From positions 806,001 through 870,000 of the forward strand of contig CP102611.1 in NCBI GenBank assembly GCA_041874755.1: a stretch of 64,000 nucleotides of DNA, written 5' to 3'. The first letter of the stretch is position 1, and each line of letters starts with the position of its first letter. This document shows, piece after piece, positions 1-64,000 of this stretch. The position numbers and the translations under genes are program-made. The DNA comes from Chitinibacter sp. SCUT-21 (GTDB lineage Bacteria; Pseudomonadota; Gammaproteobacteria; Burkholderiales; Chitinibacteraceae). Below the pieces are notes generated by a model. The model searched no databases. It saw nothing but the letters and a program-made list of their open reading frames with translations, and had not been told where the DNA came from.

Positions 1-2
1 GC

Positions 3-1193
3 CAACCTATCTTAAACCGCCAACAACAGATTATTGGCTATGAGTTGTTATTTCGCTTAAACAAAGAGGCGGTTACGGCGGATTTTTCTAGTGATATGCA
101 AGCTGGTACGAACGTGCTGGTTAATACCATTTCGAATATGGGCACAGACTGGCTAGTAGGCGACAAAATTGCATTCATTAATGTTGCAGAATCAATGCTT
201 GAGAGTAATTTTCTAGAGCTTTTACAGCCTCAACGAGTGGTTCTAGAAATAGTTGAAACCACACAAACTTCGCCAGAATTACTCACAAGATTGGCTGACT
301 TGCGAAGCCAAGGCTTTGGTGTTGCACTGGATGATTTCATTCTAACGCCACAGACCGCACCAATGATCGAGTACGCCAACTATGTGAAGCTCGACATTCA
401 ACAGCTGGGAATGGCCCAGATTCCTGCTATTTCTAAGGAACTGCGTAAATTCCCGCTGTTACAGGTAGCAGAAAAGGTTGAGACGAAAGAAGAATTTAAA
501 GCATGCCTTGATATTGGGATGGATTGTTTCCAAGGCTATTATTTTGCGCATCCAGTCACCTTATCTGCAAAAGTGATTAACCCTGGATATGCCAATATTC
601 TTAACCTACTGAATATGCTGCGGAATAATGCAGAAATTCGTGACATTGAAAACGCACTAAAGCGCGATGTAGCACTTTCGTTTAAATTGCTAAGGTATAT
701 CAACTCCGCGGGGTTTGGTTTATCGTGTGAAATTCAATCTTTCCGACATGCCGTCACTATCTTAGGCTATCAAAAGCTATATCGTTGGCTTACTTTATTA
801 CTTGTGACCGCAGGTGCCGAAACCGGCTCTCCACCAGCCCTGTTAAAAACAGCGGTAACTCGAGGACGATTAGTTGAACTTTTAGGAGCTCATTTACTTG
901 ATGGGCAGGATAAAGATAATTTATTCATCGTTGGCATGTTCTCGCTACTTGATGTTTTGCTTGACATGCAAATGGATATGGTTCTTGAAACACTAATTTT
1001 GCCAGAAACCGTAACAGATGCCCTACTCACAAGAACAGGCATATATGGGCCTTTCTTAGAGCTGGCAGAGGCATGCGAGGATCCTGAAATGTCTGAAGTT
1101 CCACGCCTATGCGAGCAACTGCAGATTACGCCAGAGATGCTCAATCGCTCTCATGTTCAGGCTCTAAACTGGGTAGAAGAACTTGGTGTCTAA
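3..1193 (+). CDS. EAL-HDOD signalling protein, 5' end outside window
   Basis: The frame is open at the window edge. Upstream of the first in-frame TTG (45) it still encodes QPILNRQQQIIGYELLFR, the usual opening of YuxH-type EAL-HDOD proteins, so the true start lies outside. The first 200 or so visible residues are a degenerate EAL domain: ELLFR replaces the EAL signature and DDF is followed by ILTPQ instead of GTGYSS, although VKLDI, AEKVET and QGYYF remain. The second half is an HDOD domain (LLRYINSAGFG, ILGYQKLYRWL). Such proteins are usually regulatory partners in c-di-GMP or stress signalling; loss of catalysis is inferred from the altered motifs. A terminator follows directly. Confidence 0.9.
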   Translation, partial: QPILNRQQQIIGYELLFRLNKEAVTADFSSDMQAGTNVLVNTISNMGTDWLVGDKIAFINVAESMLESNFLELLQPQRVVLEIVETTQTSPELLTRLADLRSQGFGVALDDFILTPQTAPMIEYANYVKLDIQQLGMAQIPAISKELRKFPLLQVAEKVETKEEFKACLDIGMDCFQGYYFAHPVTLSAKVINPGYANILNLLNMLRNNAEIRDIENALKRDVALSFKLLRYINSAGFGLSCEIQSFRHAVTILGYQKLYRWLTLLLVTAGAETGSPPALLKTAVTRGRLVELLGAHLLDGQDKDNLFIVGMFSLLDVLLDMQMDMVLETLILPETVTDALLTRTGIYGPFLELAEACEDPEMSEVPRLCEQLQITPEMLNRSHVQALNWVEELGV

Positions 1194-1206
1194 GAATGGG
1201 TTTCTA

Positions 1207-1240
1207 ACAAAAAACCACGTTCAACGTGGTTTTTTGTTTT
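1207..1240 (+). terminator. Rho-independent terminator after EAL-HDOD gene
   Basis: A near-perfect inverted repeat with stem core CCACG/CGTGG, flanked by an A-run and followed by TTTTTTGTTTT, lies 14 bases after the stop codon of the EAL-HDOD gene. Confidence 0.85.
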
Positions 1241-1257
1241 AATCCTAGGGGAAAAAA

Positions 1258-1581
1258 ATGGCTTATGTTGAACGCGACCAAACGGGTCAAATCGTTGCAA
1301 TTTACCGTCACGCAAATGAACAAGCCCAAGAAGAACTATCTCCCAATCATCCTGACCTCATCAAGTTTGTCCAAAATTCCAATCAAGATTTTAATCATTC
1401 TGATACTGCCTTGATACGGGTGATTGAGGATATTGTTGATGTACTGATTGATAAAAATTTATTGCGACTAACGGATTTGCCTGTTGCCGCACAAGAAAAA
1501 CTACTTTCTCGCAAAAGTCTTCGTCAGCGCTTAAGTAATAGCCTTGACCTACTGATCGACAGCGACCAAGGCTTGCTGTAA
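1258..1581 (+). CDS. Conserved small protein, function unknown
   Basis: A 107-residue soluble, acidic protein beginning MAYVERDQTGQIVAIY, with an AGGGG ribosome-binding site just before the ATG. The N terminus (YV.RD..G.IVA), a central HPDLIKF segment and a C-terminal stretch around VIEDIVDVLIDKN...LTDLP match a small betaproteobacterial/pseudomonad family. From memory, that family is often labelled tryptophan synthase beta-like in databases; nothing in it resembles the PLP enzyme, so that label should not be used. There is no signal peptide or membrane segment. It stands alone between a terminator and a convergent lipoprotein gene. Function unknown. Confidence 0.8.
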   Translation: MAYVERDQTGQIVAIYRHANEQAQEELSPNHPDLIKFVQNSNQDFNHSDTALIRVIEDIVDVLIDKNLLRLTDLPVAAQEKLLSRKSLRQRLSNSLDLLIDSDQGLL

Positions 1582-1586
1582 TTAAA

Positions 1587-1940
1587 TTAATTCTGACTAC
1601 TGTTGCGAACCATAAAGTTATAGCGATCTTTAACTAGTGGTTCCGCAATGTGGGCTTCGGTCAGTGTAATACCCAATTTATTCGCGCGTTCCACCATATC
1701 TTTACGGCACTTTGCTTGAACTTCATCAGGGGCCAGATGCTCGCCGAACATAAGTTTTCCGCAATCTGCAAGAATCTCAGTAAACTGCTGCGGGTTTGCA
1801 TTCAGTAGCCCATTTTGATAACGCGGGTCACTAGACTGAGCATCTGCTGTTTGCGTCGTAGCCTGATTTTCAGCTTTGTCGCCACATGCTCCTAAGCTCA
1901 GCACCAGCGCTCCAACAACTACTGCTTGTAAAAATTTCAT
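1587..1940 (-). CDS. Small lipoprotein, function unknown
   Basis: About 117 residues starting MKFLQAVVVGALVLSLGAC: a short charged N-region, a hydrophobic core and a lipobox (LGAC, then GDK) that predicts signal peptidase II processing and lipidation. An upstream in-frame ATG (1952) is less likely because AGGATGAG sits at a good distance from the ATG at 1940. The mature part has two more cysteines (ILADCGKLMF and VQAKCRKDM) that could form a disulfide. It follows the YpfJ-type peptidase gene by 42 bases on the same strand and may be cotranscribed with it. Function unknown. Confidence 0.75.
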   Translation of the reverse strand: MKFLQAVVVGALVLSLGACGDKAENQATTQTADAQSSDPRYQNGLLNANPQQFTEILADCGKLMFGEHLAPDEVQAKCRKDMVERANKLGITLTEAHIAEPLVKDRYNFMVRNSSQN

Positions 1941-1982
1941 TTTTCGTCTCATCCTAATACTTATCTTAGCTAAACTAGCATT

Positions 1983-2843
1983 TTATAAATTGATCTTTGA
2001 ATCAAACGTATTGCAATCTTGGATATTACCTGTTTGCATGCCACGTTTAAACCATGTCATTCGTTGTTGTGAACTACCGTGGGTAAAGGCATCAGGCACA
2101 ATCGCTTGACCAGCATTTTTTTGCAAAGTGTCATCACCAATTGCATTTGCAGCTTTAAGCGCCTCCTCCATATCTGTAGGATCAAGCAAGCCACGCTGCG
2201 CCGCGGAGGCTCCCCATATGCCAGCCAAACAATCCGCCTGTAATTCAAGCCTGACTGATAAGGAATTGGCTTCATTTTTACTTAATCTTTGCTGCTGTTG
2301 ATGTACCTTACTTGAAATACCAAGCAAGTTTTGTACGTGGTGCCCCACTTCATGCGCGATCACATAAGCTTGAGCAAAATCACCAGGAGCACGATAGCGG
2401 CGATTCAACTCATCAAAAAAAGTTAGATCTATATAAACTTTTTGATCCGCAGGGCAGTAAAACGGCCCCATGGCCGCACTCGCTTGCCCACAAGCTGACT
2501 GCACAACTCCTCGAAACGAAACTAACTTGGGCATCTGGTATTGCCGCCCTTGTGTACTAAATATTTGCTGCCAAGTATCTTCAGTATCACCGAGGGTATG
2601 TTTTACAAACCGCAGTGCATCTGGATCGGTAGGTTGAGTCTGCCGTGCAGAATTAGCTGAAATCGCAGCATTTTGCCCCCCTGAAATTAGCCCTATTAAC
2701 TCAAGCGGACTTTTTCCTAACAACAAGCCAACAATAATAATAACGGCGACACCACCCAAACTGAAGCGCCTACGTGCAAACACTGCTCTTGAGCGAGTCT
2801 GCTCTTCAACATTGTCGCTTTGGCGCATTTCTTCCCAGCGCAT
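1983..2843 (-). CDS. ypfJ: Neutral zinc metallopeptidase, YpfJ family
   Basis: A 286-residue protein. A charged, cytoplasmic N terminus precedes one hydrophobic anchor (VAVIIIVGLLLG, near residues 32-45) and a C-terminal peptidase domain expected on the outer face of the membrane. The domain carries the zinc motif HEVGHHVQ (HExxH) and a downstream QADCLAGIWG segment typical of the family, plus the paired cysteines in SACGQA and PFYCPAD. GGGGAGGG lies 4 bases before the ATG at 2843. The gene is divergent from comEC with about 66 bases between the chosen starts. The substrate of this family is unknown. Confidence 0.9.
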   Translation of the reverse strand: MRWEEMRQSDNVEEQTRSRAVFARRRFSLGGVAVIIIVGLLLGKSPLELIGLISGGQNAAISANSARQTQPTDPDALRFVKHTLGDTEDTWQQIFSTQGRQYQMPKLVSFRGVVQSACGQASAAMGPFYCPADQKVYIDLTFFDELNRRYRAPGDFAQAYVIAHEVGHHVQNLLGISSKVHQQQQRLSKNEANSLSVRLELQADCLAGIWGASAAQRGLLDPTDMEEALKAANAIGDDTLQKNAGQAIVPDAFTHGSSQQRMTWFKRGMQTGNIQDCNTFDSKINL

Positions 2844-2909
2844 AGACCCTCCCCTTTCATTTTTGCAGACAATACTTGTGTTACAAGTTGGCTTGAACTA
2901 GCAATAAAC

Positions 2910-5249
2910 ATGAATTTAAAGCACCCGCCCCAATATCGCCCAACTACACTTTCTTACTGCAGCTGTTTGATTTCAGCAAAAGTAGGAGTAATACTAGCGC
3001 AATTGCAAGCGCAATTACTTTCTTGGCATGCTATTGCTCTTGCTGCAGTTGCAATACTGCTACTTAACTGCATTAAGCTCCCATTGGCTAGAACAATTGT
3101 ATTACTAGCTAGTTGTGCCTTGGCTGGATTTAGCTGGACACAAACTCAAGCCGCGTACCGATTAGAGCAAAGACTACCGATTGAGTTAGCTGGAAAAAAA
3201 CATCTTATTTCAGGTCAAATCGTTAGCTTGGCTCAAACAAATAAATATGGGCAAAACTTTTTGCTCACTCCCAATCGGCCTATTTCTGAATTGGCCTGGA
3301 AACCAGCACTCATTCAAATAACCGTCAATCAAAAAGGCACAATATTCGATGTGGGTGAATATTGGCAGTTTAGCTGTAAGTTAAAACCTATTCATGGCCA
3401 AATCAATCCCAGTAGTTTCGATTTAGAGAGTTGGTTTATACAGCGCAATATTTCGGCGCAGTGCGCAGCAAAACAAGCTGTGTATCTTTCCGATGTACAA
3501 AAGCCCTCTTTTCCTCAGCCCATAATCACATTAGAAAAGTTGCGTCAGCATTTATTAGGCAAAGTCAATCACACCTTATTAGATCACCCTGCACTCGGGC
3601 TCATTAAAGCACTCGCACTGGGTGACCAAAGTCAAATTAACGCTCATCAATGGTGGGTATTTTCCCAAACAGGGACAACCCATTTAATGTCAATTTCAGG
3701 GTTGCACATCACCATGCTCGCGGGGCTCATTGCGACTGCAATTTTCATAGTTTGGCGGAGGTCCTCCACCCTTACTAGCTGGATTTCGGCCCCAAAAGCA
3801 GCAGCCTTAGGCGGGGTATCTTCTGCAACCTTATACTTTTTAATATCTGGTATGGCAATACCCAGCCAGCGTACTTTGATCATGCTTTATCTATTTACCG
3901 CCTCACTTTGTTGGCAACTTCACATTCCGCTGGCTGTGGTTTGGCTTAGCGCATTGGCAATTATTGTCTGCTTCGATCCATTTTCCGTACTCTCGATCGG
4001 CTTTTGGTTATCATTTTTGAGTGTGGGGGTATTAATATGGGCTTGCGCAAACAGGATACATCGAGATGAGAAATGGCGTGAATCCCTACGCAGCCAATGG
4101 GCCGCCAACCTAGCAATGCTCCCAATACTACTTGTGATTTTCGGCCAATTCCCATTTATATCGCCATTAAGCAATGCAATAGCCATTCCAATAATTAGCC
4201 TGCTTGTGACACCCTTAGCCCTAGTTGGCTTAGTTGATCCAAGTGGTCTCTGCTTAAAAGTCGCGGCAGAGTTAATGCTGTGGTGTGAACAATACTTAGA
4301 ATGGTTATTACGATTACCCAATTTAACTTGGCAGCATTCCCCTCCTTCCCTTGCAATGCTCCCCGTGGCTTTAATCGGCATTTTGTTGCTGCTATTGCCA
4401 AAAGGCTTTCCGACTCGTTATTTGAGCATTGCGATGCTCTTACCATTATTAAGCTATACCCCAAACAAAATTCCCGAAGGGAATTTTAGGGCGGTTATTC
4501 TAGATGTGGGCCAAGGTTTGGCAGTGTTAGTGCAAACACGTGAGCATGGGATGCTGTTTGACACGGGAACAGAAGGTAATCTAGAACGAGCCATTCTGCC
4601 CGTTCTGCGGCATTATCATGCACTAAAGTTAGATCGGGTGATTTGGTCGCACAATGATCTTGATCATATTGGCGGGGCCGCCTTGTTGGCTCAACGCTGG
4701 CCTATTCAGCACATACAGCATTCACTGCCCAAACTGCCATCGCCTCTCAAGCCACACCAAACACAAAGTAAATGTATTGCCGGACAAGCTTGGCAGTGGA
4801 ATCAAGTTTCATTTCAGATTCTATGGCCGCCAGACAAATTCCAAGGAAAAAATGATAATGCCCAAAGTTGTGTACTGCGCGTTAGCACTCATTCGCACAG
4901 CATTTTAATTACGGCCGATATTGGCAAAAATGAAGAACTACAAATGCTCCAGCGTGGTTTACTCCAACCCAGCGACATACTTGTCGTACCACACCACGGC
5001 AGCAAAAGCTCATCATCAATCCCATTTGTCACGCACGTTCAGGCGAAATATGCCATCTTTTCTGCTGGATTTATGAATCGTTTTGGCCACCCCAAAAGTG
5101 ATGTTGTAGAACGCTATCAGGCTGCGCAAGCTAGTTCGCTAATCACCCACCAACTAGGTGCAATTCAATTTGATGTAGGTAACCAAATAGTTTTGCAGTC
5201 AGAGCGTCAAATTCATCCGCACTATTGGTACACTACCCTCCATAAATAA
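2910..5249 (+). CDS. comEC: DNA internalization protein ComEC/Rec2
   Basis: About 779 residues from the ATG at 2910; the longer frame back to 2820 would overlap ypfJ and lacks a ribosome-binding site. It has an N-terminal membrane region with a DUF4131-like periplasmic segment, then the polytopic competence domain (ALGDQSQI, TGTTHLMSISGLHITMLAG, IPSQRT). The C-terminal third is a metallo-beta-lactamase-fold domain with GQG, FDTG, SHNDLDHIGG and PHHGS. ComEC forms the inner-membrane channel for single-stranded DNA in natural transformation, and the hydrolase-like domain is thought to degrade the non-transforming strand. Domain order and length fit a complete protein. The next gene begins after a few bases, so both are probably in one operon. 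Confidence 0.95.
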   Translation: MNLKHPPQYRPTTLSYCSCLISAKVGVILAQLQAQLLSWHAIALAAVAILLLNCIKLPLARTIVLLASCALAGFSWTQTQAAYRLEQRLPIELAGKKHLISGQIVSLAQTNKYGQNFLLTPNRPISELAWKPALIQITVNQKGTIFDVGEYWQFSCKLKPIHGQINPSSFDLESWFIQRNISAQCAAKQAVYLSDVQKPSFPQPIITLEKLRQHLLGKVNHTLLDHPALGLIKALALGDQSQINAHQWWVFSQTGTTHLMSISGLHITMLAGLIATAIFIVWRRSSTLTSWISAPKAAALGGVSSATLYFLISGMAIPSQRTLIMLYLFTASLCWQLHIPLAVVWLSALAIIVCFDPFSVLSIGFWLSFLSVGVLIWACANRIHRDEKWRESLRSQWAANLAMLPILLVIFGQFPFISPLSNAIAIPIISLLVTPLALVGLVDPSGLCLKVAAELMLWCEQYLEWLLRLPNLTWQHSPPSLAMLPVALIGILLLLLPKGFPTRYLSIAMLLPLLSYTPNKIPEGNFRAVILDVGQGLAVLVQTREHGMLFDTGTEGNLERAILPVLRHYHALKLDRVIWSHNDLDHIGGAALLAQRWPIQHIQHSLPKLPSPLKPHQTQSKCIAGQAWQWNQVSFQILWPPDKFQGKNDNAQSCVLRVSTHSHSILITADIGKNEELQMLQRGLLQPSDILVVPHHGSKSSSSIPFVTHVQAKYAIFSAGFMNRFGHPKSDVVERYQAAQASSLITHQLGAIQFDVGNQIVLQSERQIHPHYWYTTLHK

Positions 5250-5258
5250 GGAGGAATG

Positions 5259-6056
5259 ATGTCAGCAACGTTGTCAGCAATCTATCGTTACCCGCTCAAA
5301 TCTGGTGCTGCACAAGCGCTCAGCCAAATTACCGTTGAGCCTAAGGGTCTTGCTTATGACCGCGATTGGATGGTGGCAACGCCAGAAGGTGAATACATCA
5401 CGGCACGTACTCATCCCCGCTTACTCCAAATTGCCACAATTGCTAGTAACGATGGCCTCGAACTCTGCGCCCCTGGTATGCCCAATATTTTTGCCCCATT
5501 AGGTGCCTTTCAATTCAACCAAGAGGCACTGGTGTGGGACGATCATTTTTTGGCGCGCAGTGGCGCTTCACAAGTGAATGCTTGGTTAAGTGCATACCTT
5601 GAACAACAAGTCATTTTGCTCTGGATAGGGCCGCAGTCCAATCGCAGCGTTAAGCGCCGCCCAGCCGTGACGACTAGCTTTACCGACGGCTATCCACTAT
5701 TGATTATCAGCGAAGGCTCATTGCACGAATTAAACCGCAGGGCAGGTCAAGAATTTGAAATGCTGCGCTTTCGCCCAAATCTCGTAATTGCCAACACCCC
5801 GGCATTTGCCGAGGATCACTGGCAGCAAATTCAAATTGGCGAAGTACGAATTGATCTAGTCAAACCGTGCGAGCGGTGCATCATTACCACGCTTCATCCT
5901 CATACCGCTGAAAAGCTACCTAAGGCTGAGCCATTAAAAACGCTAGCCAACTTTCGCCGCGCCGGTGACGGGGTGATCTTCGGGCAAAACGCCATCGCCC
6001 TCGATCACGGCCAAATCGCCATTGGTATGCCTGTCACCATTTTAAAATCAGTCTAA
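5259..6056 (+). CDS. MOSC domain protein, YcbX-like
   Basis: About 265 residues: an N-terminal beta-barrel domain (SATLSAIYRYPLKSG) followed by a MOSC domain with FRPNLVI, a conserved cysteine in VKPCERCIITT, and a G.GVIFGQN ending. MOSC proteins bind molybdenum cofactor or sulfur carried on a cysteine; YcbX relatives act in reductive detoxification of N-hydroxylated compounds. AAGGAGG overlaps the comEC stop codon. It is one base from an ATG at 5256 but correctly spaced for the ATG at 5259, which is therefore preferred. No ferredoxin domain is fused here, unlike E. coli YcbX. Confidence 0.85.
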   Translation: MSATLSAIYRYPLKSGAAQALSQITVEPKGLAYDRDWMVATPEGEYITARTHPRLLQIATIASNDGLELCAPGMPNIFAPLGAFQFNQEALVWDDHFLARSGASQVNAWLSAYLEQQVILLWIGPQSNRSVKRRPAVTTSFTDGYPLLIISEGSLHELNRRAGQEFEMLRFRPNLVIANTPAFAEDHWQQIQIGEVRIDLVKPCERCIITTLHPHTAEKLPKAEPLKTLANFRRAGDGVIFGQNAIALDHGQIAIGMPVTILKSV

Positions 6057-6065
6057 GCAAGGTCT

Positions 6066-6821
6066 ATGGACATAGCTGTAGTCATCAAAGAAAGCTTCCG
6101 TACCCTATTATTGCCACCAGGTAGCCTTTTATTCATTATCACCGTCTGCTGGCTTGCGCGCGAACGTTTGGGGCGTTGGGCAAAGTATGGAATGGGCTTG
6201 GCCATAATCCTTTTTTGGCTACTTTCTTTACCCATCGTTGCCGCACAGCTAATGGGCTTGGTCGAAACACCCGCGCTAAAAGATCCGGCCCAATTAGCGC
6301 AAAGTCAAGCGATCGTGATTTTAGGCGGGGGGAAACGATTTGCTGCTTACGATGTGCTTGAGCAGGAAACCGTAAATAACGTCACCTTAGCCCGTGTCCG
6401 CTATGGCGCTCGGCTTGCACGAGCCGCACACTTACCTATCCTCGTTTCGGGCGGCGCACCATTAGGTGGCGCTAGCGAAGCACATTATATGAAGCAAGTC
6501 TTAGAACGCGACATGGGAATATCAGTCACATGGCTTGAAGGTGGCTCGGTAGATACGGCAGATAATGCCCGGATGAGCAAAGCGCTACTCGGCTCTAAAA
6601 TTCATACTATCGCCCTAGTCACATCGGCCGATCATATGGCCAGAGCAAAACGTAGCTTTGAAAAACAAGGTCTGACTGTTATTGCAGCACCGACTGACTT
6701 CATCAATCGCGAGCCGATTTCACCCACCCAATTCCTACCACGGGCCAGCGCACTACTCACAAGCAGCACAGCTTTACGAGAAGGCTTAGGGCAATTATGG
6801 TATATGCTGCGCAATCAATAG
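6066..6821 (+). CDS. YdcF/ElyC family protein (DUF218)
   Basis: A 251-residue protein. Two hydrophobic segments near the N terminus (LLFIITVCWLA and MGLAIILFWLLSLPIV) are followed by the DUF218 domain with AIVILGGGKR, LVSGGAP, SEAHYMKQVL, DTADNARM and LVTSADHMARAKRSF. The architecture matches ElyC/YdcF proteins, which act in envelope biogenesis or bind nucleotide-like ligands, with the domain probably on the periplasmic side. It starts 9 bases after the MOSC gene, so it is likely the third gene of the comEC transcript. The exact substrate cannot be read from sequence. Confidence 0.85.
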   Translation: MDIAVVIKESFRTLLLPPGSLLFIITVCWLARERLGRWAKYGMGLAIILFWLLSLPIVAAQLMGLVETPALKDPAQLAQSQAIVILGGGKRFAAYDVLEQETVNNVTLARVRYGARLARAAHLPILVSGGAPLGGASEAHYMKQVLERDMGISVTWLEGGSVDTADNARMSKALLGSKIHTIALVTSADHMARAKRSFEKQGLTVIAAPTDFINREPISPTQFLPRASALLTSSTALREGLGQLWYMLRNQ

Positions 6822-6871
6822 GGTATAAGGGCGAGAGCAAATCCTATATTCGATTTGAAGCAAATACCCAC

Positions 6872-7267
6872 TCAACAAGGGAAATGGGGATTCCACGTTA
6901 CTTCCCACAAGTGGCCATCTGGATCAGTAAAAAAGCCCGCATAAGCACCCCAACTTGTTGTAGCCGCTGATTTGGTGATCCGCGCCCCCCCTGCTTGGGC
7001 GCGGGATAATAAATCATCAACATCGCTAACTTGTGGAACATTCAAGGACAAAGCAAAACCCGCAGAGCCTAGGCTTGGAACATCTAAGCCAGCCAGTTGC
7101 CCTAATTGTTCACGTGGATACAGCGCCAAAGTCAGCGCGCCAAATGTAAAAAAAACCACGGTATCACTTATTTTCCGTGGTTTAAATTGCAAGATATCCC
7201 GATAAAACACCGTTGCGCGTGGCAAATCATCCACGGCCAAGGTAATAAAGCTCAGCTGTGGTTGCAT
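6872..7267 (-). CDS. VOC family protein (glyoxalase/bleomycin-resistance fold)
   Basis: A 131-residue single-module VOC protein: LSFITLAVDDLPRATVFYRDIL at the N terminus and FFTDPDGHLWEVTWNPHF at the C terminus are the classic paired beta-alpha-beta-beta-beta signatures. Candidate metal ligands are in DPDGHLWEV. The family covers lyases, dioxygenases and antibiotic-binding proteins, and the substrate cannot be assigned. Its ATG overlaps the TAA stop of the upstream CheR-type gene (shared base 7267), indicating translational coupling. It converges with the YdcF-family gene. Confidence 0.85.
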   Translation of the reverse strand: MQPQLSFITLAVDDLPRATVFYRDILQFKPRKISDTVVFFTFGALTLALYPREQLGQLAGLDVPSLGSAGFALSLNVPQVSDVDDLLSRAQAGGARITKSAATTSWGAYAGFFTDPDGHLWEVTWNPHFPC

Positions 7268-8094
7268 TAGCGTGGCGCTGTTTTGGCTAATTCATACACC
7301 GTTTTACCCTGCAGTTTAAAAAACTCAGCGGCATGATAAAGATTTTCTGAGTGCCCCACATAGAGCAGACCTTCCGGCTTCATCAACGGCGCAAAACGTT
7401 GCAGGATTTTGTATTGCGTTTCTTTATCAAAGTAAATCATTACATTACGGCAGAAAATTGCATCAAATGGACCACGAATTGTCCAAGTTGGATCGATTAA
7501 ATTAAGCCGACGAAATGTAATCATATCGCGCAATTCTTGCTTCAGTTGATAGCGGCCATCAGCTTGTAGATTAAAAAATTTACTCACGCGCTGCGGCGAA
7601 AGCTTTTTGACCTCGTCGGCCGGATATATACCCGTGCGCCCTTTTTCCAGCACATTGGTATCTAAATCCGTTGCGACAATTTTAACTGGGGGGCGTAAAG
7701 TATCGAAGGCTTCGCACGCGGTAATCGCAAGTGAATACGGCTCCTCGCCAGTACTGGATGCCGAGCACCAAATATTAAAGCCAGTGGCACTGCGATGGTC
7801 TTTCAGGTAACGCGCCAAAATATCAAAATGGTGTGCCTCGCGAAAAAACGAGGTGAGATTGGTCGTCATCGAATTGCTAAACAACTCAAACTCTTTCGGA
7901 TCACCGCGCTCAAGCACCTGTAAATACTGCTGAAAGGTGCTCAAATTGAGCGCGCGTAGCCGCTTGGCCAAGCGACCATAGACCATATCGTGCTTGGAAT
8001 CCGATAAGGCAATCCCTGCGTAGTTGTAAATCATTTTGCGGATTTTTTCGAAATCCGCCTGCGTAAATTCAAACTCACGATTCAGTGGCAGCAT
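7267..8094 (-). CDS. cheR: CheR-type protein-glutamate methyltransferase
   Basis: A 275-residue CheR protein: an N-terminal helical domain (FEKIRKMIYNYAGI, YGRLAKRLRAL) and a C-terminal SAM-binding domain with CSASSTGEEPYSLA (motif I), IVATDLDTNVLEKGRTGIY, FDAIFCRNVMIYFD and LLYVGHSE. CheR uses S-adenosylmethionine to methylate glutamates of chemoreceptors. The NSMTTNLTSFFRE segment is the usual family signature. No other chemotaxis gene is in this window; the only partner is the overlapping VOC gene, so its receptor may be encoded elsewhere. Confidence 0.92.
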   Translation of the reverse strand: MLPLNREFEFTQADFEKIRKMIYNYAGIALSDSKHDMVYGRLAKRLRALNLSTFQQYLQVLERGDPKEFELFSNSMTTNLTSFFREAHHFDILARYLKDHRSATGFNIWCSASSTGEEPYSLAITACEAFDTLRPPVKIVATDLDTNVLEKGRTGIYPADEVKKLSPQRVSKFFNLQADGRYQLKQELRDMITFRRLNLIDPTWTIRGPFDAIFCRNVMIYFDKETQYKILQRFAPLMKPEGLLYVGHSENLYHAAEFFKLQGKTVYELAKTAPR

Positions 8095-8144
8095 CAGGCT
8101 TTCAGTCCTATCTACGATACTTGTTCAGAATAGCTCAATCTGGC

Positions 8145-9668
8145 TTATAAGTTTAATTCTTGCCAAATCGCATCAATCCGCGCCACAGAAGCAGGGTCGC
8201 GCTCGATCACCCTGCCCCATTCACGATTCGTTTCACCCGGCATTTTATTGGTGGCATCCAAGCCCATCTTGCCGCCCAAGCCCGAAATCGGGCTGGCGAA
8301 ATCAAGGTAATCAATCGGTGTGTGCTCCACCAAAGTCGTATCGCGCACCGGGTCCATCCGCGTGGTAATTGCCCAGATCACTTCTTTCCAATCTCGGCAA
8401 TCGACATCATCGTCGACAATCACAATGTACTTGGTGTACATAAATTGGCGCAGGAAAGACCACACGCCAAACATCACGCGCTTGGCATGCCCCGGATATT
8501 GCTTTTTGATCGATACAATTGCCATCCGATAGCTACATCCTTCGGGTGGCAGATAAAAATCGACGATTTCCGGAAACTGCTTTTGCAAGATCGGCACAAA
8601 CACTTCATTCAGCGCCACGCCCAGAATCGCTGGCTCATCCGGTGGTTTGCCGGTGTAGGTGCTGTGGTAGATCGGATCGGGGCGGCTAGTGATGCGCTCA
8701 ACTTCAAACACCGGGAACCAGTCTTGCTCGTTGTAGTAACCCGTATGGTCGCCGTACGGGCCTTCGAGTGCGTGCAGGAAGCCATTCACTTCCTTCAAGG
8801 GCACGCCATGCTCAGACACACCGCTGTAACCCGTCTCGCACGGTTTTAACACGCCTTCCAGCACGATTTCTGCCGTGGCGGGCACTTGCAGGTCTGAACC
8901 GATGCATTGCACCAGCTCGGTCTTACTGCCGCGCAACAAACCGGCAAATTGATATTCACTCAGCGTATCAGGCACCGGCGTTACCGCGCCCAAAATGGTT
9001 GCTGGATCACAACCCAGCACTACTGCAACTGGATAAGGCTTGCCCGGGTTTTGCCGCGCATGTTCACGAAAGTCCAGCGCGCCACCGCGATGCGCCAGCC
9101 AGCGCATAATCACCTGATTTTTACCAATCACTTGCTGGCGATAAATGCCGAGGTTTTGGCGCTTTTTATTTGGCCCGCGTGTAACGACCAAGCCCCAAGT
9201 TATCAAAGGAGCAATATCGCCTGGCCAGCAGTGCTGGACTGGGATTTTGCCCAAATCAACGTCAGGGCCTTCGATCACCACATCTTGGCAAATCCCTTTG
9301 CGCACTTCTTTCGGTGCCATATTCAGCACTTGTTTGAGCAATGGCAGCTTTTCCCACGCGTCTTTCAAGCCTTTTGGCGGTTCAGGTTCTTTCAAATACG
9401 CCAAAGTCTGGCCAATTTCGCGCAGCGCCGACACGTCTTGCGCGCCCATACCCAGCGCAACGCGGCGGGGCGTGCCGAATAAATTACCGAGGACCGGCAT
9501 ACTATAGCCAGGTACATTCTCAAACAACACAGCGGGACCTGCATTGCGCAAGATACGGTCGCACAACTCAGTCATTTCAAGTTTTGGCGAAACAGGCGTA
9601 TGAAGACGTTTAAGTTCACCTTGGCTTTCTAGCTGCGCCATAAAGTCGCGCAAGTCGCGGTATTTCAT
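8145..9668 (-). CDS. ubiD: 4-hydroxy-3-polyprenylbenzoate decarboxylase UbiD
   Basis: A 507-residue protein of full family length. UbiD removes the carboxyl group of 4-hydroxy-3-polyprenylbenzoate in ubiquinone synthesis, using prenylated FMN supplied by UbiX. Recognisable blocks are [22 protein letters not shown] at the N terminus (first 20 residues diagnostic), [13 protein letters not shown], the prenyl-FMN binding region with [17 protein letters not shown] and HRGGA, and [12 protein letters not shown]. The start is set by AGGAAAATACCA before the ATG at 9668. A terminator separates it from the upstream mutarotase gene, so it is probably transcribed alone. Confidence 0.96.
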
Positions 9669-9680
9669 TGGTATTTTCCT

Positions 9681-9714
9681 AAAAAAAACGCCCGATTGTT
9701 ACGGGCGTTTTTAA
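9681..9714 (-). terminator. Terminator between mutarotase gene and ubiD
   Basis: An 8-bp perfect stem AACGCCCG/CGGGCGTT with a 7-base loop, flanked by T-runs on the minus strand, lies between the mutarotase stop (9743) and the ubiD start (9668). It should end the mutarotase transcript. Confidence 0.85.
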
Positions 9715-9742
9715 CAATAGGCAGCACGCCCAGCGTTCAATT

Positions 9743-10642
9743 TTAGCGAATTTCAGACAGTGTCATCACTGAACTAAAGCGCGATTTAGCAGCTATGGTA
9801 ATTGCATTATCAAACGCATCGCCGCGCTCGACACACACGAAGTTTTGGCGATATTCACGTACGTCCGCCATATTATCGGCATGATCGCCCGGATTCCACA
9901 CGATACTGCTGTTGGCCGTACTTTCAATCTTAATCTGACGCTCGCCATCAACGATGGTTTGCACCGCAGGTACATCCAAATACACGCGATCAGTACTGCC
10001 GGTGAGTTGCAAAGTACCGCTTTGCTGACGACGAGTGACTTCACCAATCGTATCGATATAGGTCAGGTCTTCCAAGCCCAATATCGGCGACTGGGTATAG
10101 TCCGCAACAGCAAAGTAAGTATGGAATGCATAGGTAAACGGTGCGGGGGTATCGCTGAGATTATCGACATTCAGTGTCAATTTGAGTTCCGTACCGACTT
10201 CAATTTTCATTTCAAAACGGAACTCATGCGGCCACTGCGCCAAAGTTGCAGGGGTACTGATAAGGCTAACGATCAATTCAGTGACACCATCAGCGCGATT
10301 GATCACTTTTTCTAAAGTCCAATCAGCCGTACGGGCAAAACCATGCGATTGCAGACCATGTGGATGACCGCCAAACCAAGGCAAACACAGTGGAATACCG
10401 CCACGGATGGCTTTACCCGGGGCAAATGTCGTTAGCGGTGATACCCACAAGACATCTTTTCCGCCTGCAGGAACAAAGGAAACTAAATGACAGCCCTGAA
10501 GAGTAAAACTCGCTTTACCGAGTTGATTTTCTACCACCACCAGAGGCAAGCCCTGACCCGCTTGCTTGAAACACTCGGCTGAATGCACCACGCGTACGCC
10601 TGAAGTGCCCGCTAAAACCGCAGAAAAATCGATATCGCTCAT
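9743..10642 (-). CDS. yeaD: D-hexose-6-phosphate mutarotase, YeaD type
   Basis: About 299 residues with an aldose-1-epimerase-like fold. It has GCHLVSF, LWVSPLTTF, the GGIPLCLPWFGGHP signature of glucose-6-phosphate 1-epimerases, HGFARTADW, and a catalytic glutamate candidate in NFVCVERGDA. It interconverts alpha and beta anomers of hexose 6-phosphates. Two upstream in-frame starts exist, but GAGG lies 9 bases before the ATG at 10642 and only 3 before the ATG at 10648, so MSDIDFSAVL is preferred. It is followed by a clear terminator and is probably monocistronic. Confidence 0.9.
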   Translation of the reverse strand: MSDIDFSAVLAGTSGVRVVHSAECFKQAGQGLPLVVVENQLGKASFTLQGCHLVSFVPAGGKDVLWVSPLTTFAPGKAIRGGIPLCLPWFGGHPHGLQSHGFARTADWTLEKVINRADGVTELIVSLISTPATLAQWPHEFRFEMKIEVGTELKLTLNVDNLSDTPAPFTYAFHTYFAVADYTQSPILGLEDLTYIDTIGEVTRRQQSGTLQLTGSTDRVYLDVPAVQTIVDGERQIKIESTANSSIVWNPGDHADNMADVREYRQNFVCVERGDAFDNAITIAAKSRFSSVMTLSEIR

Positions 10643-10754
10643 GAACATATTCCTCAACTTGAGCCGCTATTCTAAAGCAAATTGCAACAAATCTTACAAG
10701 GCCGAGCACAATTTACTGGTAAATATTGCCCTAAGCCAAATCGGCCAGCAGTAA

Positions 10755-11582
10755 TTATTGCAAACGACGCGGGGGAATACCTTCCATGCTCCGCTCAGGA
10801 TCAAACCAGCGTGATAACCACTTATAAGTGCGACGCCAAGCGTCTTGCGCGGCGACTGGATCAGCAATATCCTCAAGCGGCAAATGATTAGGTGGCAAGT
10901 TGAGCGCTTCGGATTCGAGATTATCCAGCACCAAATCAAAATCATGCATTGCGTCAGGGTAGCTCACCAAGTGAAATAAACTTTGCCCTGAAATTTGACT
11001 CAATTCGGAACAGCTAGATAAAGGCGCTAAACCATCACGTTGCCCCGCCAACAATAAAGTAGGAGCCGACACTCGAAAATCGGCACCCAACAAAAGCCTG
11101 CAATTCGGATAAAACACGGTTGCAGAACGCAAGCCTGGCTTGGCCTGGTTAAGCAACCACAAGGTTGCAGTTGCGCCAGAGTCCCAGCCGACAACCGCAA
11201 TGCGATTGGAATCGATTTCTTTGCGCTTTTTGAGCCAAGAAATGGCAGTTTGCAGATTTTTGGCGCGCCGTTTCATCTCTGCTTTTTGTTTTTTGCTACT
11301 ACTAATTGCACAAGGTTTTTTACCTGCTGCTTTGTCATTCAGCAACAGCACAGCAAAGTCGAGCTCCTGCAATTGTGACGTCATTCGCGCATAGCGAATG
11401 GCTAATTCTTTATTGCTGTCGAGCAGACCTGCGCATCCGTGCATCAGCACCACAGCAGGTGAGTGGGGGCGACTTGAGCTGAAATACTCTGCCTTTAAGC
11501 GTGATGATCCTAGTTGCAGGGAAGTTGGAACCGCCCACGTAACAGAGGCTAAGCAGAAAAGAATTAAACCGAAATAAGGCAT
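10755..11582 (-). CDS. Exported dienelactone-hydrolase-like protein
   Basis: About 275 residues. It begins with a signal peptide (MPYFGLILFCLASVTWAVP) and continues as an alpha/beta hydrolase: VVLMHGCAG (oxyanion region with a cysteine in the turn), VAVVGWDSGATATLW in the nucleophile position, AGQRDGLAP (acid) and DAMHDFDL (histidine). The nucleophile elbow reads GWDSG, so serine is in the usual place. The ATG overlaps the TGA of the DUF4870 gene (TGATG), showing coupling. The natural substrate is unknown; periplasmic location is inferred from the signal peptide. Confidence 0.8.
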   Translation of the reverse strand: MPYFGLILFCLASVTWAVPTSLQLGSSRLKAEYFSSSRPHSPAVVLMHGCAGLLDSNKELAIRYARMTSQLQELDFAVLLLNDKAAGKKPCAISSSKKQKAEMKRRAKNLQTAISWLKKRKEIDSNRIAVVGWDSGATATLWLLNQAKPGLRSATVFYPNCRLLLGADFRVSAPTLLLAGQRDGLAPLSSCSELSQISGQSLFHLVSYPDAMHDFDLVLDNLESEALNLPPNHLPLEDIADPVAAQDAWRRTYKWLSRWFDPERSMEGIPPRRLQ

Positions 11583-11920
11583 CAAGCGATTAAACGCAAA
11601 GTAAACGGGTAGCGATAGAACAAGCCTTTGCTTGCATTAACCGCAGCTAAAATACTGCAGACGATATTACATAACCATAAGACCGCGAGGGCCAGCCAAC
11701 CCAAAATAGGAATAAGCGACAAAATCAGCGAAGCGAGCATCAAAGTGAGTGACCAATTCAAGGCTTCTTTACCCGCGGTAAAAATGAATTCATCGTCTTT
11801 TTTCAAGACATAAATGACTAAACCAGGAATCACACTAAAGAAAATCGTCAGTAGATAAACTAGGACCGCAATATTGCGTGAGTCTTGCGATGGAACTTGG
11901 CTCGGGGTTAAATCATGCAT
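11582..11920 (-). CDS. DUF4870 membrane protein
   Basis: A 112-residue protein with three predicted membrane segments (VLVYLLTIFFSVIPGLVIYVL, LNWSLTLMLASLILSLIPIL, LALAVLWLCNIVCSILAAV; each about 20 residues). The pattern matches DUF4870: a charged loop KKDDEFIFTAGKEALNWS between the first two helices and a YRYPFTLRLI tail. AGAGG precedes the ATG at 11920. Its stop codon overlaps the start of the hydrolase gene, so the two form an operon. Function unknown. Confidence 0.85.
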   Translation of the reverse strand: MHDLTPSQVPSQDSRNIAVLVYLLTIFFSVIPGLVIYVLKKDDEFIFTAGKEALNWSLTLMLASLILSLIPILGWLALAVLWLCNIVCSILAAVNASKGLFYRYPFTLRLIA

Positions 11921-12136
11921 GACAGCACCTCTTCTGGCCTACCGTTTATCGAATAAGGCCGTGGATTTTACGCCCGTTCCGGCCTTTGTTTCAAACTTTA
12001 TTCGGCCAAATCAGCAAACACAACTGATTCCACCATTTTTGCCTAGCTAAGTCTTTGTTTTTGCGCTAAACCATAGTTGCACTGCAACAATCAGGCGCGA
12101 TTCAACCACATCTGCCGCGAAACAAGGAGCGCAAGA

Positions 12137-12925
12137 ATGAGTGATACGATCGATTGCCATATGGCACCCAACGGCGTCGTCACCCTCAGTTTAATGCGCC
12201 CAGAGGTCTGCAATGCCATTAATGAAATTATGGTGGCAGAACTGACTGCAACTTTGGTCGCCATTAGTCAAAACGCTGCTGCACGTGTGCTAGTGCTAAC
12301 GGGCTCAGGCAAGTTTTTTTGCTCCGGCACTGATCACCAATGGATGCTGAAAGGTAGCGAATCAGGTCCTGATCATAATTTTGAAGATGCTCTGCATATC
12401 GCGCGCTTATTACGCACACTCGATAGACTCCCAATTCCGACCATTGCGCATATTAATGGACCAGCCATTGGTACTGGCATCGGACTAATTTCTTGCTGCG
12501 ACATGGCGGTCTGCACCCCAAACAGCTGGTTTAGTATACCGGATACTCGATTAGGGCTCATCCCCGCAGTATTTGGCCCCTATGTTATTAATAAAATTGG
12601 CAGTAGCGCCGCCCGCCGGTTCTTTTTGAGTACCGAGAAATTCTCACCTACTACGGCGCAGAGACTTGGACTCATACATGAGTGCCCAATTGATGTAGAG
12701 CAGGTTAGTGAACAAGTGCGGTCATGGATTAGAGAAATTTTGCATAACAGCCCGCACGCACTCACGGCGGCGAAGCGCTTCATTACCTCAGTAGAGCATC
12801 GACCAATCGATGATGCCATGCTATCAGACACGGCACATCGCATGGCTCACATTCGCTCTCACGAGCAAGCACAAGAAGGTTTACGAGCCTATTTAAACCA
12901 AGCGCCAGTTAGCTGGGCCCCATAA
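12137..12925 (+). CDS. Enoyl-CoA hydratase/isomerase family protein
   Basis: About 262 residues of the crotonase fold, starting at the ATG at 12137 with AAGGAG upstream; an earlier in-frame ATG (12077) has no support. Oxyanion-hole segments are FFCSGTDHQWM and HINGPAIGTGIGL. The region IPDTRLGLIPAVFGPYVI and ARRFFLS resembles methylglutaconyl-CoA hydratases. At the place of the first catalytic glutamate of crotonase (rat Glu144) the sequence has aspartate (PDTRLG), and the second glutamate (Glu164) is replaced by arginine as in ARRYFL relatives. It may act on branched-chain or fatty acyl-CoA; the substrate is unassigned. Monocistronic, followed by a terminator. Confidence 0.85.
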   Translation: MSDTIDCHMAPNGVVTLSLMRPEVCNAINEIMVAELTATLVAISQNAAARVLVLTGSGKFFCSGTDHQWMLKGSESGPDHNFEDALHIARLLRTLDRLPIPTIAHINGPAIGTGIGLISCCDMAVCTPNSWFSIPDTRLGLIPAVFGPYVINKIGSSAARRFFLSTEKFSPTTAQRLGLIHECPIDVEQVSEQVRSWIREILHNSPHALTAAKRFITSVEHRPIDDAMLSDTAHRMAHIRSHEQAQEGLRAYLNQAPVSWAP

Positions 12926-12926
12926 A

Positions 12927-12955
12927 GAAAAACCCAGCACAAGGCTGGGTTTAGA
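12927..12955. terminator. Bidirectional terminator between hydratase gene and ppiD
   Basis: A 9-bp stem AAACCCAGC/GCTGGGTTT with a 5-base loop lies between the convergent stops of the hydratase gene (+) and ppiD (-). The T-run is stronger for the minus-strand transcript. Confidence 0.8.
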
Positions 12956-12975
12956 TAGGATTTACTGGAAGCCAA

Positions 12976-14814
12976 TTACTGCGCAGGTTTAGCTGCCATT
13001 TGCTTGCCGTATACCACTTTGATATCACGCTTTAGCGAATCTAGATAAGCAGATAGCTCAACTTGACCGTACATCTTAGACAAATTCTCATCGAGTTTGA
13101 ATTTGTTTTCAGGGCTTAATGCTGGCGCAGCAATCGCGTTGCCCACTTTATAAATTGTGTAGCCGCCTGCCACAGTAGCCCCGACATATGCTGGCTGTTT
13201 ACTGCCGTCCACTTTGAAAATAGCTTTTAAATCCGCCTCAGCAACACCAGGAGCGGCAATGCGGCCAATCGTTTGCATTTCACCCCAAGCCAGGTTTACA
13301 GCTTGACCGGCATTCAGTGCTTTTAGTTTTGCCGCACCATCAGCCGCAGCCAGTTTTACTGCCTTGTCTTGTTTGAGTTTTGCACTAATTTGCGCAGACA
13401 CTTCAGCTAAAGGCTGAGTTTGGCTTGGCTTAAACTCAAGAACACGCGCCGAAACCAATTGACCACGCCCAACTTCAACCGCTTCCGAATTGTGTTTTTT
13501 CTTCAGAACATCATCAGAGAAAACAGCCTCAAGCAATTTAGGATTATTCAGCACAGGATCTTGTGCTGATTTGCGTGTTACCCAATCACTTTGAACGATA
13601 GACAATTTCAACTCGTCAGCCACTGGCTTCAAACTATCAGCTTGCTGATAAACAAGATCGCTAAATTTTTCAGATTGTGACTGAAAACTAGTTTGCGCTT
13701 TTTCTAGTTTTAACTGCTCTTCAATTTTCGGTTTCACATCAGCGAAAGTCGCACCTTTCACGTCTTCGAGCTTCAAGATGTGAAAACCAAAGTCAGTCTC
13801 AACCACATCACTGATTTGCCCCTTGGTCATTTTAAAGGCAGCGTCTTCAAATGGTTTTACCATTGCGCCTTTGGCAAAGAACCCTAAATCACCACCATTC
13901 TCAGCAGAACCTGGATCTTGTGATTTGGCTTTCGCAAGTTCGGCAAATTGTGCTGGATTCTTTTTCACTTCCGCCAGAATCGCCTCAGCCTGCGCACGCA
14001 CTTTAGCTTTTTCTTCAGCCTTCATGTCTTTAGGCGCGTTAAGCAGAATATGGCTTACTTTGCGCTCTTCTTTGGTTAGATCGGCTTTGTGCTCTTCAAA
14101 GTATTTTTGAATATCCGCTTCTGCCACTTGTAATTTCGAAGCTAGCTCCTCCTGAGAGAACACCACGTATTCAAGCTTCACTTTGTCCGGCGATTTATAT
14201 TGCGCAAGATTGGTATCGTAATATTGCTTAATCTCAGCATCTGACACAGTCACTTGAGCCAGATATTGTTCAGGCGTTAAATTGGCAACGTAAACTTCAC
14301 GCTTTTCACCCATCAATTGGTTGAGACGTTGCATTTGAGCATTTGAGACAAAACCGGTTTGCATTACACCATCCATTAACTGGCGTAATACGAGATCTTG
14401 TTTGAGTTTTTCTTCAAAAATTGCAGGAGACATTTGTTGCGCGGCAAGCATTTCTTGGTAGCGCTTCGCATCAAATTTGCCATCAACTTGGAAAGCGGGA
14501 ATAGCCGCAATTGCATCACGCAACACTGAATCTGGCACCGCCAAATGCAATTGACGAGCTTTCTCTTGCAATAGCTGCTGGCGCACTAACTGCTCAACAA
14601 CCATAGGCTTCATTTCGTCTGGAATAGCTTGGTTACCAATCGCTTCGGCTAATTCACGCGGTGTGATACGTGACTTGCCGACCTTGGCCAGATAATCATC
14701 GCCCTGCCCCATCGCTTCGTAACCGCTAAAACCAATACCGACCACAAGGCCAACAGAAATCAGACCCAAAATTACTTGAACTGCTGTTTTATTATTGTGT
14801 ACAAAATCAAACAT
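12976..14814 (-). CDS. ppiD: Periplasmic peptidyl-prolyl isomerase/chaperone PpiD
   Basis: A 612-residue inner-membrane-anchored chaperone that helps proteins leaving the Sec translocon fold. One N-terminal transmembrane helix (VILGLISVGLVVGIGFSG, about 15-33) precedes a SurA-N-like chaperone region. A PpiC-type parvulin domain lies near residues 250-355, marked by KVSHILL, GGDLGFFAKGAMVKPFEDAAF and TDFGFHILKLED. A second C-terminal chaperone part follows. Length fits E. coli PpiD. It lies downstream of the tRNA-Asp gene in the same direction as tig-clpPX-lon-hupB, the common gammaproteobacterial and betaproteobacterial order. Confidence 0.95.
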   Translation of the reverse strand: MFDFVHNNKTAVQVILGLISVGLVVGIGFSGYEAMGQGDDYLAKVGKSRITPRELAEAIGNQAIPDEMKPMVVEQLVRQQLLQEKARQLHLAVPDSVLRDAIAAIPAFQVDGKFDAKRYQEMLAAQQMSPAIFEEKLKQDLVLRQLMDGVMQTGFVSNAQMQRLNQLMGEKREVYVANLTPEQYLAQVTVSDAEIKQYYDTNLAQYKSPDKVKLEYVVFSQEELASKLQVAEADIQKYFEEHKADLTKEERKVSHILLNAPKDMKAEEKAKVRAQAEAILAEVKKNPAQFAELAKAKSQDPGSAENGGDLGFFAKGAMVKPFEDAAFKMTKGQISDVVETDFGFHILKLEDVKGATFADVKPKIEEQLKLEKAQTSFQSQSEKFSDLVYQQADSLKPVADELKLSIVQSDWVTRKSAQDPVLNNPKLLEAVFSDDVLKKKHNSEAVEVGRGQLVSARVLEFKPSQTQPLAEVSAQISAKLKQDKAVKLAAADGAAKLKALNAGQAVNLAWGEMQTIGRIAAPGVAEADLKAIFKVDGSKQPAYVGATVAGGYTIYKVGNAIAAPALSPENKFKLDENLSKMYGQVELSAYLDSLKRDIKVVYGKQMAAKPAQ

Positions 14815-14899
14815 GGACGACGCACTCCTGCTTTACATGCGCGTTATCATGCCAGATTGCATGACTTATGTCTGTAAGAGAAGCAATAAAGCTGCAGAT

Positions 14900-14932
14900 A
14901 AAACAAAAGGGCAAACATAACGTTTGCCCTTT
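14900..14932 (-). terminator. Terminator after tRNA-Asp
   Basis: Stem AAAGGGCAAAC/GTTTGCCCTTT with a short loop, followed on the minus strand by TTTTGTTTTA, begins about 7 bases beyond the CCA end of the tRNA gene. Confidence 0.85.
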
Positions 14933-14938
14933 CGGATT

Positions 14939-15015
14939 TGGCGGAGTGGACGGGGCTCGAACCCGCGACCCCCGGCGTGACAGGCCGGTATTCTAACCAA
15001 CTGAACTACCACTCC
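14939..15015 (-). tRNA. tRNA-Asp (anticodon GTC)
   Basis: A 77-nt gene on the minus strand with a perfect 7-bp acceptor stem (GGAGTGG/CCACTCC), discriminator G and encoded CCA. The anticodon loop CTGTCAC reads GTC, for Asp codons GAC and GAU. The T-arm has GGTTCGA. It lies 41 bases after hupB and may be processed from a common transcript; a terminator follows. Confidence 0.97.
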
Positions 15016-15056
15016 GTTTTGGCTCCAAGCACAAGGCAATTAGAGCCAACTACTAA

Positions 15057-15329
15057 TTACTGAACTGCGTCTTTCAACGATTTACCAGCGCGGAATTTTG
15101 GCTGTTTCGCTGCTGCGATCTTGATCGATTCGCCTGTGCGTGGGTTACGACCAGTGCGCTCTTCGCGTTCTGATACATAGAATGAGCCAAAACCAACCAG
15201 CGTCACTTCTTGACCACTTTTAAGCGCGTTGGAGATCGCTTCTACGGTTGCATCCAGCGCTTTACCAGCAGCGGCTTTAGACAGACCTGCTGATTCGGCG
15301 ATTGCGTCGATGAGTTCCGATTTATTCAC
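15057..15329 (-). CDS. hupB: DNA-binding protein HU-beta
   Basis: A 90-residue nucleoid protein of exact family length: [29 protein letters not shown] and the DNA-embracing arm with GRNPRTGE and [17 protein letters not shown] bends and compacts DNA as a dimer. Translation starts at GTG (15329) with AGGGGATG six bases upstream. It is preceded by its own strong promoter-like sequence overlapping the end of lon, and followed by tRNA-Asp. Confidence 0.97.
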
Positions 15330-15383
15330 TTACATCCCCTTTCAATTTTGATTAGATGAATCTGGTTGGTACATTGCCTGATG

Positions 15384-15413
15384 TTTATATCAAGCCCATA
15401 AAATGGGTGTCAA
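15384..15413 (-). promoter_or_regulatory. Sigma70-type promoter for hupB
   Basis: On the minus strand an exact TTGACA (15413-15408) is followed after 18 bases by TATAAA (15389-15384), about 55 bases before the hupB GTG. The -35 hexamer begins immediately after the lon stop codon, so hupB can be expressed independently of lon. The spacer contains the small inverted repeat CCCAT/ATGGG. Confidence 0.7.
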
Positions 15414-17828
15414 TTAATGCTTGAGGCTGTGTTGGTTTGTATCAACGTTTGCGCCTGCAATCGCCTCATCGGGCGTGGCTTCCGCAACTGTCGCCACAGG
15501 CATACGCTCCAAGGCGTAGGCCAACACCTCATCAAACCACTTGACCGAGTGAATAGCAAGACCTCGTTTTACATTTTCCGGGATTTCGATCAAATCTTTG
15601 ACGTTTCCCTCCGGAATCAGCACTTGCTTGATACCGCCACGATGCGCTGCCAACAGTTTTTCTTTCAAGCCCCCAATTGGCAAAACTTCGCCGCGCAAGG
15701 TAATTTCACCGGTCATTGCCACATCGCAACGCACGGGTATGCCCGTCAAGACCGATGTCAGCGCGGTTGCGATGCCAATACCCGCCGACGGGCCATCTTT
15801 AGGCGTTGCACCTTCTGGCAAGTGAATGTGCATATCATTTTTTTGGTAAAACTCAGGATCGATCCCCAAGCTCACCGCACGCGAACGTACGACTGACAAA
15901 GCCGCCTGGATCGATTCTTGCATCACATCGCCAAGTTGCCCGGTTTGAATCATCTTGCCTTTACCAGGCAATTTAACGGTTTCAATCGTCAGCAATTCAC
16001 CGCCAACCTCAGTCCAAGCCAGACCTGTAACTTGGCCGATCTGATTCTTTTGCTCAGCGACGCCAAAATCATAGCGATGAACGCCCAAATATTTATCAAT
16101 ATTTTTTGCGTTGATCACAACTTTTTTGTCGGAAGGCTTCAGCAGCAAGGCTTTGACCACTTTACGGCACAGTTTCGCGATTTCACGGTCAAGGCTACGC
16201 ACACCGGCTTCACGTGTGTAGTAGCGAATAATGTCGCGCACCGCGGTATCGGCGATTTGCAACTCGCCCTCGCGTACACCATTGTTCTTCATCTGCTTAG
16301 GAACAAGGTATTTGAGTGCGATATTTACTTTTTCGTCCTCGGTATAACCCGAAAGACGAATAATCTCCATCCGATCCAACAATGGCGCAGGGATATTGAG
16401 CGAGTTAGCCGTAGCTACAAACATCACGTCCGACAGATCGTAATCTACTTCGAGGTAGTGATCGCTAAACGAATGATTCTGTTCCGGATCGAGCACTTCC
16501 AGCAACGCAGAGGAAGGATCTCCACGGAAATCGCTACCGAGCTTATCCACTTCATCAAGCAAGAACAGCGGGTTTTTCACACCGACCTTGGTCATACTTT
16601 GCAAAATTTTGCCTGGCATTGAACCAATATAGGTACGGCGGTGACCGCGAATTTCAGCTTCATCACGCACCCCACCGAGCGCCATACGTACGAACTTGCG
16701 ATTTGTTGCGCGCGCAATGCTCTCGCCCAAAGAAGTTTTACCAACCCCTGGCGGCCCTACTAGGCACAAAATCGGGCCTTTGAGTTTTTCAACGCGGGTT
16801 TGCACCGCGAGGTACTCAACAATGCGCTCTTTGACCTTTTCCAGCCCATAGTGATCAGCATCGAGTACGGTATCGGCCTCTGCCAAATCTTTACTGATCT
16901 TGGTTTTTTTCTTCCAAGGTAGCGCCAAAATAGTATCGATGTAATTACGCACCACCGTCGCTTCAGCCGACATTGGCGACATCATGCGCAGTTTTTTCAA
17001 CTCGCCTTCGGTTTTTTCACGCGCTTCTTTACTCATGCCAGCTGCTTTAATGCGCTTTTCTAGCTCATCTAAGTCAGCATTTTCATCCAGCTCACCGAGC
17101 TCTTTTTGAATCGCTTTTACTTGCTCGTTCAAGTAATACTCGCGCTGGCTTTTCTCCATCTGGCGTTTTACACGACCACGGATGCGCTTTTCAACTTGCA
17201 GGATATCGAGCTCGGATTCAAGCTGCTTAAGCAGGTGATCCATGCGGGCAGCAACGTCTTCCATTTCCAGTACGGCTTGCTTTTGTTCAAGCTTCAACGG
17301 CAGATGCGCAGCCACCGTATCAGCCAAACGGCCGGCAGTTTCAATTCCCGCCAATGAAGACAAGATTTCGGGTGGGATTTTTTTGTTCAGTTTGACGTAC
17401 TGATCGAACTGCGCCAGCAAAGTGCGGCGCATCGCTTCAGTTTCATTACTGTCTTCCGCTGCCAGTGCTTGTGGCGTTGCCAGCACCCGATAGAAGCCGT
17501 CATCGTCAACCAGCGCTTCCACATGCGCACGCTGCAAGCCTTCTACCAGCACTTTAACGGTGCCATCGGGCAACTTCAATAATTGCAATACCGTTGCCAC
17601 GGTACCAATCGGGTAAATATCGGCAAAACTAGGCTCATCTTTGGCGGCGTTTTTTTGCGCCACCAATAAAATATGCTTGCCCGATTCCATCGCGGCTTCG
17701 AGGGCTTTAATTGATTTGGGACGCCCAACAAACAGCGGAATCACCATGTGCGGAAAGACAACCACATCGCGCAATGGCAACACAGGAAACGAGGTAGATT
17801 CAGCAGGTAGTAATGTGTGCTCGGACAT
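15414..17828 (-). CDS. lon: ATP-dependent protease Lon
   Basis: An 804-residue LonA protease degrading damaged and regulatory proteins in the cytoplasm. It has an N-terminal substrate-binding LAN domain ([23 protein letters not shown]; first residues diagnostic), a coiled-coil region with [19 protein letters not shown], and an AAA+ module with [11 protein letters not shown] (Walker A), FLLDEVDK (Walker B) and an arginine finger region. The C-terminal serine-lysine protease domain has the catalytic serine in PKDGPSAG and the catalytic lysine in [10 protein letters not shown]. Full length. It is 129 bases downstream of clpX on the same strand. Confidence 0.98.
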
Positions 17829-17957
17829 TTTTTATGACCTGATCGAGGATATAGAGACAATATGCGGTCAAGTGCTGATTAATTCAATCACTGCGCAAAA
17901 AAACATACGCCCAGCCACAATCGAATATCGATTGCCGCTAGGCGCAGGGGTATAGAC

Positions 17958-19232
17958 TTATCCAGCAGATTTTTCGGAAGCTACAGGCACATACTCCGGC
18001 TGGGCTTTACCTGCAATCACTTCAGGCGTCACAACTACTTTGGCGATGCCTTCCATGGCAGGCAATTCAAACATCGTGTCGAGCAAAGTCTGCTCAACAA
18101 TCGAGCGCAAACCGCGCGCACCCGTTTTACGTTCCATCGCCTTTTTGGCAATCGCCAGCAACGCTTCTTCGCCGATTTCGAGCTGCACGTCTTCCATCTC
18201 AAACAATTTTTGATATTGCTTGATCAAGGCATTTTTGGGTTCAGTCAGAATCGAAATCAAAGCAGCTTCATCCAGCTCGGCCAAGGTCGCAACCACTGGT
18301 AAACGGCCCACGAACTCAGGAATCAAACCAAAGCGAATCAAATCATCCGGCTCAACTTCGTGCAGCAATGCGCCAATGCCTTTGCTCTCGTCTTTGCTCG
18401 ACACTTCCGCACCAAAACCAATACCGCCTTTCACTGAGCGATTGCGGATGATTTTGTCCAAGCCTTCAAATGCGCCACCACAAATAAACAAGATATTGGT
18501 CGTATCGACTTTAGGCATATCTTGGTTTGGATGTTTACGGCCACCGTGCGGCGGTACAGAAGCCACCGTGCCCTCAATTAGCTTGAGCAAGGCTTGCTGG
18601 ACACCTTCACCCGACACATCGCGGGTAATCGATGGATTTTCTGATTTACGGGCAATTTTATCGACTTCGTCGAGATAAACGATGCCACGCTGCGCTTTTT
18701 CAACGTCGTAATCGCACTGCGCTAACAGCTTGGCGATAATATGCTCAACGTCTTCACCTACATAACCCGCTTCTGTAAGCGTAGTGGCATCAGCAATCAC
18801 AAATGGCACATCCAGCGTTTTCGCCATGGTTTGCGCCAACAGCGTTTTACCCGAGCCAGTCGGGCCAATTAGCAAGATATTCGATTTAGCGAGCTCAACT
18901 TCACCATCCGCGCCACGGCCTTTGGTCGATAAGCGCTTGTAGTGGTTGTAGACGGCAACGGCGAGAATTTTCTTCGCACGTTCCTGACCAACTACATATT
19001 GATTGAGTACATCGCGAATTTCGGTCGGCAAAGGCAGACGCTTGCCATCTGGAGTTTGCGGGGTAATGTCACCCAGTTGCTGCTCACTTTCTTCACGAAT
19101 GACGTCGGTGCACAATTCGATGCATTCATTACAAATAAATACTTGTGGGCCTGCAATGAGTTTCTGCACTTCGTGCTGGCTCTTGCCGCAAAATGAACAA
19201 TACAGGAGTTTATCGCTAGGCTTATCAGACAT
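17958..19232 (-). CDS. clpX: ATP-dependent Clp protease ATPase subunit ClpX
   Basis: A 424-residue AAA+ unfoldase that feeds substrates to ClpP. The N-terminal zinc-binding domain has the four-cysteine set CSFCGKS and ICNECIELC. The AAA+ core has [12 protein letters not shown], the pore loop segment [21 protein letters not shown], sensor and arginine-finger elements ([11 protein letters not shown]) and [11 protein letters not shown] near the C terminus. It lies downstream of clpP, separated by about 85 bases that hold a terminator-like hairpin. Confidence 0.98.
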
Positions 19233-19261
19233 AAACAGCTATTTCCGAATTTCAAAACAAG

Positions 19262-19299
19262 CAGAGAAAGAAAAGCCGCCAGAAGTGCTGGCGGCCTCG
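19262..19299 (-). terminator. Hairpin between clpP and clpX, likely attenuating terminator
   Basis: A perfect 8-bp GC-rich stem GCCGCCAG/CTGGCGGC (19275-19282 and 19288-19295) with a 5-base loop is followed on the minus strand by TTTTCTTTCTCT. It lies between the clpP stop and the clpX start and could reduce read-through into clpX. Confidence 0.6.
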
Positions 19300-19317
19300 A
19301 TAATCCTGGCTGAGAAC

Positions 19318-19947
19318 TTAACCCGCCAGTGCTGCTCGTGATACCAAAACTTGATCCACGAGACCGTAAGCTTGCGCTTCGTCGGCGTTCATGAAGTTAT
19401 CGCGGTCTGTATCACGTTCAATTGTTTCAAGGCTTTGACCAGTATGGCTGGCCAGCAATTCATTCAATGTGCGTTTGGTTTTAATCAACTCACGTGCATG
19501 AATTTCAATATCAGACGCCTGACCCGCTAAACCACCAATCAATGGCTGGTGAATCATGATGCGAGAATTAGGCAATGAAAAACGTTTACCTTTGGTGCCA
19601 CCCGATAACAGGAAAGCGCCCATCGAAGCGGCCATACCCACGCACAGCGTAGATACATCCGGTTTGATGAACTTCATCGTATCGTAAATCGCCATCCCGG
19701 CAGTCACGGAACCGCCAGGCGAATTGATATAGAGGGAAATGTCCTTGTCTGGATTTTCTGACTCAAGGAACAATAACTGCGCCACAATCAGATTCGCCAT
19801 TTGGTCATTGACTGGACCTACGAGGAAAATCACCCGCTCTTTGAGCAAGCGCGAATAGATATCATATGCACGCTCACCACGGCCGCTTTGCTCGACGACC
19901 ATCGGTACCAAACCAATATTTTGCGGATCAAATTCCATACGAGACAT
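19318..19947 (-). CDS. clpP: ATP-dependent Clp protease proteolytic subunit ClpP
   Basis: About 209 residues. The catalytic triad is visible: serine in GMAASMGAF, histidine in RIMIHQP and aspartate in the ERDTDRDNF segment. The N terminus carries [21 protein letters not shown] (first 20 residues diagnostic), conserved for docking with ClpX. ClpP forms a double-heptamer chamber that degrades proteins unfolded by ClpX or ClpA. AGGGG lies 5 bases before the ATG at 19947; the GTG six bases earlier is less likely. It follows tig by about 35 bases. Confidence 0.97.
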
Positions 19948-19981
19948 TTCCACCCCTAAATGAATTACTAAAAGCTTAAGC

Positions 19982-21283
19982 TTATTGCTGACCCATCAAT
20001 TCGTCAAAGGCAACTGCAGTTTCTGTTACTTTTGCTTTTGACAGAACAAATTCAACCACATTGTCTTCCAAAGCCATATTGGTTGGCGCAGCCAGACGCT
20101 CTGGGCTTGCATAGTACCAAGCTACAACTTCAGCTGGATCTTCGTAGTTTTGCGCCAAATCTTCAACGATGGCTTTAACTTGCTCTGGTTTAGCTTCCAG
20201 TTTCTCAGCTTTTACCAATTCAGACAAAGTCAGGCCCAAGTGAACACGGCGTTTTGCTTGTGCTTCAAACAAAGCTGGGTTGAATGGCACAGTTGCTGGA
20301 TCGATACCACGCGCTTTCAAGTCGCCTTGAGCGCCTTCAACCAAGCGGCCGATTTCCATTGAAACCAAAGATTTTGGCAATTCGATTGGTGTTGCATCGA
20401 TCACTGCAGTCAACGCCGTTTCTTTAACGCGAGACTTCAAGCGGAAACGAACTTCACGCTCCAAGTTAGCTTTCACTTCCGCGCGCATTTTAGCCACGTC
20501 GCCATCAGCAATGCCCAGGCTCTTCGCAAATTCTGCGTCCACTTCTGGCAAGATTGCAGCTGCTACGTTTTTCACCGTGATGGCGAACACAGCAGTTTTA
20601 CCTGCAACGTCTTTACCGTGGTATTCCGCTGGGAAATTCACAGTTACGTCTTTAGTTTCGCCTTCTTTCATGCCAACTACACCAGCCTCGAAGTCTGGCA
20701 ACATTTGGCCTTTGCCGATCAAGAATGCGTAGTTTTCAGAAGAACCACCGGCGAACACTTCACCGTCGATTGAGCCTTTGAAGTCGATGATTACGCGATC
20801 GCCTTCAGCAGCAGCACGCTCTACGCGCTCGTAGCGAGTACGTTGGCTGCGCAAGATGTTTACGGTTTGATCAACTTCAGCATCACCTACAGTCAACGTT
20901 GGCTTTTGTACTTCAACGCCAGTCAAGTCACCCAATTTAACTTCAGGGTAAACTTCAAACGTTGCAGAGAATTCGAAATCACCACCTTCAGCAGTTTCTT
21001 TTGGCTCGAAACGTGGGTAGCCAGCAACTTGCAGATTTTGCGCAACAACCGCTTCACCGAAGCTACGCTCAACTGTTTCACCCAATACTTCTTCTTGAAT
21101 GCGGAAACCGTAGTTTTGGAAAACCACTTTCAAAGGTGCTTTACCTGGACGGAAGCCATCGATTTTTGCTGTTTTAGCAACGCGTTTCAGACGCGCATCA
21201 ACTTGTTTGCTGATTTCTTCACGCGGTACGGCGATAGACAGGCGACGTTCCAGAGCGCTCAAAGTTTCCAATTGTGCTTGCAT
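19982..21283 (-). CDS. tig: Trigger factor (ribosome-associated chaperone)
   Basis: About 433 residues. The N-terminal ribosome-binding domain has the GFRPGKAP signature loop (residues near 44-51). The FKBP-type prolyl isomerase domain (about 155-240) has [36 protein letters not shown] (read as two segments) and [13 protein letters not shown]. The C-terminal arms form the chaperone cradle. Trigger factor meets nascent chains at the ribosome exit. The ATG at 21283 has GAGG 10 bases upstream; a GTG two codons earlier is the alternative. It begins the tig-clpP-clpX-lon series. The 238 bases upstream hold its promoter, but no hexamer pair with good spacing is convincing. Confidence 0.97.
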
Positions 21284-21521
21284 GACCACTATTCCTCGCA
21301 GGTATTCCGGATGGAATCACCCGGCAGTAGACTTGGATATTACTAATGAATTCGGACCATTCGATGGTGAGTGCGGTTTCAATTCCGCGCGGCAAAGTCT
21401 GCAGCAAAGTATTATTTATAGCTGCTAAAAGACTCGCAACACTACACCACGAAAACTAAAGGTGGGAAATTTAACACAAAAGCATCGCCATACCAAGTTA
21501 TAAAGTACCGCAAAATGTGAG

Positions 21522-23105
21522 CTAGAATGACTCAAGTTGCAAGAGAAGCTCTGCGATATTGACTTCGTCGATTTGACTTTCATTCAAAAATCGCTGCGCA
21601 TAGTCAAACCAAACGCGCTCGGTTAAAAAAACCTTAAAGAGATCAAGATCAACGTGTCGCTCTCTCGCCATTCGGGTCAATATTTGCAAAGCCATTGAGA
21701 GTTTCATGCCGTCTTTATATGGACGATCACGCGCAGTGAGTGCCTCGAATACATCAGCGATACCCATAATCCTTGCTTGAACACTCATTTGCTCACGCTT
21801 AAGGCCACGAGGATAACCCTTCCCATCCATGCGCTCATGGTGTCCACCTGCATATTCGGGCACATTTTTTAAGTGCGATGGCCAAGGTAATGCCTCCAAC
21901 ATCTGGATTGTTACTTCTATATGCCGATTGATAATGGCCCTCTCCGCAGCAGTCAATGTACCTTTTCGGATGGTTAAATTTTCCAATTCATCTGAAGTCA
22001 AGAAGGCATGAGTCTGTCCCTCCGAATCCACCCAAACCATCTTAGCAATCGACTCTAGACGGGAAATTTGCGCATCGTCCATCGCCTCACTACCTTGATT
22101 AGCCTGGTGAATCAAAGCCCTATCTGCTCGTAACTGTTGCAATTGTTCCGCATACTGAGCTTCACCAAGCTGTCCACGTAGCATGGACAATTCCAGATCC
22201 CGAATTAATATTTCAAACCGTTGGTCAATCAATGTAACTCGATCGAAAATCGTTTGTAATTTCGTTGCTTTATCAACGACATGAACAGGCGTCGTTATTT
22301 TGCCGCAGTCATGCAATAGCCCCGCAATTTTTAATTCATAGCGGTCACGCTCGGTCATTTTAAAGTGCGCCAACTCCCCCAATTCACTGCGATTTGCCGC
22401 ATCAGCCAACATCATTGTCAATTCGGGAACTCGCTGGCAATGCCCACCGGTATAGGGAGATTTATCATCTATCGCCAAATTAATAAGATTAATAAAGCCC
22501 TCAAATAGTCTTTGCAGAGACAAAATCAACCGGCGATTAGTAATTGCAATTGCCGCCTGCGAGGCCAATGATTCGACTAAATGCTGGTCATTCAAAGTAA
22601 ATATTTCAATCTCATTTTGACGATTTAACGCATTGATGAGCTGCAACACCCCGATAATTTTCCCCTCATGATCTCGCATTGGCACAGCCAAAAATGATTT
22701 CGAGTGGTACCCAGAATGTTGATCAAAGCGACGTGTTCCCGAAAAATCATATTCGGCATTGGCATACGCATCGGGAATATTGATGGTCGATTGTTGATTG
22801 ACAGCACAAGCGACCACATTTGATAAGTTTGGCCGCCCATCTGCAAGTGCAAGCGGCACAGGAGGCAAACTCACCGAGCATCCGCTAGACCCCCCTTGCG
22901 CCAGACCTAAGCGGTTATTAAGTAGAATTTCAAAATGAAGTTTATTATCACGAACCAAATATAACGTACCAGCTTCGGCACGCACCAAATCAATCGCTGC
23001 GATCAAAATGCTTTCAACCAGCCGTTCGATCTTCGTCTCACCTGATAAAGCAACTCCAATTGCGTTTAGCTTATTTAGGCGCTGATGCAGCTCATGCTCG
23101 CTCAC
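21522..23105 (-). CDS. GAF and HD-GYP domain protein, putative c-di-GMP phosphodiesterase
   Basis: About 527 residues, GTG start (23105) with a G-run just upstream. An N-terminal GAF domain (about 10-185; AGTLYLVRDNKLHFEIL, FLAVPMRDHEGKIIGVLQLIN) is followed by an HD-GYP domain. The metal-binding LLHDCGKI is near 263-270 and the signature HHERMDGKGYPRGL near 422-435, both intact, so hydrolysis of c-di-GMP is plausible. About 105 residues, partly charged and helical (KLQTIFDRVTLIDQRFEILI region), are inserted between the HDCGK motif and the next conserved block (TLTAAERAIINRHI). Last gene of the six-gene kinase/ATPase operon, 15 bases after the ATPase gene. Confidence 0.9.
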   Translation of the reverse strand: MSEHELHQRLNKLNAIGVALSGETKIERLVESILIAAIDLVRAEAGTLYLVRDNKLHFEILLNNRLGLAQGGSSGCSVSLPPVPLALADGRPNLSNVVACAVNQQSTINIPDAYANAEYDFSGTRRFDQHSGYHSKSFLAVPMRDHEGKIIGVLQLINALNRQNEIEIFTLNDQHLVESLASQAAIAITNRRLILSLQRLFEGFINLINLAIDDKSPYTGGHCQRVPELTMMLADAANRSELGELAHFKMTERDRYELKIAGLLHDCGKITTPVHVVDKATKLQTIFDRVTLIDQRFEILIRDLELSMLRGQLGEAQYAEQLQQLRADRALIHQANQGSEAMDDAQISRLESIAKMVWVDSEGQTHAFLTSDELENLTIRKGTLTAAERAIINRHIEVTIQMLEALPWPSHLKNVPEYAGGHHERMDGKGYPRGLKREQMSVQARIMGIADVFEALTARDRPYKDGMKLSMALQILTRMARERHVDLDLFKVFLTERVWFDYAQRFLNESQIDEVNIAELLLQLESF

Positions 23106-23120
23106 AATACCCCCCAAGGG

Positions 23121-25457
23121 TTATTTAATGCAGACCTTTCTGATCTGAGGCATATCCGTTATACCCTGCAGTACTTTTTCTATGCCATCCTGCTTAAGTG
23201 TTCGCATTCCTTCATTTAAGGCACATGACAACAGGCTAGCAACACGAGCCCGCCCTTGAATTAATTGCTTCACAGCATCGGTGCCCACCATTAACTCATG
23301 CAAACCCACTCGCCCTTTATAGCCGGTATCTCCACATTTTTGACACCCTTTCGCGTGATACAGTTGATACTTGCCATTAACGGTAAAAGTGGCTTTCCAT
23401 TGCGCGGCTAGTTTTTCCCTCGCATCAACGGGGTCTAATTGCCATGCCTGAGTGGGGATGAGCTCTTGCACATACTCATCCAGTAATTGAGTCACTTCTT
23501 TTTCAGATGGTTCGTACGCAACTTTACAATGCTGGCATAAGCGTCTTGCCAATCGTTGCGCCAAAATCCCCAGTATTGCATCCGCAAAGTTAAAGGGATC
23601 CATCCCCATATCTAATAGACGAATCACTGATTCGGGCGCACTATTTGTGTGCAAAGTCGCCAACACCAAATGCCCTGTTAATGATGCTTCTATTCCTACA
23701 CTAGTCGTTTCAGCATCGCGCATTTCGCCCACCATAATGACGTCAGGATCAGCGCGCAAAAATGCCCTCATTACAGAGGCAAACGTTAACCCGGCTTTGG
23801 GGTTAATTTGCACTTGCCGCAACCCTACTTGAGTGATTTCAACAGGGTCTTCTGCGGTCCAAATTTTGGTTTCGGGAGTATTGAGATATTTTAAAACCGA
23901 ATGCAACGTGGTGGTTTTACCTGAACCAGTTGGCCCGCAAACAAAAAACAAACCATATGGTTTATCAATCACAGATTTTAGCTGTGTTAAATTGGCCTTG
24001 GACAGCGCCAATTTCTCCAAGGGTAACGGCTCTCCTGCCGCCAAAATACGCATCACGACATCTTCAAACCCGCCTGCCGTTGGAATAGTTGCGACTCGTA
24101 ATTCAATATCTAAATTGGGGACGTATTTTTTAAGCTTGATTTTTCCATCTTGTGGCTTTCTTCGCTCACTAATATCCAAATCACACATAATTTTGATTCG
24201 AGTGACAATTGGATTTCGATAGGCAGAAGGAACTTCACGATAGTGCATTAACTGCCCATCACGCCGAAACCTAATTTGCAACTTAGCAAGCCCAGGATAA
24301 GGCTCAATATGAATATCCGATGCGCCAAGCTGATGGGCATCAACAATGATTTGATTCACGAGCCGCACAACTTCATTATCTTGAGCGGCCGAGATCTCAT
24401 CTATGCTAGGGACTGTCTCATCTTCTGAGACACTCATATCCTCCAGCAGATTATCAATATTCCCTGTGCTTTCGATCCCAAAAAATTGCTCTAGCGTTTG
24501 CTGAAACTCTTTGCGCGTGGTTACCCGAACCAAAAACTTGCGACCACTAAATAATTGTGTAGCATGGGCTCGAATCCGCTCGGGATCCGTCGTTAACACC
24601 ACAATCCCTTCAGAGACTTCATCAAGCGGTAACCACTGCTGTTCGCGCAAAAAATCATGCTTTAGATTCTTTAACAACTCTAAAGGCTTAACTCGATCGT
24701 CCTTGAAAGGCTCATACGGTTGACCAAAAAAAGAACTGAGCGAAGCCCCTATCTGAGAAAAACTAATCCCAAATCCCTCTACTAAAACCAACTCAATATC
24801 TTGTTGCTTTTTTTGCGCTTCGCGCACAGCGACTTGCCAGGCAGCTGGCGAAATCGCGCCCGATAATACTAGCTGTTGGTATTTATGCTGGGGAACAAAT
24901 GGAAATGGCGCTGTTTTGCGCTGCTTGAATGCAACCGCCAAAGTTCTGGCAAGAAGTTTAATCCCCTCGAGCATGGGCTCGGAAAACGCATGAGCCATTC
25001 GGTTGTTGATGAGCTGGATGACCCCCAGCAAGACCCCATCAGACTCATTGAGAATGGGGGCCACCAACATTTCTCGTGTTTGAAAGCCTGTTTTTTGATC
25101 AACAATTTGCAAGAATTGCAAACTAGGAGAATAAGAATGTAGCTCAGCTTCATCATATACATTATGTATATTTAGCAATTGCTTATGATTTGCGACAAAA
25201 CCTGCAATACTGCGGTCATTGATTGGAATTCGTAACTCTTTAACTCCTTCCAGACCAGTTTTAACCTTGGCTAATAAATCCTTGCCGTCTTCACTCACCA
25301 CGTACAGCGTAATTCGTTCACAAGAGAACAAACTACACATTTGAGCACTAACCTCAATCAGGATTTCATCCAAATGCGTGGTGGCATGAATTTTCGTCGT
25401 AAGCCCCTGAAGGGACTGCATAAAATCAAGCGTTAACGCAGAAGGATGAGTGCTCAT
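23121..25457 (-). CDS. GAF-MshEN-PilB-like secretion ATPase
   Basis: A 778-residue protein. It has a GAF domain (about 1-180), an MshEN/GspE-N-type region (about 190-330; these modules bind c-di-GMP in some relatives), an acidic linker, and a GspE/PilB ATPase domain (about 360-770). The ATPase is complete: Walker [11 protein letters not shown] (508-517), the Asp box, Walker B region MVGEMRDAETT, the His box GHLVLATLHTN, and the tetracysteine pair (CQHC and CQKCGDTGYKGRVGLHE). PilB/GspE hexamers power type IV pilus extension or type II secretion, but no pilus or secretion gene is nearby. It lies two bases after the hydrolase gene. Its role is inferred to be signal-controlled, not classical pilus assembly. 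Confidence 0.92.
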   Translation of the reverse strand: MSTHPSALTLDFMQSLQGLTTKIHATTHLDEILIEVSAQMCSLFSCERITLYVVSEDGKDLLAKVKTGLEGVKELRIPINDRSIAGFVANHKQLLNIHNVYDEAELHSYSPSLQFLQIVDQKTGFQTREMLVAPILNESDGVLLGVIQLINNRMAHAFSEPMLEGIKLLARTLAVAFKQRKTAPFPFVPQHKYQQLVLSGAISPAAWQVAVREAQKKQQDIELVLVEGFGISFSQIGASLSSFFGQPYEPFKDDRVKPLELLKNLKHDFLREQQWLPLDEVSEGIVVLTTDPERIRAHATQLFSGRKFLVRVTTRKEFQQTLEQFFGIESTGNIDNLLEDMSVSEDETVPSIDEISAAQDNEVVRLVNQIIVDAHQLGASDIHIEPYPGLAKLQIRFRRDGQLMHYREVPSAYRNPIVTRIKIMCDLDISERRKPQDGKIKLKKYVPNLDIELRVATIPTAGGFEDVVMRILAAGEPLPLEKLALSKANLTQLKSVIDKPYGLFFVCGPTGSGKTTTLHSVLKYLNTPETKIWTAEDPVEITQVGLRQVQINPKAGLTFASVMRAFLRADPDVIMVGEMRDAETTSVGIEASLTGHLVLATLHTNSAPESVIRLLDMGMDPFNFADAILGILAQRLARRLCQHCKVAYEPSEKEVTQLLDEYVQELIPTQAWQLDPVDAREKLAAQWKATFTVNGKYQLYHAKGCQKCGDTGYKGRVGLHELMVGTDAVKQLIQGRARVASLLSCALNEGMRTLKQDGIEKVLQGITDMPQIRKVCIK

Positions 25458-25459
25458 AG

Positions 25460-26230
25460 CTAAAACTCAATAATTTCGCCTTGTAGTAACCGACGAATTG
25501 GGTGGTCATGGTCTAAAGCCAGCACCTCCTGGATGGTTAGCTCACTATCCGCAGGCTTTAGATGAGTAATCAATACTTCAGCGCCACCTTGCCAACCTCG
25601 GAGCTGTTCAGCCAAGGTACTCGGACAAAGATGCTTTGCAGCATCTGCCAGTTGGTGCTCTTTATCAGCAAAAGCAGTTTCGATGATCAACGCTTTCAGG
25701 TTTTTTACTTGATTTACAGCAAGCCAAAAATCGGGGCCAGCGATACTATCTCCACTAAAAACGATCGCGCCCTGTGAAGTCTCCATCAAAAATCCTACCG
25801 CAGGGACGGTGTGAATCGCCGGTAAGGGGGTGATTGTAACTTCGCCAATAACAGTCGCTTGACCAACTTCATGCTCGACAAAGACCAAACTCGGTTGATC
25901 TGCACTTGGAATAGTAGAAAAGTCTGGCCAGATTAGCCAATTGAAAATGTGTTGACGCAGTAAAGCAATCGTTTGTGCTGTGGCATGAACAAAAACAGGG
26001 CTTGAGCGCACCCCAACCACAGAATCAAGCAATAATGGCAAACACGCGATATGGTCAAGGTGCACATGAGTTAGAAAAACATGCTCTATCTCCTGCAATT
26101 CAGCCAATTGCAGATCACCAACGCCAGTTCCTGCGTCGATTAAAATGGTGTGGTTAAGCAGAAACGAGGTGGTTCGATTGTCTCCACCTATTCCGCCACT
26201 ACATCCGAGGACTCGTAGTTGACAGCTCAT
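25460..26230 (-). CDS. Metallo-beta-lactamase-fold hydrolase, cyclic-nucleotide phosphodiesterase-like
   Basis: A 256-residue MBL-fold protein with the metal site HVHLDH (H55, H57, D59, H60), further ligands in FSGDSIAG and LITHLKP, and the opening LGCSGGIGG...TTSFLL. The wide arrangement and the HLDH variant resemble class II 3',5'-cyclic-nucleotide phosphodiesterases and RNase Z relatives; which substrate it cleaves cannot be decided here. It lies 3 bases after the FHA gene and 2 before the ATPase gene, so it is firmly part of the operon and may remove a second messenger sensed by the GAF domains (inference). Confidence 0.82.
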   Translation of the reverse strand: MSCQLRVLGCSGGIGGDNRTTSFLLNHTILIDAGTGVGDLQLAELQEIEHVFLTHVHLDHIACLPLLLDSVVGVRSSPVFVHATAQTIALLRQHIFNWLIWPDFSTIPSADQPSLVFVEHEVGQATVIGEVTITPLPAIHTVPAVGFLMETSQGAIVFSGDSIAGPDFWLAVNQVKNLKALIIETAFADKEHQLADAAKHLCPSTLAEQLRGWQGGAEVLITHLKPADSELTIQEVLALDHDHPIRRLLQGEIIEF

Positions 26231-26233
26231 GTT

Positions 26234-26890
26234 TTACCTAAAGAAAAAAGCCATCCTAATTCCCATTACCTCAATGAGATCCTCTTCCTGCAATTGCTGA
26301 GGCTTGACCCCAACCTCACGCGAATTCACCAAAGGTCGACGCTCACCTTCTACATGCGTAATATAGTAATCATTGCCTTTCCTAGTAAACGCAACGACTT
26401 GTAGGCCCGTTTTTCCAAGCGAAGTGACATTCTTATTCAAAACCATTTCTCTTCCAGCGTTCGTACCAGTCAGAACGCGGATAACAGCTACAACCCCCCC
26501 CGTGGTTTGCGGGGCTGGCTCATTTTTGCTGGTGACGTTTGCAACTTGCGGAGCCGCCATGACCATCGTTTTTTCAAACTCTTCTTGTTTGGCTGCAACA
26601 GCGGGTTCACGCCAGAAAGTAATTTTGTACTTTCCAATGGTAATATCATCGCCACTTTTTAGTGGATGTCTGCTTAATTTTTCACCATTAAGCAACGTAC
26701 CATTGGTGCTTTGCATGTCTTCAATGAAGTAGATCTGCCCCACTACTTCAATCACGGCATGCAGACCAGAAACTGCGAGATTATCAATTTGAATATCGTT
26801 ATTGGGTCGACGACCGATAGTTGTCCTTGAACGAGTCAAACGGAACTCTTTCACAGGATTACCTTCTAAACTCAAGAATAATTTTGCCAT
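26234..26890 (-). CDS. FHA domain protein
   Basis: About 218 residues from the ATG at 26890 (MAKLFLSLEG). The first 100 residues are a canonical FHA domain with the phosphothreonine-binding residues GR (26-27), S41-GLH and TNG (62-64). A linker rich in A/E/T follows, then a second beta-rich, FHA-like module (about 130-218: VIRVLTGTNAGREMVLN, LIEVMGIRMAFF) lacking the binding residues. FHA domains bind phosphothreonine peptides, so the upstream kinase is the obvious partner. The longer frame from 26959 overlaps the phosphatase gene and is not needed. Confidence 0.9.
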   Translation of the reverse strand: MAKLFLSLEGNPVKEFRLTRSRTTIGRRPNNDIQIDNLAVSGLHAVIEVVGQIYFIEDMQSTNGTLLNGEKLSRHPLKSGDDITIGKYKITFWREPAVAAKQEEFEKTMVMAAPQVANVTSKNEPAPQTTGGVVAVIRVLTGTNAGREMVLNKNVTSLGKTGLQVVAFTRKGNDYYITHVEGERRPLVNSREVGVKPQQLQEEDLIEVMGIRMAFFFR

Positions 26891-26909
26891 TTCAGATGCG
26901 CCCACCGAA

Positions 26910-27746
26910 TTACGAACTACTACCAAACCAGCCTGCGACTTTATTCCATAGGCCAGCATCAGCTGAAAAATCGCGAAGAACTTTGACTAAAATCACCGAA
27001 ATATTGTCACGCCCACCTTCTGCATTTGCTTGCTCAACCAGCAGATCGCAGGCCTGCGACAAATTACCTTTGCTAATTTTCAGCAATTCGCATAGGGCTT
27101 CGTCCTGCAGCATATCGCTTAAGCCATCAGAGCAAAAGAGATACACGTCACCCACTTCAACTTGAAACTCATTGAGTTCCGTCTGCACCATCGAGCCTAT
27201 GCCAACCGCTCGTGTAACCAAATTTTTATAGGGTGCGTACCTTGCCTCTTCTTCTGTAATCAAACCGGCATCAATTTGTTCTTGCAAAAAAGAGTGGTCT
27301 TTCGTTAGCTGTTCTAAGTCATTGCCTCGCAGGCGATAGACGCGAGAGTCGCCAACATGTGCCAGCGCCACGCAGTTGTTATAAAACACGGCACTGATCA
27401 GCGTTGTTCCCATTCCAGCACACTGCTGATTAGCTTGTGCCGTTTGATAAATCATTAAATTGGCTCGATCTGTTGCTAAGAGCAACATCTCATGCGCCAC
27501 AGGCCACAGGCTTCCTGCTGTTTTAACATGTGCAGGGGTGGCCATCATTTGGGCTCGCATCACTTCGGCGGTGACATTAATCGCCATTCCGCTAGCCACC
27601 TCACCCGCGTTGTAACCCCCCATACCATCGGCAAGGATCACCAACCCCAAATCTGGGTCAAAGTGAATCGCATCTTCATTATGCTCACGCACCAATCCAG
27701 CATCAGTGCGACCTGCCATTTCAAGTGCGGCTGACAGGCTTCGCAT
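26910..27746 (-). CDS. PP2C-family Ser/Thr phosphatase
   Basis: A 278-residue bacterial PP2C. All metal-binding motifs are present: REHNEDA, LADGMGGYNAGEVAS, AHVGDSRVYRLRG, LFCSDGLSDML and GGRDNISVILV. It should dephosphorylate phosphoserine/phosphothreonine, reversing the kinase encoded just upstream. AAGGGAG lies 7 bases before the ATG. Its first 26 bases overlap the 3' end of the kinase gene, indicating coupled translation. Relatives are named Stp1, PrpC or PppA. Confidence 0.93.
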   Translation of the reverse strand: MRSLSAALEMAGRTDAGLVREHNEDAIHFDPDLGLVILADGMGGYNAGEVASGMAINVTAEVMRAQMMATPAHVKTAGSLWPVAHEMLLLATDRANLMIYQTAQANQQCAGMGTTLISAVFYNNCVALAHVGDSRVYRLRGNDLEQLTKDHSFLQEQIDAGLITEEEARYAPYKNLVTRAVGIGSMVQTELNEFQVEVGDVYLFCSDGLSDMLQDEALCELLKISKGNLSQACDLLVEQANAEGGRDNISVILVKVLRDFSADAGLWNKVAGWFGSSS

Positions 27747-30243
27747 TCGCCGCTCCCTTAATTGCTTCTTCTAATTTTAATAACACATTCGCCATTTGCG
27801 CCCCAGTTTGGAATCGCTGATCCGCCTTCTTTTCCAAGGCCTTCATAATAATCTTAATAACCACCGACGGTAATTTTGGATTGTAATTCCTTGGATCTGT
27901 TGGCGGTTGTTGTGTAATGCGATACATCAATTCCGCCATGGAATCTCCGACAAATGGTAAATATCCCGTTAGCATTTGATACAACATCACACCGAGAGAA
28001 AATAAATCAGAGCGCCCGTCAATATGCTTACCCGCTAATTGCTCAGGAGACATAAATGACGGAGTCCCCAAAACCATACCTGTTTTGGTTTTGGACGAGT
28101 CCGTTATTCGCGCAATACCAAAATCAGTCACCTTCACGGTTTTAGTTTTTTTGTCATACATCACATTGGCAGGCTTAATATCGCGGTGAACGACACCCGC
28201 CTGATGTGCGTAATCCAACGCCTGCGCAATTTGGCGGACGATTGTAATGACCTCCAAGACAGGGAGTAGATGACCAACCTTGGTATAAGGCGTTAAATCT
28301 TCACCAGCCAAAAACTCCATCGCAATATACGCAAGATCATGCTCTTCACCCGCGTCAAAAATCGTTACGATATTGGGGTGATTAAGGCGCCCCGCTGTTT
28401 CGGCCTCCCTAAAAAATCTTTCACGCGCTTCATCAATCACATCCTCATCAAATTCTTGCCCCAGAGACATCGTTTTAATGGCGACTTCGCGCGAAATTTT
28501 TGGGTCTTTACCAAGATAAACAATACCCATAGCACCTTTGCCCAGCTCTTTTTCAAGCTGATAGCGCCCCAGCATCGGCTTGGCTACTTCACCATCGAGC
28601 ATTATTTGTGTTCCACCCTGCTGGCCGCCCCCCAAAATTACCGTCTCGGCCATATGCTTAGCCGTCTTCATTTTTTCAGCCAAATCACGATATTTCGGGT
28701 CATGCGTATGAATTAGCCGGTACACCGACTCCGCCTTATTAAACTGGCGCTTGCGCTCAAAATCGAGGGCTAGGTTATACATGATTTCCATCATGCCTTC
28801 GTCCAGCGGCACTCGGCGCAATTTATCAAAGGCCATATCAAGTTGCCCCTGATTCTGAAATGCCAAGCCCAACATACGGTTAGATTCTGCCGACTCCGCA
28901 GCGGATTGCTGCCCTTTCTCTTCGGTGATCAAAAAACGTTTGGTTGTGAGCACCAAATGTCCAATCAAGAGCAAACTCGCCGGAGCCATTAATGGAATCC
29001 AAATCATCAGCCCACTCATTAATAGGTAATGAGTTCCCAAAATAAAAAGCAAAACCACAGCCGTTGTGGCTGCACCAGCCTTAGCTTTGAGTCGCGGCAA
29101 GACGAACAAAATATAGATGGCAATTGCGGCCAATAAAATATAAATCACCACATTAGACCAAGCAGGCGTGCGGTAATAATGCTGCTCAAGAAGAGCCGAG
29201 ATCGTATTGGCCGCGACTTCCAAAGGTGCAGCATTTGCTACCACCGGGGTATTGAAACTATCGCCAATTCCAGGCGCGGTGGTTCCAATCAGCACAATCT
29301 GCCCAGCGTATTTGCGACTGGGAATTTTTCCAGCAAAAACATCATAGAAAGAATCTACCGAAAAGGCTGGTCGGCCATTGTGTTCGGAATAGAAGTGCGG
29401 TTGAAATTGGCTACTGGGATCTGTTTCAATTGTTAGCGCACCTAAATGAATCACGCGCCCAAAATCCAACTGCATCTGCTTAACATTCAAAGCCTTGGCG
29501 ACCGCATGGGTATAAAAAGTGGGGAACACGGCATCGTAATACAGCAAACCCAGTGGCACAGAACGCAAAACGCCATCTTCATCCGCTTCTAAATTTTGGG
29601 CACCTACGGCACGCGCAGCAGCTCCAATTTGCGCCACTGGCAGTACAGGATCAATCACGCTGCGCGGCTGGCCTTTGCTAATATCCCCCGCCGCTTCAAT
29701 TTCGGTTTTGGCAAAAAAATCCGGCAAAGGCTGACTTGGATCCCCCGCCTGAGCCCCAAAATTAAACATCATCGGCAAAATCACGTTATCCGCAGCTTTA
29801 ATGCTATCAGCCAATCTTCGATCTACCTGAAGCGCACCCACGCCATTGTTCACTATTTGAACGAGGGCTTCAGGATAGGCTGCGGGGTCTTCATCGATAC
29901 GACGTTGGATTTGCTCAAGATAATCCAAGCCACGGTCGCGCTGTGGCTCAGTAAAGAAAATGGTTGAAACAATTTGTGCAGCCCCGCCTTCTTTGAGCTT
30001 ATCGATCATTTGGGCGTGAATGTCGCGGGACCACGGCCAGCGCCCCAAATTATCAAGGCTAACTTGATCAATACCGATGACGGCAATTTTCGGAGAAGGG
30101 CTACGCTCAATCCACTCCATCGTCCAATCATAGGCCTTGCTGTCGAGCGCGCGAATTAGTGGAGTACTTAACCACAGCAAAATAAAGAGCAATACGACTA
30201 TTGACCCAATTGCCCAATCATTGCGCCAGATTTGCCGCTTCAT
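27721..30243 (-). CDS. CHASE2-domain transmembrane Ser/Thr protein kinase
   Basis: About 840 residues. One N-terminal transmembrane helix (15-31), then an extracytoplasmic CHASE2 sensor (about 35-365; IAVIGIDQVSLDNLGRWPW, GRWPWSR, GQIVLIGTTAPGIGD). Three more helices follow (about 365-435), then two TPR-like helical repeats (about 455-530) and a C-terminal Hanks-type kinase (about 560-815). Kinase motifs are complete: GKGAMG loop (569-574), VAIK with Lys591, HRDIKPAN with Asp689, DFGIAR and GTPSFMSPEQ. It should sense an external signal and phosphorylate cytoplasmic targets. AGGA is better spaced for the second ATG (30243) than for 30246. It heads the six-gene operon and overlaps the phosphatase gene. 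Confidence 0.94.
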   Translation of the reverse strand: MKRQIWRNDWAIGSIVVLLFILLWLSTPLIRALDSKAYDWTMEWIERSPSPKIAVIGIDQVSLDNLGRWPWSRDIHAQMIDKLKEGGAAQIVSTIFFTEPQRDRGLDYLEQIQRRIDEDPAAYPEALVQIVNNGVGALQVDRRLADSIKAADNVILPMMFNFGAQAGDPSQPLPDFFAKTEIEAAGDISKGQPRSVIDPVLPVAQIGAAARAVGAQNLEADEDGVLRSVPLGLLYYDAVFPTFYTHAVAKALNVKQMQLDFGRVIHLGALTIETDPSSQFQPHFYSEHNGRPAFSVDSFYDVFAGKIPSRKYAGQIVLIGTTAPGIGDSFNTPVVANAAPLEVAANTISALLEQHYYRTPAWSNVVIYILLAAIAIYILFVLPRLKAKAGAATTAVVLLFILGTHYLLMSGLMIWIPLMAPASLLLIGHLVLTTKRFLITEEKGQQSAAESAESNRMLGLAFQNQGQLDMAFDKLRRVPLDEGMMEIMYNLALDFERKRQFNKAESVYRLIHTHDPKYRDLAEKMKTAKHMAETVILGGGQQGGTQIMLDGEVAKPMLGRYQLEKELGKGAMGIVYLGKDPKISREVAIKTMSLGQEFDEDVIDEARERFFREAETAGRLNHPNIVTIFDAGEEHDLAYIAMEFLAGEDLTPYTKVGHLLPVLEVITIVRQIAQALDYAHQAGVVHRDIKPANVMYDKKTKTVKVTDFGIARITDSSKTKTGMVLGTPSFMSPEQLAGKHIDGRSDLFSLGVMLYQMLTGYLPFVGDSMAELMYRITQQPPTDPRNYNPKLPSVVIKIIMKALEKKADQRFQTGAQMANVLLKLEEAIKGAANAKPVSRT

Positions 30244-30282
30244 CATCTCATCCTTGGGTCTGGTATTAACTTCATCGTATCA

Positions 30283-30312
30283 TTGATAGACGCTAAAGCC
30301 GTGATAATCCAA
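30283..30312 (-). promoter_or_regulatory. Candidate promoter of the kinase operon
   Basis: Minus-strand TTGGAT (30312-30307) and TATCAA (30288-30283) with an 18-base spacer lie in the 84-base gap between mtgA and the kinase gene. The match is moderate, 4 of 6 in each hexamer. Confidence 0.35.
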
Positions 30313-30327
30313 TTCACAGCGCCAGCA

Positions 30328-31029
30328 TTAAGGAATATCGGCATACGCCATACGGCGTTGAATAATCGCAGTTTTTCGCAATAAGCGGCGGTCTTTCCGG
30401 TTTTTATCGTAATAGCGTGGATTAGTCACCATCGACGCCAATTTCGCCGACTGCCCCACCCCAAGGCGTGATGCTTTCGTTTTGTAGTAATGCTGTGCCG
30501 CGGCTTGCGCACCAAAGACACCATCACCCCACTCGATCACATTTAAATACACCTCAAAAATGCGACGCTTATCCCACAGCGTTTCGATCATCACCGTCAA
30601 AATCGCCTCTTGCAGCTTGCGCAGCGGATTGCGGCTACCTGATAAAAACAGGTTCTTCGCCAATTGCTGGCTAATGGTTGAGCCGCCGGCCACAATCCGG
30701 CCTTTTTGAATATTTTTTTCCCACGCAGTTTGCATCCCTTCCCAATCAAAACCATCATGATTGAGAAATTTAGCGTCTTCCGAGGCCACTAAAGCGCGTT
30801 TTAAATTGGGCGAGATTTTTTCATAATCAACCCATTCAAATTTTAATTGCGCGTCAGGATTTATTTCTTGCAAGCGCTCTAATTGCTCCTGCATAAATGC
30901 CGTTTCAGTTGGATTAATCCAACGCCACGCCACAATATGCAGCAACATCCAGAGATTCCACGCAATAAATAAGGCCAGCAACAAGCCAATACCACGGCCT
31001 AGCCAGCCCATCAAACCAATCTTTTTCAT
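30328..31029 (-). CDS. mtgA: Monofunctional peptidoglycan glycosyltransferase MtgA
   Basis: A 233-residue GT51 enzyme. One N-terminal transmembrane helix (about 9-31) is followed by the glycosyltransferase domain with the catalytic glutamate in ASEDAKFLNHDGFDWEGMQ, GGSTISQQLAKNLFLS, RKLQEAILTVMIE and the second glutamate in YLNVIEWGDGVFG. It polymerises lipid II into glycan strands at the outer face of the cytoplasmic membrane. No transpeptidase domain is present. It is 70 bases downstream of aroE, a pairing common in betaproteobacteria. Confidence 0.95.
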   Translation of the reverse strand: MKKIGLMGWLGRGIGLLLALFIAWNLWMLLHIVAWRWINPTETAFMQEQLERLQEINPDAQLKFEWVDYEKISPNLKRALVASEDAKFLNHDGFDWEGMQTAWEKNIQKGRIVAGGSTISQQLAKNLFLSGSRNPLRKLQEAILTVMIETLWDKRRIFEVYLNVIEWGDGVFGAQAAAQHYYKTKASRLGVGQSAKLASMVTNPRYYDKNRKDRRLLRKTAIIQRRMAYADIP

Positions 31030-31099
31030 TTCACACCAAGCAGGGTATTAGCTCAAGCCCTATATAAATAATTATTTAGGGCGATATACCCAGTCAAAA

Positions 31100-31936
31100 C
31101 TACAATTGCGCACGCATCATCGCCAGTACTGGCTCAACATCAGGTCGTAAGCCAGTCCACACTTCAAACGCTTCGGCGGCCTGACCAACCAACATCCCCA
31201 AACCATCGACGCGCAGACTAACTCCAGCCTCGCGCGCTTGCGCTAAAAACGGCGTTTCATCCTTGCCATACATCATGTCGTAGGCCAGTGCGTTGGGAGC
31301 GAAAATAGAATTAGCAATTGGCAGGCGCTCGCCACCCAAACTGGCGGAGGTAGCGTTAATGACCAAATCAAACTCGCCTTCAATCGCCGCATATTCGCAT
31401 GCTGCGAGTGGAATCGTCGTTGCAGCTTGAAAATGGGCAATCAATTGCTCGGCCTTGGCCACCGTGCGGTTCGCCAAGATCAAACTCTGTGGCGCTTGCG
31501 CCAATAGGGGGAGTATTACGCCACGCGCAGCGCCACCAGCGCCTAGCAGCAAGATACGTCGCCCACGTACCTCAATATGGCGCAACACATCGGCAACCAA
31601 ACCCGCTCCGTCGGTATTGTCACCTAAGAGCCCACCGTCAGGCAGTAGCTTCAGGGTATTCACCGCCCCAGCGGCTTCTGCCCGATCAGTTCTCGCGACG
31701 GATAAACGAAACGCTTCCTCTTTGAAGGGCACAGTGACATTCGCCCCTTTCCCGCCATTCTCGGCAAACTGCGCCACGGCCGCAGCAAAAGCATCGATCG
31801 GCGCCAACAGACGATCATAGGCAAAATCAGCCACCTCGGCTCGCCCAGCAAATTGCGCGGCAAAAGCCGCATGAATTTGCGGTGATTTAGAATGGGCAAT
31901 CGGATTGCCGATCACAAGGTAAGTGGGCTGATTCAT
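31100..31936 (-). CDS. aroE: Shikimate dehydrogenase AroE
   Basis: About 278 residues. The N-terminal substrate-binding domain has [13 protein letters not shown], the catalytic lysine in [10 protein letters not shown] and the aspartate in NTDGAGL; the NADP domain has [20 protein letters not shown] and [10 protein letters not shown], then [12 protein letters not shown] at the end. It reduces 3-dehydroshikimate to shikimate with NADPH in aromatic amino acid synthesis. The frame extends to 31975, but that start would fall inside the terminator of the rhodanese gene, so the ATG at 31936 ([10 protein letters not shown]) is chosen. Confidence 0.95.
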
Positions 31937-31950
31937 AAGGTTTTGGCCAA

Positions 31951-31983
31951 TAAAAAAGTGAGGCGTAGTGTACACCTCACTTT
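31951..31983 (-). terminator. Terminator after rhodanese gene
   Basis: A perfect 9-bp stem AAAGTGAGG/CCTCACTTT with an 11-base loop and a T-run on the minus strand lies between the rhodanese stop (32021) and the aroE start (31936). Confidence 0.85.
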
Positions 31984-32020
31984 GGGTTTCTTACAGAATT
32001 GCGTCGTGCTTCGTCGCTAT

Positions 32021-32473
32021 TTAGCCTTGCACCCAAGGCAAGTTAGCCACTTTCCAACCGTTCACAGTGCCACGATGACCGGCGGCGTCTTTATCGCCCT
32101 CAAAGCCTTCCAGAATATTCATTGCAGCGCTATATCCATGTTGCGCGGCCAATGCTGCGGCGTCGTGTGAACGCGCACCGGAACGGCACAAGAACATCAC
32201 CACTGCTTCAGGGTCGACCTTGGTTTTCAGTTGCGCCAAGAAATTGGGGTTATTGGCCATGCCGGGGTAGCTTTTCCATTCAATCAACTCCGCATCAGGC
32301 ACGACACCTACCCATTGCCATTCGGCGCTAGTGCGTACATCGACAATATGAACAGCATCCAAGCTTTGCATTAAGGCCCACGCTTCGGCTGGCGTTACTG
32401 CGCCAGCGTACGGCAAACGTGCACCAACGGCGCGGCCACGCGCATTTTGTAGAATTTCATTCACTTCGCTCAT
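32021..32473 (-). CDS. Rhodanese-like domain protein
   Basis: About 150 residues, one rhodanese module (about 30-140): VHIVDVRTSAEWQWVG and the active loop VMFLCRSGARS with the catalytic cysteine in CRSGARS, followed by DAAALAAQHGY and GTVNGWK. It may transfer sulfane sulfur; the physiological partner is unknown. GGAGG sits seven bases before the ATG at 32473, better than the frame start at 32515. It is divergent from glnA, with the nitrogen-control promoter region between them. Confidence 0.88.
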   Translation of the reverse strand: MSEVNEILQNARGRAVGARLPYAGAVTPAEAWALMQSLDAVHIVDVRTSAEWQWVGVVPDAELIEWKSYPGMANNPNFLAQLKTKVDPEAVVMFLCRSGARSHDAAALAAQHGYSAAMNILEGFEGDKDAAGHRGTVNGWKVANLPWVQG

Positions 32474-32608
32474 CTGTGCCCCTCCATTGATCAATTCGGC
32501 CATTCTAGCCCCCATCGTGCCCTTCTACCAGTCAGCCTATTTAACAGCAGGCCCGACCATGCTCGCTGTGTAATTTTTGATTCGGCAGAATTTTCATCCG
32601 AATCAGAA

Positions 32609-32625
32609 TGCACCATTAAAGTGCA
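32609..32625. promoter_or_regulatory. NtrC-like operator upstream of glnA
   Basis: TGCAC-N7-GTGCA, a 17-base palindrome matching the NtrC operator symmetry (TGCACC-N5-GGTGCA in enterics), lies about 135 bases upstream of the predicted transcription start. A further half-site TGCACCA begins at 32639. Confidence 0.65.
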
Positions 32626-32717
32626 AATTTTACACCAATGCACCACAAAGACTCACACGAAGAATCATGCGCGAAGCTAAATACTTGTGGCACAATAGCT
32701 GGTAGCTGTTTTAGCAC

Positions 32718-32734
32718 TTGGCACGGTTTATGCT
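32718..32734 (+). promoter_or_regulatory. Sigma54 promoter of glnA
   Basis: TTGGCACGGTTTATGCT has the invariant GG and GC separated by exactly 10 bases and the full TTGGCAC -24 element. Predicted start of transcription is near 32745. A perfect 6-bp hairpin (GTGCGG/CCGCAC, 32752-32767) follows at the beginning of the leader. Confidence 0.8.
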
Positions 32735-32820
32735 TATCAATACGCCGTTCAGTGCGGAACACCGCACAAAGCAGTAAACCCATTACCTGTTTTAATCTTG
32801 TCCCAACTAGGAGCGACAAC

Positions 32821-34230
32821 ATGGCTGTAGCCGACGTTCTCAAGCTTATTAAAGACAACGACATTCGTTTCGTTGATCTGCGTTTCACCGACACTATCGG
32901 TAAAGAGCAACACGTAACTGTTCCTTCACACGTAGTTGACGAAGAATGGTTCGAAAACGGCCACGCTTTCGATGGTTCATCGATCGCAGGTTGGAAAGGT
33001 ATTCAAGCTTCAGACATGTTGCTGATGCCAGATGCATCAACTGCTAAAATCGACCCGTTCTTTGACGAACCAACTGTGTTCATCACTTGTGACGTTCTCG
33101 AGCCAGCAACTGGTAAAGGTTACGATCGTGACCCACGCTCTTTGGCGAAACGCGCTGAAGCGTACTTGAAAACTTCAGGTATCGGTGACACTGCGTTCTT
33201 CGGTCCAGAGCCAGAATTCTTCATTTTCGACAACATCCGTTGGAACACCGATTTGTCAGGTACTTTCGTTAAGATCGGTTCTGACGAAGGCGCTTGGGCA
33301 ACTGCTGACAAAACACCAGGCGGCAACTTGGGCCACCGTCCACGTCTGAAAGGCGGCTACTTCCCAGTTCCTCCAGTAGATAGCCACCAAGACATCCGCG
33401 CTACGATGGTAATCGTGCTGGAAGAATTGGGCGTTCCTGTTGAAGTATTCCACCACGAAGTGGCGAATGCGGGCCAAAACGAGATCGGTACTAAGTTCTC
33501 TACTTTGACTCAACGTGCTGACTGGACGCAGATCCTGAAATACGTTGTACACAACGTAGCTGCGCAATACGGCAAAACTGCAACGTTCATGCCAAAACCA
33601 ATCGTTGGCGACAACGGTTCTGGTATGCACGTTCACCAGTCTATCTGGAAAGACGGCAAAAACTTGTTCGCAGGTAACGGCTACGCTGGCCTGTCTGAAA
33701 CTGCCCTGTTCTACATCGGTGGTATCATCAAGCACGCTAAAGCACTGAACGCGATCACCAACCCAGGTACTAACTCGTACCGTCGTTTGGTTCCTCACTT
33801 CGAAGCGCCAGTTAAATTGGCTTACTCTGCGAAAAACCGCTCTGCATCGATCCGTATTCCACACGTATCATCAGACAAAGGCCGTCGTATCGAAGCGCGT
33901 TTCCCAGATCCATTGGCTAACCCATACCTGTGTTTCGCAGCGTTGTTGATGGCAGGTTTGGATGGTATCCAGAATAAGATCCACCCAGGCGATCCAGCTG
34001 ATAAGAACTTGTACGACTTGCCACCAGAAGAAGACAAATTGATCCCTACCGTATGCGCGTCTTTGGACGAAGCATTGGCAGCATTGGATGCAGACCGCGA
34101 GTTCTTGACTCGTGGCGGTGTATTCACTGATGAGTGGATCGATGCGTACATCGAACTGAAAATGAACGACGTAACTCGTTCACGCATGAACGTGCACCCA
34201 GTTGAATTCGATATGTACTACTCTCTCTAA
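32821..34230 (+). CDS. glnA: Glutamine synthetase type I
   Basis: A 469-residue GSI-beta enzyme making glutamine from glutamate, ammonia and ATP. Diagnostic parts are [46 protein letters not shown], and the adenylylation loop [11 protein letters not shown] whose tyrosine is the GlnE target. Codon use is strongly biased to the preferred codons of a highly expressed gene. The ATG at 32821 follows AGGAG; the frame extends upstream through the promoter but is not coding there. Transcribed from a sigma54 promoter with an NtrC-like box. Confidence 0.98.
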
Positions 34231-34264
34231 TTTGTAAGCTTGCAAACGGCAAGCCATACAAACT

Positions 34265-34300
34265 CAAAAACCCGCATCGCTTAGGCTTGCGGGTTTTTTT
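34265..34300 (+). terminator. Terminator after glnA
   Basis: A 10-bp stem AAAACCCGCA/TGCGGGTTTT (34267-34276 and 34288-34297) with a following T-run lies 35 bases after the glnA stop codon. Confidence 0.9.
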
Positions 34301-34373
34301 ATTCTTTTCCTTCCTATTTACCCAAGATAAAACTAGAATATTAATTACCTTTAAATTACCAGCAAAGAAAGTA

Positions 34374-35861
34374 ATGCGCCGTCATTTCTTTGAGATCAAA
34401 ACCATCATTTTGCTCTGCTTATATGTAGGGCTTGGTTTGTTTAGCATTACTTTAGGTAGTTTAAATGAAGGCAATTTGGCGGTTGTCTGGCTAGCGGCTG
34501 GCATGGGTTTAGTCATCATGCTACAACTGGGGGGTATTGCCCCGTACATCGTATATATTGGGAGCCTTCTAGTTAATACCCCGTTCTACTTGAGTAACGA
34601 CACCATCAGCAGCACACTTGCCATATTTTGTGGCGCACTCACTGCGGCCATTGACACCACTCAATCAACGCTGGCTCGCAATCAATATCAGCGTTTACAC
34701 ATGCGAGGCAATGACAGCATCTGGCCACGCCCGCATGAACTTCCCGCTCATTGGCTACGGATCGCCTTGCTCCCCTGCTTAATGACAATGCCTTTCCTGA
34801 TTGCACTCCAAAGTGCTGCAGGCTTATTACCCAATTTTGATATTTTTGAATTTGCGCGCAGCACAATCTCGCTGGTCATGGGTGATACGGCGGGCATCTT
34901 GCTGATTCTACCTCTGTATTTAAGCTGGCTTGATCGTCATTTATTCAAAACCCTCCAAGCGGCTTGGTTCCCAATGCTTGGTATTCTGCTATTTACGATC
35001 TTTTCGATTTTCTTTTACAAAGCCTTCATGGTTTTATCATTACCGCTTGTTTTGTACATCGCGGTTCGCTACCAACAATCCGGGGTTAGCATTGCACTGT
35101 TCATTTTGACTCAAATTTGTATCGTTGGTACCGCCTTAGGCTATGGGCAATTTGCTCATCCGGATAGCAGCATCGCCTTTTTGAATTTGCAGCTATTTAT
35201 TTTTGCCATCATGCTGACCATGCAATATCACGCCAGCACACAAGCTAGCCTCCAACAGCGGCAAGAACGATTAGAAAAACAAGTTGCCCTGCGCACAGAA
35301 GAACTACTTGCGGCCAATACCCAGCTGCTAGAACTAGCACACACCGATGAGCTCACCAAAGTTCCCAATCGGCGTGAATGGCAAAAACGCTGCGCCGAAG
35401 CGGTCATGCGCGCCCGGCGCTATACCGAGCCGCTGTCGATTATTTTATTAGACATTGATCACTTCAAAAAAATCAACGATCTACACGGCCATCTAAGTGG
35501 AGATTTAGTTTTAAAAAGAATAAGTCAATTGTGCGTGCAAAACCTCCGGGCCATCGATACCTTTGCCCGCTGGGGCGGTGAAGAATTTGTCATACTACTT
35601 CCAGGCACCGATCAAACCCAAGCGCTGCTCGTAGCGGAAAAATTACGCCTAGCGATTGCCAATGATGTTATTCAAATTGAAGGTACGAGCACTATCCACG
35701 TTACGGTTAGCCTAGGCCTTACCTCATTAAGGCTAAGTGACATCACACTCGACGATTTAATCTCACGCACTGACCACGCCTTGTATAGTGCAAAAGAGCA
35801 AGGTCGAAATCGGGTAGTCTGCGCCGAATCGTTGAGTACCCATTACTTAACCGCCTGCTAA
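34374..35861 (+). CDS. MASE1-GGDEF diguanylate cyclase
   Basis: About 495 residues. The N-terminal 300 are a polytopic membrane sensor of MASE1 type (VWLAAGMGLVIML, about eight helices). A short coiled coil (ASLQQRQERLEKQVALRTEEL region) leads into a GGDEF domain (about 325-490) with DELTKVPNRREW, DIDHFKKINDLHGH, RWGGEEFVILLPG (active GGEEF) and an RxxD inhibitory site (RAID) at the normal distance. It should make c-di-GMP and be product-inhibited. The ATG at 34374 is the first after the glnA terminator hairpin; the ribosome-binding site (AAGAAAG) is weak. No EAL domain is present. Confidence 0.92.
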   Translation: MRRHFFEIKTIILLCLYVGLGLFSITLGSLNEGNLAVVWLAAGMGLVIMLQLGGIAPYIVYIGSLLVNTPFYLSNDTISSTLAIFCGALTAAIDTTQSTLARNQYQRLHMRGNDSIWPRPHELPAHWLRIALLPCLMTMPFLIALQSAAGLLPNFDIFEFARSTISLVMGDTAGILLILPLYLSWLDRHLFKTLQAAWFPMLGILLFTIFSIFFYKAFMVLSLPLVLYIAVRYQQSGVSIALFILTQICIVGTALGYGQFAHPDSSIAFLNLQLFIFAIMLTMQYHASTQASLQQRQERLEKQVALRTEELLAANTQLLELAHTDELTKVPNRREWQKRCAEAVMRARRYTEPLSIILLDIDHFKKINDLHGHLSGDLVLKRISQLCVQNLRAIDTFARWGGEEFVILLPGTDQTQALLVAEKLRLAIANDVIQIEGTSTIHVTVSLGLTSLRLSDITLDDLISRTDHALYSAKEQGRNRVVCAESLSTHYLTAC

Positions 35862-35938
35862 GTACTGTATGTCGTACGACTGAACGCCCCCCTTATGACA
35901 AAATCGAATAAAATACTTCTTTTTGTTCGAGACAAGCC

Positions 35939-36559
35939 ATGTCTGCAATCATCGTCTTTGATTTTGGTGGCGTTCTCTTTGACTGGAATCCTGATTACCT
36001 TTATCAAAAGTTGATTCCAGACGCTGAAGAGCGTGCTTGGTTTTTGCAGCATGTGTGCAACGGCGCGTGGAATATCGAACAAGATCGCGGACGTAGTGTG
36101 GCCGAAGCGATTGCCGTTAAATCGGCGGAGTTTCCACACTATGCCGAGTTAATCGACGCGTTTTACACACGTTGGCCAGAAACATTGCGTGGTCTTTTAC
36201 CCGATGGCATGGCTTTGTACGAGGCGCTAAAAACCGCAGGCTATCCAATTTTTGGCCTCACCAATTGGTCGGCTGAAACATTTCCCTACGCGTGGGAACA
36301 TTACCCGTTTTTGCACGAGATCACCGACATCGTAGTATCTGGTCACGAATCAATCATTAAGCCAGACCCCGCCATATACCACCTAATGTATCAGCGTATT
36401 CGGCAACATCACCCCGATGCCAAACCGGAAGATCTGATCTTCATCGATGACTCAGCGATTAATGCTCAAGGCGCGCGTAATGTGGGCTGGCAGGGTATTC
36501 ATCACACTAGCGCACAAAGCACGGCTAGCCTATTACGAGAGAAAGGACTGCAATTTTGA
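35939..36559 (+). CDS. HAD-family phosphatase, YihX-like
   Basis: A 206-residue HAD hydrolase: the first motif is FDFGGVLFDWN (nucleophile aspartate present, second aspartate replaced by glycine as in YihX/epoxide hydrolase-type members). It then has LTNWSAETF (motif II), KPDPAIYHL (motif III lysine) and FIDDSAINAQGA (motif IV). Relatives dephosphorylate sugar phosphates such as alpha-glucose 1-phosphate. Its stop overlaps the start of the next gene, so the two are coupled. Confidence 0.88.
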   Translation: MSAIIVFDFGGVLFDWNPDYLYQKLIPDAEERAWFLQHVCNGAWNIEQDRGRSVAEAIAVKSAEFPHYAELIDAFYTRWPETLRGLLPDGMALYEALKTAGYPIFGLTNWSAETFPYAWEHYPFLHEITDIVVSGHESIIKPDPAIYHLMYQRIRQHHPDAKPEDLIFIDDSAINAQGARNVGWQGIHHTSAQSTASLLREKGLQF

Positions 36560-36846
36560 CGCCCACTAAACCCCGAATTACGATCCATTACTGTACCCAA
36601 TGCAATTGGATGTTGCGCAGCGCGTGGCTGGCGCAGGAACTCTTGCACACTTTTGCGTTCGAAATTGGTGAAGTGGCGCTGCAGCCTGGTACTGGTGGCG
36701 TGTTTTTGATTCATTGTGACGATGCACTGATTTGGGATCGCAAAATTGACGGCGGTTTCCCCGAGGCCAAAGTGCTCAAACAACGTGTTCGAGATCACAT
36801 CGCCCCTGAGAAACCATTGGGACATTCAGACACTGCGGCGCAGTAA
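36556..36846 (+). CDS. SelT/SelW/SelH-family thioredoxin-like protein
   Basis: A 96-residue protein of the Rdx family. The redox motif CTQCNW (CxxC, cysteine in place of selenocysteine) lies near residues 13-18, followed by LRSAWLAQELLHTF and TGGVFLIHCDDALIWDRK. Translation appears to start at TTG (36556), which overlaps the TGA of the HAD gene and has AAAGGA eight bases upstream. No ATG lies before the CxxC motif, so a later start would remove it. Likely a small cytoplasmic thiol redox protein; partner unknown. Confidence 0.82.
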   Translation: MTPTKPRITIHYCTQCNWMLRSAWLAQELLHTFAFEIGEVALQPGTGGVFLIHCDDALIWDRKIDGGFPEAKVLKQRVRDHIAPEKPLGHSDTAAQ

Positions 36847-36883
36847 TTTCAACCTCGTACTCAGACTGTGATACCTTACGGGC

Positions 36884-37375
36884 ATGTTCGCAAAATCGTT
36901 TTTTATCCTTAGTCTTGCCGCTAGCAGCACGCTGTGCTGGGCCGATATTTATAAATATGTCGACGAGAATGGCAATGTCACCTTCACCAACACGCCGATT
37001 AAAGGTGCAGTGAAGATCATGTCTGAGCCTAGCGCGCCCCGCCGCAGCAGCGGTGAAAGCACGGCCAGATCAACGCAACCTCGTGCGCCATCCGTGGCTG
37101 CGCCATCGCCGGTGAATTTCCCGCGCGTTGATGCCGCCACCCAGCGCAGCCGCGACACGAATCGCCGTCAGATTTTGACCGACGAGCTCAATAGCGAACA
37201 GGCATCCTTAGCATCCGCGCGAAAAGCGCTACAAGAAGCTGAAAGCAATAAAACAGCCGAAGAAAAAGCCAACCCTAAACTTTATCTGGATCGCATTGGC
37301 CGCTTGCGCGAAACCATTGTCATGCATGAAAAAAATAGCGCGGCTTTACAAGCCGAAATCTCACGCATGCGCTAA
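36884..37375 (+). CDS. DUF4124 domain exported protein
   Basis: A 163-residue protein with a signal peptide (MFAKSFFILSLAASSTLCWA, cleavage after CWA) and a short DUF4124 module (IYKYVDENGNVTFTNTP). A Ser/Arg/Pro-rich linker follows, then a C-terminal charged coiled coil (about 95-160). Periplasmic location is inferred. Function unknown. It lies 37 bases after the SelT/W/H-like gene and is followed by a terminator hairpin with a possible second role. Confidence 0.85.
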   Translation: MFAKSFFILSLAASSTLCWADIYKYVDENGNVTFTNTPIKGAVKIMSEPSAPRRSSGESTARSTQPRAPSVAAPSPVNFPRVDAATQRSRDTNRRQILTDELNSEQASLASARKALQEAESNKTAEEKANPKLYLDRIGRLRETIVMHEKNSAALQAEISRMR

Positions 37376-37392
37376 AGCGCAACATCGCCAAA

Positions 37393-37422
37393 ATTAAACG
37401 CACCTAAATGGTGCGTTTTTTT
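37393..37422 (+). terminator. Terminator after DUF4124 gene
   Basis: Stem AACGCACC/GGTGCGTT with loop TAAAT followed by seven T residues, 20 bases after the stop codon. Its core coincides with an NtrC-box match (see the overlapping entry). Confidence 0.85.
37399..37415. promoter_or_regulatory. NtrC operator-like palindrome upstream of glnL
   Basis: CGCACCTAAATGGTGCG matches 13 of 17 positions of the enteric NtrC operator (TGCACTAAAATGGTGCA, from memory) and both half-site cores perfectly. It lies about 55 bases upstream of the -12 element of the glnL sigma54 promoter. It is also the stem of a terminator. Confidence 0.5.
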
Positions 37423-37452
37423 GTATCCTGTATGTCTATACTTGGCAAATAG

Positions 37453-37469
37453 TTGGCCTGATTTTTGCT
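37453..37469 (+). promoter_or_regulatory. Sigma54 promoter of glnLG
   Basis: TTGGCCTGATTTTTGCT has GG and GC with the required 10-base spacing and a perfect TTGCT -12 element; the -24 element lacks the AC of TTGGCAC. It lies about 40 bases before the glnL start. Confidence 0.65.
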
Positions 37470-37510
37470 AACACTAAAACAAACATAACATACTGATGTG
37501 GAGTAAGCAG

Positions 37511-38554
37511 ATGAGCCACCCTGCTTTTGCTGGCCTGGATTTTATTGATGCCGCCGTGATTGCACTGGATCACGATTGCTCAATACGATACGCCAACTCT
37601 ACCGCCCATAGTTTTTTTAACCAACGCGTTATCACTGGCAATCATCTCGCGCATTGCTTTGGTTCGGACAGCGCCATTGTGGTCGCGGCGCAAGTGGCGC
37701 TGGCGCAAAACATTTCGATCATCGAGCATGAATTGATCGTCTTTGGGGCCGAAGGTGAAATGTATGTCTCGCTCGAAGTATCTCCGATCGAATCGGAAGC
37801 GGCCAATCTCATTCTGGAAATTCGGCGCATCGACCAGCAGCGGCGTATTGTGAACGAAGAACGCTTGCAAGTTCAGCAACAAGCCAATCGCGAATTAATT
37901 CGTAATCTGGCACATGAAATCAAAAATCCTTTGGGCGGCATCCGTGGCGCGGCGCAGTTGCTGGCGCATGAATTGCCCGATCCACAACTAAAAGAATATA
38001 CGCAAGTTATCGTTGACGAAGCAGTGCGCCTGCAAAGCCTGCTCGATCGCTTACTCACGCCACACCGCTTGCCACAGATTAATCCACTTAATATTCATGA
38101 AGTATTAGAGCGTGTTCGCAGCCTGGTATTAGCAGAAACCCCAAATGGTTTAGCTGTGCGGCGCGATTACGATACCAGCTTGCCCGATTTAATCGCCGAT
38201 AAAGAGCAACTGATTCAATCTGTGCTAAATATCACGCGCAACGCCATCCAAGCGATGAGTGGGATTGGTGAAGTGATTCTGCGCACTCGTATTGCGCGCC
38301 AAGTCACGCTCAATCGCCGCCGCTATCCATTAGCTTTACGCGTTGAAATCATTGATAACGGCCCGGGGATCCCAGAGCATCTGAAAGAAACGCTGTTCTA
38401 TCCATTGGTGTCTGGGCGTCCGGGCGGGACTGGCATCGGTTTACATTTAGCGCACACCTACGTGGCACAGCATCACGGCACGATTGAATTTGATAGCCGA
38501 CCAGGGCAAACCACGTTCACTATTTTATTGCCACTCAATGCATGGCAAACATAA
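37511..38554 (+). CDS. glnL: Nitrogen regulation histidine kinase NtrB
   Basis: About 347 residues. N-terminal PAS domain (FIDAAVIALDHDCSIRYAN), phosphorylation site NLAHEIKNPLGGIRGA with the histidine, and an HATPase domain with NITRNAIQAM (N box), DNGPGIP (G1) and GRPGGTGIGLHLAH (G2). No membrane segment: a soluble sensor controlled by PII in the known pathway. It phosphorylates NtrC under nitrogen limitation. GGAG lies seven bases before the ATG at 37511. glnG follows 16 bases after its stop. Confidence 0.95.
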   Translation: MSHPAFAGLDFIDAAVIALDHDCSIRYANSTAHSFFNQRVITGNHLAHCFGSDSAIVVAAQVALAQNISIIEHELIVFGAEGEMYVSLEVSPIESEAANLILEIRRIDQQRRIVNEERLQVQQQANRELIRNLAHEIKNPLGGIRGAAQLLAHELPDPQLKEYTQVIVDEAVRLQSLLDRLLTPHRLPQINPLNIHEVLERVRSLVLAETPNGLAVRRDYDTSLPDLIADKEQLIQSVLNITRNAIQAMSGIGEVILRTRIARQVTLNRRRYPLALRVEIIDNGPGIPEHLKETLFYPLVSGRPGGTGIGLHLAHTYVAQHHGTIEFDSRPGQTTFTILLPLNAWQT

Positions 38555-38570
38555 AACAACAGGGATAAGC

Positions 38571-39968
38571 ATGAACACAGTTTGGGTGATTGATGATGAT
38601 CGTTCGATACGCTGGGTATTTGAAAAAGCACTCAGCCGCGAACAAATTGCGCACGCCACCTTTCCATCAGCCACGGAAGCGTTAAATCGCCTGCAACACG
38701 AACAGCCGCAAGTGATTGTCAGTGACATTCGGATGCCAGGCGAATCGGGTTTGGCCTTACTTGATTTAGTCAAACGCGATTGGCCGCATATTCCGGTCAT
38801 TATCATGACGGCGCACTCCGATCTCGATAGTGCAGTATCCGCGTTTCAAGGTGGGGCTTTTGAATATTTGCCTAAGCCTTTCGACGTTGATCAAGCGATT
38901 GCTTTAATTCAACGCGCGTTGCAAGAAAGCGAACAACTCGCTGAGCATGCTGAGCCTGCGGCCAACGTACCGGAAATGCTCGGCCAAGCACCAGCGATGC
39001 AAGAAGTTTTCCGCGCGATTGGCCGTTTAAGCCAATCGGCGGCAACCGTTATGATTACGGGAGAATCCGGCAGCGGCAAGGAGCTGGTCGCGCGTGCGCT
39101 ACACCGCCATAGCCAGCGAGCCAACAAGCCCTTTGTCGCGATCAATAGTGCGGCAATCCCTAAAGATTTGCTCGAATCCGAGCTATTCGGGCATGAACGC
39201 GGCGCGTTTACCGGCGCTGATGCGAGGCGCACAGGGCGATTTGAGCAGGCTGAAGGCGGCACGTTATTTTTAGATGAAATTGGCGATATGCCACTGGATT
39301 TGCAAACGCGGTTATTGCGCGTGTTATCGGATGGCTTTTTCTACCGCGTGGGCGGTCATCAGCCGATCAAAGCCAATGTACGTGTGATTGCCGCGACGCA
39401 TCAAAACCTGGAAGATCGAGTCAAAGCGGGGCAATTTCGCGAAGACTTATTTCACCGACTCAATGTAATTCGCCTTCGCCTACCACCGCTACGCGAGCGC
39501 AGCCAAGATATTCCACTTCTGGCCAAGCACTTCTTGCAAAAATCGGCGCAGGAATTGGGCGTTGAAAGCAAACGCCTCTCAGAGACGGCCATGGCCTGGT
39601 TGGCGGGGTTTCCATTTCCCGGTAATGTACGCCAGCTGGAAAACGTCTGCCATTGGATTACCGTGATGGCGCCGGGTCAGGTGGTGGAGGCCAGCGACTT
39701 ACCCCCGGAACTGATCCAAGCCGATGGGCAAATTCATGTCGCTCAAGGCGACTGGCGCCAGTCCTTAAGCCAAGAACTCACATTACGCCTCTCACGTGGC
39801 GACACGCGCATTTTGGATGAAATCGTACCCGCTTTTGAGCGCGTGGTGATTGAAGCAGCATTAATACATACCGGAGGTAAGCGCATAGAGGCTGCTGAAT
39901 TACTGGGCTGGGGCCGCAATACCCTAACTCGCAAAATCCAAGAGCTTGGTATGGATTCAGCCGTCTAA
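38571..39968 (+). CDS. glnG: Nitrogen regulation response regulator NtrC
   Basis: About 465 residues. Receiver domain with the phosphoacceptor in VIVSDIRMPGESG; AAA+ sigma54-activation domain with GESGSGKE (Walker A), the sigma54-contacting loop GAFTGADARR, and GGTLFLDEIGDM (Walker B); C-terminal Fis-type helix-turn-helix (AAELLGWGRNTLTRKI). Phosphorylated NtrC opens sigma54 promoters such as glnA. The start is at 38571 after AGGGATAAGC; the longer frame overlaps glnL. Followed by a bidirectional terminator. Confidence 0.96.
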   Translation: MNTVWVIDDDRSIRWVFEKALSREQIAHATFPSATEALNRLQHEQPQVIVSDIRMPGESGLALLDLVKRDWPHIPVIIMTAHSDLDSAVSAFQGGAFEYLPKPFDVDQAIALIQRALQESEQLAEHAEPAANVPEMLGQAPAMQEVFRAIGRLSQSAATVMITGESGSGKELVARALHRHSQRANKPFVAINSAAIPKDLLESELFGHERGAFTGADARRTGRFEQAEGGTLFLDEIGDMPLDLQTRLLRVLSDGFFYRVGGHQPIKANVRVIAATHQNLEDRVKAGQFREDLFHRLNVIRLRLPPLRERSQDIPLLAKHFLQKSAQELGVESKRLSETAMAWLAGFPFPGNVRQLENVCHWITVMAPGQVVEASDLPPELIQADGQIHVAQGDWRQSLSQELTLRLSRGDTRILDEIVPAFERVVIEAALIHTGGKRIEAAELLGWGRNTLTRKIQELGMDSAV

Positions 39969-39970
39969 AT

Positions 39971-40000
39971 AAAAAACCCCAGCTGAGGCTGGGGTTTTTC
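39971..40000. terminator. Bidirectional terminator between glnG and STAS gene
   Basis: Stem CCCCAGC/GCTGGGG with loop TGAG, flanked by A- and T-runs, between convergent genes. Confidence 0.9.
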
Positions 40001-40026
40001 TTGCATCAATTAATCGCTGTTCATGC

Positions 40027-40326
40027 TTAGCGAATTTCGAAAATTTTGCCGAAATTCGCAATATCAAGCACAGATTTTACCGTGCCTTTACAATTCACCA
40101 GCGTTACCTTGCGACCGCTAGCACGCTCATTCAGCAGTAGTAGCATCCCCAAAGCAGCAGAATCCATATAATCCACTTGCGCAAAATCAATTTCGATTTC
40201 ACTCAGGCCGGCATGCTCTAACACGGAGGTCGTGGCTTGTTTAAATTCGCGATGAGATTCAAACGTAAAATTGCCGGTCATCGCAATGATGCCGCGATTT
40301 TCTTCAAAACTGATTTGTGTTTGCAT
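40027..40326 (-). CDS. STAS domain protein (anti-sigma factor antagonist-like)
   Basis: A 99-residue stand-alone STAS domain. The conserved loop YMDSAALGMLLLL contains the serine that partner-switching kinases phosphorylate, and the C-terminal half (VNCKGTVKSVLDIANFGKIFEI) fits SpoIIAA-like proteins. It probably acts by binding an anti-sigma factor or a signalling kinase, but no RsbW- or RsbU-like gene is adjacent. It is separated from the ferredoxin reductase gene by about 100 bases. Confidence 0.85.
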   Translation of the reverse strand: MQTQISFEENRGIIAMTGNFTFESHREFKQATTSVLEHAGLSEIEIDFAQVDYMDSAALGMLLLLNERASGRKVTLVNCKGTVKSVLDIANFGKIFEIR

Positions 40327-40431
40327 AGCTACCGCCTGACGCTTTTAAATTCACTAGTGTCAAGTCTAGTCAGGCTGCGTACTTAGCGCAAACTCTATCG
40401 CGCGGTCGATACAGCACTACAACAATTGACG

Positions 40432-41208
40432 TTATTTCTCGACAAAAGCACGCTCGATCACGTAATCGCCTGGCGTACCAATCCGTGGTGAAACTTGAAA
40501 TCCCCGCGCATCGAGCATTTTGCAGGTGTCTTCCAGCATCGCAGGGCTGCCACATAACATCGCACGATCAGTTTCTGGATTTAACGGCGGCATACCAATA
40601 TCGTCGGTTAATTTACCCGACTCAAACAAATCAGTTAGGCGACCTTGATTACGAAATGGCTCGCGCGTCACCGTTGGGTAATAAATCAATTTATCGCACA
40701 CCATATCACCAAAATATTCATTATTAGGCAATTCGTGCTGAATATATTCGGCATAAGCCAATTCGCTCACGGTGCGTACACCGTGTACCAAAATAATTTT
40801 ATCGAAACGCTCGTAGGCTTCTGGGTCTTTAATGAGGCTCATAAATGGCGCTAAACCCGTACCGGTACTCAAATAGTACAAGTTCTTACCCGGTTTTAAA
40901 TCAGATAGCACCAGCGTGCCCGTTGGCTTACGGCTGACCAATAATTTATCGCCTTCTTTCAAATGCTGCAGGCGTGATGTGAGTGGGCCATCGGGTACTT
41001 TAATGCTGAAAAACTCTAGATTTTCTTCATAATTGGCACTGGCAATTGAATAGGCACGCACCAAGGGCTTCTCATCAACTTCCAAACCAATCATCACAAA
41101 TTGGCCATTTTCAAAGCGTAACGATTCATCCCGTGTCGTGGTAAAACTAAACAGTGAATCATTCCAATGACGTACTGATAACACCGTTTCATGGGCAAAC
41201 TTTGACAT
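40432..41208 (-). CDS. fpr: Ferredoxin/flavodoxin-NADP reductase
   Basis: A 258-residue FNR of the bacterial subclass. The FAD site is RAYSIASANYEENLEFFSI, with VPDGPLTSRLQ and GTLVLSDL. The NADP domain has YLSTGTGLAPFMSLI, ILVHGVRTVSELAY and AMLCGSPAMLEDT, ending in the family C terminus (VIERAFVEK). It transfers electrons between NADPH and ferredoxin or flavodoxin. It follows etfA by 13 bases on the same strand, so the etfB-etfA-fpr genes likely form one transcript. Confidence 0.94.
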   Translation of the reverse strand: MSKFAHETVLSVRHWNDSLFSFTTTRDESLRFENGQFVMIGLEVDEKPLVRAYSIASANYEENLEFFSIKVPDGPLTSRLQHLKEGDKLLVSRKPTGTLVLSDLKPGKNLYYLSTGTGLAPFMSLIKDPEAYERFDKIILVHGVRTVSELAYAEYIQHELPNNEYFGDMVCDKLIYYPTVTREPFRNQGRLTDLFESGKLTDDIGMPPLNPETDRAMLCGSPAMLEDTCKMLDARGFQVSPRIGTPGDYVIERAFVEK

Positions 41209-41221
41209 CTTCTATAACCTC

Positions 41222-42160
41222 TTAAGCCTTAAGCGCAGCGCTTAATTCTGGAATCACGGTAAATAAATCAGCGACCAAGCCGTAATTCGCTACTTGGAAA
41301 ATCGGCGCTTCTGGATCGATATTTACGGCAACAATAATTTTGGCGTCTTTAATCCCGCCCACGTGCTGTGCCGCGCCAGATACGCCAAAAGCGATATACA
41401 AATCAGGCGCAATCACGGTACCAGTTTGGCCAACCTGCGAGTCATTCGGCGCCATCCCGCTATCAACCGCAGCGCGAGTGGCTCCAATGGCAGCACCCAG
41501 TTTGGCGGCCAGTGGCTCGAGTGTGCTTTGGAAAGCCTCTTTGCTCCCCAGTGAGCGCCCGCCCGAAATCACAGTTTTCGCCGTCGCTAACTCTGGACGA
41601 TCTGATACAGCCAAATCGCGGTGCAAGAGCTTACTCATAGCCACATCACCCGTGGTATTTAAATGGACGATCTGCGCCGCCCCGCCCTCTTCTGCCGCCG
41701 CCTCAAACACCGTAGGGCGTACTGTGATAATGGCCAAGCCTTCAGGCGCACTCACCGTTGCATTCAAATTGCCGGCATAAATTGGGCGCACAAAGGTACG
41801 CGGACCGATAATTTGCGTCACTTCCGACACCATCGCAACATCGAGCAAGGCCGCTGCGCGAGGTAAGACATTTTTACCAAAGCTGGTTGCGGCAGCGACG
41901 ATGGTGTCGTATTGCGCAGCTTGCTGAACAATGAGTGGCGCCAAATTTTCAGCCAGACCTGCGGCATATTCGGCAGAATCAGCCAGCAGTATCTTCCCCA
42001 AGCCCTTAATAGAAATAGCCTTTGAGGCAATACCCTCAAGCTCATGCCCTGCTAATAATAAATCAACGCTTTGCCCTAACTGCGCTGCAGCGCTAATCGC
42101 TGAGCGCGTGGCGGCACGCAAACCATTTTGGTCAATTTCTGCAATCACAAGAACGCTCAT
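41222..42160 (-). CDS. etfA: Electron transfer flavoprotein alpha subunit
   Basis: A 312-residue FixB/EtfA protein. The N-terminal domain begins VLVIAEIDQNGLRAAT, and the C-terminal FAD-binding domain has the signature VIAPDLYIAFGVSGAAQHVGG (first 20 residues diagnostic), then IVAVNIDPEAPIFQVANYGLVAD. With EtfB it collects electrons from acyl-CoA and related dehydrogenases. Its ATG overlaps the etfB stop (ATGA type overlap at 42157-42160). Confidence 0.96.
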   Translation of the reverse strand: MSVLVIAEIDQNGLRAATRSAISAAAQLGQSVDLLLAGHELEGIASKAISIKGLGKILLADSAEYAAGLAENLAPLIVQQAAQYDTIVAAATSFGKNVLPRAAALLDVAMVSEVTQIIGPRTFVRPIYAGNLNATVSAPEGLAIITVRPTVFEAAAEEGGAAQIVHLNTTGDVAMSKLLHRDLAVSDRPELATAKTVISGGRSLGSKEAFQSTLEPLAAKLGAAIGATRAAVDSGMAPNDSQVGQTGTVIAPDLYIAFGVSGAAQHVGGIKDAKIIVAVNIDPEAPIFQVANYGLVADLFTVIPELSAALKA

Positions 42161-42906
42161 GGCAACACCTTCTCTGCACGCAATGCGGCAACTAATTCAG
42201 CAACATTATTTAAAATTCGCCCTGCAGGACGAGGCGCAGGCTCAGCAACGCTGAGTAAGTTCAGCGTTGGCGCGCTGGTATTGCCTAAATCTGCCAAGGC
42301 AATGTTTTCAAGCGGTTTCTTTTTGGCCATCATCAAGGCTGGCAATTTAATAAAGCGCGGCTCGTTTAAGCGCAGATCAGCACTAATCACGGCTGGCAAA
42401 TTGATCGCTAGTGTTTCTTGACCACCGTCGATTTCACACACCACCGTTGCTTTTCCATCGGTAATTTGAATATCAGATGCAAAGCTCGCTTGTGCCCAGT
42501 TGAGCAAGGCCGCGAGCATTTGCGCGGTTTCAGCCGCATCGTCATCAATCGCTTGTTTGCCAGTCAGCACCAGCTGAGGTGCTTCGCGCTCAACCAAAGC
42601 TTTAAGCACTTTAGCGGTTGGCAGCGATTGAAGATTTTGATCTGTCTCGATGAGCAAGGCACGATCCGCGCCCATCGCCAAAGCATGGCGCAAAACGTCT
42701 TGATTCGCGGCGGAGCCAATGGCGACAGCCAACACCTCACTCGCCACACCAGCCTCTTTTAAGCGCACAGCACCCTCAAGCGCATTTTCATCAAAAGGGT
42801 TGATACTCATTTTAACGCCTTGCGTTTCAACGCCTTTACCATCTGCAGTAGGCCGCACTGTGACTTGATAATCCACCACGCGTTTGATATTCACCAAAAT
42901 CTTCAT
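42157..42906 (-). CDS. etfB: Electron transfer flavoprotein beta subunit
   Basis: A 249-residue FixA/EtfB protein: MKILVNIKRVVDYQVTVR, MSINPFDENALEGAVRLKE, AMGADRALLIE, VLTGKQAIDDDAAETAQMLA and a C-terminal segment extending toward EtfA. It carries AMP and partners with EtfA in shuttling electrons to ETF-ubiquinone oxidoreductase, encoded divergently next door. Confidence 0.96.
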   Translation of the reverse strand: MKILVNIKRVVDYQVTVRPTADGKGVETQGVKMSINPFDENALEGAVRLKEAGVASEVLAVAIGSAANQDVLRHALAMGADRALLIETDQNLQSLPTAKVLKALVEREAPQLVLTGKQAIDDDAAETAQMLAALLNWAQASFASDIQITDGKATVVCEIDGGQETLAINLPAVISADLRLNEPRFIKLPALMMAKKKPLENIALADLGNTSAPTLNLLSVAEPAPRPAGRILNNVAELVAALRAEKVLP

Positions 42907-42970
42907 TCTTTTCTGCCCCCGCGCTTAACAGCTCGCCGTATGCTGCTGTCTTGCTACTGATTGGATAACT

Positions 42971-42998
42971 TTGCAACGATTCTAGAGAAGTGTAGAAT
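42971..42998 (+). promoter_or_regulatory. Sigma70-type promoter of ETF-QO gene
   Basis: TTGCAA and TAGAAT with a 16-base spacer lie about 60 bases before the ETF-ubiquinone oxidoreductase ATG, in the 150-base divergent region. Confidence 0.5.
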
Positions 42999-43056
42999 AT
43001 CTGTAAATCAGATTAATTAAATTTAATATATCCAATTTACAAATAAGGAGCTCAGC

Positions 43057-44691
43057 ATGAGCGAACGTGACCAGATGCATTACGACGTATTAATCGTTGG
43101 TGCAGGACCTGCGGGGCTATCCGCGGCCATACGCTTGAAACAACTCAATAATGAGCTATCTATCTGTATTTTGGAAAAAGGGGCGCAAGTCGGCGCACAT
43201 ATTATGTCGGGCGCGGTGATTGACCCCGTTGGTTTGAATCAATTACTACCCGACTGGCAAAGCAAGCGTCCAAAATTAGCCACCCCGGTCACTGCCGACG
43301 AGTTTTTGCTACTCGACGAAGACAGCAGCTACCGTATTCCACAAATCATATTGCCAGCGCCATTACATAACGCAGGCTGTTTTATCGTCAAACTCGGCGA
43401 AGTATGCGCATTTCTAGCCGAGGAGGCAGAAAGCCTAGGGGTAGAGATTTATCCGGGATTTGCCGCCAGCGAAATTTTGTACGATGACACTGGCGCGGTC
43501 TGTGGTGTAGCCAGTGGTGATATGGGGATCGCCAAAGATGGCACTCATAAAGCTGAATATACGCGCGGCATCGAAATTTTGGCAAAATACACTTTAATCG
43601 GTGAAGGCGCACGTGGCTCTTTAACGGGCGATTTAGAAACACATTTCAATTTACGCACCGACAGCGAGCCACCGCATTATGGCTTAGGCATTAAAGAAGT
43701 ATGGCAAGTCAGCGCCGAGCAACATCGGCTAGGCTTAGTGCAACATGCCTTAGGTTGGCCCTTGGGCAGTGAGGCACAAGGCGGCGCATTTATTTATCAC
43801 CTACCAAACCAACAAGTCGCCGTGGGCTATGTGGTGCATTTGAACTACCGCAATCCAACACTTTCACCCTTTGATGAGTTACAACGCTTTAAAACCCACC
43901 CTAAAATTCGCCCATTATTTGCCGGAGCCAAGCGTATAGCGTATGGCGCACGCGCCATCAGCGAAGGGGGCTGGCAATCACTACCAAAAACCACGTTCCC
44001 CGGTGGTGTTTTGATGGGCTGTGCGGCCGGCTTCTTAAATTTCCCACGCATTAAAGGCGTGCACAACGCGATGAAATCGGGCATAGCCGCGGCACACGCA
44101 GTGGTAGACGCGATTGCAGCGGGGCGGGCTAATGATGAATTAACTGATTACCCAACTCATCTGGCTAGCAGTGGCGTGTTGCCTGAATTAGAGCAAGTGC
44201 GCAATATCAAACCCGCACTTTCTAAACTCGGTACCTATGCGGGAACCATGTATGCTGGCGCCGAATTATGGCTGGCACAATTGGGGCTGCGTTTACCGTG
44301 GACGCTACACCACCGCACCGCCGACCATTTGTATTTTGCCCCAAATGCAACACCAATTAAATATCCTAAGCCCGATGGTAAGCTCACTTTTAGCAAACTC
44401 GATTCGCTCACTTTGGCCAATGTGTCGCACGAGCACGATCAGCCAGCCCATTTGCAATTGCGAGATCCAAGCCTGATCACGCCAATTCATTTGAGTAATA
44501 AAATCAAAGCTGAATGCCATTACTGCCCAGCTGGCGTGTATGAGATTGTGCAGTTGGCTGAGAGCAGAAAATACCAAATTAACGCGCAAAATTGCCTGCA
44601 CTGTAAAACCTGCGATATTAAAGACCAGCAGCAAAATATCCATTGGGTCCCACCCGAGGGCGGTGGTGGCCCCATGTATACCGGTCTATAA
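43057..44691 (+). CDS. Electron transfer flavoprotein-ubiquinone oxidoreductase
   Basis: A 544-residue enzyme passing electrons from reduced ETF to ubiquinone at the inner membrane. The N-terminal FAD site is VLIVGAGPAGLSAAIRL, followed by MSGAVIDP, LIGEGARGSLT, GVLMGCAAGFLNFPRIKG and KSGIAAAHA. The C-terminal [4Fe-4S] domain has CHYCPAGVYE and NCLHCKTCDIK, ending WVPPEGGGGPMYTGL. AAGGAG precedes the ATG. Full length; all four cluster cysteines are present. Confidence 0.96.
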   Translation: MSERDQMHYDVLIVGAGPAGLSAAIRLKQLNNELSICILEKGAQVGAHIMSGAVIDPVGLNQLLPDWQSKRPKLATPVTADEFLLLDEDSSYRIPQIILPAPLHNAGCFIVKLGEVCAFLAEEAESLGVEIYPGFAASEILYDDTGAVCGVASGDMGIAKDGTHKAEYTRGIEILAKYTLIGEGARGSLTGDLETHFNLRTDSEPPHYGLGIKEVWQVSAEQHRLGLVQHALGWPLGSEAQGGAFIYHLPNQQVAVGYVVHLNYRNPTLSPFDELQRFKTHPKIRPLFAGAKRIAYGARAISEGGWQSLPKTTFPGGVLMGCAAGFLNFPRIKGVHNAMKSGIAAAHAVVDAIAAGRANDELTDYPTHLASSGVLPELEQVRNIKPALSKLGTYAGTMYAGAELWLAQLGLRLPWTLHHRTADHLYFAPNATPIKYPKPDGKLTFSKLDSLTLANVSHEHDQPAHLQLRDPSLITPIHLSNKIKAECHYCPAGVYEIVQLAESRKYQINAQNCLHCKTCDIKDQQQNIHWVPPEGGGGPMYTGL

Positions 44692-44876
44692 ACTTACGTG
44701 GTTCTTGGTTTTCAATTCTAAGCAGGCATATACTGCAGGTATTGATTACAAAGTACGTACACATCGTTAAAAAACAGCTGCGCATTGACTCAGATAAACT
44801 CAGTGCGCACATTGCTCGCCTTAACAATAAAACAACTGGTCTAGCTAACAATACTGCGTTTTATCCGAAACTAAAT

Positions 44877-45104
44877 ATGATTAGTGAAAAACAAACCGTC
44901 AAAATTCGCCGCGATCGAATGCAAATTTACCCCCCTGCTACAGGGCGTTTACTCGATGGCCGCAAAGGGAGGGTCATCGAAATTTATGTGCCGCTTGGTG
45001 CGAAAGAAGCCGTGGTCAAAGTACGCTGGTTTGCACGTCGCCCCAGTGAAACCGAAGTGACAATGGAGCACCCAGCGAGCGATCTTGAAGTTATTCCGAA
45101 TTAA
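44877..45104 (+). CDS. Small basic protein, function unknown
   Basis: A 75-residue candidate gene, MISEKQTVKIRRDRMQIYPP onward, with beta-strand-like content (GRKGRVIEIYVPL, AVVKVRWFARR). The frame is open back to 44643, where it overlaps the ETF-QO gene, so the start is uncertain: no clear ribosome-binding site precedes the ATG at 44877, and the ATG at 44919 is an alternative. It looks like a real soluble domain (alternating hydrophobic/charged strands), but I do not recognise the family. It has no signal peptide. Confidence 0.5.
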   Translation: MISEKQTVKIRRDRMQIYPPATGRLLDGRKGRVIEIYVPLGAKEAVVKVRWFARRPSETEVTMEHPASDLEVIPN

Positions 45105-45243
45105 TTGGCAACGCATCACTAATCTAGCACGAATCACCACCAATCATTTGCAGCAAGGTAGTCACACTAGATTGCCTTTACTGCGCTCAAATTACGCTCA
45201 TCAATCTGTTCAAACTATTCTCCGATCATTGGCCGCAGACGAA

Positions 45244-45304
45244 TTACACAGGTCAAAGTCAAGTCTCAAGTGTAAATTGTCATATCTTCTATGGTAAATT
45301 ACAC
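45244..45304. promoter_or_regulatory. Three TTACAC half-sites upstream of efflux operon
   Basis: TTACAC at 45244-45249, its inverse GTGTAA at 45270-45275, and TTACAC at 45299-45304, about 26 and 29 bases apart (starts), lie 85-145 bases before the DUF3302 gene. The spacing suggests a dimeric regulator binding on one DNA face; the regulator is unknown. Confidence 0.3.
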
Positions 45305-45387
45305 ATTCAATACAATCTGCTCAGACCATTAATATGGATTTGAAAAAAAGCAGACAGTTGCAGCGCAACATTCAGAAAGGAGAAAAA

Positions 45388-45885
45388 ATGAAATCACTGC
45401 ATAAGGGAAGTTTATTCCTCGCCGCACTACTGAGTAGCATTCTTCCTGCGCAAGCATGGGCGATGAAACCAGGGATGGAAGAAAAAATCGCCGATGTAAT
45501 GGTTTGGGTGGTGATTGTCGTTGTTCCATTAGCTGCGATTTATTTATTCTGGAAAATCCATGTATTACCAGAAGTGATCGCAGAGAAAAAACATCACCCG
45601 CAAAAACATGCAATTCAAGTACTGTGTCTATTATCCCTCGCCTTTGGCGGCCTGCTATGGCCTCTGGCGTGGCTCTGGGCCTATCTAAAACCCGTCAACT
45701 ACAAAATGGCCTATGGCACAGATAAGCACGACGATTTCTTTTTAGACCCAAATGGTCACCATGCTGAAAAACCACTCGATTTAGCGATTGTTGACGATGA
45801 ATTATTACTATTAAAAGAACGTCTCGATAGTTTAAACAAACAACGAGAACTCATCCTAAGCAAACAAGAAAAACAGGGAGAATAA
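45388..45885 (+). CDS. DUF3302 inner-membrane protein, YiaW-like
   Basis: About 165 residues. An apparent signal segment (MKSLHKGSLFLAALLSSILP) ends near AQAWA; two further hydrophobic helices (VMVWVVIVVVPLAAIYLFW and LLSLAFGGLLWPLAWLWAYL) follow, then a soluble tail with a coiled coil. The DUF3302 core (WKIHVLPEVIAEKKHHP) matches E. coli YiaW, which is likewise encoded beside an HlyD protein. AAAGGAG precedes the ATG at 45388. First gene of a three-gene operon; two bases separate it from the next. Confidence 0.85.
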   Translation: MKSLHKGSLFLAALLSSILPAQAWAMKPGMEEKIADVMVWVVIVVVPLAAIYLFWKIHVLPEVIAEKKHHPQKHAIQVLCLLSLAFGGLLWPLAWLWAYLKPVNYKMAYGTDKHDDFFLDPNGHHAEKPLDLAIVDDELLLLKERLDSLNKQRELILSKQEKQGE

Positions 45886-45887
45886 GC

Positions 45888-47039
45888 ATGCTAGAGATCA
45901 TTATTGGCGGTTATTGCGCGCTCGTTTGGTTAATTTTTATCAAGCTCAAATTATTCCCTTGGAACATCAAAACACAAGTTGGCTCAGCAACGGGTGCATT
46001 AGTTCTAGCAGCCACCATTATTTTGACCATCAATGTGGTCACCCCCTCCTCGAGTGATGTACGGGTAATGAATTTTGTGGCTGAAATTGTGCCACGTGTC
46101 CAAGGCACCGTGACTCGCGTGGCAGTTGAGGGTAATACCCTGATCAAAAAGGGTGATGTGCTACTCGAAATTGATAACACACCTTATCGCCTAAAAGTAA
46201 AAGAGCTTGAAGCTAAGTTAGCCGATGCCACTGCATCAGCCAAAACCTTGTGGCAAGATCTTGATAGCGCTAAAAGCAGCACCATTGCTGCGCAAGCGCA
46301 TTTGGATCTAATGAAAAAGCGCTACGCTGAATCGCAAGAATTGGCCAAAGCAGGTGCTGGCAATCAATATGATGTTGAGCATTTTGCAACCGAAGTCAAA
46401 AAAGCGGAATCATCCGTAGCTGCGGCAAAAACTGCAGAATCAAAAGTAACCACCAAATTGGAAGGGGTGGTTGGTAAAGACATCGCGAGTGTTGCGCAAA
46501 TCAAAGCGCAGCTGGAAGCAGCACGTTATGATTTAGAATCCACCGTGATTCGCGCTCCATCAGATGGTTATGCGGTAAATGTGGCAGTTCGTCCTGGCAA
46601 TTATTTGGTTTCAATGCCTTTTAGGCCTGCACTGAGCTTTGTTGAACACGAGCAGCGCATTTTGGCCTTCTTTGAACAAAATGAGCTGCGTTACGTAAAA
46701 CCTGGTGATAAAGCTGAAATTGCGCTCAAAACCTTGCCTGGTGAGCTGATTCATGCCGAAGTTGACTCAATTATTTGGGCAAGCAGCCAGGGTCAAATGG
46801 TGCAGTCTGGCGTGATCCCGAATGCGCCATCGGAAATGGTACACGCTCCATTGGCACAAAAATACGCAGTTAAGTTAAAACCTATTGCCCCCGAAGGGGA
46901 ATCCTTGCCGCATATTGCGATGGGTGCACGTGGTGGTGGTGCAATTTACACCGAAAAACTGGCGCCTTTGCATTTATTGCGCATGGTAATGATCCGCGCA
47001 CAATCGATCGTCAACTACCTCGTGCTGAAATTACACTAA
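45888..47039 (+). CDS. HlyD-family membrane fusion protein, YiaV/EmrA-like
   Basis: A 383-residue periplasmic adaptor. Two hydrophobic N-terminal segments precede the lipoyl half VAEIVPRVQGTVTRVAVEGN. A long alpha-helical hairpin (about 100-200; LEAKLADATASAKTLW, KKRYAESQELAKAGAGNQYD) follows, then the second lipoyl half RAPSDGYAVNVAVRPGNYLV and the beta-barrel domain. It should bridge an inner-membrane component to the outer-membrane factor encoded next. The operon contains DUF3302 in place of a recognisable transporter. Confidence 0.92.
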   Translation: MLEIIIGGYCALVWLIFIKLKLFPWNIKTQVGSATGALVLAATIILTINVVTPSSSDVRVMNFVAEIVPRVQGTVTRVAVEGNTLIKKGDVLLEIDNTPYRLKVKELEAKLADATASAKTLWQDLDSAKSSTIAAQAHLDLMKKRYAESQELAKAGAGNQYDVEHFATEVKKAESSVAAAKTAESKVTTKLEGVVGKDIASVAQIKAQLEAARYDLESTVIRAPSDGYAVNVAVRPGNYLVSMPFRPALSFVEHEQRILAFFEQNELRYVKPGDKAEIALKTLPGELIHAEVDSIIWASSQGQMVQSGVIPNAPSEMVHAPLAQKYAVKLKPIAPEGESLPHIAMGARGGGAIYTEKLAPLHLLRMVMIRAQSIVNYLVLKLH

Positions 47040-47048
47040 GGAGGATGA

Positions 47049-48434
47049 ATGTTTAATTTTCGTACATCATTCTCAGTTCTGGTGTCAGCAGGCATTTTAT
47101 TGGGCTGCGCAGTGGCAACGCCTCCGGCTCAGCATGAATTACTGCCCCTAGCCCTCGGCAAAACCGAGGTACCGGCCCAATGGAAACACCAAGCCACGGT
47201 ACAGCAATATGATGCTAGTGCTTTGGGCTTTACGCCCGATGCTTCCTTAACAGCTTTGATTAGCGAAGCACTGCAATACAACGCTGATTTGCGCATTGCC
47301 GCCGCTCGAGTTGAACAATCGCGAGCAGCCTTAAAAGCCGCAGGTGGCTCGATGTTGCCAAGTCTGGCCATTGGCGCACAAGTGGGTGATTCGGCTTTAC
47401 CAACCTCTAGCATGAGTACGACAGGGATTGGTCTAGTCGCCACCTGGGAAGTCGATATTTGGGGTCGTTTAGGTAGCCAAAATGCAGCCTCTGATGCCCG
47501 TTTCCAAGCCAGTGAGCTCGATGCAGCTTACAGTCAGCAGGCGATTGCAGCCGCGGTCACTCGCGCGTGGATCGCTACTGCAGAAGCCACGCAGCAGCTC
47601 AAACTTTCACAGCAAATGCAGCTTTTGGCGCAAAAGCAACTCGCTTTGATTCAAACAGGGCAACGTGTCGGGCGCAATACAGCTCAAGATGTGGCCTTGA
47701 ATGAATCCGCCGTGGCCATCTATCGTCACCAAGTCGCCGCGAATGAGCAGGTATTAAATCAAACTCGCCGTAGCTTGGAAGTATTGCTCGGTCGCTACCC
47801 AGCGGCTGAAGTGATGGCGACAGAACAATTGCCGATTGCAAGTGACAGATTGCCAGCGGGTGTGCCATCCGAAATCATTACGCGCCGGCCAGACGTACTG
47901 GCGGCAGAGCAGCGTTTCCGTGCCGCTTTCCAAGATGTTGAAGCCGCACAACGTGCGCGCTTGCCATCTTTAAAATTGGTAGGCGGCGTTGCCTATATCG
48001 AAGACTCGGTCATTCAGTTGGATCCTAGCCTCAATAATCCATTGTGGGCGCTCACAGGACAACTGCTAGCCCCGATTTTCACCGGTGGGCAACTTGAGGC
48101 ACAAGTTGAAGCCAAATCGGCCAAGCAGCAAGAAGCCATCGCGCAATATACCAAAGTGGCTTTAACTGCGTTTAATGAAGTAGAAGGCGCATTGGCCAAT
48201 GAGCGCACTTTATTGCAACGCCAAAACGCTTTGCAATCACAAGTCACTCAGCTCGGCAAATCTGTGAACTACGCCCAAATTCAGCACAAGGTGGGTAAAG
48301 GTGATCAGTATCAATTGCTTCAACAGCAGCTTAATCTCTCTGGCGCACAGGCCAATTTACTGCGCGTACAAAGTGAGCGTTTGAGTAATCGCGTCAACTT
48401 GCATCAGGCATTGGGCGGACATTTCCCAAATTAA
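47049..48434 (+). CDS. Outer-membrane efflux lipoprotein, NodT/OprM family
   Basis: A 461-residue TolC-like channel. A signal peptide with lipobox LLGCAVA gives an N-terminally lipidated protein. Two OEP repeats follow: LQYNADLRIAAARVEQSRAAL, GLVATWEVDIWGRLGS, and the second half with ITRRPDVLAAEQRFRAAFQD and LTGQLLAPIFTGGQLEAQVE. It forms the outer-membrane exit duct of a tripartite efflux system with the upstream HlyD protein. GGAGG lies 4 bases before the ATG. A strong terminator follows. Confidence 0.93.
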   Translation: MFNFRTSFSVLVSAGILLGCAVATPPAQHELLPLALGKTEVPAQWKHQATVQQYDASALGFTPDASLTALISEALQYNADLRIAAARVEQSRAALKAAGGSMLPSLAIGAQVGDSALPTSSMSTTGIGLVATWEVDIWGRLGSQNAASDARFQASELDAAYSQQAIAAAVTRAWIATAEATQQLKLSQQMQLLAQKQLALIQTGQRVGRNTAQDVALNESAVAIYRHQVAANEQVLNQTRRSLEVLLGRYPAAEVMATEQLPIASDRLPAGVPSEIITRRPDVLAAEQRFRAAFQDVEAAQRARLPSLKLVGGVAYIEDSVIQLDPSLNNPLWALTGQLLAPIFTGGQLEAQVEAKSAKQQEAIAQYTKVALTAFNEVEGALANERTLLQRQNALQSQVTQLGKSVNYAQIQHKVGKGDQYQLLQQQLNLSGAQANLLRVQSERLSNRVNLHQALGGHFPN

Positions 48435-48445
48435 AACGCCCACCG

Positions 48446-48480
48446 ATTCGCTGTCGATGCCTCCATCGACAGCGAATTTT
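48446..48480 (+). terminator. Terminator after efflux operon
   Basis: A perfect 14-bp stem (48446-48459 and 48464-48477) with a CCTC loop, followed by TTTT, 12 bases after the outer-membrane factor stop codon. Confidence 0.85.
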
Positions 48481-48687
48481 CAAACCCCACACCCAAGCGG
48501 CATGTGCTGTTTCTACGACTCCTTTCACCTCAATCTCACCATCCGATCTCTTGTCCGACTCAGGCATAAACAGAGCCATAGCCAAGCGATACGGCGCAAA
48601 GAATCTAAGCTGACCTATATCAAGTTCCACCCCCTGAATGCAGCATAGTCTTGAGGCTAAACCCTATGCGATTCAGGAGCAGCAATC

Positions 48688-49101
48688 ATGAGTATCACCA
48701 GCGCCCTACTTCAGCAACACCGTCATTGCGATGATTACTTGGCCCAAGCCGAAGCCACTGCACGTGCGGGGCAATGGAGCGATTGCCAAAAACTAACAAG
48801 CATTTTTTGCCAAACTACGCTGGCACATTTTGCGCTTGAAGAAGATTCACTGTTTCCAGTATTTGAGCAAGCCAGCGGCATGATCGGTGGCCCAACCCAA
48901 GTGATGCGCAATGAACATGCCCAAGCGCGCGATTTGATGCAGGGGCTGCAAGAAGCCGCTGCGCAACAAGATAGCGATGATTTTATCGGCTGCGCCGAAA
49001 CGCTATTACTGCTATTGCAGCAGCACAATATGAAAGAGGAAAACATCCTCTACCCTATGTGCGATCGCACCATTCCGCATTTGGCCGAGGAATTTGCCTA
49101 A
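48688..49101 (+). CDS. Hemerythrin-like protein
   Basis: A 137-residue four-helix hemerythrin domain with the histidine/carboxylate pattern HRHCDDYL, HFALEEDSLFPVFE, NEHAQARDLM and HNMKEENILYPMCD, enough to bind a di-iron centre. Such proteins bind oxygen or nitric oxide or repair iron-sulfur clusters. The next gene overlaps its stop by one base (TAATG). No FNR-type site (TTGAT-N4-ATCAA) was seen in the 200 bases upstream. Confidence 0.9.
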   Translation: MSITSALLQQHRHCDDYLAQAEATARAGQWSDCQKLTSIFCQTTLAHFALEEDSLFPVFEQASGMIGGPTQVMRNEHAQARDLMQGLQEAAAQQDSDDFIGCAETLLLLLQQHNMKEENILYPMCDRTIPHLAEEFA

Positions 49102-49316
49102 TGAGCGGCCAGCGCGATTTACGTGGCCTTGCGCCGCCCGAGCCGATGGAGATCATCTTGCAGTGGCTCGATGCCGCCAGCGCAGGCGAGCAAGCGCAGT
49201 TTCATTTACCGCACACGCCCTTCCCGCTGTACGAACATTTGCGCCTACGCCGCTGCCATTGGGAATGCGCAGCGCAAAGCGATGGCTCAGCCATCTTAAC
49301 GGTGTTCCGAGATTAG
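49101..49316 (+). CDS. DUF2249 domain protein
   Basis: A 71-residue protein, MSGQRDLRGLAPPEPMEIIL onward, with the DUF2249 pattern DLRGLAPPEPM, a central HTPFPLYEHL and the C-terminal hydrophobic strand. DUF2249 occurs with hemerythrins and in denitrification/nitric-oxide gene groups; the molecular role is unknown. Its ATG overlaps the hemerythrin stop codon, with GAGGAA upstream, and the membrane-protein gene starts three bases after its end. Confidence 0.85.
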   Translation: MSGQRDLRGLAPPEPMEIILQWLDAASAGEQAQFHLPHTPFPLYEHLRLRRCHWECAAQSDGSAILTVFRD

Positions 49317-49319
49317 GCC

Positions 49320-50561
49320 ATGTTCCTGCCCGAATTTAGCCTGCCAGTGCGAATACCGCTGCGTTTTTTTCGCACCGCACCGTGGTGGTTGGCACTCAGT
49401 GCGCTGCTGTTGCTAACGCTCGACGCCGATCAATGGCAGCAACGCTTTGCGCCGCCGATGCTGGCGATCACGCATCTGCTCGCCTTAGGTTTTTTGGGCA
49501 ATATCATGCTCGGCGCGCTATTGCAGGTCAGCGCGGTACTGACTGGCGTTCGCGCCAAACATGCGCCGTTTTGGGGGATGGCTTTGTGGCTGGTGCTGCA
49601 ACTCGGAACGGCGATGTTGGCCTTAGGGCTATGGCAGATGCAGCCCGTTTTGTTGCAAGCCGCAGCAGCGATTTTATTCTGTGGCTTGATCAGTTTGGCG
49701 CTGTGGCTGTTGCACCGCTTTTGGCGCTCGGGTACTCGCAGTGTATTAAGTTGGCCGGTCATCGGCCTAGGCCTCACTGCGGTGAGCGGCACACTACTAG
49801 TGGGTATCTTAAGCTACGGCTTTCCTGCCATAGGTTTGAACGAGATACTGCGCGCACATATTGTATTGGCTAGCATCACATGGCTAATTGCGCTGATTAT
49901 CGCAGTGGCGTTTACCGTGGTACCGATGTTTTTGGTGGCGCCAGCATGGCCACAGGCTCTGAATCGCTGGCTGTTGCCTGCGCTGCTGCTGTGCGCATTG
50001 GCGGCGGTGATGGATGCGCGTGGGTTGACGATATTGTGCTTACCCATCTTGGCGTGGCTGTTTGGCCTGCTGCGTTTGCTGCAAAACAGCCAGCGCCGCG
50101 CCGATCCAGCGCGTTATTTATGGGGCTGGGGCGCAGTTAATATGGCGCTGGTGCTGGCGCTGCTACCGTGGCTAGTAGACGTGTCCGACACTGCATCGAT
50201 CCTAATGGCAGGCCATTTTGTCTTGGCAGGTGTGCTGCCGATCATCACGGCGATGTTGGCGAAAATTATTCCGTTTTTATTGTGGCTGGATTATCGCTTG
50301 CAAGTGCCTAGCGGTGGCAAGCTGCGCCATATGGGGCAATTATTTCCGGAGCGCTGGTTAAAGCGTTTGGCCTATTTGAGCATTGCAATGGGTATTACCT
50401 TCTGGCCATTATTTCAATTAACTTTCAAAGCAATACCCATTATTATTTTGCTCTATGCTGGCGCCATCGCCTATTGCCTGCGCCGCAGCGTGCAAACACA
50501 ACAGGTGGCGATTGTTCAGGCAAAAACGCTTTCAGCTCAGACTAGCAATCAACCCAAATAG
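49320..50561 (+). CDS. Polytopic membrane protein, NnrS/heme-copper-oxidase-I-like
   Basis: A 413-residue protein with about 12 transmembrane helices. Conserved histidines occur within or at the ends of helices: AITHLLALGFLGNIMLGALL, LRAHIVLASITWLIALIIAV and MAGHFVLAGVLPIITAML. The placement recalls NnrS proteins and the subunit I fold of heme-copper oxidases, but the set of metal ligands is not clearly complete. With hemerythrin and DUF2249 upstream, a role in nitric-oxide or oxygen stress is inferred. Its 3' end overlaps the convergent carboxypeptidase gene by 13 bases. Confidence 0.7.
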   Translation: MFLPEFSLPVRIPLRFFRTAPWWLALSALLLLTLDADQWQQRFAPPMLAITHLLALGFLGNIMLGALLQVSAVLTGVRAKHAPFWGMALWLVLQLGTAMLALGLWQMQPVLLQAAAAILFCGLISLALWLLHRFWRSGTRSVLSWPVIGLGLTAVSGTLLVGILSYGFPAIGLNEILRAHIVLASITWLIALIIAVAFTVVPMFLVAPAWPQALNRWLLPALLLCALAAVMDARGLTILCLPILAWLFGLLRLLQNSQRRADPARYLWGWGAVNMALVLALLPWLVDVSDTASILMAGHFVLAGVLPIITAMLAKIIPFLLWLDYRLQVPSGGKLRHMGQLFPERWLKRLAYLSIAMGITFWPLFQLTFKAIPIIILLYAGAIAYCLRRSVQTQQVAIVQAKTLSAQTSNQPK

Positions 50562-52036
50562 CGCTGCACCAAATGCGCTTTGAAATAGGCTGGATTGAGC
50601 GCTTCGCCAGTCGCGCGCGTAATCAATTCCCCCGTTTCCCAACGGCTGGCTTGCGACCAAATATGCTCATTCAACCAATCAAAAATCGGCGCTAAATCGC
50701 CGGCCGCGACACGCTGGTCAAGATCAGCAAACTGCTGGCGGATTTTGGCAAAGTATTGCGCCGCATACATCGCGCCTAGGGTGTAGCTTGGGAAATAGCC
50801 AAAACTGCCATCGGTCCAGTGAATATCTTGCAAGCAGCCATTTTTATAATTGCCACGGGTATCGACGCCCAAGTATTGCTGCATTTTTTGCTCCCACAGC
50901 GTGGGAATATCGTCAGCCTCGATTTCACCATCAATCAGCGCGCGCTCGATTTCATAGCGCAAAATCACGTGCGCAGGGTAAGTTAGCTCGTCAGCGTCGA
51001 CGCGGATAAAGTCGGGTTTCACGCGGGTATAGATTTTGGCCAAATTCTCAACGCTAAACGCTGCTTGCTCGCCCAAATGTTGGGTAATTAAAGGCTGAAT
51101 CAGCGCCAAAAATGCCGGGCTGCGCCCGAGCTGCATTTCAAACGCCAAGCTCTGGCTTTCGTGTACCGCCATCGAACGCGCGCGCCCCACTGGTAAATGC
51201 GCGGTGGCGCTGGGCAAGTTTTGCTCGTAACGCGCGTGGCCGGTTTCGTGCACGATGCCCATCATGCTTTGCGTGAAATCGTCTTCGGTATAGCGCGTGG
51301 TAATGCGCACGTCTTCGGGTACGCCGCCGCAAAATGGATGGTGCGACACATCCAAACGACCGCGCGTAAAATCAAAGCCGAGCTTTTGCATCACGTCCAA
51401 ACCCAGCTCGCGCTGCGCGGCAATGCTGAACGGCCCTTGCGCGGCCAGCGTGCTTTCTTGCGCTTGTTTCGCCATTACCTGCTGGATTAAATCAGGCAGC
51501 CATTGCTTGACGTCGCCAAAGATGCGATCGAGCTCAGCGCACGTCATGCCCGGCTCGTATTTATTCATCAGCGCTTCATACGGCGTTAAGCCGCTGTGCT
51601 TGCTTAACAGCTGCGCCTCTTCACGCGCCAAGCGAACCACTTCGCGGAAATTGGCCAAAAAGCCGTCCCAATCATTATTCGCCCGTTGTGTGCGCCACGC
51701 GTGCGAGCAATGCGAACCGGCTAGGGTTTTGGCTTCGACCAATTGCGCCGGCAATAAATTAGCGTGTTCCCACTGGCGCACCATTTCACGCAAACTCGCT
51801 TGCTCGTCGGCGCTTAAATTCTCGGTTTTCGCCGCAGCGATGGTATTGGCCAAAGCCGGATCGGTCAGCGTGTTATGAATTAAAACGCCCAACTCAGCCA
51901 TCGCCGCACCACGTGCGTCGTTGCCACCTTCTGGCATCATCGCCGCCTGATCCCAACCGGCTAAAGCCATTAAATGTTCATAGCGATAAATTCGAGTAAA
52001 TGTCGCCAACAAGGCTTGATATGCACTTTGATTCAT
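50549..52036 (-). CDS. M32-family metallocarboxypeptidase
   Basis: A 495-residue zinc carboxypeptidase of the thermostable M32 type: MNQSAYQALLATFTRIYRYE at the N terminus (first 20 residues), the active-site motif GIVHETGHARYEQ (HExxH), the third ligand region VHESQSLAFEMQLGRS, DELTYPAHVILRYEIER, and the C-terminal FGYFPSYTLGAMYAAQ. It removes C-terminal residues from peptides in the cytoplasm with broad specificity. Monocistronic; upstream is an AT-rich 272-base gap before the FadL gene. Confidence 0.94.
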   Translation of the reverse strand: MNQSAYQALLATFTRIYRYEHLMALAGWDQAAMMPEGGNDARGAAMAELGVLIHNTLTDPALANTIAAAKTENLSADEQASLREMVRQWEHANLLPAQLVEAKTLAGSHCSHAWRTQRANNDWDGFLANFREVVRLAREEAQLLSKHSGLTPYEALMNKYEPGMTCAELDRIFGDVKQWLPDLIQQVMAKQAQESTLAAQGPFSIAAQRELGLDVMQKLGFDFTRGRLDVSHHPFCGGVPEDVRITTRYTEDDFTQSMMGIVHETGHARYEQNLPSATAHLPVGRARSMAVHESQSLAFEMQLGRSPAFLALIQPLITQHLGEQAAFSVENLAKIYTRVKPDFIRVDADELTYPAHVILRYEIERALIDGEIEADDIPTLWEQKMQQYLGVDTRGNYKNGCLQDIHWTDGSFGYFPSYTLGAMYAAQYFAKIRQQFADLDQRVAAGDLAPIFDWLNEHIWSQASRWETGELITRATGEALNPAYFKAHLVQRYLG

Positions 52037-52308
52037 TCAATTTCCTTTTCCTGCTTTCTCAATCATCAGAATTAAAACAAGGCAAAACCATCAATCATAC
52101 CGCCAGCAATAATGATCAGATTGGTTGCCGGCCTACGAAAACAAGGCCCAAAACGCAACAAATATTTACAATAAAACACAAATAAATTTACTTTAAACGA
52201 AATATTAAAATAAGCTATTGAAAAATAAATAAAACCCACCTTGCTAGCAATTACTGTGGTGGCTACGGTGACAACCCAAATCCAATCCCACTATTCATGA
52301 GAGTCAAT

Positions 52309-53511
52309 ATGATGAAAAAGCCCTATCTAATTGCCGCCTTATGCACACTCAGTTTGACACAAGCCCAAGCGGCAGGACTCTATTTATATGAAATTGGCTC
52401 TGAAGATTTGGGTTTGGCCAGCGCTGGCGCTGCAGCACGCGCAATGGATTCGAGCACGATATTTTCCAATCCAGCAGGCTTAACACGCATCGACGGTGAT
52501 CGTGTGGATACGGGTTTACAACTTTTATTCGGCAATACGAGTTATCACATCACTGATGGTGTTGCCAGCGGCGATGATCCAGGTAATGTACTGCAACCAT
52601 TTCCTGGTGGCAGCTTATTCTATAGTCACTCGGTCAATGAGCGTTTAAAAATTGGCTTGGGGTTTTGGGGCAATTTTGGGCTTGCACTACATTATGGCGA
52701 TTGGGCAGGCTCAGCCTTGGTTAAAGATGCAACTCAGCTAGCTTTAACGATACAACCAACCATCGCTTACCGACTGAATGATCAATGGTCGATTGGTGGC
52801 GGCATCGGTATCAACTATGGCTATTTTGCGCTAAATCGATCAACCGCCCGTGGGGAAGCGCTGGAAAACGATCATGATTGGGAACCCAACCTAAGGGTTG
52901 GCTTGCTGTTTGAACCCAATACCGCCACACGATTTGGCCTCAATTACGCAAGCCAAGCCAAGTATGATTTTCAAATCAACCCGAATGTTACTTTCCAGCT
53001 ACCCGCAACAGGGCAGATTCATAACATCAGTATTCCACTCGAAACCCAAGTCAATGCCCCTCAGCAGTTAATGCTCAGTGCCTATCATCAAGTAGCACCC
53101 GAGTGGGCCATCATGGGTAATGTGGGCTGGCAAGATTGGTCGGCATTTAACCACAATCAAAGCGCCATTTATGGTGAGGTCATCGCCTCAAAACCACTCT
53201 ACCAAGACACTCTTCATCTCGCGGTGGGTGCGCAATATCAAGCCAATTCTCAATGGCGTTACAACTTTGGCATGGCCTACGATAGCAGTATGTATAAGGA
53301 TCAGTCACAAGGCGTGCTAACCACGCCATCAGGGGAAACTTGGCGATTTGGTACAGGCTTAACCTATCAATTAGATCAGGTCAGTACATTGGGTTTTGCT
53401 GCAGAATATGCACGTGTTCAAAGTAATAAAGCACCAAATCATCTTTTTGGCGGCGAGTTTGACACTGGACATTTATATTTCCTTAGCAGCCAATATTCAC
53501 GCAAATTCTAA
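52309..53511 (+). CDS. FadL/TodX-type outer-membrane transport porin
   Basis: About 400 residues. The signal peptide MKKPYLIAALCTLSLTQAQA is followed by the FadL hatch and barrel: GLYLYEIGSEDLGLASAGAA, AMDSSTIFSNPAGLTRI (the NPA element), many alternating strands, and a C-terminal phenylalanine (SRKF) typical of outer-membrane beta-barrels. It should import long-chain fatty acids or other hydrophobic compounds. Starts at 52309 or 52312 (tandem ATG); the upstream ATG (52297) has no ribosome-binding site. Followed by a terminator. Confidence 0.9.
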   Translation: MMKKPYLIAALCTLSLTQAQAAGLYLYEIGSEDLGLASAGAAARAMDSSTIFSNPAGLTRIDGDRVDTGLQLLFGNTSYHITDGVASGDDPGNVLQPFPGGSLFYSHSVNERLKIGLGFWGNFGLALHYGDWAGSALVKDATQLALTIQPTIAYRLNDQWSIGGGIGINYGYFALNRSTARGEALENDHDWEPNLRVGLLFEPNTATRFGLNYASQAKYDFQINPNVTFQLPATGQIHNISIPLETQVNAPQQLMLSAYHQVAPEWAIMGNVGWQDWSAFNHNQSAIYGEVIASKPLYQDTLHLAVGAQYQANSQWRYNFGMAYDSSMYKDQSQGVLTTPSGETWRFGTGLTYQLDQVSTLGFAAEYARVQSNKAPNHLFGGEFDTGHLYFLSSQYSRKF

Positions 53512-53529
53512 GTTGTTGCCCTGCTTTCA

Positions 53530-53560
53530 CCAAGGCCGAGCAGATTACTCGGCCTTTGTT
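53530..53560 (+). terminator. Terminator after FadL gene
   Basis: A 9-bp stem AAGGCCGAG/CTCGGCCTT with a 7-base loop and TTTGTT tail. The 180 bases beyond it, up to the photolyase stop codon, hold nothing recognisable. Confidence 0.8.
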
Positions 53561-53743
53561 CTATAGCAATTCGCCAACCACTTCATCCAACACTCCACGG
53601 TCTGAATCTATTAAGTGTGCTGGCGCTAATTTTGACGCAAACAATAAAGAGGGCAATGGGCAATTGCACGACTGCCCACAAATACCCCACCAATGTAACA
53701 ATATAAAGACCTTATTAATAATAAATCTAGTAGATATACCCCA

Positions 53744-55318
53744 TCAAAGGGCATCCAGCTTGGCCAAATAGATTTCAGCTTGCGCCAATGTAGCCGCTTG
53801 TTCAGCTGTGGATAGTTTGCCCCAGCTGCGATACGTCATGGCAAGGCGCGGATTGCGTGCTAGCCGATCAGCATGGCGGTGATGGAAATGCCAGTACAAA
53901 CTATTCAAGGGGCAAGCCATCTCACCGTGGCGCAATTTCGGTTGATAGGCACAGCCTTTGCAATAGTCGCTCATTTTGCTGATATAACTGGCCGAACCTG
54001 CGTAGGGTTTGCTGCCCAGTAAACCGCCATCGGCATACTGGCTCATGCCACGGGTATTGGGCAACTCGACCCATTCAAACGCATCGATATATATACCCAA
54101 GTACCACGCATCCACCTGATCGGGATCGATGCCGGCCAGGAGCGCAAAATTGCCGGTGACCATCAAGCGCTGAATGTGATGCGCGTACGAGAGCGACAAA
54201 GACTGACTAATCGCGTGCTGAAGGCAGGCCATATTGGTCTGCCCAGTCCAATACCAAGCCGGTAAATCGCGCTGGTGCGAGAGCACATTCAGTTGGCGAT
54301 ACTCAGGCATCCGTGCCCAATACACGCCACGCACAAATTCGCGCCAACCCAGAATTTGCCGCACAAAGCCTTCGACCGTTGCTAGGCTTACCGCGCCTTG
54401 TTGATACGCCGCGAGCGCGGCCTGAATCACCTCCATCGGGTGCAAGAGCTTGAGATTGAGCGCAAACGATAGCCCGGCATGAAACAAGGTGGGCGAGGCG
54501 CGGCTCATGGCGTCTTGATAAGCGCCGAAATGGGGCAAGGCGTGCACAATAAAATGCTGCAACCACGCTTGCGCCTCACGTCGGCTAAGCGGCCAATTGA
54601 ATGCAGCCGCTTGCGGCTCGCCCAGCGTTGTGACCCCAGCCGCGACGATCTCGTCCCACAGCGCTCGCAAATCATGTTGCGGCTGCGGCCAGCTTGGTGC
54701 AGGCGGATTGCCCGGCCAGCGTTGCCGATTGTCTGCATCAAAATTCCATTGCCCACCCAGGGGCTGGCCTGCGGCATCGAGCAAAATCTGGTATTGCCGG
54801 CGCATCGCGCGGTAAAAAAATTCCATTCGTGGGATTTTTTGCGCAAATTGCGTGCTGATCTGCGCTTGATCGGCGAGAAAATGTTCGCTATCTACAATCT
54901 GATGCTGTACTCCACAAGTAGCGGCAAATTCGCGCAAGTGCTGTGCCACCCGCCATTCATCCGGCTGCTGCCAAGCGAGTTCCGTGATTTGATGCCGCTG
55001 CATCAAGGCACTTAGATTGGCGGCAAAACTCTGACGATTTTCCGCCGCGCCCAAGCTGATGTAATGCACCACAAATCCCGCCTGCGCCAGCGCGCAAGCA
55101 AATCCGCGCATCGCCGCGAAGATGCCCAAAACTTTTTGTGCATGATGCCAAACGTAATCGGTCTCGCTGCGAATTTCCATCAGCACATACAGCGTATCGG
55201 CCTGCTCGCTTGCGTCACGAAGCCAAGAATGGCGCGCATTAAGCTGATCGCCCAAAATCAGCCGCAGGCGGCGAAAAGATTGCCCAGCGGGGGCTTGAGG
55301 CAATTTAGCCGCGTTCAT
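53744..55318 (-). CDS. phrB: Iron-sulfur bacterial cryptochrome/(6-4) photolyase
   Basis: About 524 residues of the FeS-BCP group: N-terminal Rossmann domain ([18 protein letters not shown]) and a C-terminal FAD-binding helical domain ([14 protein letters not shown]). Four cysteines that can hold a [4Fe-4S] cluster are near residues 365, 453, 456 and 469. Their spacings (88, 3, 13) equal those of Agrobacterium PhrB (C350, C438, C441, C454; from memory). It probably repairs (6-4) photoproducts using blue light. AGGGAG lies six bases before the ATG at 55318, which lies inside the DUF2256 gene; the two are translationally coupled. Confidence 0.93.
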
Positions 55319-55496
55319 CAGCAACTCCCTGAGCTCGCGCACTCGCTGCACAACGCTGGCTGCAATACTTAACCTGCTCCCAATCGCGCTGCCATTTTTT
55401 ACGCCAACTAAATGGCCGCTGGCAAACTGGGCATATTTTGCTCGGCAACTGAGCTTTCGCCGATACCGCTGCGCGGGATGGTTTACGGTCGGGCAT
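55305..55496 (-). CDS. DUF2256 zinc-ribbon-like protein
   Basis: A 63-residue basic protein with the DUF2256 signature [16 protein letters not shown] and [10 protein letters not shown]: two CxxC-type pairs able to bind zinc, rich in lysine and arginine. Its last 14 bases overlap the photolyase gene. This pairing with FeS photolyases is recurrent from general knowledge, but the role is not established. Tandem ATG at 55499/55496; the ribosome-binding site is weak. Confidence 0.88.
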
Positions 55497-55499
55497 CAT

Positions 55500-55832
55500 T
55501 TTCCATAACTGAATAGTAGGTTTCGAAATTCACCAAATCGCTGAAGATGTTGGCTTGATTGCTTGCAAAATAGGTCTAAGTCCATCGAAAATTACGTAGG
55601 AATATATACACCCAATTGCCGCTCCACCTAAATAAAACTTAGCGTATCAAAACATCCCCTACATCAAACAGATCCTGATCTAAATGAGTATCTAATCTGA
55701 GCTATTGGCCAGCTTAAAGTCATACGCTCCCACTCGGCTAAGTCCATCTGAATTGTAAACAAATCATGACACACCTTACACTGGAGCTTATCATTATGAA
55801 ATACTTATTAAGCAACACTCAGGAATCCTCGT
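55500..55832. other. Intergenic region, divergent promoters expected
   Basis: These 333 bases between the minus-strand DUF2256-photolyase pair and the plus-strand NERD-helicase gene hold no supported gene or RNA. The only clear element is AGGA eight bases before the helicase ATG. An AT-rich stretch around 55601-55611 (ATATATACA) could be part of a promoter for the photolyase pair; no LexA box was seen. Confidence 0.4.
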
Positions 55833-57671
55833 ATGGCAACGCTTATCCCTAGTTTAAACACCTGTCTACCCCGCATGACTTCAGGGGAAAAGCGCTTTGC
55901 TCGCCGATTGGAAGCATTGCTAGAAGAAGATTATTTGTGTTGGTATGACGTAACGGTTGGAGTTAAACGACGCAGGCCCGATTTTCTGATTTTAAATCCT
56001 TACCGAGGCTTATTGGCTCTGGAAGTCAAAGATTGGAAGCTATCGAGCATTCTTCGAATTGACCCCCACATTGTTGAATGTGATTTCAACGGCCAATATA
56101 AAAAGGATGTCAATCCGCTGCTAAAAGCACGGGACTTCATCAATGTCACGATTGATCTACTGAAAAAAGACCCGCTTTTAATCAACCCCGCAAACAGCCG
56201 TTATGCCGGAAAGTTAGTTATGCCCTATGGCCACGGTTTAATTCTGGCCAACATCACCCGCAAAGATTTTAATGAGGCGAATTTGGCCGATGTGCTACCT
56301 GAACATTTGGTGATTTGTCAGGATGAGATGACCGAATCGGCCGATGCAGAAGCTTTTCAAAAACGTTTATGGGACATGTTTTTGCACCCTTTTCCTTGTC
56401 AACTGACTTTGCCTCAAATAGATCGAATTCGGTGGCACCTCTTCCCAGATGTACGAATTGTTTGCCGTCAAGGTAGCTTATTTGATGCCGATCCAGCTGA
56501 AGCAGCAGCCGAAACCTTGGCCATTCCAGACCTAATTCGCGTGATGGATTTACAGCAGGAACAGTTAGCACGTAGCCTTGGTGACGGTCATCGTGTTATT
56601 CATGGCGTTGCAGGATCAGGCAAAACCATGATTTTGGGTTACCGAGCAGAATATTTGGCCAAAAATGCTAGCAAGCCAGTCTTAATTCTTTGCTACAACA
56701 AAGCCTTATCCGAAAAGCTAAAACATTGGATGGCTCAAAAAGGCTTATCACAACAAGTGAGCGTGCAAACATTTCATAGCTGGTGTGGTGAAATGGCGCG
56801 CACTTACCTATTACCCAAATCCAAAGCAAGACCCTTTAGCGATGAATATTGGCAAGAAACCATACAAGGGGTAATTGATGGAGTTACACGCAATGAAGTG
56901 CCCGCAGGGCAATACTCCGCCCTATTGATCGATGAAGGGCATGATTTCAAACCTGAGTGGTTACGCCTTGTGGTGCAAATGGTCGATCCGAGCAGTAATT
57001 CCCTACTAATGCTCTACGACAGCGCGCAGGATATTTACCAAAAGTCGAGCAAGCGCCAATTTACTTTTTCTAGCGTCGGCATACAGGCACGTGGGCGCAC
57101 TACGATATTGAAATTGAATTACCGAAATAGTGCTGAAGTACTCGGCGTAGCTTATGAATTTGCTCGCGATTTACTCTCGGCACAAGATGCCGAAGAAGAC
57201 GGTGTACCCTTAGTCCTGCCGCAAACCGCAGGGCGACGCGATATGGTGCCTGAATTTATTCAGCTACCAACCTTTAATGCGGAACTTGAAACCATCTCGA
57301 AAAAATTAAAGCACTGCCAAGAGCAAGGTATTGAATGGCGCGATATGGCCGTGTTGGCGTATTTTAATTATCAACTTGATGCTATTCGTGAATACCTCAC
57401 ACGCTCACAGATTCCGGTACAAACTGGGCCGCAGGATACTGCAAATGGCGTCTCTATACTCACGCTACATGCCAGCAAAGGCCTTGAATTTCCCGTAGTT
57501 GCAATTGCAGGTTTGGGTAGTTTACCCCATCAAAAAAGCGATGAAACCGAACAAGCACGCGTATTATATGTAGGCATGACGCGTGCGATGAATCAGCTTT
57601 ATCTAACTGCGGATCGCGAATCGGTATTTGCCCAAAAAGCACGAGCCGCCTGCGACAAAATTGCCGCCTAA
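55833..57671 (+). CDS. NERD nuclease-UvrD-type helicase fusion
   Basis: A 612-residue protein. The N-terminal NERD nuclease-related domain (about 15-110) has a PD-(D/E)xK-like set: D50 in RRRPD and E64/K66 in LEVKDW. A superfamily 1 UvrD-like helicase follows: Walker A GVAGSGKT (258-265), Walker B LLIDEGHDF, LNYRNS (motif IV), TLHASKGLEFPVV (motif V) and RVLYVGMTRAMNQLYL (motif VI). A cytoplasmic DNA processing enzyme, possibly in repair or defence; the partner is unknown and it stands alone. AGGA lies eight bases before the ATG. Confidence 0.9.
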   Translation: MATLIPSLNTCLPRMTSGEKRFARRLEALLEEDYLCWYDVTVGVKRRRPDFLILNPYRGLLALEVKDWKLSSILRIDPHIVECDFNGQYKKDVNPLLKARDFINVTIDLLKKDPLLINPANSRYAGKLVMPYGHGLILANITRKDFNEANLADVLPEHLVICQDEMTESADAEAFQKRLWDMFLHPFPCQLTLPQIDRIRWHLFPDVRIVCRQGSLFDADPAEAAAETLAIPDLIRVMDLQQEQLARSLGDGHRVIHGVAGSGKTMILGYRAEYLAKNASKPVLILCYNKALSEKLKHWMAQKGLSQQVSVQTFHSWCGEMARTYLLPKSKARPFSDEYWQETIQGVIDGVTRNEVPAGQYSALLIDEGHDFKPEWLRLVVQMVDPSSNSLLMLYDSAQDIYQKSSKRQFTFSSVGIQARGRTTILKLNYRNSAEVLGVAYEFARDLLSAQDAEEDGVPLVLPQTAGRRDMVPEFIQLPTFNAELETISKKLKHCQEQGIEWRDMAVLAYFNYQLDAIREYLTRSQIPVQTGPQDTANGVSILTLHASKGLEFPVVAIAGLGSLPHQKSDETEQARVLYVGMTRAMNQLYLTADRESVFAQKARAACDKIAA

Positions 57672-57698
57672 AAAAAGCCCGCATTTCTGCGGGCTTTT
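57671..57698. terminator. Bidirectional terminator between helicase gene and guaA
   Basis: An 11-bp stem AAAAGCCCGCA/TGCGGGCTTTT with a TTTC loop between convergent stop codons. Confidence 0.9.
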
Positions 57699-57720
57699 GA
57701 TTCGAAGAGCATTGAGCTAA

Positions 57721-59298
57721 TTATTCCCACTCAATCGTCGCAGGTGGTTTGCCGCTTACATCGTATACCACGCGATTCAGGCCACGCACTTCGTTGATGA
57801 TGCGGTTTGATACACGCCCCAACAAGCTGTATGGCAATTCGGCCCAGTGGGCGGTCATGAAGTCGCTGGTCACGACTGCGCGCAATGCCACCACGTAGTC
57901 ATACGTACGTCCATCGCCCATTACGCCGACTGATTTGACAGGCAGGAATACCGCAAACGCTTGGCTGGTCAGGTCATACCAGTTTTTGCCAGTTTTTTCG
58001 TCCACGGTATTGCGCAGCTCTTCGATGAAAATCGCATCCGCGCGACGCAGCAGGTCGGCGTATTCCATTTTCACTTCGCCAAGGATACGCACACCAAGGC
58101 CTGGGCCTGGGAATGGGTGGCGATAGACCATTTCTGGTGGCAAGCCCAGCGCCACGCCCAGCTGACGTACTTCATCTTTAAACAACTCGCGCAGTGGCTC
58201 AAGTAGTTTCAAGTTCATGTCTTCGGGCAAGCCGCCGACATTGTGGTGGCTCTTGATCGCGTGCGCTTTGCCGGTTTTCGCGCCCGCTGATTCGATCACG
58301 TCTGGGTAAATCGTGCCTTGGGCCAACCATTTTGCCGTCGTCAGTTTGCCTGATTCTTGCTGGAATACTTCAACGAACTCGCCGCCGATGATTTTGCGTT
58401 TGCGTTCAGGATCGGTCACACCAGCGAGTTTGCCCATGAACTGTTCAGTCGCGTCAACGCGGATTACTTTCACGCCCATATTGCGCGCGAACATATCCAT
58501 CACCATATCGCCTTCGTTCAGGCGCAACAGGCCATGGTCAACAAACACGCAGGTCAGTTGATCGCCAATCGCGCGGTGAATCAGCGCCGCAGCAACCGAT
58601 GAATCGACGCCGCCCGACAGACCAAGGATGACTTCTTCATCGCCCACTTGTTCGCGGATTTTTTTCACCGCTTCTTCGATGTAGTTTGGCATCGTCCACG
58701 ATGGCGTGGCATCGCACACGTGCAGCACAAAGCGGTGGATCATTTCAGTGCCGCGTTTGGTGTGCGTTACTTCTGGGTGGAACTGTACGGCGTAGAATTG
58801 GCGTGCTTCATCGGCCATGGCTGCGATTGGGCAAGATGGCGTTTCGGCGATCACGTTAAAGCCGACAGGCAGCGCCGTTACTTTATCGCCGTGGCTCATC
58901 CACACATCGAGGAAACCATTGCCTGCTGCGTCAACGCGGTCTTGCAGGCCTTCGAATAATTTTGAGTGATGACGCGCTTGGATTTCGGCGTAGCCAAATT
59001 CGCGCTTGTCGCCCGATTCAACTTTACCGCCCAAAGTTTGCGCCATGAACTGCATGCCGTAACAGATACCGAGAACTGGAATACCCAATTCAAATAATTT
59101 TGGATCTGCTTGGTAATCCGACTCGTACACCGAGTTCGGGCCGCCGGACAAGATAATGCCCTTCGGGTTGAATTCTTTGATGAAATCGAGCGTCACATCG
59201 AACGGGTGCAGTTCACAATACACATGCGCTTCGCGCACGCGACGGGCGATCAGCTGCGACACTTGCGAGCCGAAATCAAGAATCAGGATCTTATCCAT
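57721..59298 (-). CDS. guaA: GMP synthase (glutamine-hydrolysing)
   Basis: A 525-residue two-domain enzyme converting XMP to GMP. The glutamine amidotransferase domain (about 1-200) has [19 protein letters not shown] with the nucleophile cysteine, and FHPEVTHT. The ATP pyrophosphatase domain has [11 protein letters not shown] and the dimerisation domain has [12 protein letters not shown], ending [18 protein letters not shown]. Full length. The usual partner guaB is not in this window. The 154 bases upstream to dacB contain no clear riboswitch. Confidence 0.97.
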
Positions 59299-59452
59299 AC
59301 CGATTTTTCCAGTGGGTTGGCGGTAAAACGCGCCATTTTACCGCGCTATTGAGCCAGATGCGAGTCGCAATGCCAAATGGCTGGATAGCTAGAGGGGTAT
59401 TGGCCTGAAGATCTCACTGCAAGAAAGCCTCAGACCAATACATCGGCGGGTA

Positions 59453-60865
59453 TTATTTCTCGATCACGCCACGAATTAACTGATCAATCGTAGGCAAGGC
59501 TTTGGCCGCTTCGGCGTGATTAACGATGGCGACCACAGCCCAGTTTTTGCCGCTACGATCTTGCACATAACCAGCGGCCGCGCGCACGTCGCGCAAGGAG
59601 CCTGTTTTGATGTGCGCCTCACCAGCTTTATCGCCAAGGCGTTTTTTCATTGTGCCGTCCAAACCAATTAGCGGCAGTGAGCTAATGTATTCGGCGGCGT
59701 ACGGGCTGCGTGAAGCGGCAACGAGTAAATCGGCCAAATGGCGCGCGCTGATTTGCTCTTTGCGCGAGAGGCCAGAGCCGTTTTCCATCACCAATTCTGG
59801 CCACACCAAACCGGCGGATTTCAGGCCAGCTTGAATCGCCGCAAAGCCCGCTTCGTCAGTATTTGGTTTCGATTGGCCGATCTCGGCGCCCAAAGTGAGG
59901 TAGAGCTGGCGCGCCATTAAATTATTGCTGTATTTATTAATGTCGCGAATATTGCTCACCATATCGGGCGAGCGCGTTGATGCCAACACCACGGCCTTGG
60001 CCGGTGTGACGCCGTCTTCGGTTTGGCCAGAGCCTTTACCGCCGGCTTGGTACCACAAATACCAAAACAGCGCCGATGTGTACGATTTGGCCGTTAACAC
60101 CGGCACATAGCGCTCGGCTTTGCAGCCCGCTGGCATTTCGCCGACGTATTGCACCAAAAATTCAGAGCCGCTCACCTCGCCCATGCGCTGCTGCACGCGC
60201 TTGGCCCACGCCGCACAACTGCCGCCCTCGCCCAACGCCAATTGATTACTCACGCGCACCTGATTCAGCGGCGGCTCGGCGCGCAAAATGACGCGCTCGC
60301 CAGTCGAATCAAAGGTCACGCGTTGCGTGCGAAAATTACTCATTAGCGCATCGGGCTCGACCATAAACGCGCGCTCGGTTTCGCTGTCGTCGTCATATTG
60401 CTCAAGAGCTTTGCTGCGCTGAAAATAGCTGCCATCGAGCACCAAGGGGCCGCGAATATCCTCAACGCCCGCCGCTTTCAAATCCCGAATCCACAACCAC
60501 ATCCGCTCGATTGTTAGTTTCGGGTCGCCCTTGCCGCGCAAATACAGCGGGCTATCGAGCACGCCTTTGACCGGCGCTTGATTGGCGAGCAAATCACTTT
60601 GCCATTGCCACGCGGGCCCAAGCTGATGCAAACCAGCCCACGTCGTGACCAATTTCATCGTTGACGCTGGGTTACGCGGCTGGTTTTCGAGATGGAACTG
60701 CCCGCCTTTGCCGCCATCGAGTGGCACGATGGCGACGCTAATCGCTTCACTAGGAATACCGGCGGCTTTGAGACTTTGCGCTACTTTGGCGGGCAATTCG
60801 GCTTGCGCCACGCCTGCGAGCAAGGCAGAACAGAGCGCAACTTTTAGGTAGTGGGATTTGATCAT
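59453..60865 (-). CDS. dacB: D-alanyl-D-alanine carboxypeptidase/endopeptidase PBP4
   Basis: A 470-residue penicillin-binding protein of the S13 family. Signal peptide MIKSHYLKVALCSALLAGVA ends near AQA. The three active-site motifs are present: NPASTMKLVTT (SxxK), KYSNNLMARQ (SxN) and HIKTGSLRD (KTG). The large insertion between the first two motifs is typical of PBP4. It trims and cleaves peptidoglycan crosslinks in the periplasm. Its start lies 18 bases after the end of the preceding small gene on the same strand. Confidence 0.94.
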   Translation of the reverse strand: MIKSHYLKVALCSALLAGVAQAELPAKVAQSLKAAGIPSEAISVAIVPLDGGKGGQFHLENQPRNPASTMKLVTTWAGLHQLGPAWQWQSDLLANQAPVKGVLDSPLYLRGKGDPKLTIERMWLWIRDLKAAGVEDIRGPLVLDGSYFQRSKALEQYDDDSETERAFMVEPDALMSNFRTQRVTFDSTGERVILRAEPPLNQVRVSNQLALGEGGSCAAWAKRVQQRMGEVSGSEFLVQYVGEMPAGCKAERYVPVLTAKSYTSALFWYLWYQAGGKGSGQTEDGVTPAKAVVLASTRSPDMVSNIRDINKYSNNLMARQLYLTLGAEIGQSKPNTDEAGFAAIQAGLKSAGLVWPELVMENGSGLSRKEQISARHLADLLVAASRSPYAAEYISSLPLIGLDGTMKKRLGDKAGEAHIKTGSLRDVRAAAGYVQDRSGKNWAVVAIVNHAEAAKALPTIDQLIRGVIEK

Positions 60866-60882
60866 CGGTGGTCTCGTTAGGG

Positions 60883-61092
60883 CTATTTAGCCGCTTGGCG
60901 CGCTTTCCACGCCAGATGGGCTTGTCGATATTCGTTCATTTCTTCGGCGTATAAATCAAAAATGCACGGCGAGCAGGCGCTGTTGCAGCAGGCCTCCAGC
61001 GGCGGCTCGATCGGCGGTTGTGGCTCTGGATCATGCTTGCTGTCTTGCGCTGCCGCCACATCAGCAATGGGCAACTGTTTATTTTCTTCCAT
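60883..61092 (-). CDS. Oxidoreductase-like domain small protein
   Basis: A 69-residue protein with the Oxidored-like pattern: a proline-rich EPQPPIEPPLEACCNSACSP stretch, then CIFDLYAEEMNEYRQAHLAW. Four cysteines (CC, AC, PC) are arranged for metal or cluster binding. Members are short proteins or extensions found in bacteria and mitochondria; the role is unknown. It is divergent from dnaX and immediately upstream of dacB. Confidence 0.8.
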   Translation of the reverse strand: MEENKQLPIADVAAAQDSKHDPEPQPPIEPPLEACCNSACSPCIFDLYAEEMNEYRQAHLAWKARQAAK

Positions 61093-61154
61093 CTTTCTAA
61101 CCTAAAATCGGGCGCACTCACTCAGACAAATATCGAATCTGATAGAATCGCGCC

Positions 61155-63053
61155 ATGGCCTATCAAGTACTCGCGCGCAAATGGCGCCCTAAAACATTCG
61201 CCCAACTCGTTGGGCAAGAGCATGTGATTAAAGCACTGGCAAACGCGTTTGCCAGCGAGCGACTACACCATGCGTATTTGTTAACCGGCACCCGCGGTGT
61301 GGGCAAAACCACGATCGCGCGGATTATGGCCAAGGCGCTCAATTGCGAAACGGGCATTACGTCCGAGCCATGCGGCGTGTGTTCAGCGTGTACGCAAATC
61401 GACGCTGGTCGCTTTGTAGACTTGCTCGAAATCGACGCGGCATCAAACACCGGCATCGACAATATTCGCGAAGTCTTGGACAACGCACAATACTCGCCGA
61501 CCGCGGGGCGCTTCAAAGTGTACATCATCGACGAGGTCCACATGCTGTCCAAATCAGCATTCAACGCGATGCTGAAAACCTTGGAAGAGCCGCCTAGTCA
61601 CGTGAAATTTATTCTGGCGACGACCGATCCGCAAAAAGTGCCGATTACGGTGCTGAGCCGTTGCCTGCAGTTTTCCTTGCGCCAGATGACACCGCAGCAA
61701 GTCTCTGGCCACCTGAATAAAGTCCTCGAAGCCGAGCAAGTGAAATTTGAGCCGCTGGCGCTCAATCTGCTCGGCCACGCGGCCAATGGCTCGATGCGCG
61801 ATGCGCTCTCCCTGCTCGATCAAGCGATTGCGCACGGTGCAGGTCAGGTTGAAGAAGCGGGCGTGCGCGCGATGCTCGGCGCGGTGGATCAAAGCTATTT
61901 ATTCGACTTACTCGACGCGCTTGCTGCGCACGATGGCCCGCGTTTGCTGCAAACGGCGGATGCGATTGCGTCTCGGGGTTTGTCGTACGAGGCCGCTTTG
62001 CACGAGCTGGCGAATGTTTTGCATCAAGTCGCGCTAACGCAAGCGGTACCGAATGCTTTGGCCGATGATTTGCCGCAGCGTGGGCAAATCTTGGCCGCAG
62101 CGCAGGCTTTAAGCCCAGAAGACACGCAGCTGTATTACCAAATTGCGCTGCACGGCCGCCGCGATTTGCCGCTTGCGCCGGATGAATACGCTGGCTTTAC
62201 GATGACACTGCTGCGGATGCTGGCCTTTGCTCCGGCGAAGCCGGAGCAAGTCAATCAAATGGTCTCTCCAGCGAAGCCGGAGCAAGTCAGTGGAAATATC
62301 TCTCAGGCCAAGCCAGAGCAAATATGCGGAAATATCTCGCCAGCGCAGCCAACAGCGAGTGCCGCACCAAGCCCAGCGGCGCCAACGAATAGCGCCAGCG
62401 CATCTGTTCAATCTGGAGCTACGCCACAGGGAAAGCCTGAACAGGCTGCGCAGACGATAGCTGCTCGCGAGCCTGTGCCAGCGGCTGCGCCCAAAGCAGA
62501 ACCCGCACCAAGTTACGCGGATTTAGAGCCGCCACCATGGCACAGCGAGGCGGCGGAGGCGATTTATCAGGCGAGCGAGCCTGCGCCTCAGTATGTTGCA
62601 GAGCCAGCACAAGCAGTACCAGTGCTTGAATCAGCGCCCAGCGCATTACCAGTCCGTGAAAATAAACCCGCCGAGCCATTTAATGGCGATTGGCGTGGTT
62701 TAGTGGTTCAACTCAAACTCGGCGCCGCAGGTATGCTGGCGCAGAACGCGCAGCTTATGGGCTACAGCGATATACATATTGATTTACAGGTGGCAGAAGA
62801 ACATCGCGCGGTCGCAACGCGCGATTATCAAGACAAATTACGCAGCGCACTGTCTGAGCATTTTGGCCGCGAGATCACCGTCAACGTCAATATTGGCGAG
62901 ATTGCTGGAGAAACACCTGCCATTATGTTGGTGCGCGAAAATGCCGCGCGGCAGGAAACCGCCGTCGCGGCGATTCAAAATGATCCATTTATTCAAACCT
63001 TGGTGCGCGATATGGGCGGCACGATCGACGCAGCGTCGATCAAACCGCTGTAA
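61155..63053 (+). CDS. dnaX: DNA polymerase III subunit gamma/tau
   Basis: A 632-residue clamp-loader subunit. The AAA+ region has GTRGVGKTTIARI (Walker A), the zinc-binding cysteines in CETGITSEPCGVCSAC, YIIDEVHMLS (Walker B) and LEEPPSHVKFILATTD with the sensor region. Domain III is followed by a long Ala/Pro/Gln/Glu-rich linker (about residues 355-510) containing a 12-residue tandem repeat, then a C-terminal tau domain (GDWRGLVVQLKLG onward) that contacts the polymerase core. No A-run slippery site was found in the linker, so there is no sign of programmed frameshifting to a short gamma form. Confidence 0.96.
   Translation: MAYQVLARKWRPKTFAQLVGQEHVIKALANAFASERLHHAYLLTGTRGVGKTTIARIMAKALNCETGITSEPCGVCSACTQIDAGRFVDLLEIDAASNTGIDNIREVLDNAQYSPTAGRFKVYIIDEVHMLSKSAFNAMLKTLEEPPSHVKFILATTDPQKVPITVLSRCLQFSLRQMTPQQVSGHLNKVLEAEQVKFEPLALNLLGHAANGSMRDALSLLDQAIAHGAGQVEEAGVRAMLGAVDQSYLFDLLDALAAHDGPRLLQTADAIASRGLSYEAALHELANVLHQVALTQAVPNALADDLPQRGQILAAAQALSPEDTQLYYQIALHGRRDLPLAPDEYAGFTMTLLRMLAFAPAKPEQVNQMVSPAKPEQVSGNISQAKPEQICGNISPAQPTASAAPSPAAPTNSASASVQSGATPQGKPEQAAQTIAAREPVPAAAPKAEPAPSYADLEPPPWHSEAAEAIYQASEPAPQYVAEPAQAVPVLESAPSALPVRENKPAEPFNGDWRGLVVQLKLGAAGMLAQNAQLMGYSDIHIDLQVAEEHRAVATRDYQDKLRSALSEHFGREITVNVNIGEIAGETPAIMLVRENAARQETAVAAIQNDPFIQTLVRDMGGTIDAASIKPL
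62232..62339 (+). repeat. 36-bp tandem repeat within dnaX
   Basis: Three consecutive in-frame 36-base units (62232-62267, 62268-62303, 62304-62339) encode PAKPEQVNQMVS, PAKPEQVSGNIS and QAKPEQICGNIS, followed by a decayed PAQP start. Units 1 and 2 share 20 of their first 22 bases or better. A further KPEQ occurs near 62435. Confidence 0.85.
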
Positions 63054-63089
63054 TTGCACCATTCTTTAGTTAGCAAAAAAGGAAGCATT

Positions 63090-63419
63090 ATGTTCAATAA
63101 AGGCGGTTTGGGCGGCTTGATGAAGCAAGCTCAGCAAATGCAAGAAAACATGAAAAAAGCCCAAGACGAATTGGCCAATGTTGAAGTGGAAGGCCAATCG
63201 GGCGCTGGTCTGGTGAAAATCACGCTGACCTGCGCCAACGTGGTAAAACGCGTGGCAATCGATGACAGCTTGCTGTCTGATGACAAAGACATACTGGAAG
63301 ACTTGATCGCTGCAGCCTTTAACGATGCGCTGCGCAAAGCGGAAAGCACTAGCCAGGAAAAAATGGGTGCGTTGACTGCGGGTCTGCCGTTGCCACCGGG
63401 CATGAAGTTCCCATTCTAA
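63090..63419 (+). CDS. YbaB/EbfC nucleoid-associated protein
   Basis: A 109-residue protein, [20 protein letters not shown] onward. An N-terminal helix pair is followed by the conserved central sheet ([22 protein letters not shown]), [17 protein letters not shown] and the [10 protein letters not shown] tail. EbfC/YbaB dimers bind DNA; the gene commonly lies between dnaX and recR, as here. AAAGGA precedes the ATG at 63090. Confidence 0.95.
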
Positions 63420-63454
63420 TTCGCTTTATCCAATCTGGCGGCTACGCCTGCACA

Positions 63455-63533
63455 GCTTGCGACCGTCCGCTGCTCGCAATCCTCATGTACGTTCAGTACA
63501 TTGCGGTTGCTGTGCTGCGTGGCGGTCACAATC
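63455..63533. repeat. Long imperfect palindrome upstream of recR
   Basis: Two arms, 63455-63490 and 63496-63533, form an imperfect inverted repeat around a 5-base loop GTTCA, with the inner arm CATGTAC/GTACATT and outer blocks GCGACCGTCC.../...GGCGGTCAC. It is non-coding, lies between ybaB and recR, and looks like a dispersed extragenic palindromic element. Confidence 0.6.
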
Positions 63534-63629
63534 TGTTTTGGCTCGCCAGCCAGCTTAGACAAAGCCTGCATACCAAGCACGGTATCGCTACACACCTAGC
63601 ACCCATCAATCCTTTCAAGGCAATACCCG

Positions 63630-64000
63630 ATGAGCACGCCGCGTTCGCTAAACAATTTAATTGAAGCCTTGCGCGTTTTGCCTGGCGTCGGCCCCAAATC
63701 AGCGACGCGAATGGCATTTCATCTGGTGCAACGTGATCAAGACGGCGCGGCGCGTTTGGCGCAATCCTTAATGGAGGCGCTCGGCACGCTCAAGCATTGC
63801 CGCCACTGCAACACCTTCACCGAAGCCGACGTTTGCGACATTTGCAGCGACGAGCAACGCAATCACGCGCAATTGTGCGTGGTTGAAATGCCCACCGATC
63901 TGATGTCGATCGAACACACACGCAGTTATGAAGGGCTGTATTTTGTGCTGATGGGCCGCCTCTCGCCGCTGGATGGCATAGGCCCCAAAGACATCGCGCT
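63630..64000 (+). CDS. recR: Recombination protein RecR, 3' end outside window
   Basis: The frame opens at the ATG at 63630 and runs off the window after about 123 residues (family length about 200). [20 protein letters not shown] begins the helix-hairpin-helix part ([16 protein letters not shown]). The zinc finger cysteines are C57, C60, C69 and C72 (CRHC and CDIC), and the Toprim domain starts with [14 protein letters not shown]. RecR works with RecF/RecO to load RecA on gapped DNA. The dnaX-ybaB-recR order is classical. Confidence 0.95.

Follow-up and report, generated by a model that had tools for sequence, protein, structure and literature searches.

A six-gene signalling cassette of Chitinibacter that may tune type IV pilus assembly

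Six adjacent genes of Chitinibacter sp. SCUT-21 bring together a kinase, a phosphatase, an FHA protein, a metallo-beta-lactamase-fold (MBL) hydrolase, a secretion-type ATPase and an HD-GYP protein, which raises the question of what signal they carry and which machine they serve. The window, i.e., the whole stretch of DNA analysed, is 64,000 nucleotides long. As the first-pass annotation had it, all six open reading frames lie on the minus strand, and its gaps and overlaps (-26, 19, 3, 2 and 15 bases) are reproduced with starts read from the sequence, namely ATG at 26890 for the FHA protein and GTG at 23105 for the HD-GYP protein. The features are as follows.

27721..30246, minus strand: KIN, 841 aa, with CHASE2 (residues 18-376), a TPR-like linker (by eye) and a Ser/Thr kinase domain (residues 562-813) (Pfam and motifs)
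28642..28644, minus strand: Thr535 of KIN, candidate autophosphorylation and FHA docking site (conserved threonine in the linker)
26910..27746, minus strand: PP2C, Stp1-type Ser/Thr phosphatase, 278 aa (NCBIfam NF033484, 243 bits, cut-off 230)
26234..26890, minus strand: FHA protein, an FHA domain followed by a variable linker bearing EKTMVM (Pfam FHA, 81 bits)
26567..26569, minus strand: Thr of EKTMVM in the FHA linker, candidate KIN target (T in 91% of 64 rows)
25460..26230, minus strand: MBL, class II cyclic-nucleotide phosphodiesterase-like metallo-beta-lactamase, 256 aa (PDEase_II, PDE1 match)
23121..25457, minus strand: ATPase, 778 aa, GAF, MshEN without the c-di-GMP motif and PilB/GspE-type T2SSE (Pfam/NCBIfam, trees)
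24930..25373, minus strand: CyaB2-type GAF domain of the ATPase, residues 29-176 (match to CyaB2, contact positions)
24471..24725, minus strand: MshEN domain match of the ATPase, residues 245-329 (Pfam)
21522..23105, minus strand: GAF-HD-GYP c-di-GMP phosphodiesterase-like protein (motifs)

All Pfam assignments score above cut-off (CHASE2 and Pkinase; PP2C; FHA; Lactamase_B_2/PDEase_II; GAF, MshEN and T2SSE; GAF and HD_5), and the catalytic residues and motifs that had been listed for the kinase, PP2C, MBL, ATPase and HD-GYP proteins were all located in the window proteins. Directly upstream, on the same strand, lie aroE and mtgA. A simple scan of the 81-base gap between mtgA and the kinase gene found no terminator-like site, so the transcript may reach past this gap and be longer than six genes.

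The cassette across the order and its pilin neighbours

The idea that these genes form a cassette is borne out: the same genes do cluster elsewhere, with order and strand kept, across the order Burkholderiales. MBL and ATPase occur together in 88 of 220 sampled genomes, and in 82 of these 88 they lie at most 8 kb apart on the same strand with MBL upstream, in counts of genomes and loci that ignore phylogeny. This recurrence of gene order and strand is far beyond chance. The tally comprises full-length ATPase orthologues and three contig-end fragments (G164, G177, G143) and leaves aside 15 weaker second-copy or paralogue rows, by which four genomes (G060, G080, G137, G235) drop out of 100. The ATPase is thus counted in 96 of the 220 genomes, and is missing from 46 of the 134 that hold MBL. 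For loci L068-L147, which comprise the best 80 among 585 confirmed MBL matches (L046 and L068 being the same record), counts are conditional on MBL. Motif counts cover complete proteins only (for the ATPase, 79 of 86 loci).

The fullest common form comprises eight genes and is present in 26 of the 74 loci having enough flank, in the order CHASE2-kinase, PP2C, FHA, CHASE2-adenylate cyclase, MBL, cNMP-binding-rhodanese protein, GAF-MshEN-T2SSE ATPase and GAF-HD-GYP. Of the 85 genomes that contain both MBL and a close relative of the cyclase, 67 have the two at most 8 kb apart, and in 66 of these the distance is at most 3 kb and the strand is shared. The phosphate-binding pattern is present in 41 of 42 cNMP-binding proteins. 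The window carries a smaller form without the adenylate cyclase and the cNMP-binding gene, their absence being explained most simply by loss. Such a loss from a larger cassette is supported by one relative (L053), whose FHA-MBL gap contains collinear cyclase fragments. The window genome does contain three PF00211 genes, cyclases that lie outside the cassette. In one genus, a GGDEF gene occupies the HD-GYP slot.

Which machine the cassette addresses is suggested by its surroundings. Downstream of 29 of the 86 ATPase cassettes lies a gene with a GFTLIELM-type motif, which we take to encode a major pilin. Such genes are 47-fold enriched downstream, with 33 in 336 kb versus 3 in the remaining 1,451 kb of the loci, and none was found within 5 kb upstream in the 86 loci. 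In 57 of the 86 ATPase loci, some of which end early, there is no pilin gene within 5 kb; the surroundings of the window copy and the scanned loci of its family likewise showed none. A pilin gene stands beside 1 of 11 MBL loci without the ATPase versus 26 of 70 with it, a difference that is not significant (p = 0.09). A strong PilM match is present in 94 of the 96 ATPase genomes versus 76 of the 124 others, albeit as a loose marker, since PilM_2 has matches in 9 of the 14 control genomes too. The window genome itself has PilB, PilC-type and PilM matches; with Walker A and B intact and a pilus machine in the genome, the ATPase has the sequence features of an extension motor.

The first-pass annotation had proposed that the kinase-phosphatase-FHA trio controls a secretion-type machine, as in type VI secretion, the machine here being the PilB-like ATPase. 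The conserved cassette does hold the ATPase. Because a major-pilin-type gene follows it in 29 of 86 loci, however, a type IV pilus is a likelier object of control than a secretion machine of the type VI kind. No type VI genes were recognised by eye in 11 recurrent neighbour families, and the FHA protein scores 49.6 bits on the TagH model, under the cut-off of 120.25. Nor can the ATPase be the only target of the trio, because 46 of 134 MBL genomes lack it and two congeners (G002, G005) retain the kinase, PP2C, FHA, MBL and HD-GYP genes but have no ATPase gene in the interval from MBL to HD-GYP. These same absences, together with the 4 of 74 loci in which PP2C, FHA and MBL stand by themselves, are what would be expected if the cassette were a general regulatory hub (e.g., for metabolism or the envelope) with many targets, the ATPase and pilin being frequent passengers. 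This is the best surviving alternative to a role in pilus assembly, but we consider it doubtful in view of the pilin enrichment, the near absence of the ATPase from genomes lacking a strong PilM match and the tight MBL-ATPase linkage.

Probable cyclic-nucleotide links of the MBL protein and the ATPase

MBL and the HD-GYP protein had been described as two likely second-messenger hydrolases, and both remain likely; for MBL the assignment can be narrowed to a class II cAMP phosphodiesterase, most likely, because the cassettes of relatives include an adenylate cyclase and a cNMP-binding protein. MBL scores 41.4 bits on PDEase_II (PF02112; cut-off 23.7) and carries HxHLDH, as expected of a class II phosphodiesterase. 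Its best solved match in the PDB is yeast PDE1 (2.6e-12), with which it has the blocks HxHLDH, IWPD, HLSP and THxK in common. The window motif reads THVHLDH; [TS]HxHxDH is present in 104 of 104 orthologues and HxHLDH in 97 of 104. The NCBIfam model for a cyclic-nucleotide-degrading phosphodiesterase (NF041851), which presumably stands for Rv1339, matches over nearly the full length at 47.8 bits, below its cut-off of 400. Some sources label MBL ribonuclease BN. That name, the match to the NCBIfam RNase Z model (57.6-76 bits) and the lack of a cyclase in the window cassette would fit an RNase Z-type nuclease, or some other hydrolase, a reading that we regard as unlikely.

The ATPase is confirmed as PilB-like in the sense of the PilB/GspE family. 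Its Walker A motif is present in the window protein, and Walker A and Walker B are kept in 77 and 78 of 79 orthologues, respectively. Canonical PilB it is not: on TIGR02538 it scores 490 bits (cut-off 675.65), while the PilB of the same genome reaches 835. A first tree placed it beside PilB (91/90) with a long-branch warning, and a repeat without the four longest rows grouped it with neither PilB nor GspE; its place beside PilB is therefore not firm, and by these trees the ATPase is a clade of its own within the family. That separate position, along with a best own-genome pairwise match to GspE (286.8 bits, versus 268.7 for PilB), could be read as a motor powering a type II-like secretion or pseudopilus machine rather than a type IV pilus. 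We consider this quite improbable, as the downstream genes in 29 of 86 loci are of the major-pilin type and the PilB model outscores the GspE model (463 bits, under cut-off).

The HD-GYP protein appears to be an active enzyme of its kind, carrying HDCGK and HHERMDGKGYP in the window, with HD..K in 71 of 71 and HHERxDGxGYP in 69 of 71 orthologues. The c-di-GMP motif of MshEN, RLGxx(L/V/I)2xxG(L/V/I)2xxxxLxxxLxxQ in the accessible part of PMC5013675, occurs in neither strict nor relaxed form anywhere in 79 ATPase orthologues, which rules out a c-di-GMP read-out through the canonical motif. An MshE-like switch, with the ATPase sensing c-di-GMP through MshEN and HD-GYP as local eraser, might be read from the MshEN match, the adjoining HD-GYP gene and the GGDEF gene in its slot, but is very improbable given this absence and the precedent of Xcc GspE, in which binding was lost via changes in key residues (PMC5013675, as excerpted).

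The GAF domain of the ATPase offers another nucleotide. It is closest to the cAMP-binding GAF domains of CyaB2 (1ykd, 4.6e-36), then to PDE10A, and R48, T50, V65, D120 and T123 align with cAMP-contact positions. Across 79 orthologues these positions hold R in 79, T in 78, V/I/L in 78, D in 79 and T in 79. R, T and D are as in CyaB2 GAFb, V/I/L stands at the Ile position, and the fifth contact is Thr where GAFb has Asn and GAFa has Thr. A nearest solved relative that binds cyclic nucleotides, with the contact positions kept, points to a candidate cNMP-binding GAF domain. The contact Arg is common among GAF domains and therefore not diagnostic. The GAF domain of the HD-GYP protein likewise matches phosphodiesterase and cyclase GAF domains and has this Arg in 0 of 71.

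Two candidate marks of cyclase loss were rejected. NKFDE is partly kept in the ATPase GAF (N, F and a Glu retained; K and D shifted or absent) and is imperfect in genomes both with and without the cyclase. In the neighbouring GYRT stretch, RT is kept/changed in 46/9 orthologues with the cyclase and 9/10 without (p = 0.005; 74 of 79 rows, 5 without a match); the window and most loci of its family carry an altered version. Since the loss extends to members that hold the cyclase, and the stretch is absent from the CyaB2 contact residues listed in the available text of PMC4411481, it is not relied on here.

The proposed phosphothreonine arm

The combination of a writer, an eraser and a reader of phosphothreonine stands, with kinase, PP2C and FHA motifs intact in a conserved cassette. 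KIN has Lys591 and the HRD Asp689, and its orthologues keep VAIK in 63, HRD in 62 and DFG in 63 of 63; PP2C has ADGMGG, CSDGL and DNISV. A scan for conserved linker threonines over eight families yielded the two candidate sites. Position 535 of the otherwise variable KIN linker (AETVIL in the window, SETVIL in most relatives) is T in 97% and is followed by Leu at +3 in 100% of 63 rows. In the FHA linker, where EKTMVL is the commonest form among relatives, the EKTMVM threonine is residue 108 from the 26890 start or 131 from a start at 26959.

Proposed circuit and comparison with known systems

Taken together, we propose, with a probability of about one half, that the six genes represent a reduced version of an old cassette of betaproteobacteria tuning type IV pilus assembly through a cAMP-gated accessory motor and a phosphothreonine layer. 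Judging by the families, the cyclase would make cAMP and MBL would destroy it, with the cNMP-binding protein and the ATPase GAF domain as readers; as the window cassette lacks the cyclase and the cNMP reader, its cAMP would come from cyclases elsewhere. The ATPase, switched by cAMP via its GAF domain, would act as an accessory extension motor, like TfpB beside PilB, using a pilus machine encoded elsewhere. KIN would sense the periplasm via CHASE2, autophosphorylate at the SETVIL threonine and phosphorylate the EKTMVL site of the FHA protein. Phosphothreonines of this kind may be bound by the FHA domain, either in cis (GarA/OdhI-like) or in trans, which would couple its phospho-state to its partners; PP2C would reset this state, and HD-GYP would lower c-di-GMP locally. 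The specific circuit in which the GAF domain binds cAMP from the CHASE2 cyclase, a class II phosphodiesterase removes it and kinase, phosphatase and FHA protein gate the same motor is put forward tentatively. If true, phosphothreonine, cAMP and c-di-GMP would meet around a single dedicated extension ATPase, within a cassette that a large share of betaproteobacteria possess, and a motor carrying a cAMP-type GAF sensor of its own, beside cAMP-making and cAMP-breaking enzymes and a phosphothreonine circuit, would represent a new gating of pilus extension and give a function to an ATPase so widespread among the sampled genomes. The residues singled out are R48, T50 and D120 of the ATPase, T535 of KIN and the EKTMVM threonine of the FHA protein.

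Among the literature matches listed, no title or abstract opening names the cassette or a cAMP-binding PilB. Precedents for a kinase-phosphatase-FHA arrangement are PpkA-PppA-Fha of type VI secretion and GarA/OdhI. The likeness lies in the kinase, PP2C and FHA genes side by side and in a threonine outside the FHA domain, but the window FHA protein scores far under the OdhI (200) and TagH (120) cut-offs. MBL belongs to the same fold family as the atypical Rv1339-type and typical PDE1-type class II phosphodiesterases, with [T/S]HXHXDH / HXHLDH and PF12706 plus PF02112 (PMC9293780, in part), while it falls well short of the NCBIfam cyclic-nucleotide-degrading model. CyaB2 resembles the ATPase in GAF sequence and most cAMP-contact positions, but is a cyclase with two GAF domains (1ykd; PMC4411481, from the text available), whereas here a single one sits on a motor ATPase. 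TfpB, the accessory type IV pilus extension motor of Acinetobacter baylyi, is likewise a PilB-type ATPase encoded apart from pilC and additional to the PilB of the same genome (PMC8213720, PMC11656802, as excerpted); the window ATPase differs by its GAF domain and its place inside a signalling cassette, and at 393 bits on NF053534 (cut-off 850) it is not filed as TfpB. MshE-type pilus ATPases also have MshEN ahead of the ATPase and represent a nucleotide-gated motor, direct control being described there for c-di-GMP (PMC5013675), whereas the candidate ligand here is cAMP on the GAF domain. Finally, the Pil-Chp / CyaB / Vfr system of Pseudomonas aeruginosa likewise places type IV pili under cAMP control, described in the available text of PMC11656802 as acting via Vfr through transcription; in the cassette reported here, cAMP may act straight on the motor.

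The cassette in the window and across the order

The window (G000:C1:806001-870000) lies in a genome of a single contig of 3.45 Mb. Its six open reading frames, which encode a CHASE2 kinase, a PP2C, an FHA protein, a metallo-beta-lactamase (MBL) protein, a GAF-MshEN-T2SSE ATPase and a GAF-HD-GYP protein, share the reverse strand with gaps of -26, 19, 3, 2 and 15 bases, exactly as in the first-pass annotation, and its description of the catalytic motifs agreed with Pfam and a check on the sequence. From their translations, we take the genes upstream on the same strand to be mtgA and aroE, and those downstream are presumably tig, clpP and clpX. The closest named relatives of the MBL protein are from Chitinibacter.

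The expectation that these families would also cluster elsewhere was borne out. A full-length ATPase orthologue (at least 58% identity) was found in 24 of 41 genomes, comprising the own genome and 40 relatives; matches below these were partial and generic. At the 23 relatives' ATPase loci, the MBL gene lies upstream of the ATPase gene without exception, accompanied by PP2C and FHA in 21, the kinase in 19, HD-GYP in 18, a cyclase in 11 and a cNMP-binding-rhodanese gene in three. Across 220 genomes sampled from the order, 96 carry the ATPase, 134 the MBL, 92 a close cyclase relative (E <= 1e-120) and 22 the cNMP-binding-rhodanese gene (E <= 1e-30). Where MBL and ATPase are both present, they lie within 8 kb of each other in 82 of 88 genomes, always on the same strand with MBL upstream; their co-presence gives an odds ratio of 18.7 (Fisher's test, p = 1e-17, kinship ignored). 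Samples of the class (369 genomes) and phylum (398), in which the order's own share is only partly listed, yielded ATPase matches at E <= 1e-190 in two and six genomes, respectively, all within the same order.

An MBL profile search provided named loci, taken as the best 80 of 585 matches. They include Gallionella, Sideroxydans, Azonexus, Azospira, Iodobacter, Andreprevotia, Deefgea, Accumulibacter and many further betaproteobacteria. Their commonest gene order is kinase, PP2C, FHA, CHASE2-adenylate cyclase, MBL, cNMP-binding-rhodanese, ATPase and HD-GYP, the two extra genes carrying CHASE2 with Guanylate_cyc and cNMP_binding with Rhodanese according to Pfam (three examples of each gene). Among the 74 loci with sufficient flank, the window included, 26 hold all eight genes, a further 18 are complete except for the cNMP gene, 10 hold the window's six and 20 hold other subsets. 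At one locus (L053), collinear cyclase fragments persist in the stretch that separates FHA from MBL, the best of them matching at 56% across 62 amino acids (2e-16). Given these remnants and the commoner larger forms, the six-gene form would most simply be a reduction of a larger cassette. The own genome has three class III cyclase genes outside the cassette, two of which resemble the cassette cyclase along most of that protein, at 36% and 30%. Approximately 7-9 kb upstream of MBL in named loci (e.g., L073, L075, L144 and L145), recurrent neighbours occur that we assume to be TerC-like, universal-stress-like and sucCD-like, in 15-19 loci each.

Putative phosphothreonine signaling and cassette variants

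The kinase, PP2C and FHA motifs are intact in most orthologues. Across all eight families, three columns of the form T-[MVILQ]-[IVLM]-[LMI] are conserved in more than 35% of rows: SETVIL in the kinase linker (60/63), EKTMVL in the FHA linker (51/64) and a column near the HD domain of the HD-GYP protein (70/71), which we take to be structural. The former two are conserved islands inside variable linker stretches, and their common consensus suggests a single phosphothreonine code, with the kinase as its putative writer and the FHA domain as its putative reader. Some kinase genes are irregular. In a Chitinibacter congener (L172, G005:C1:206001-226000, around 12003-14527), the match to the cassette kinase switches reading frame at about residue 782, which is either a frameshift or a sequencing error. 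The kinase reading frames of three relatives (L048, L049 and L050) are short (346-507 amino acids) with matches starting past the CHASE2 region, and seem to have lost the sensor half.

Cassettes without the ATPase also occur. C. fontanus (G005) and C. bivalviorum (G002) keep kinase, PP2C, FHA, MBL and HD-GYP, with around 155 bases between the latter two; another genome (G009) keeps these five plus a cyclase, and some other relatives have PP2C-FHA-MBL alone. As the kinase trio and HD-GYP persist without it, the ATPase would be a frequent but not the sole output of the cassette, or the module may be re-usable. In one genus (L052:11663-13000 and L053 from 11782), the HD-GYP slot is occupied by GGDEF proteins that are 67% alike over 421 amino acids, a putative replacement of a c-di-GMP eraser by a maker.

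The ATPase and its pilus context

The cassette ATPase is PilB/GspE-like, scoring 490 bits for PilB, 463 for GspE and 393 for TfpB, below all equivalog cut-offs. Within the own genome, its best pairwise match is GspE (286.8 bits), followed by PilB (268.7 bits). Cassette ATPases form one clade in trees of 21 rows (support 100/99) and 17 rows (99/97). The larger tree places this clade next to the genome's PilB (L001, 835 bits for the PilB model) at 91/90, although a long-branch warning applies; with the four longest rows removed, it stands apart from both PilB and GspE. The own genome encodes seven ATPases of around 500-780 amino acids, along with five PF00482 genes. A PF00482 gene adjoins four of these ATPases; the cassette ATPase has no such neighbour, and would hence need a platform encoded elsewhere.

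A pilin scan covered 104 loci, of which 86 bear the ATPase. In raw counts that ignore kinship and genome size, 29 of these 86 have a pilin gene (GFTLIELM...) within 5 kb downstream, which shares the strand in 27 cases. None has one within 5 kb upstream. Pilin density is 33 genes per 336 kb downstream versus 3 per 1,451 kb in the remainder of the loci, and the first pilin starts at most 622 bp from the last cassette gene in 22 of the 29. Counted equally raw, PilM matches (E <= 1e-30) occur in 94 of 96 ATPase genomes versus 76 of the 124 remaining genomes, and the two ATPase genomes with no such match are drafts of 470 and 160 contigs; PilM is a loose marker, because PilM_2 also matches 9 of 14 control genomes.

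Three further loci were noted. L067:5027-7435 (G026:C70) encodes an 802-residue sister protein to the cassette ATPase; its N-terminus is extended, and Pfam recognises no GAF domain in that extension. Another own-genome ATPase without a PilC-type neighbour (708 amino acids; G000:C1:968278-970404, or L066:2279-4405) comprises MshEN, T2SSE and a C-terminal extension, and adjoins a pilin-like gene (L066:4860-5666). At L058:12436-15258, the pilin gene is followed by a large TPR-matching protein and, by eye, a glycosyltransferase-like protein, perhaps with a role in pilin glycosylation.

Candidate cyclic-nucleotide functions

The MBL protein matches PDEase_II above the Pfam cut-off and scores far below that of the RNase Z model. 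Among solved structures, its profile best matches yeast PDE1 (2.6e-12), with 6kns (YhfI) and RNase Z behind, and it shares HxHLDH, HxFN..IWPD, HLSP and THxK with PDE1. All 104 MBL orthologues keep [TS]HxHxDH, which PMC9293780 gives as the signature of atypical class II enzymes. The protein is likely a cAMP phosphodiesterase, judging from these matches and motifs.

None of the 79 ATPase orthologues has the MshEN c-di-GMP motif. The best solved match of the ATPase's GAF domain, in two stretches, is the cAMP-binding tandem GAF of CyaB2 (4.6e-36), followed by PDE10A, an HD-GYP protein and PDE2A. The CyaB2 cAMP contacts listed by PMC4411481 (Arg291, Thr293, Ile308, Asp356 and Asn359) align with R48, T50, V65, D120 and T123 of the ATPase, and across the 79 orthologues these positions hold R in 79, T in 78, V/I/L in 78, D in 79 and T in 79. 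The HD-GYP protein's own GAF, used as a control, has the contact Arg in 0 of 71, with PDE5 as best match and CyaB2 at 3e-17. Based on the likeness to CyaB2 and the kept contact positions, cAMP is the leading candidate for the ATPase's ligand. The final contact is Thr in the ATPase, as in CyaB2 GAFa, and differs from Asn359 of the listed contact set.

Among the literature matches listed, from a search mostly outside subscription papers, neither the cassette nor a cAMP-binding PilB is described. The parts of the cassette are of known kinds; what appears to be new is how they are combined, together with the presence of a cAMP-type GAF domain on a motor of pilus type.
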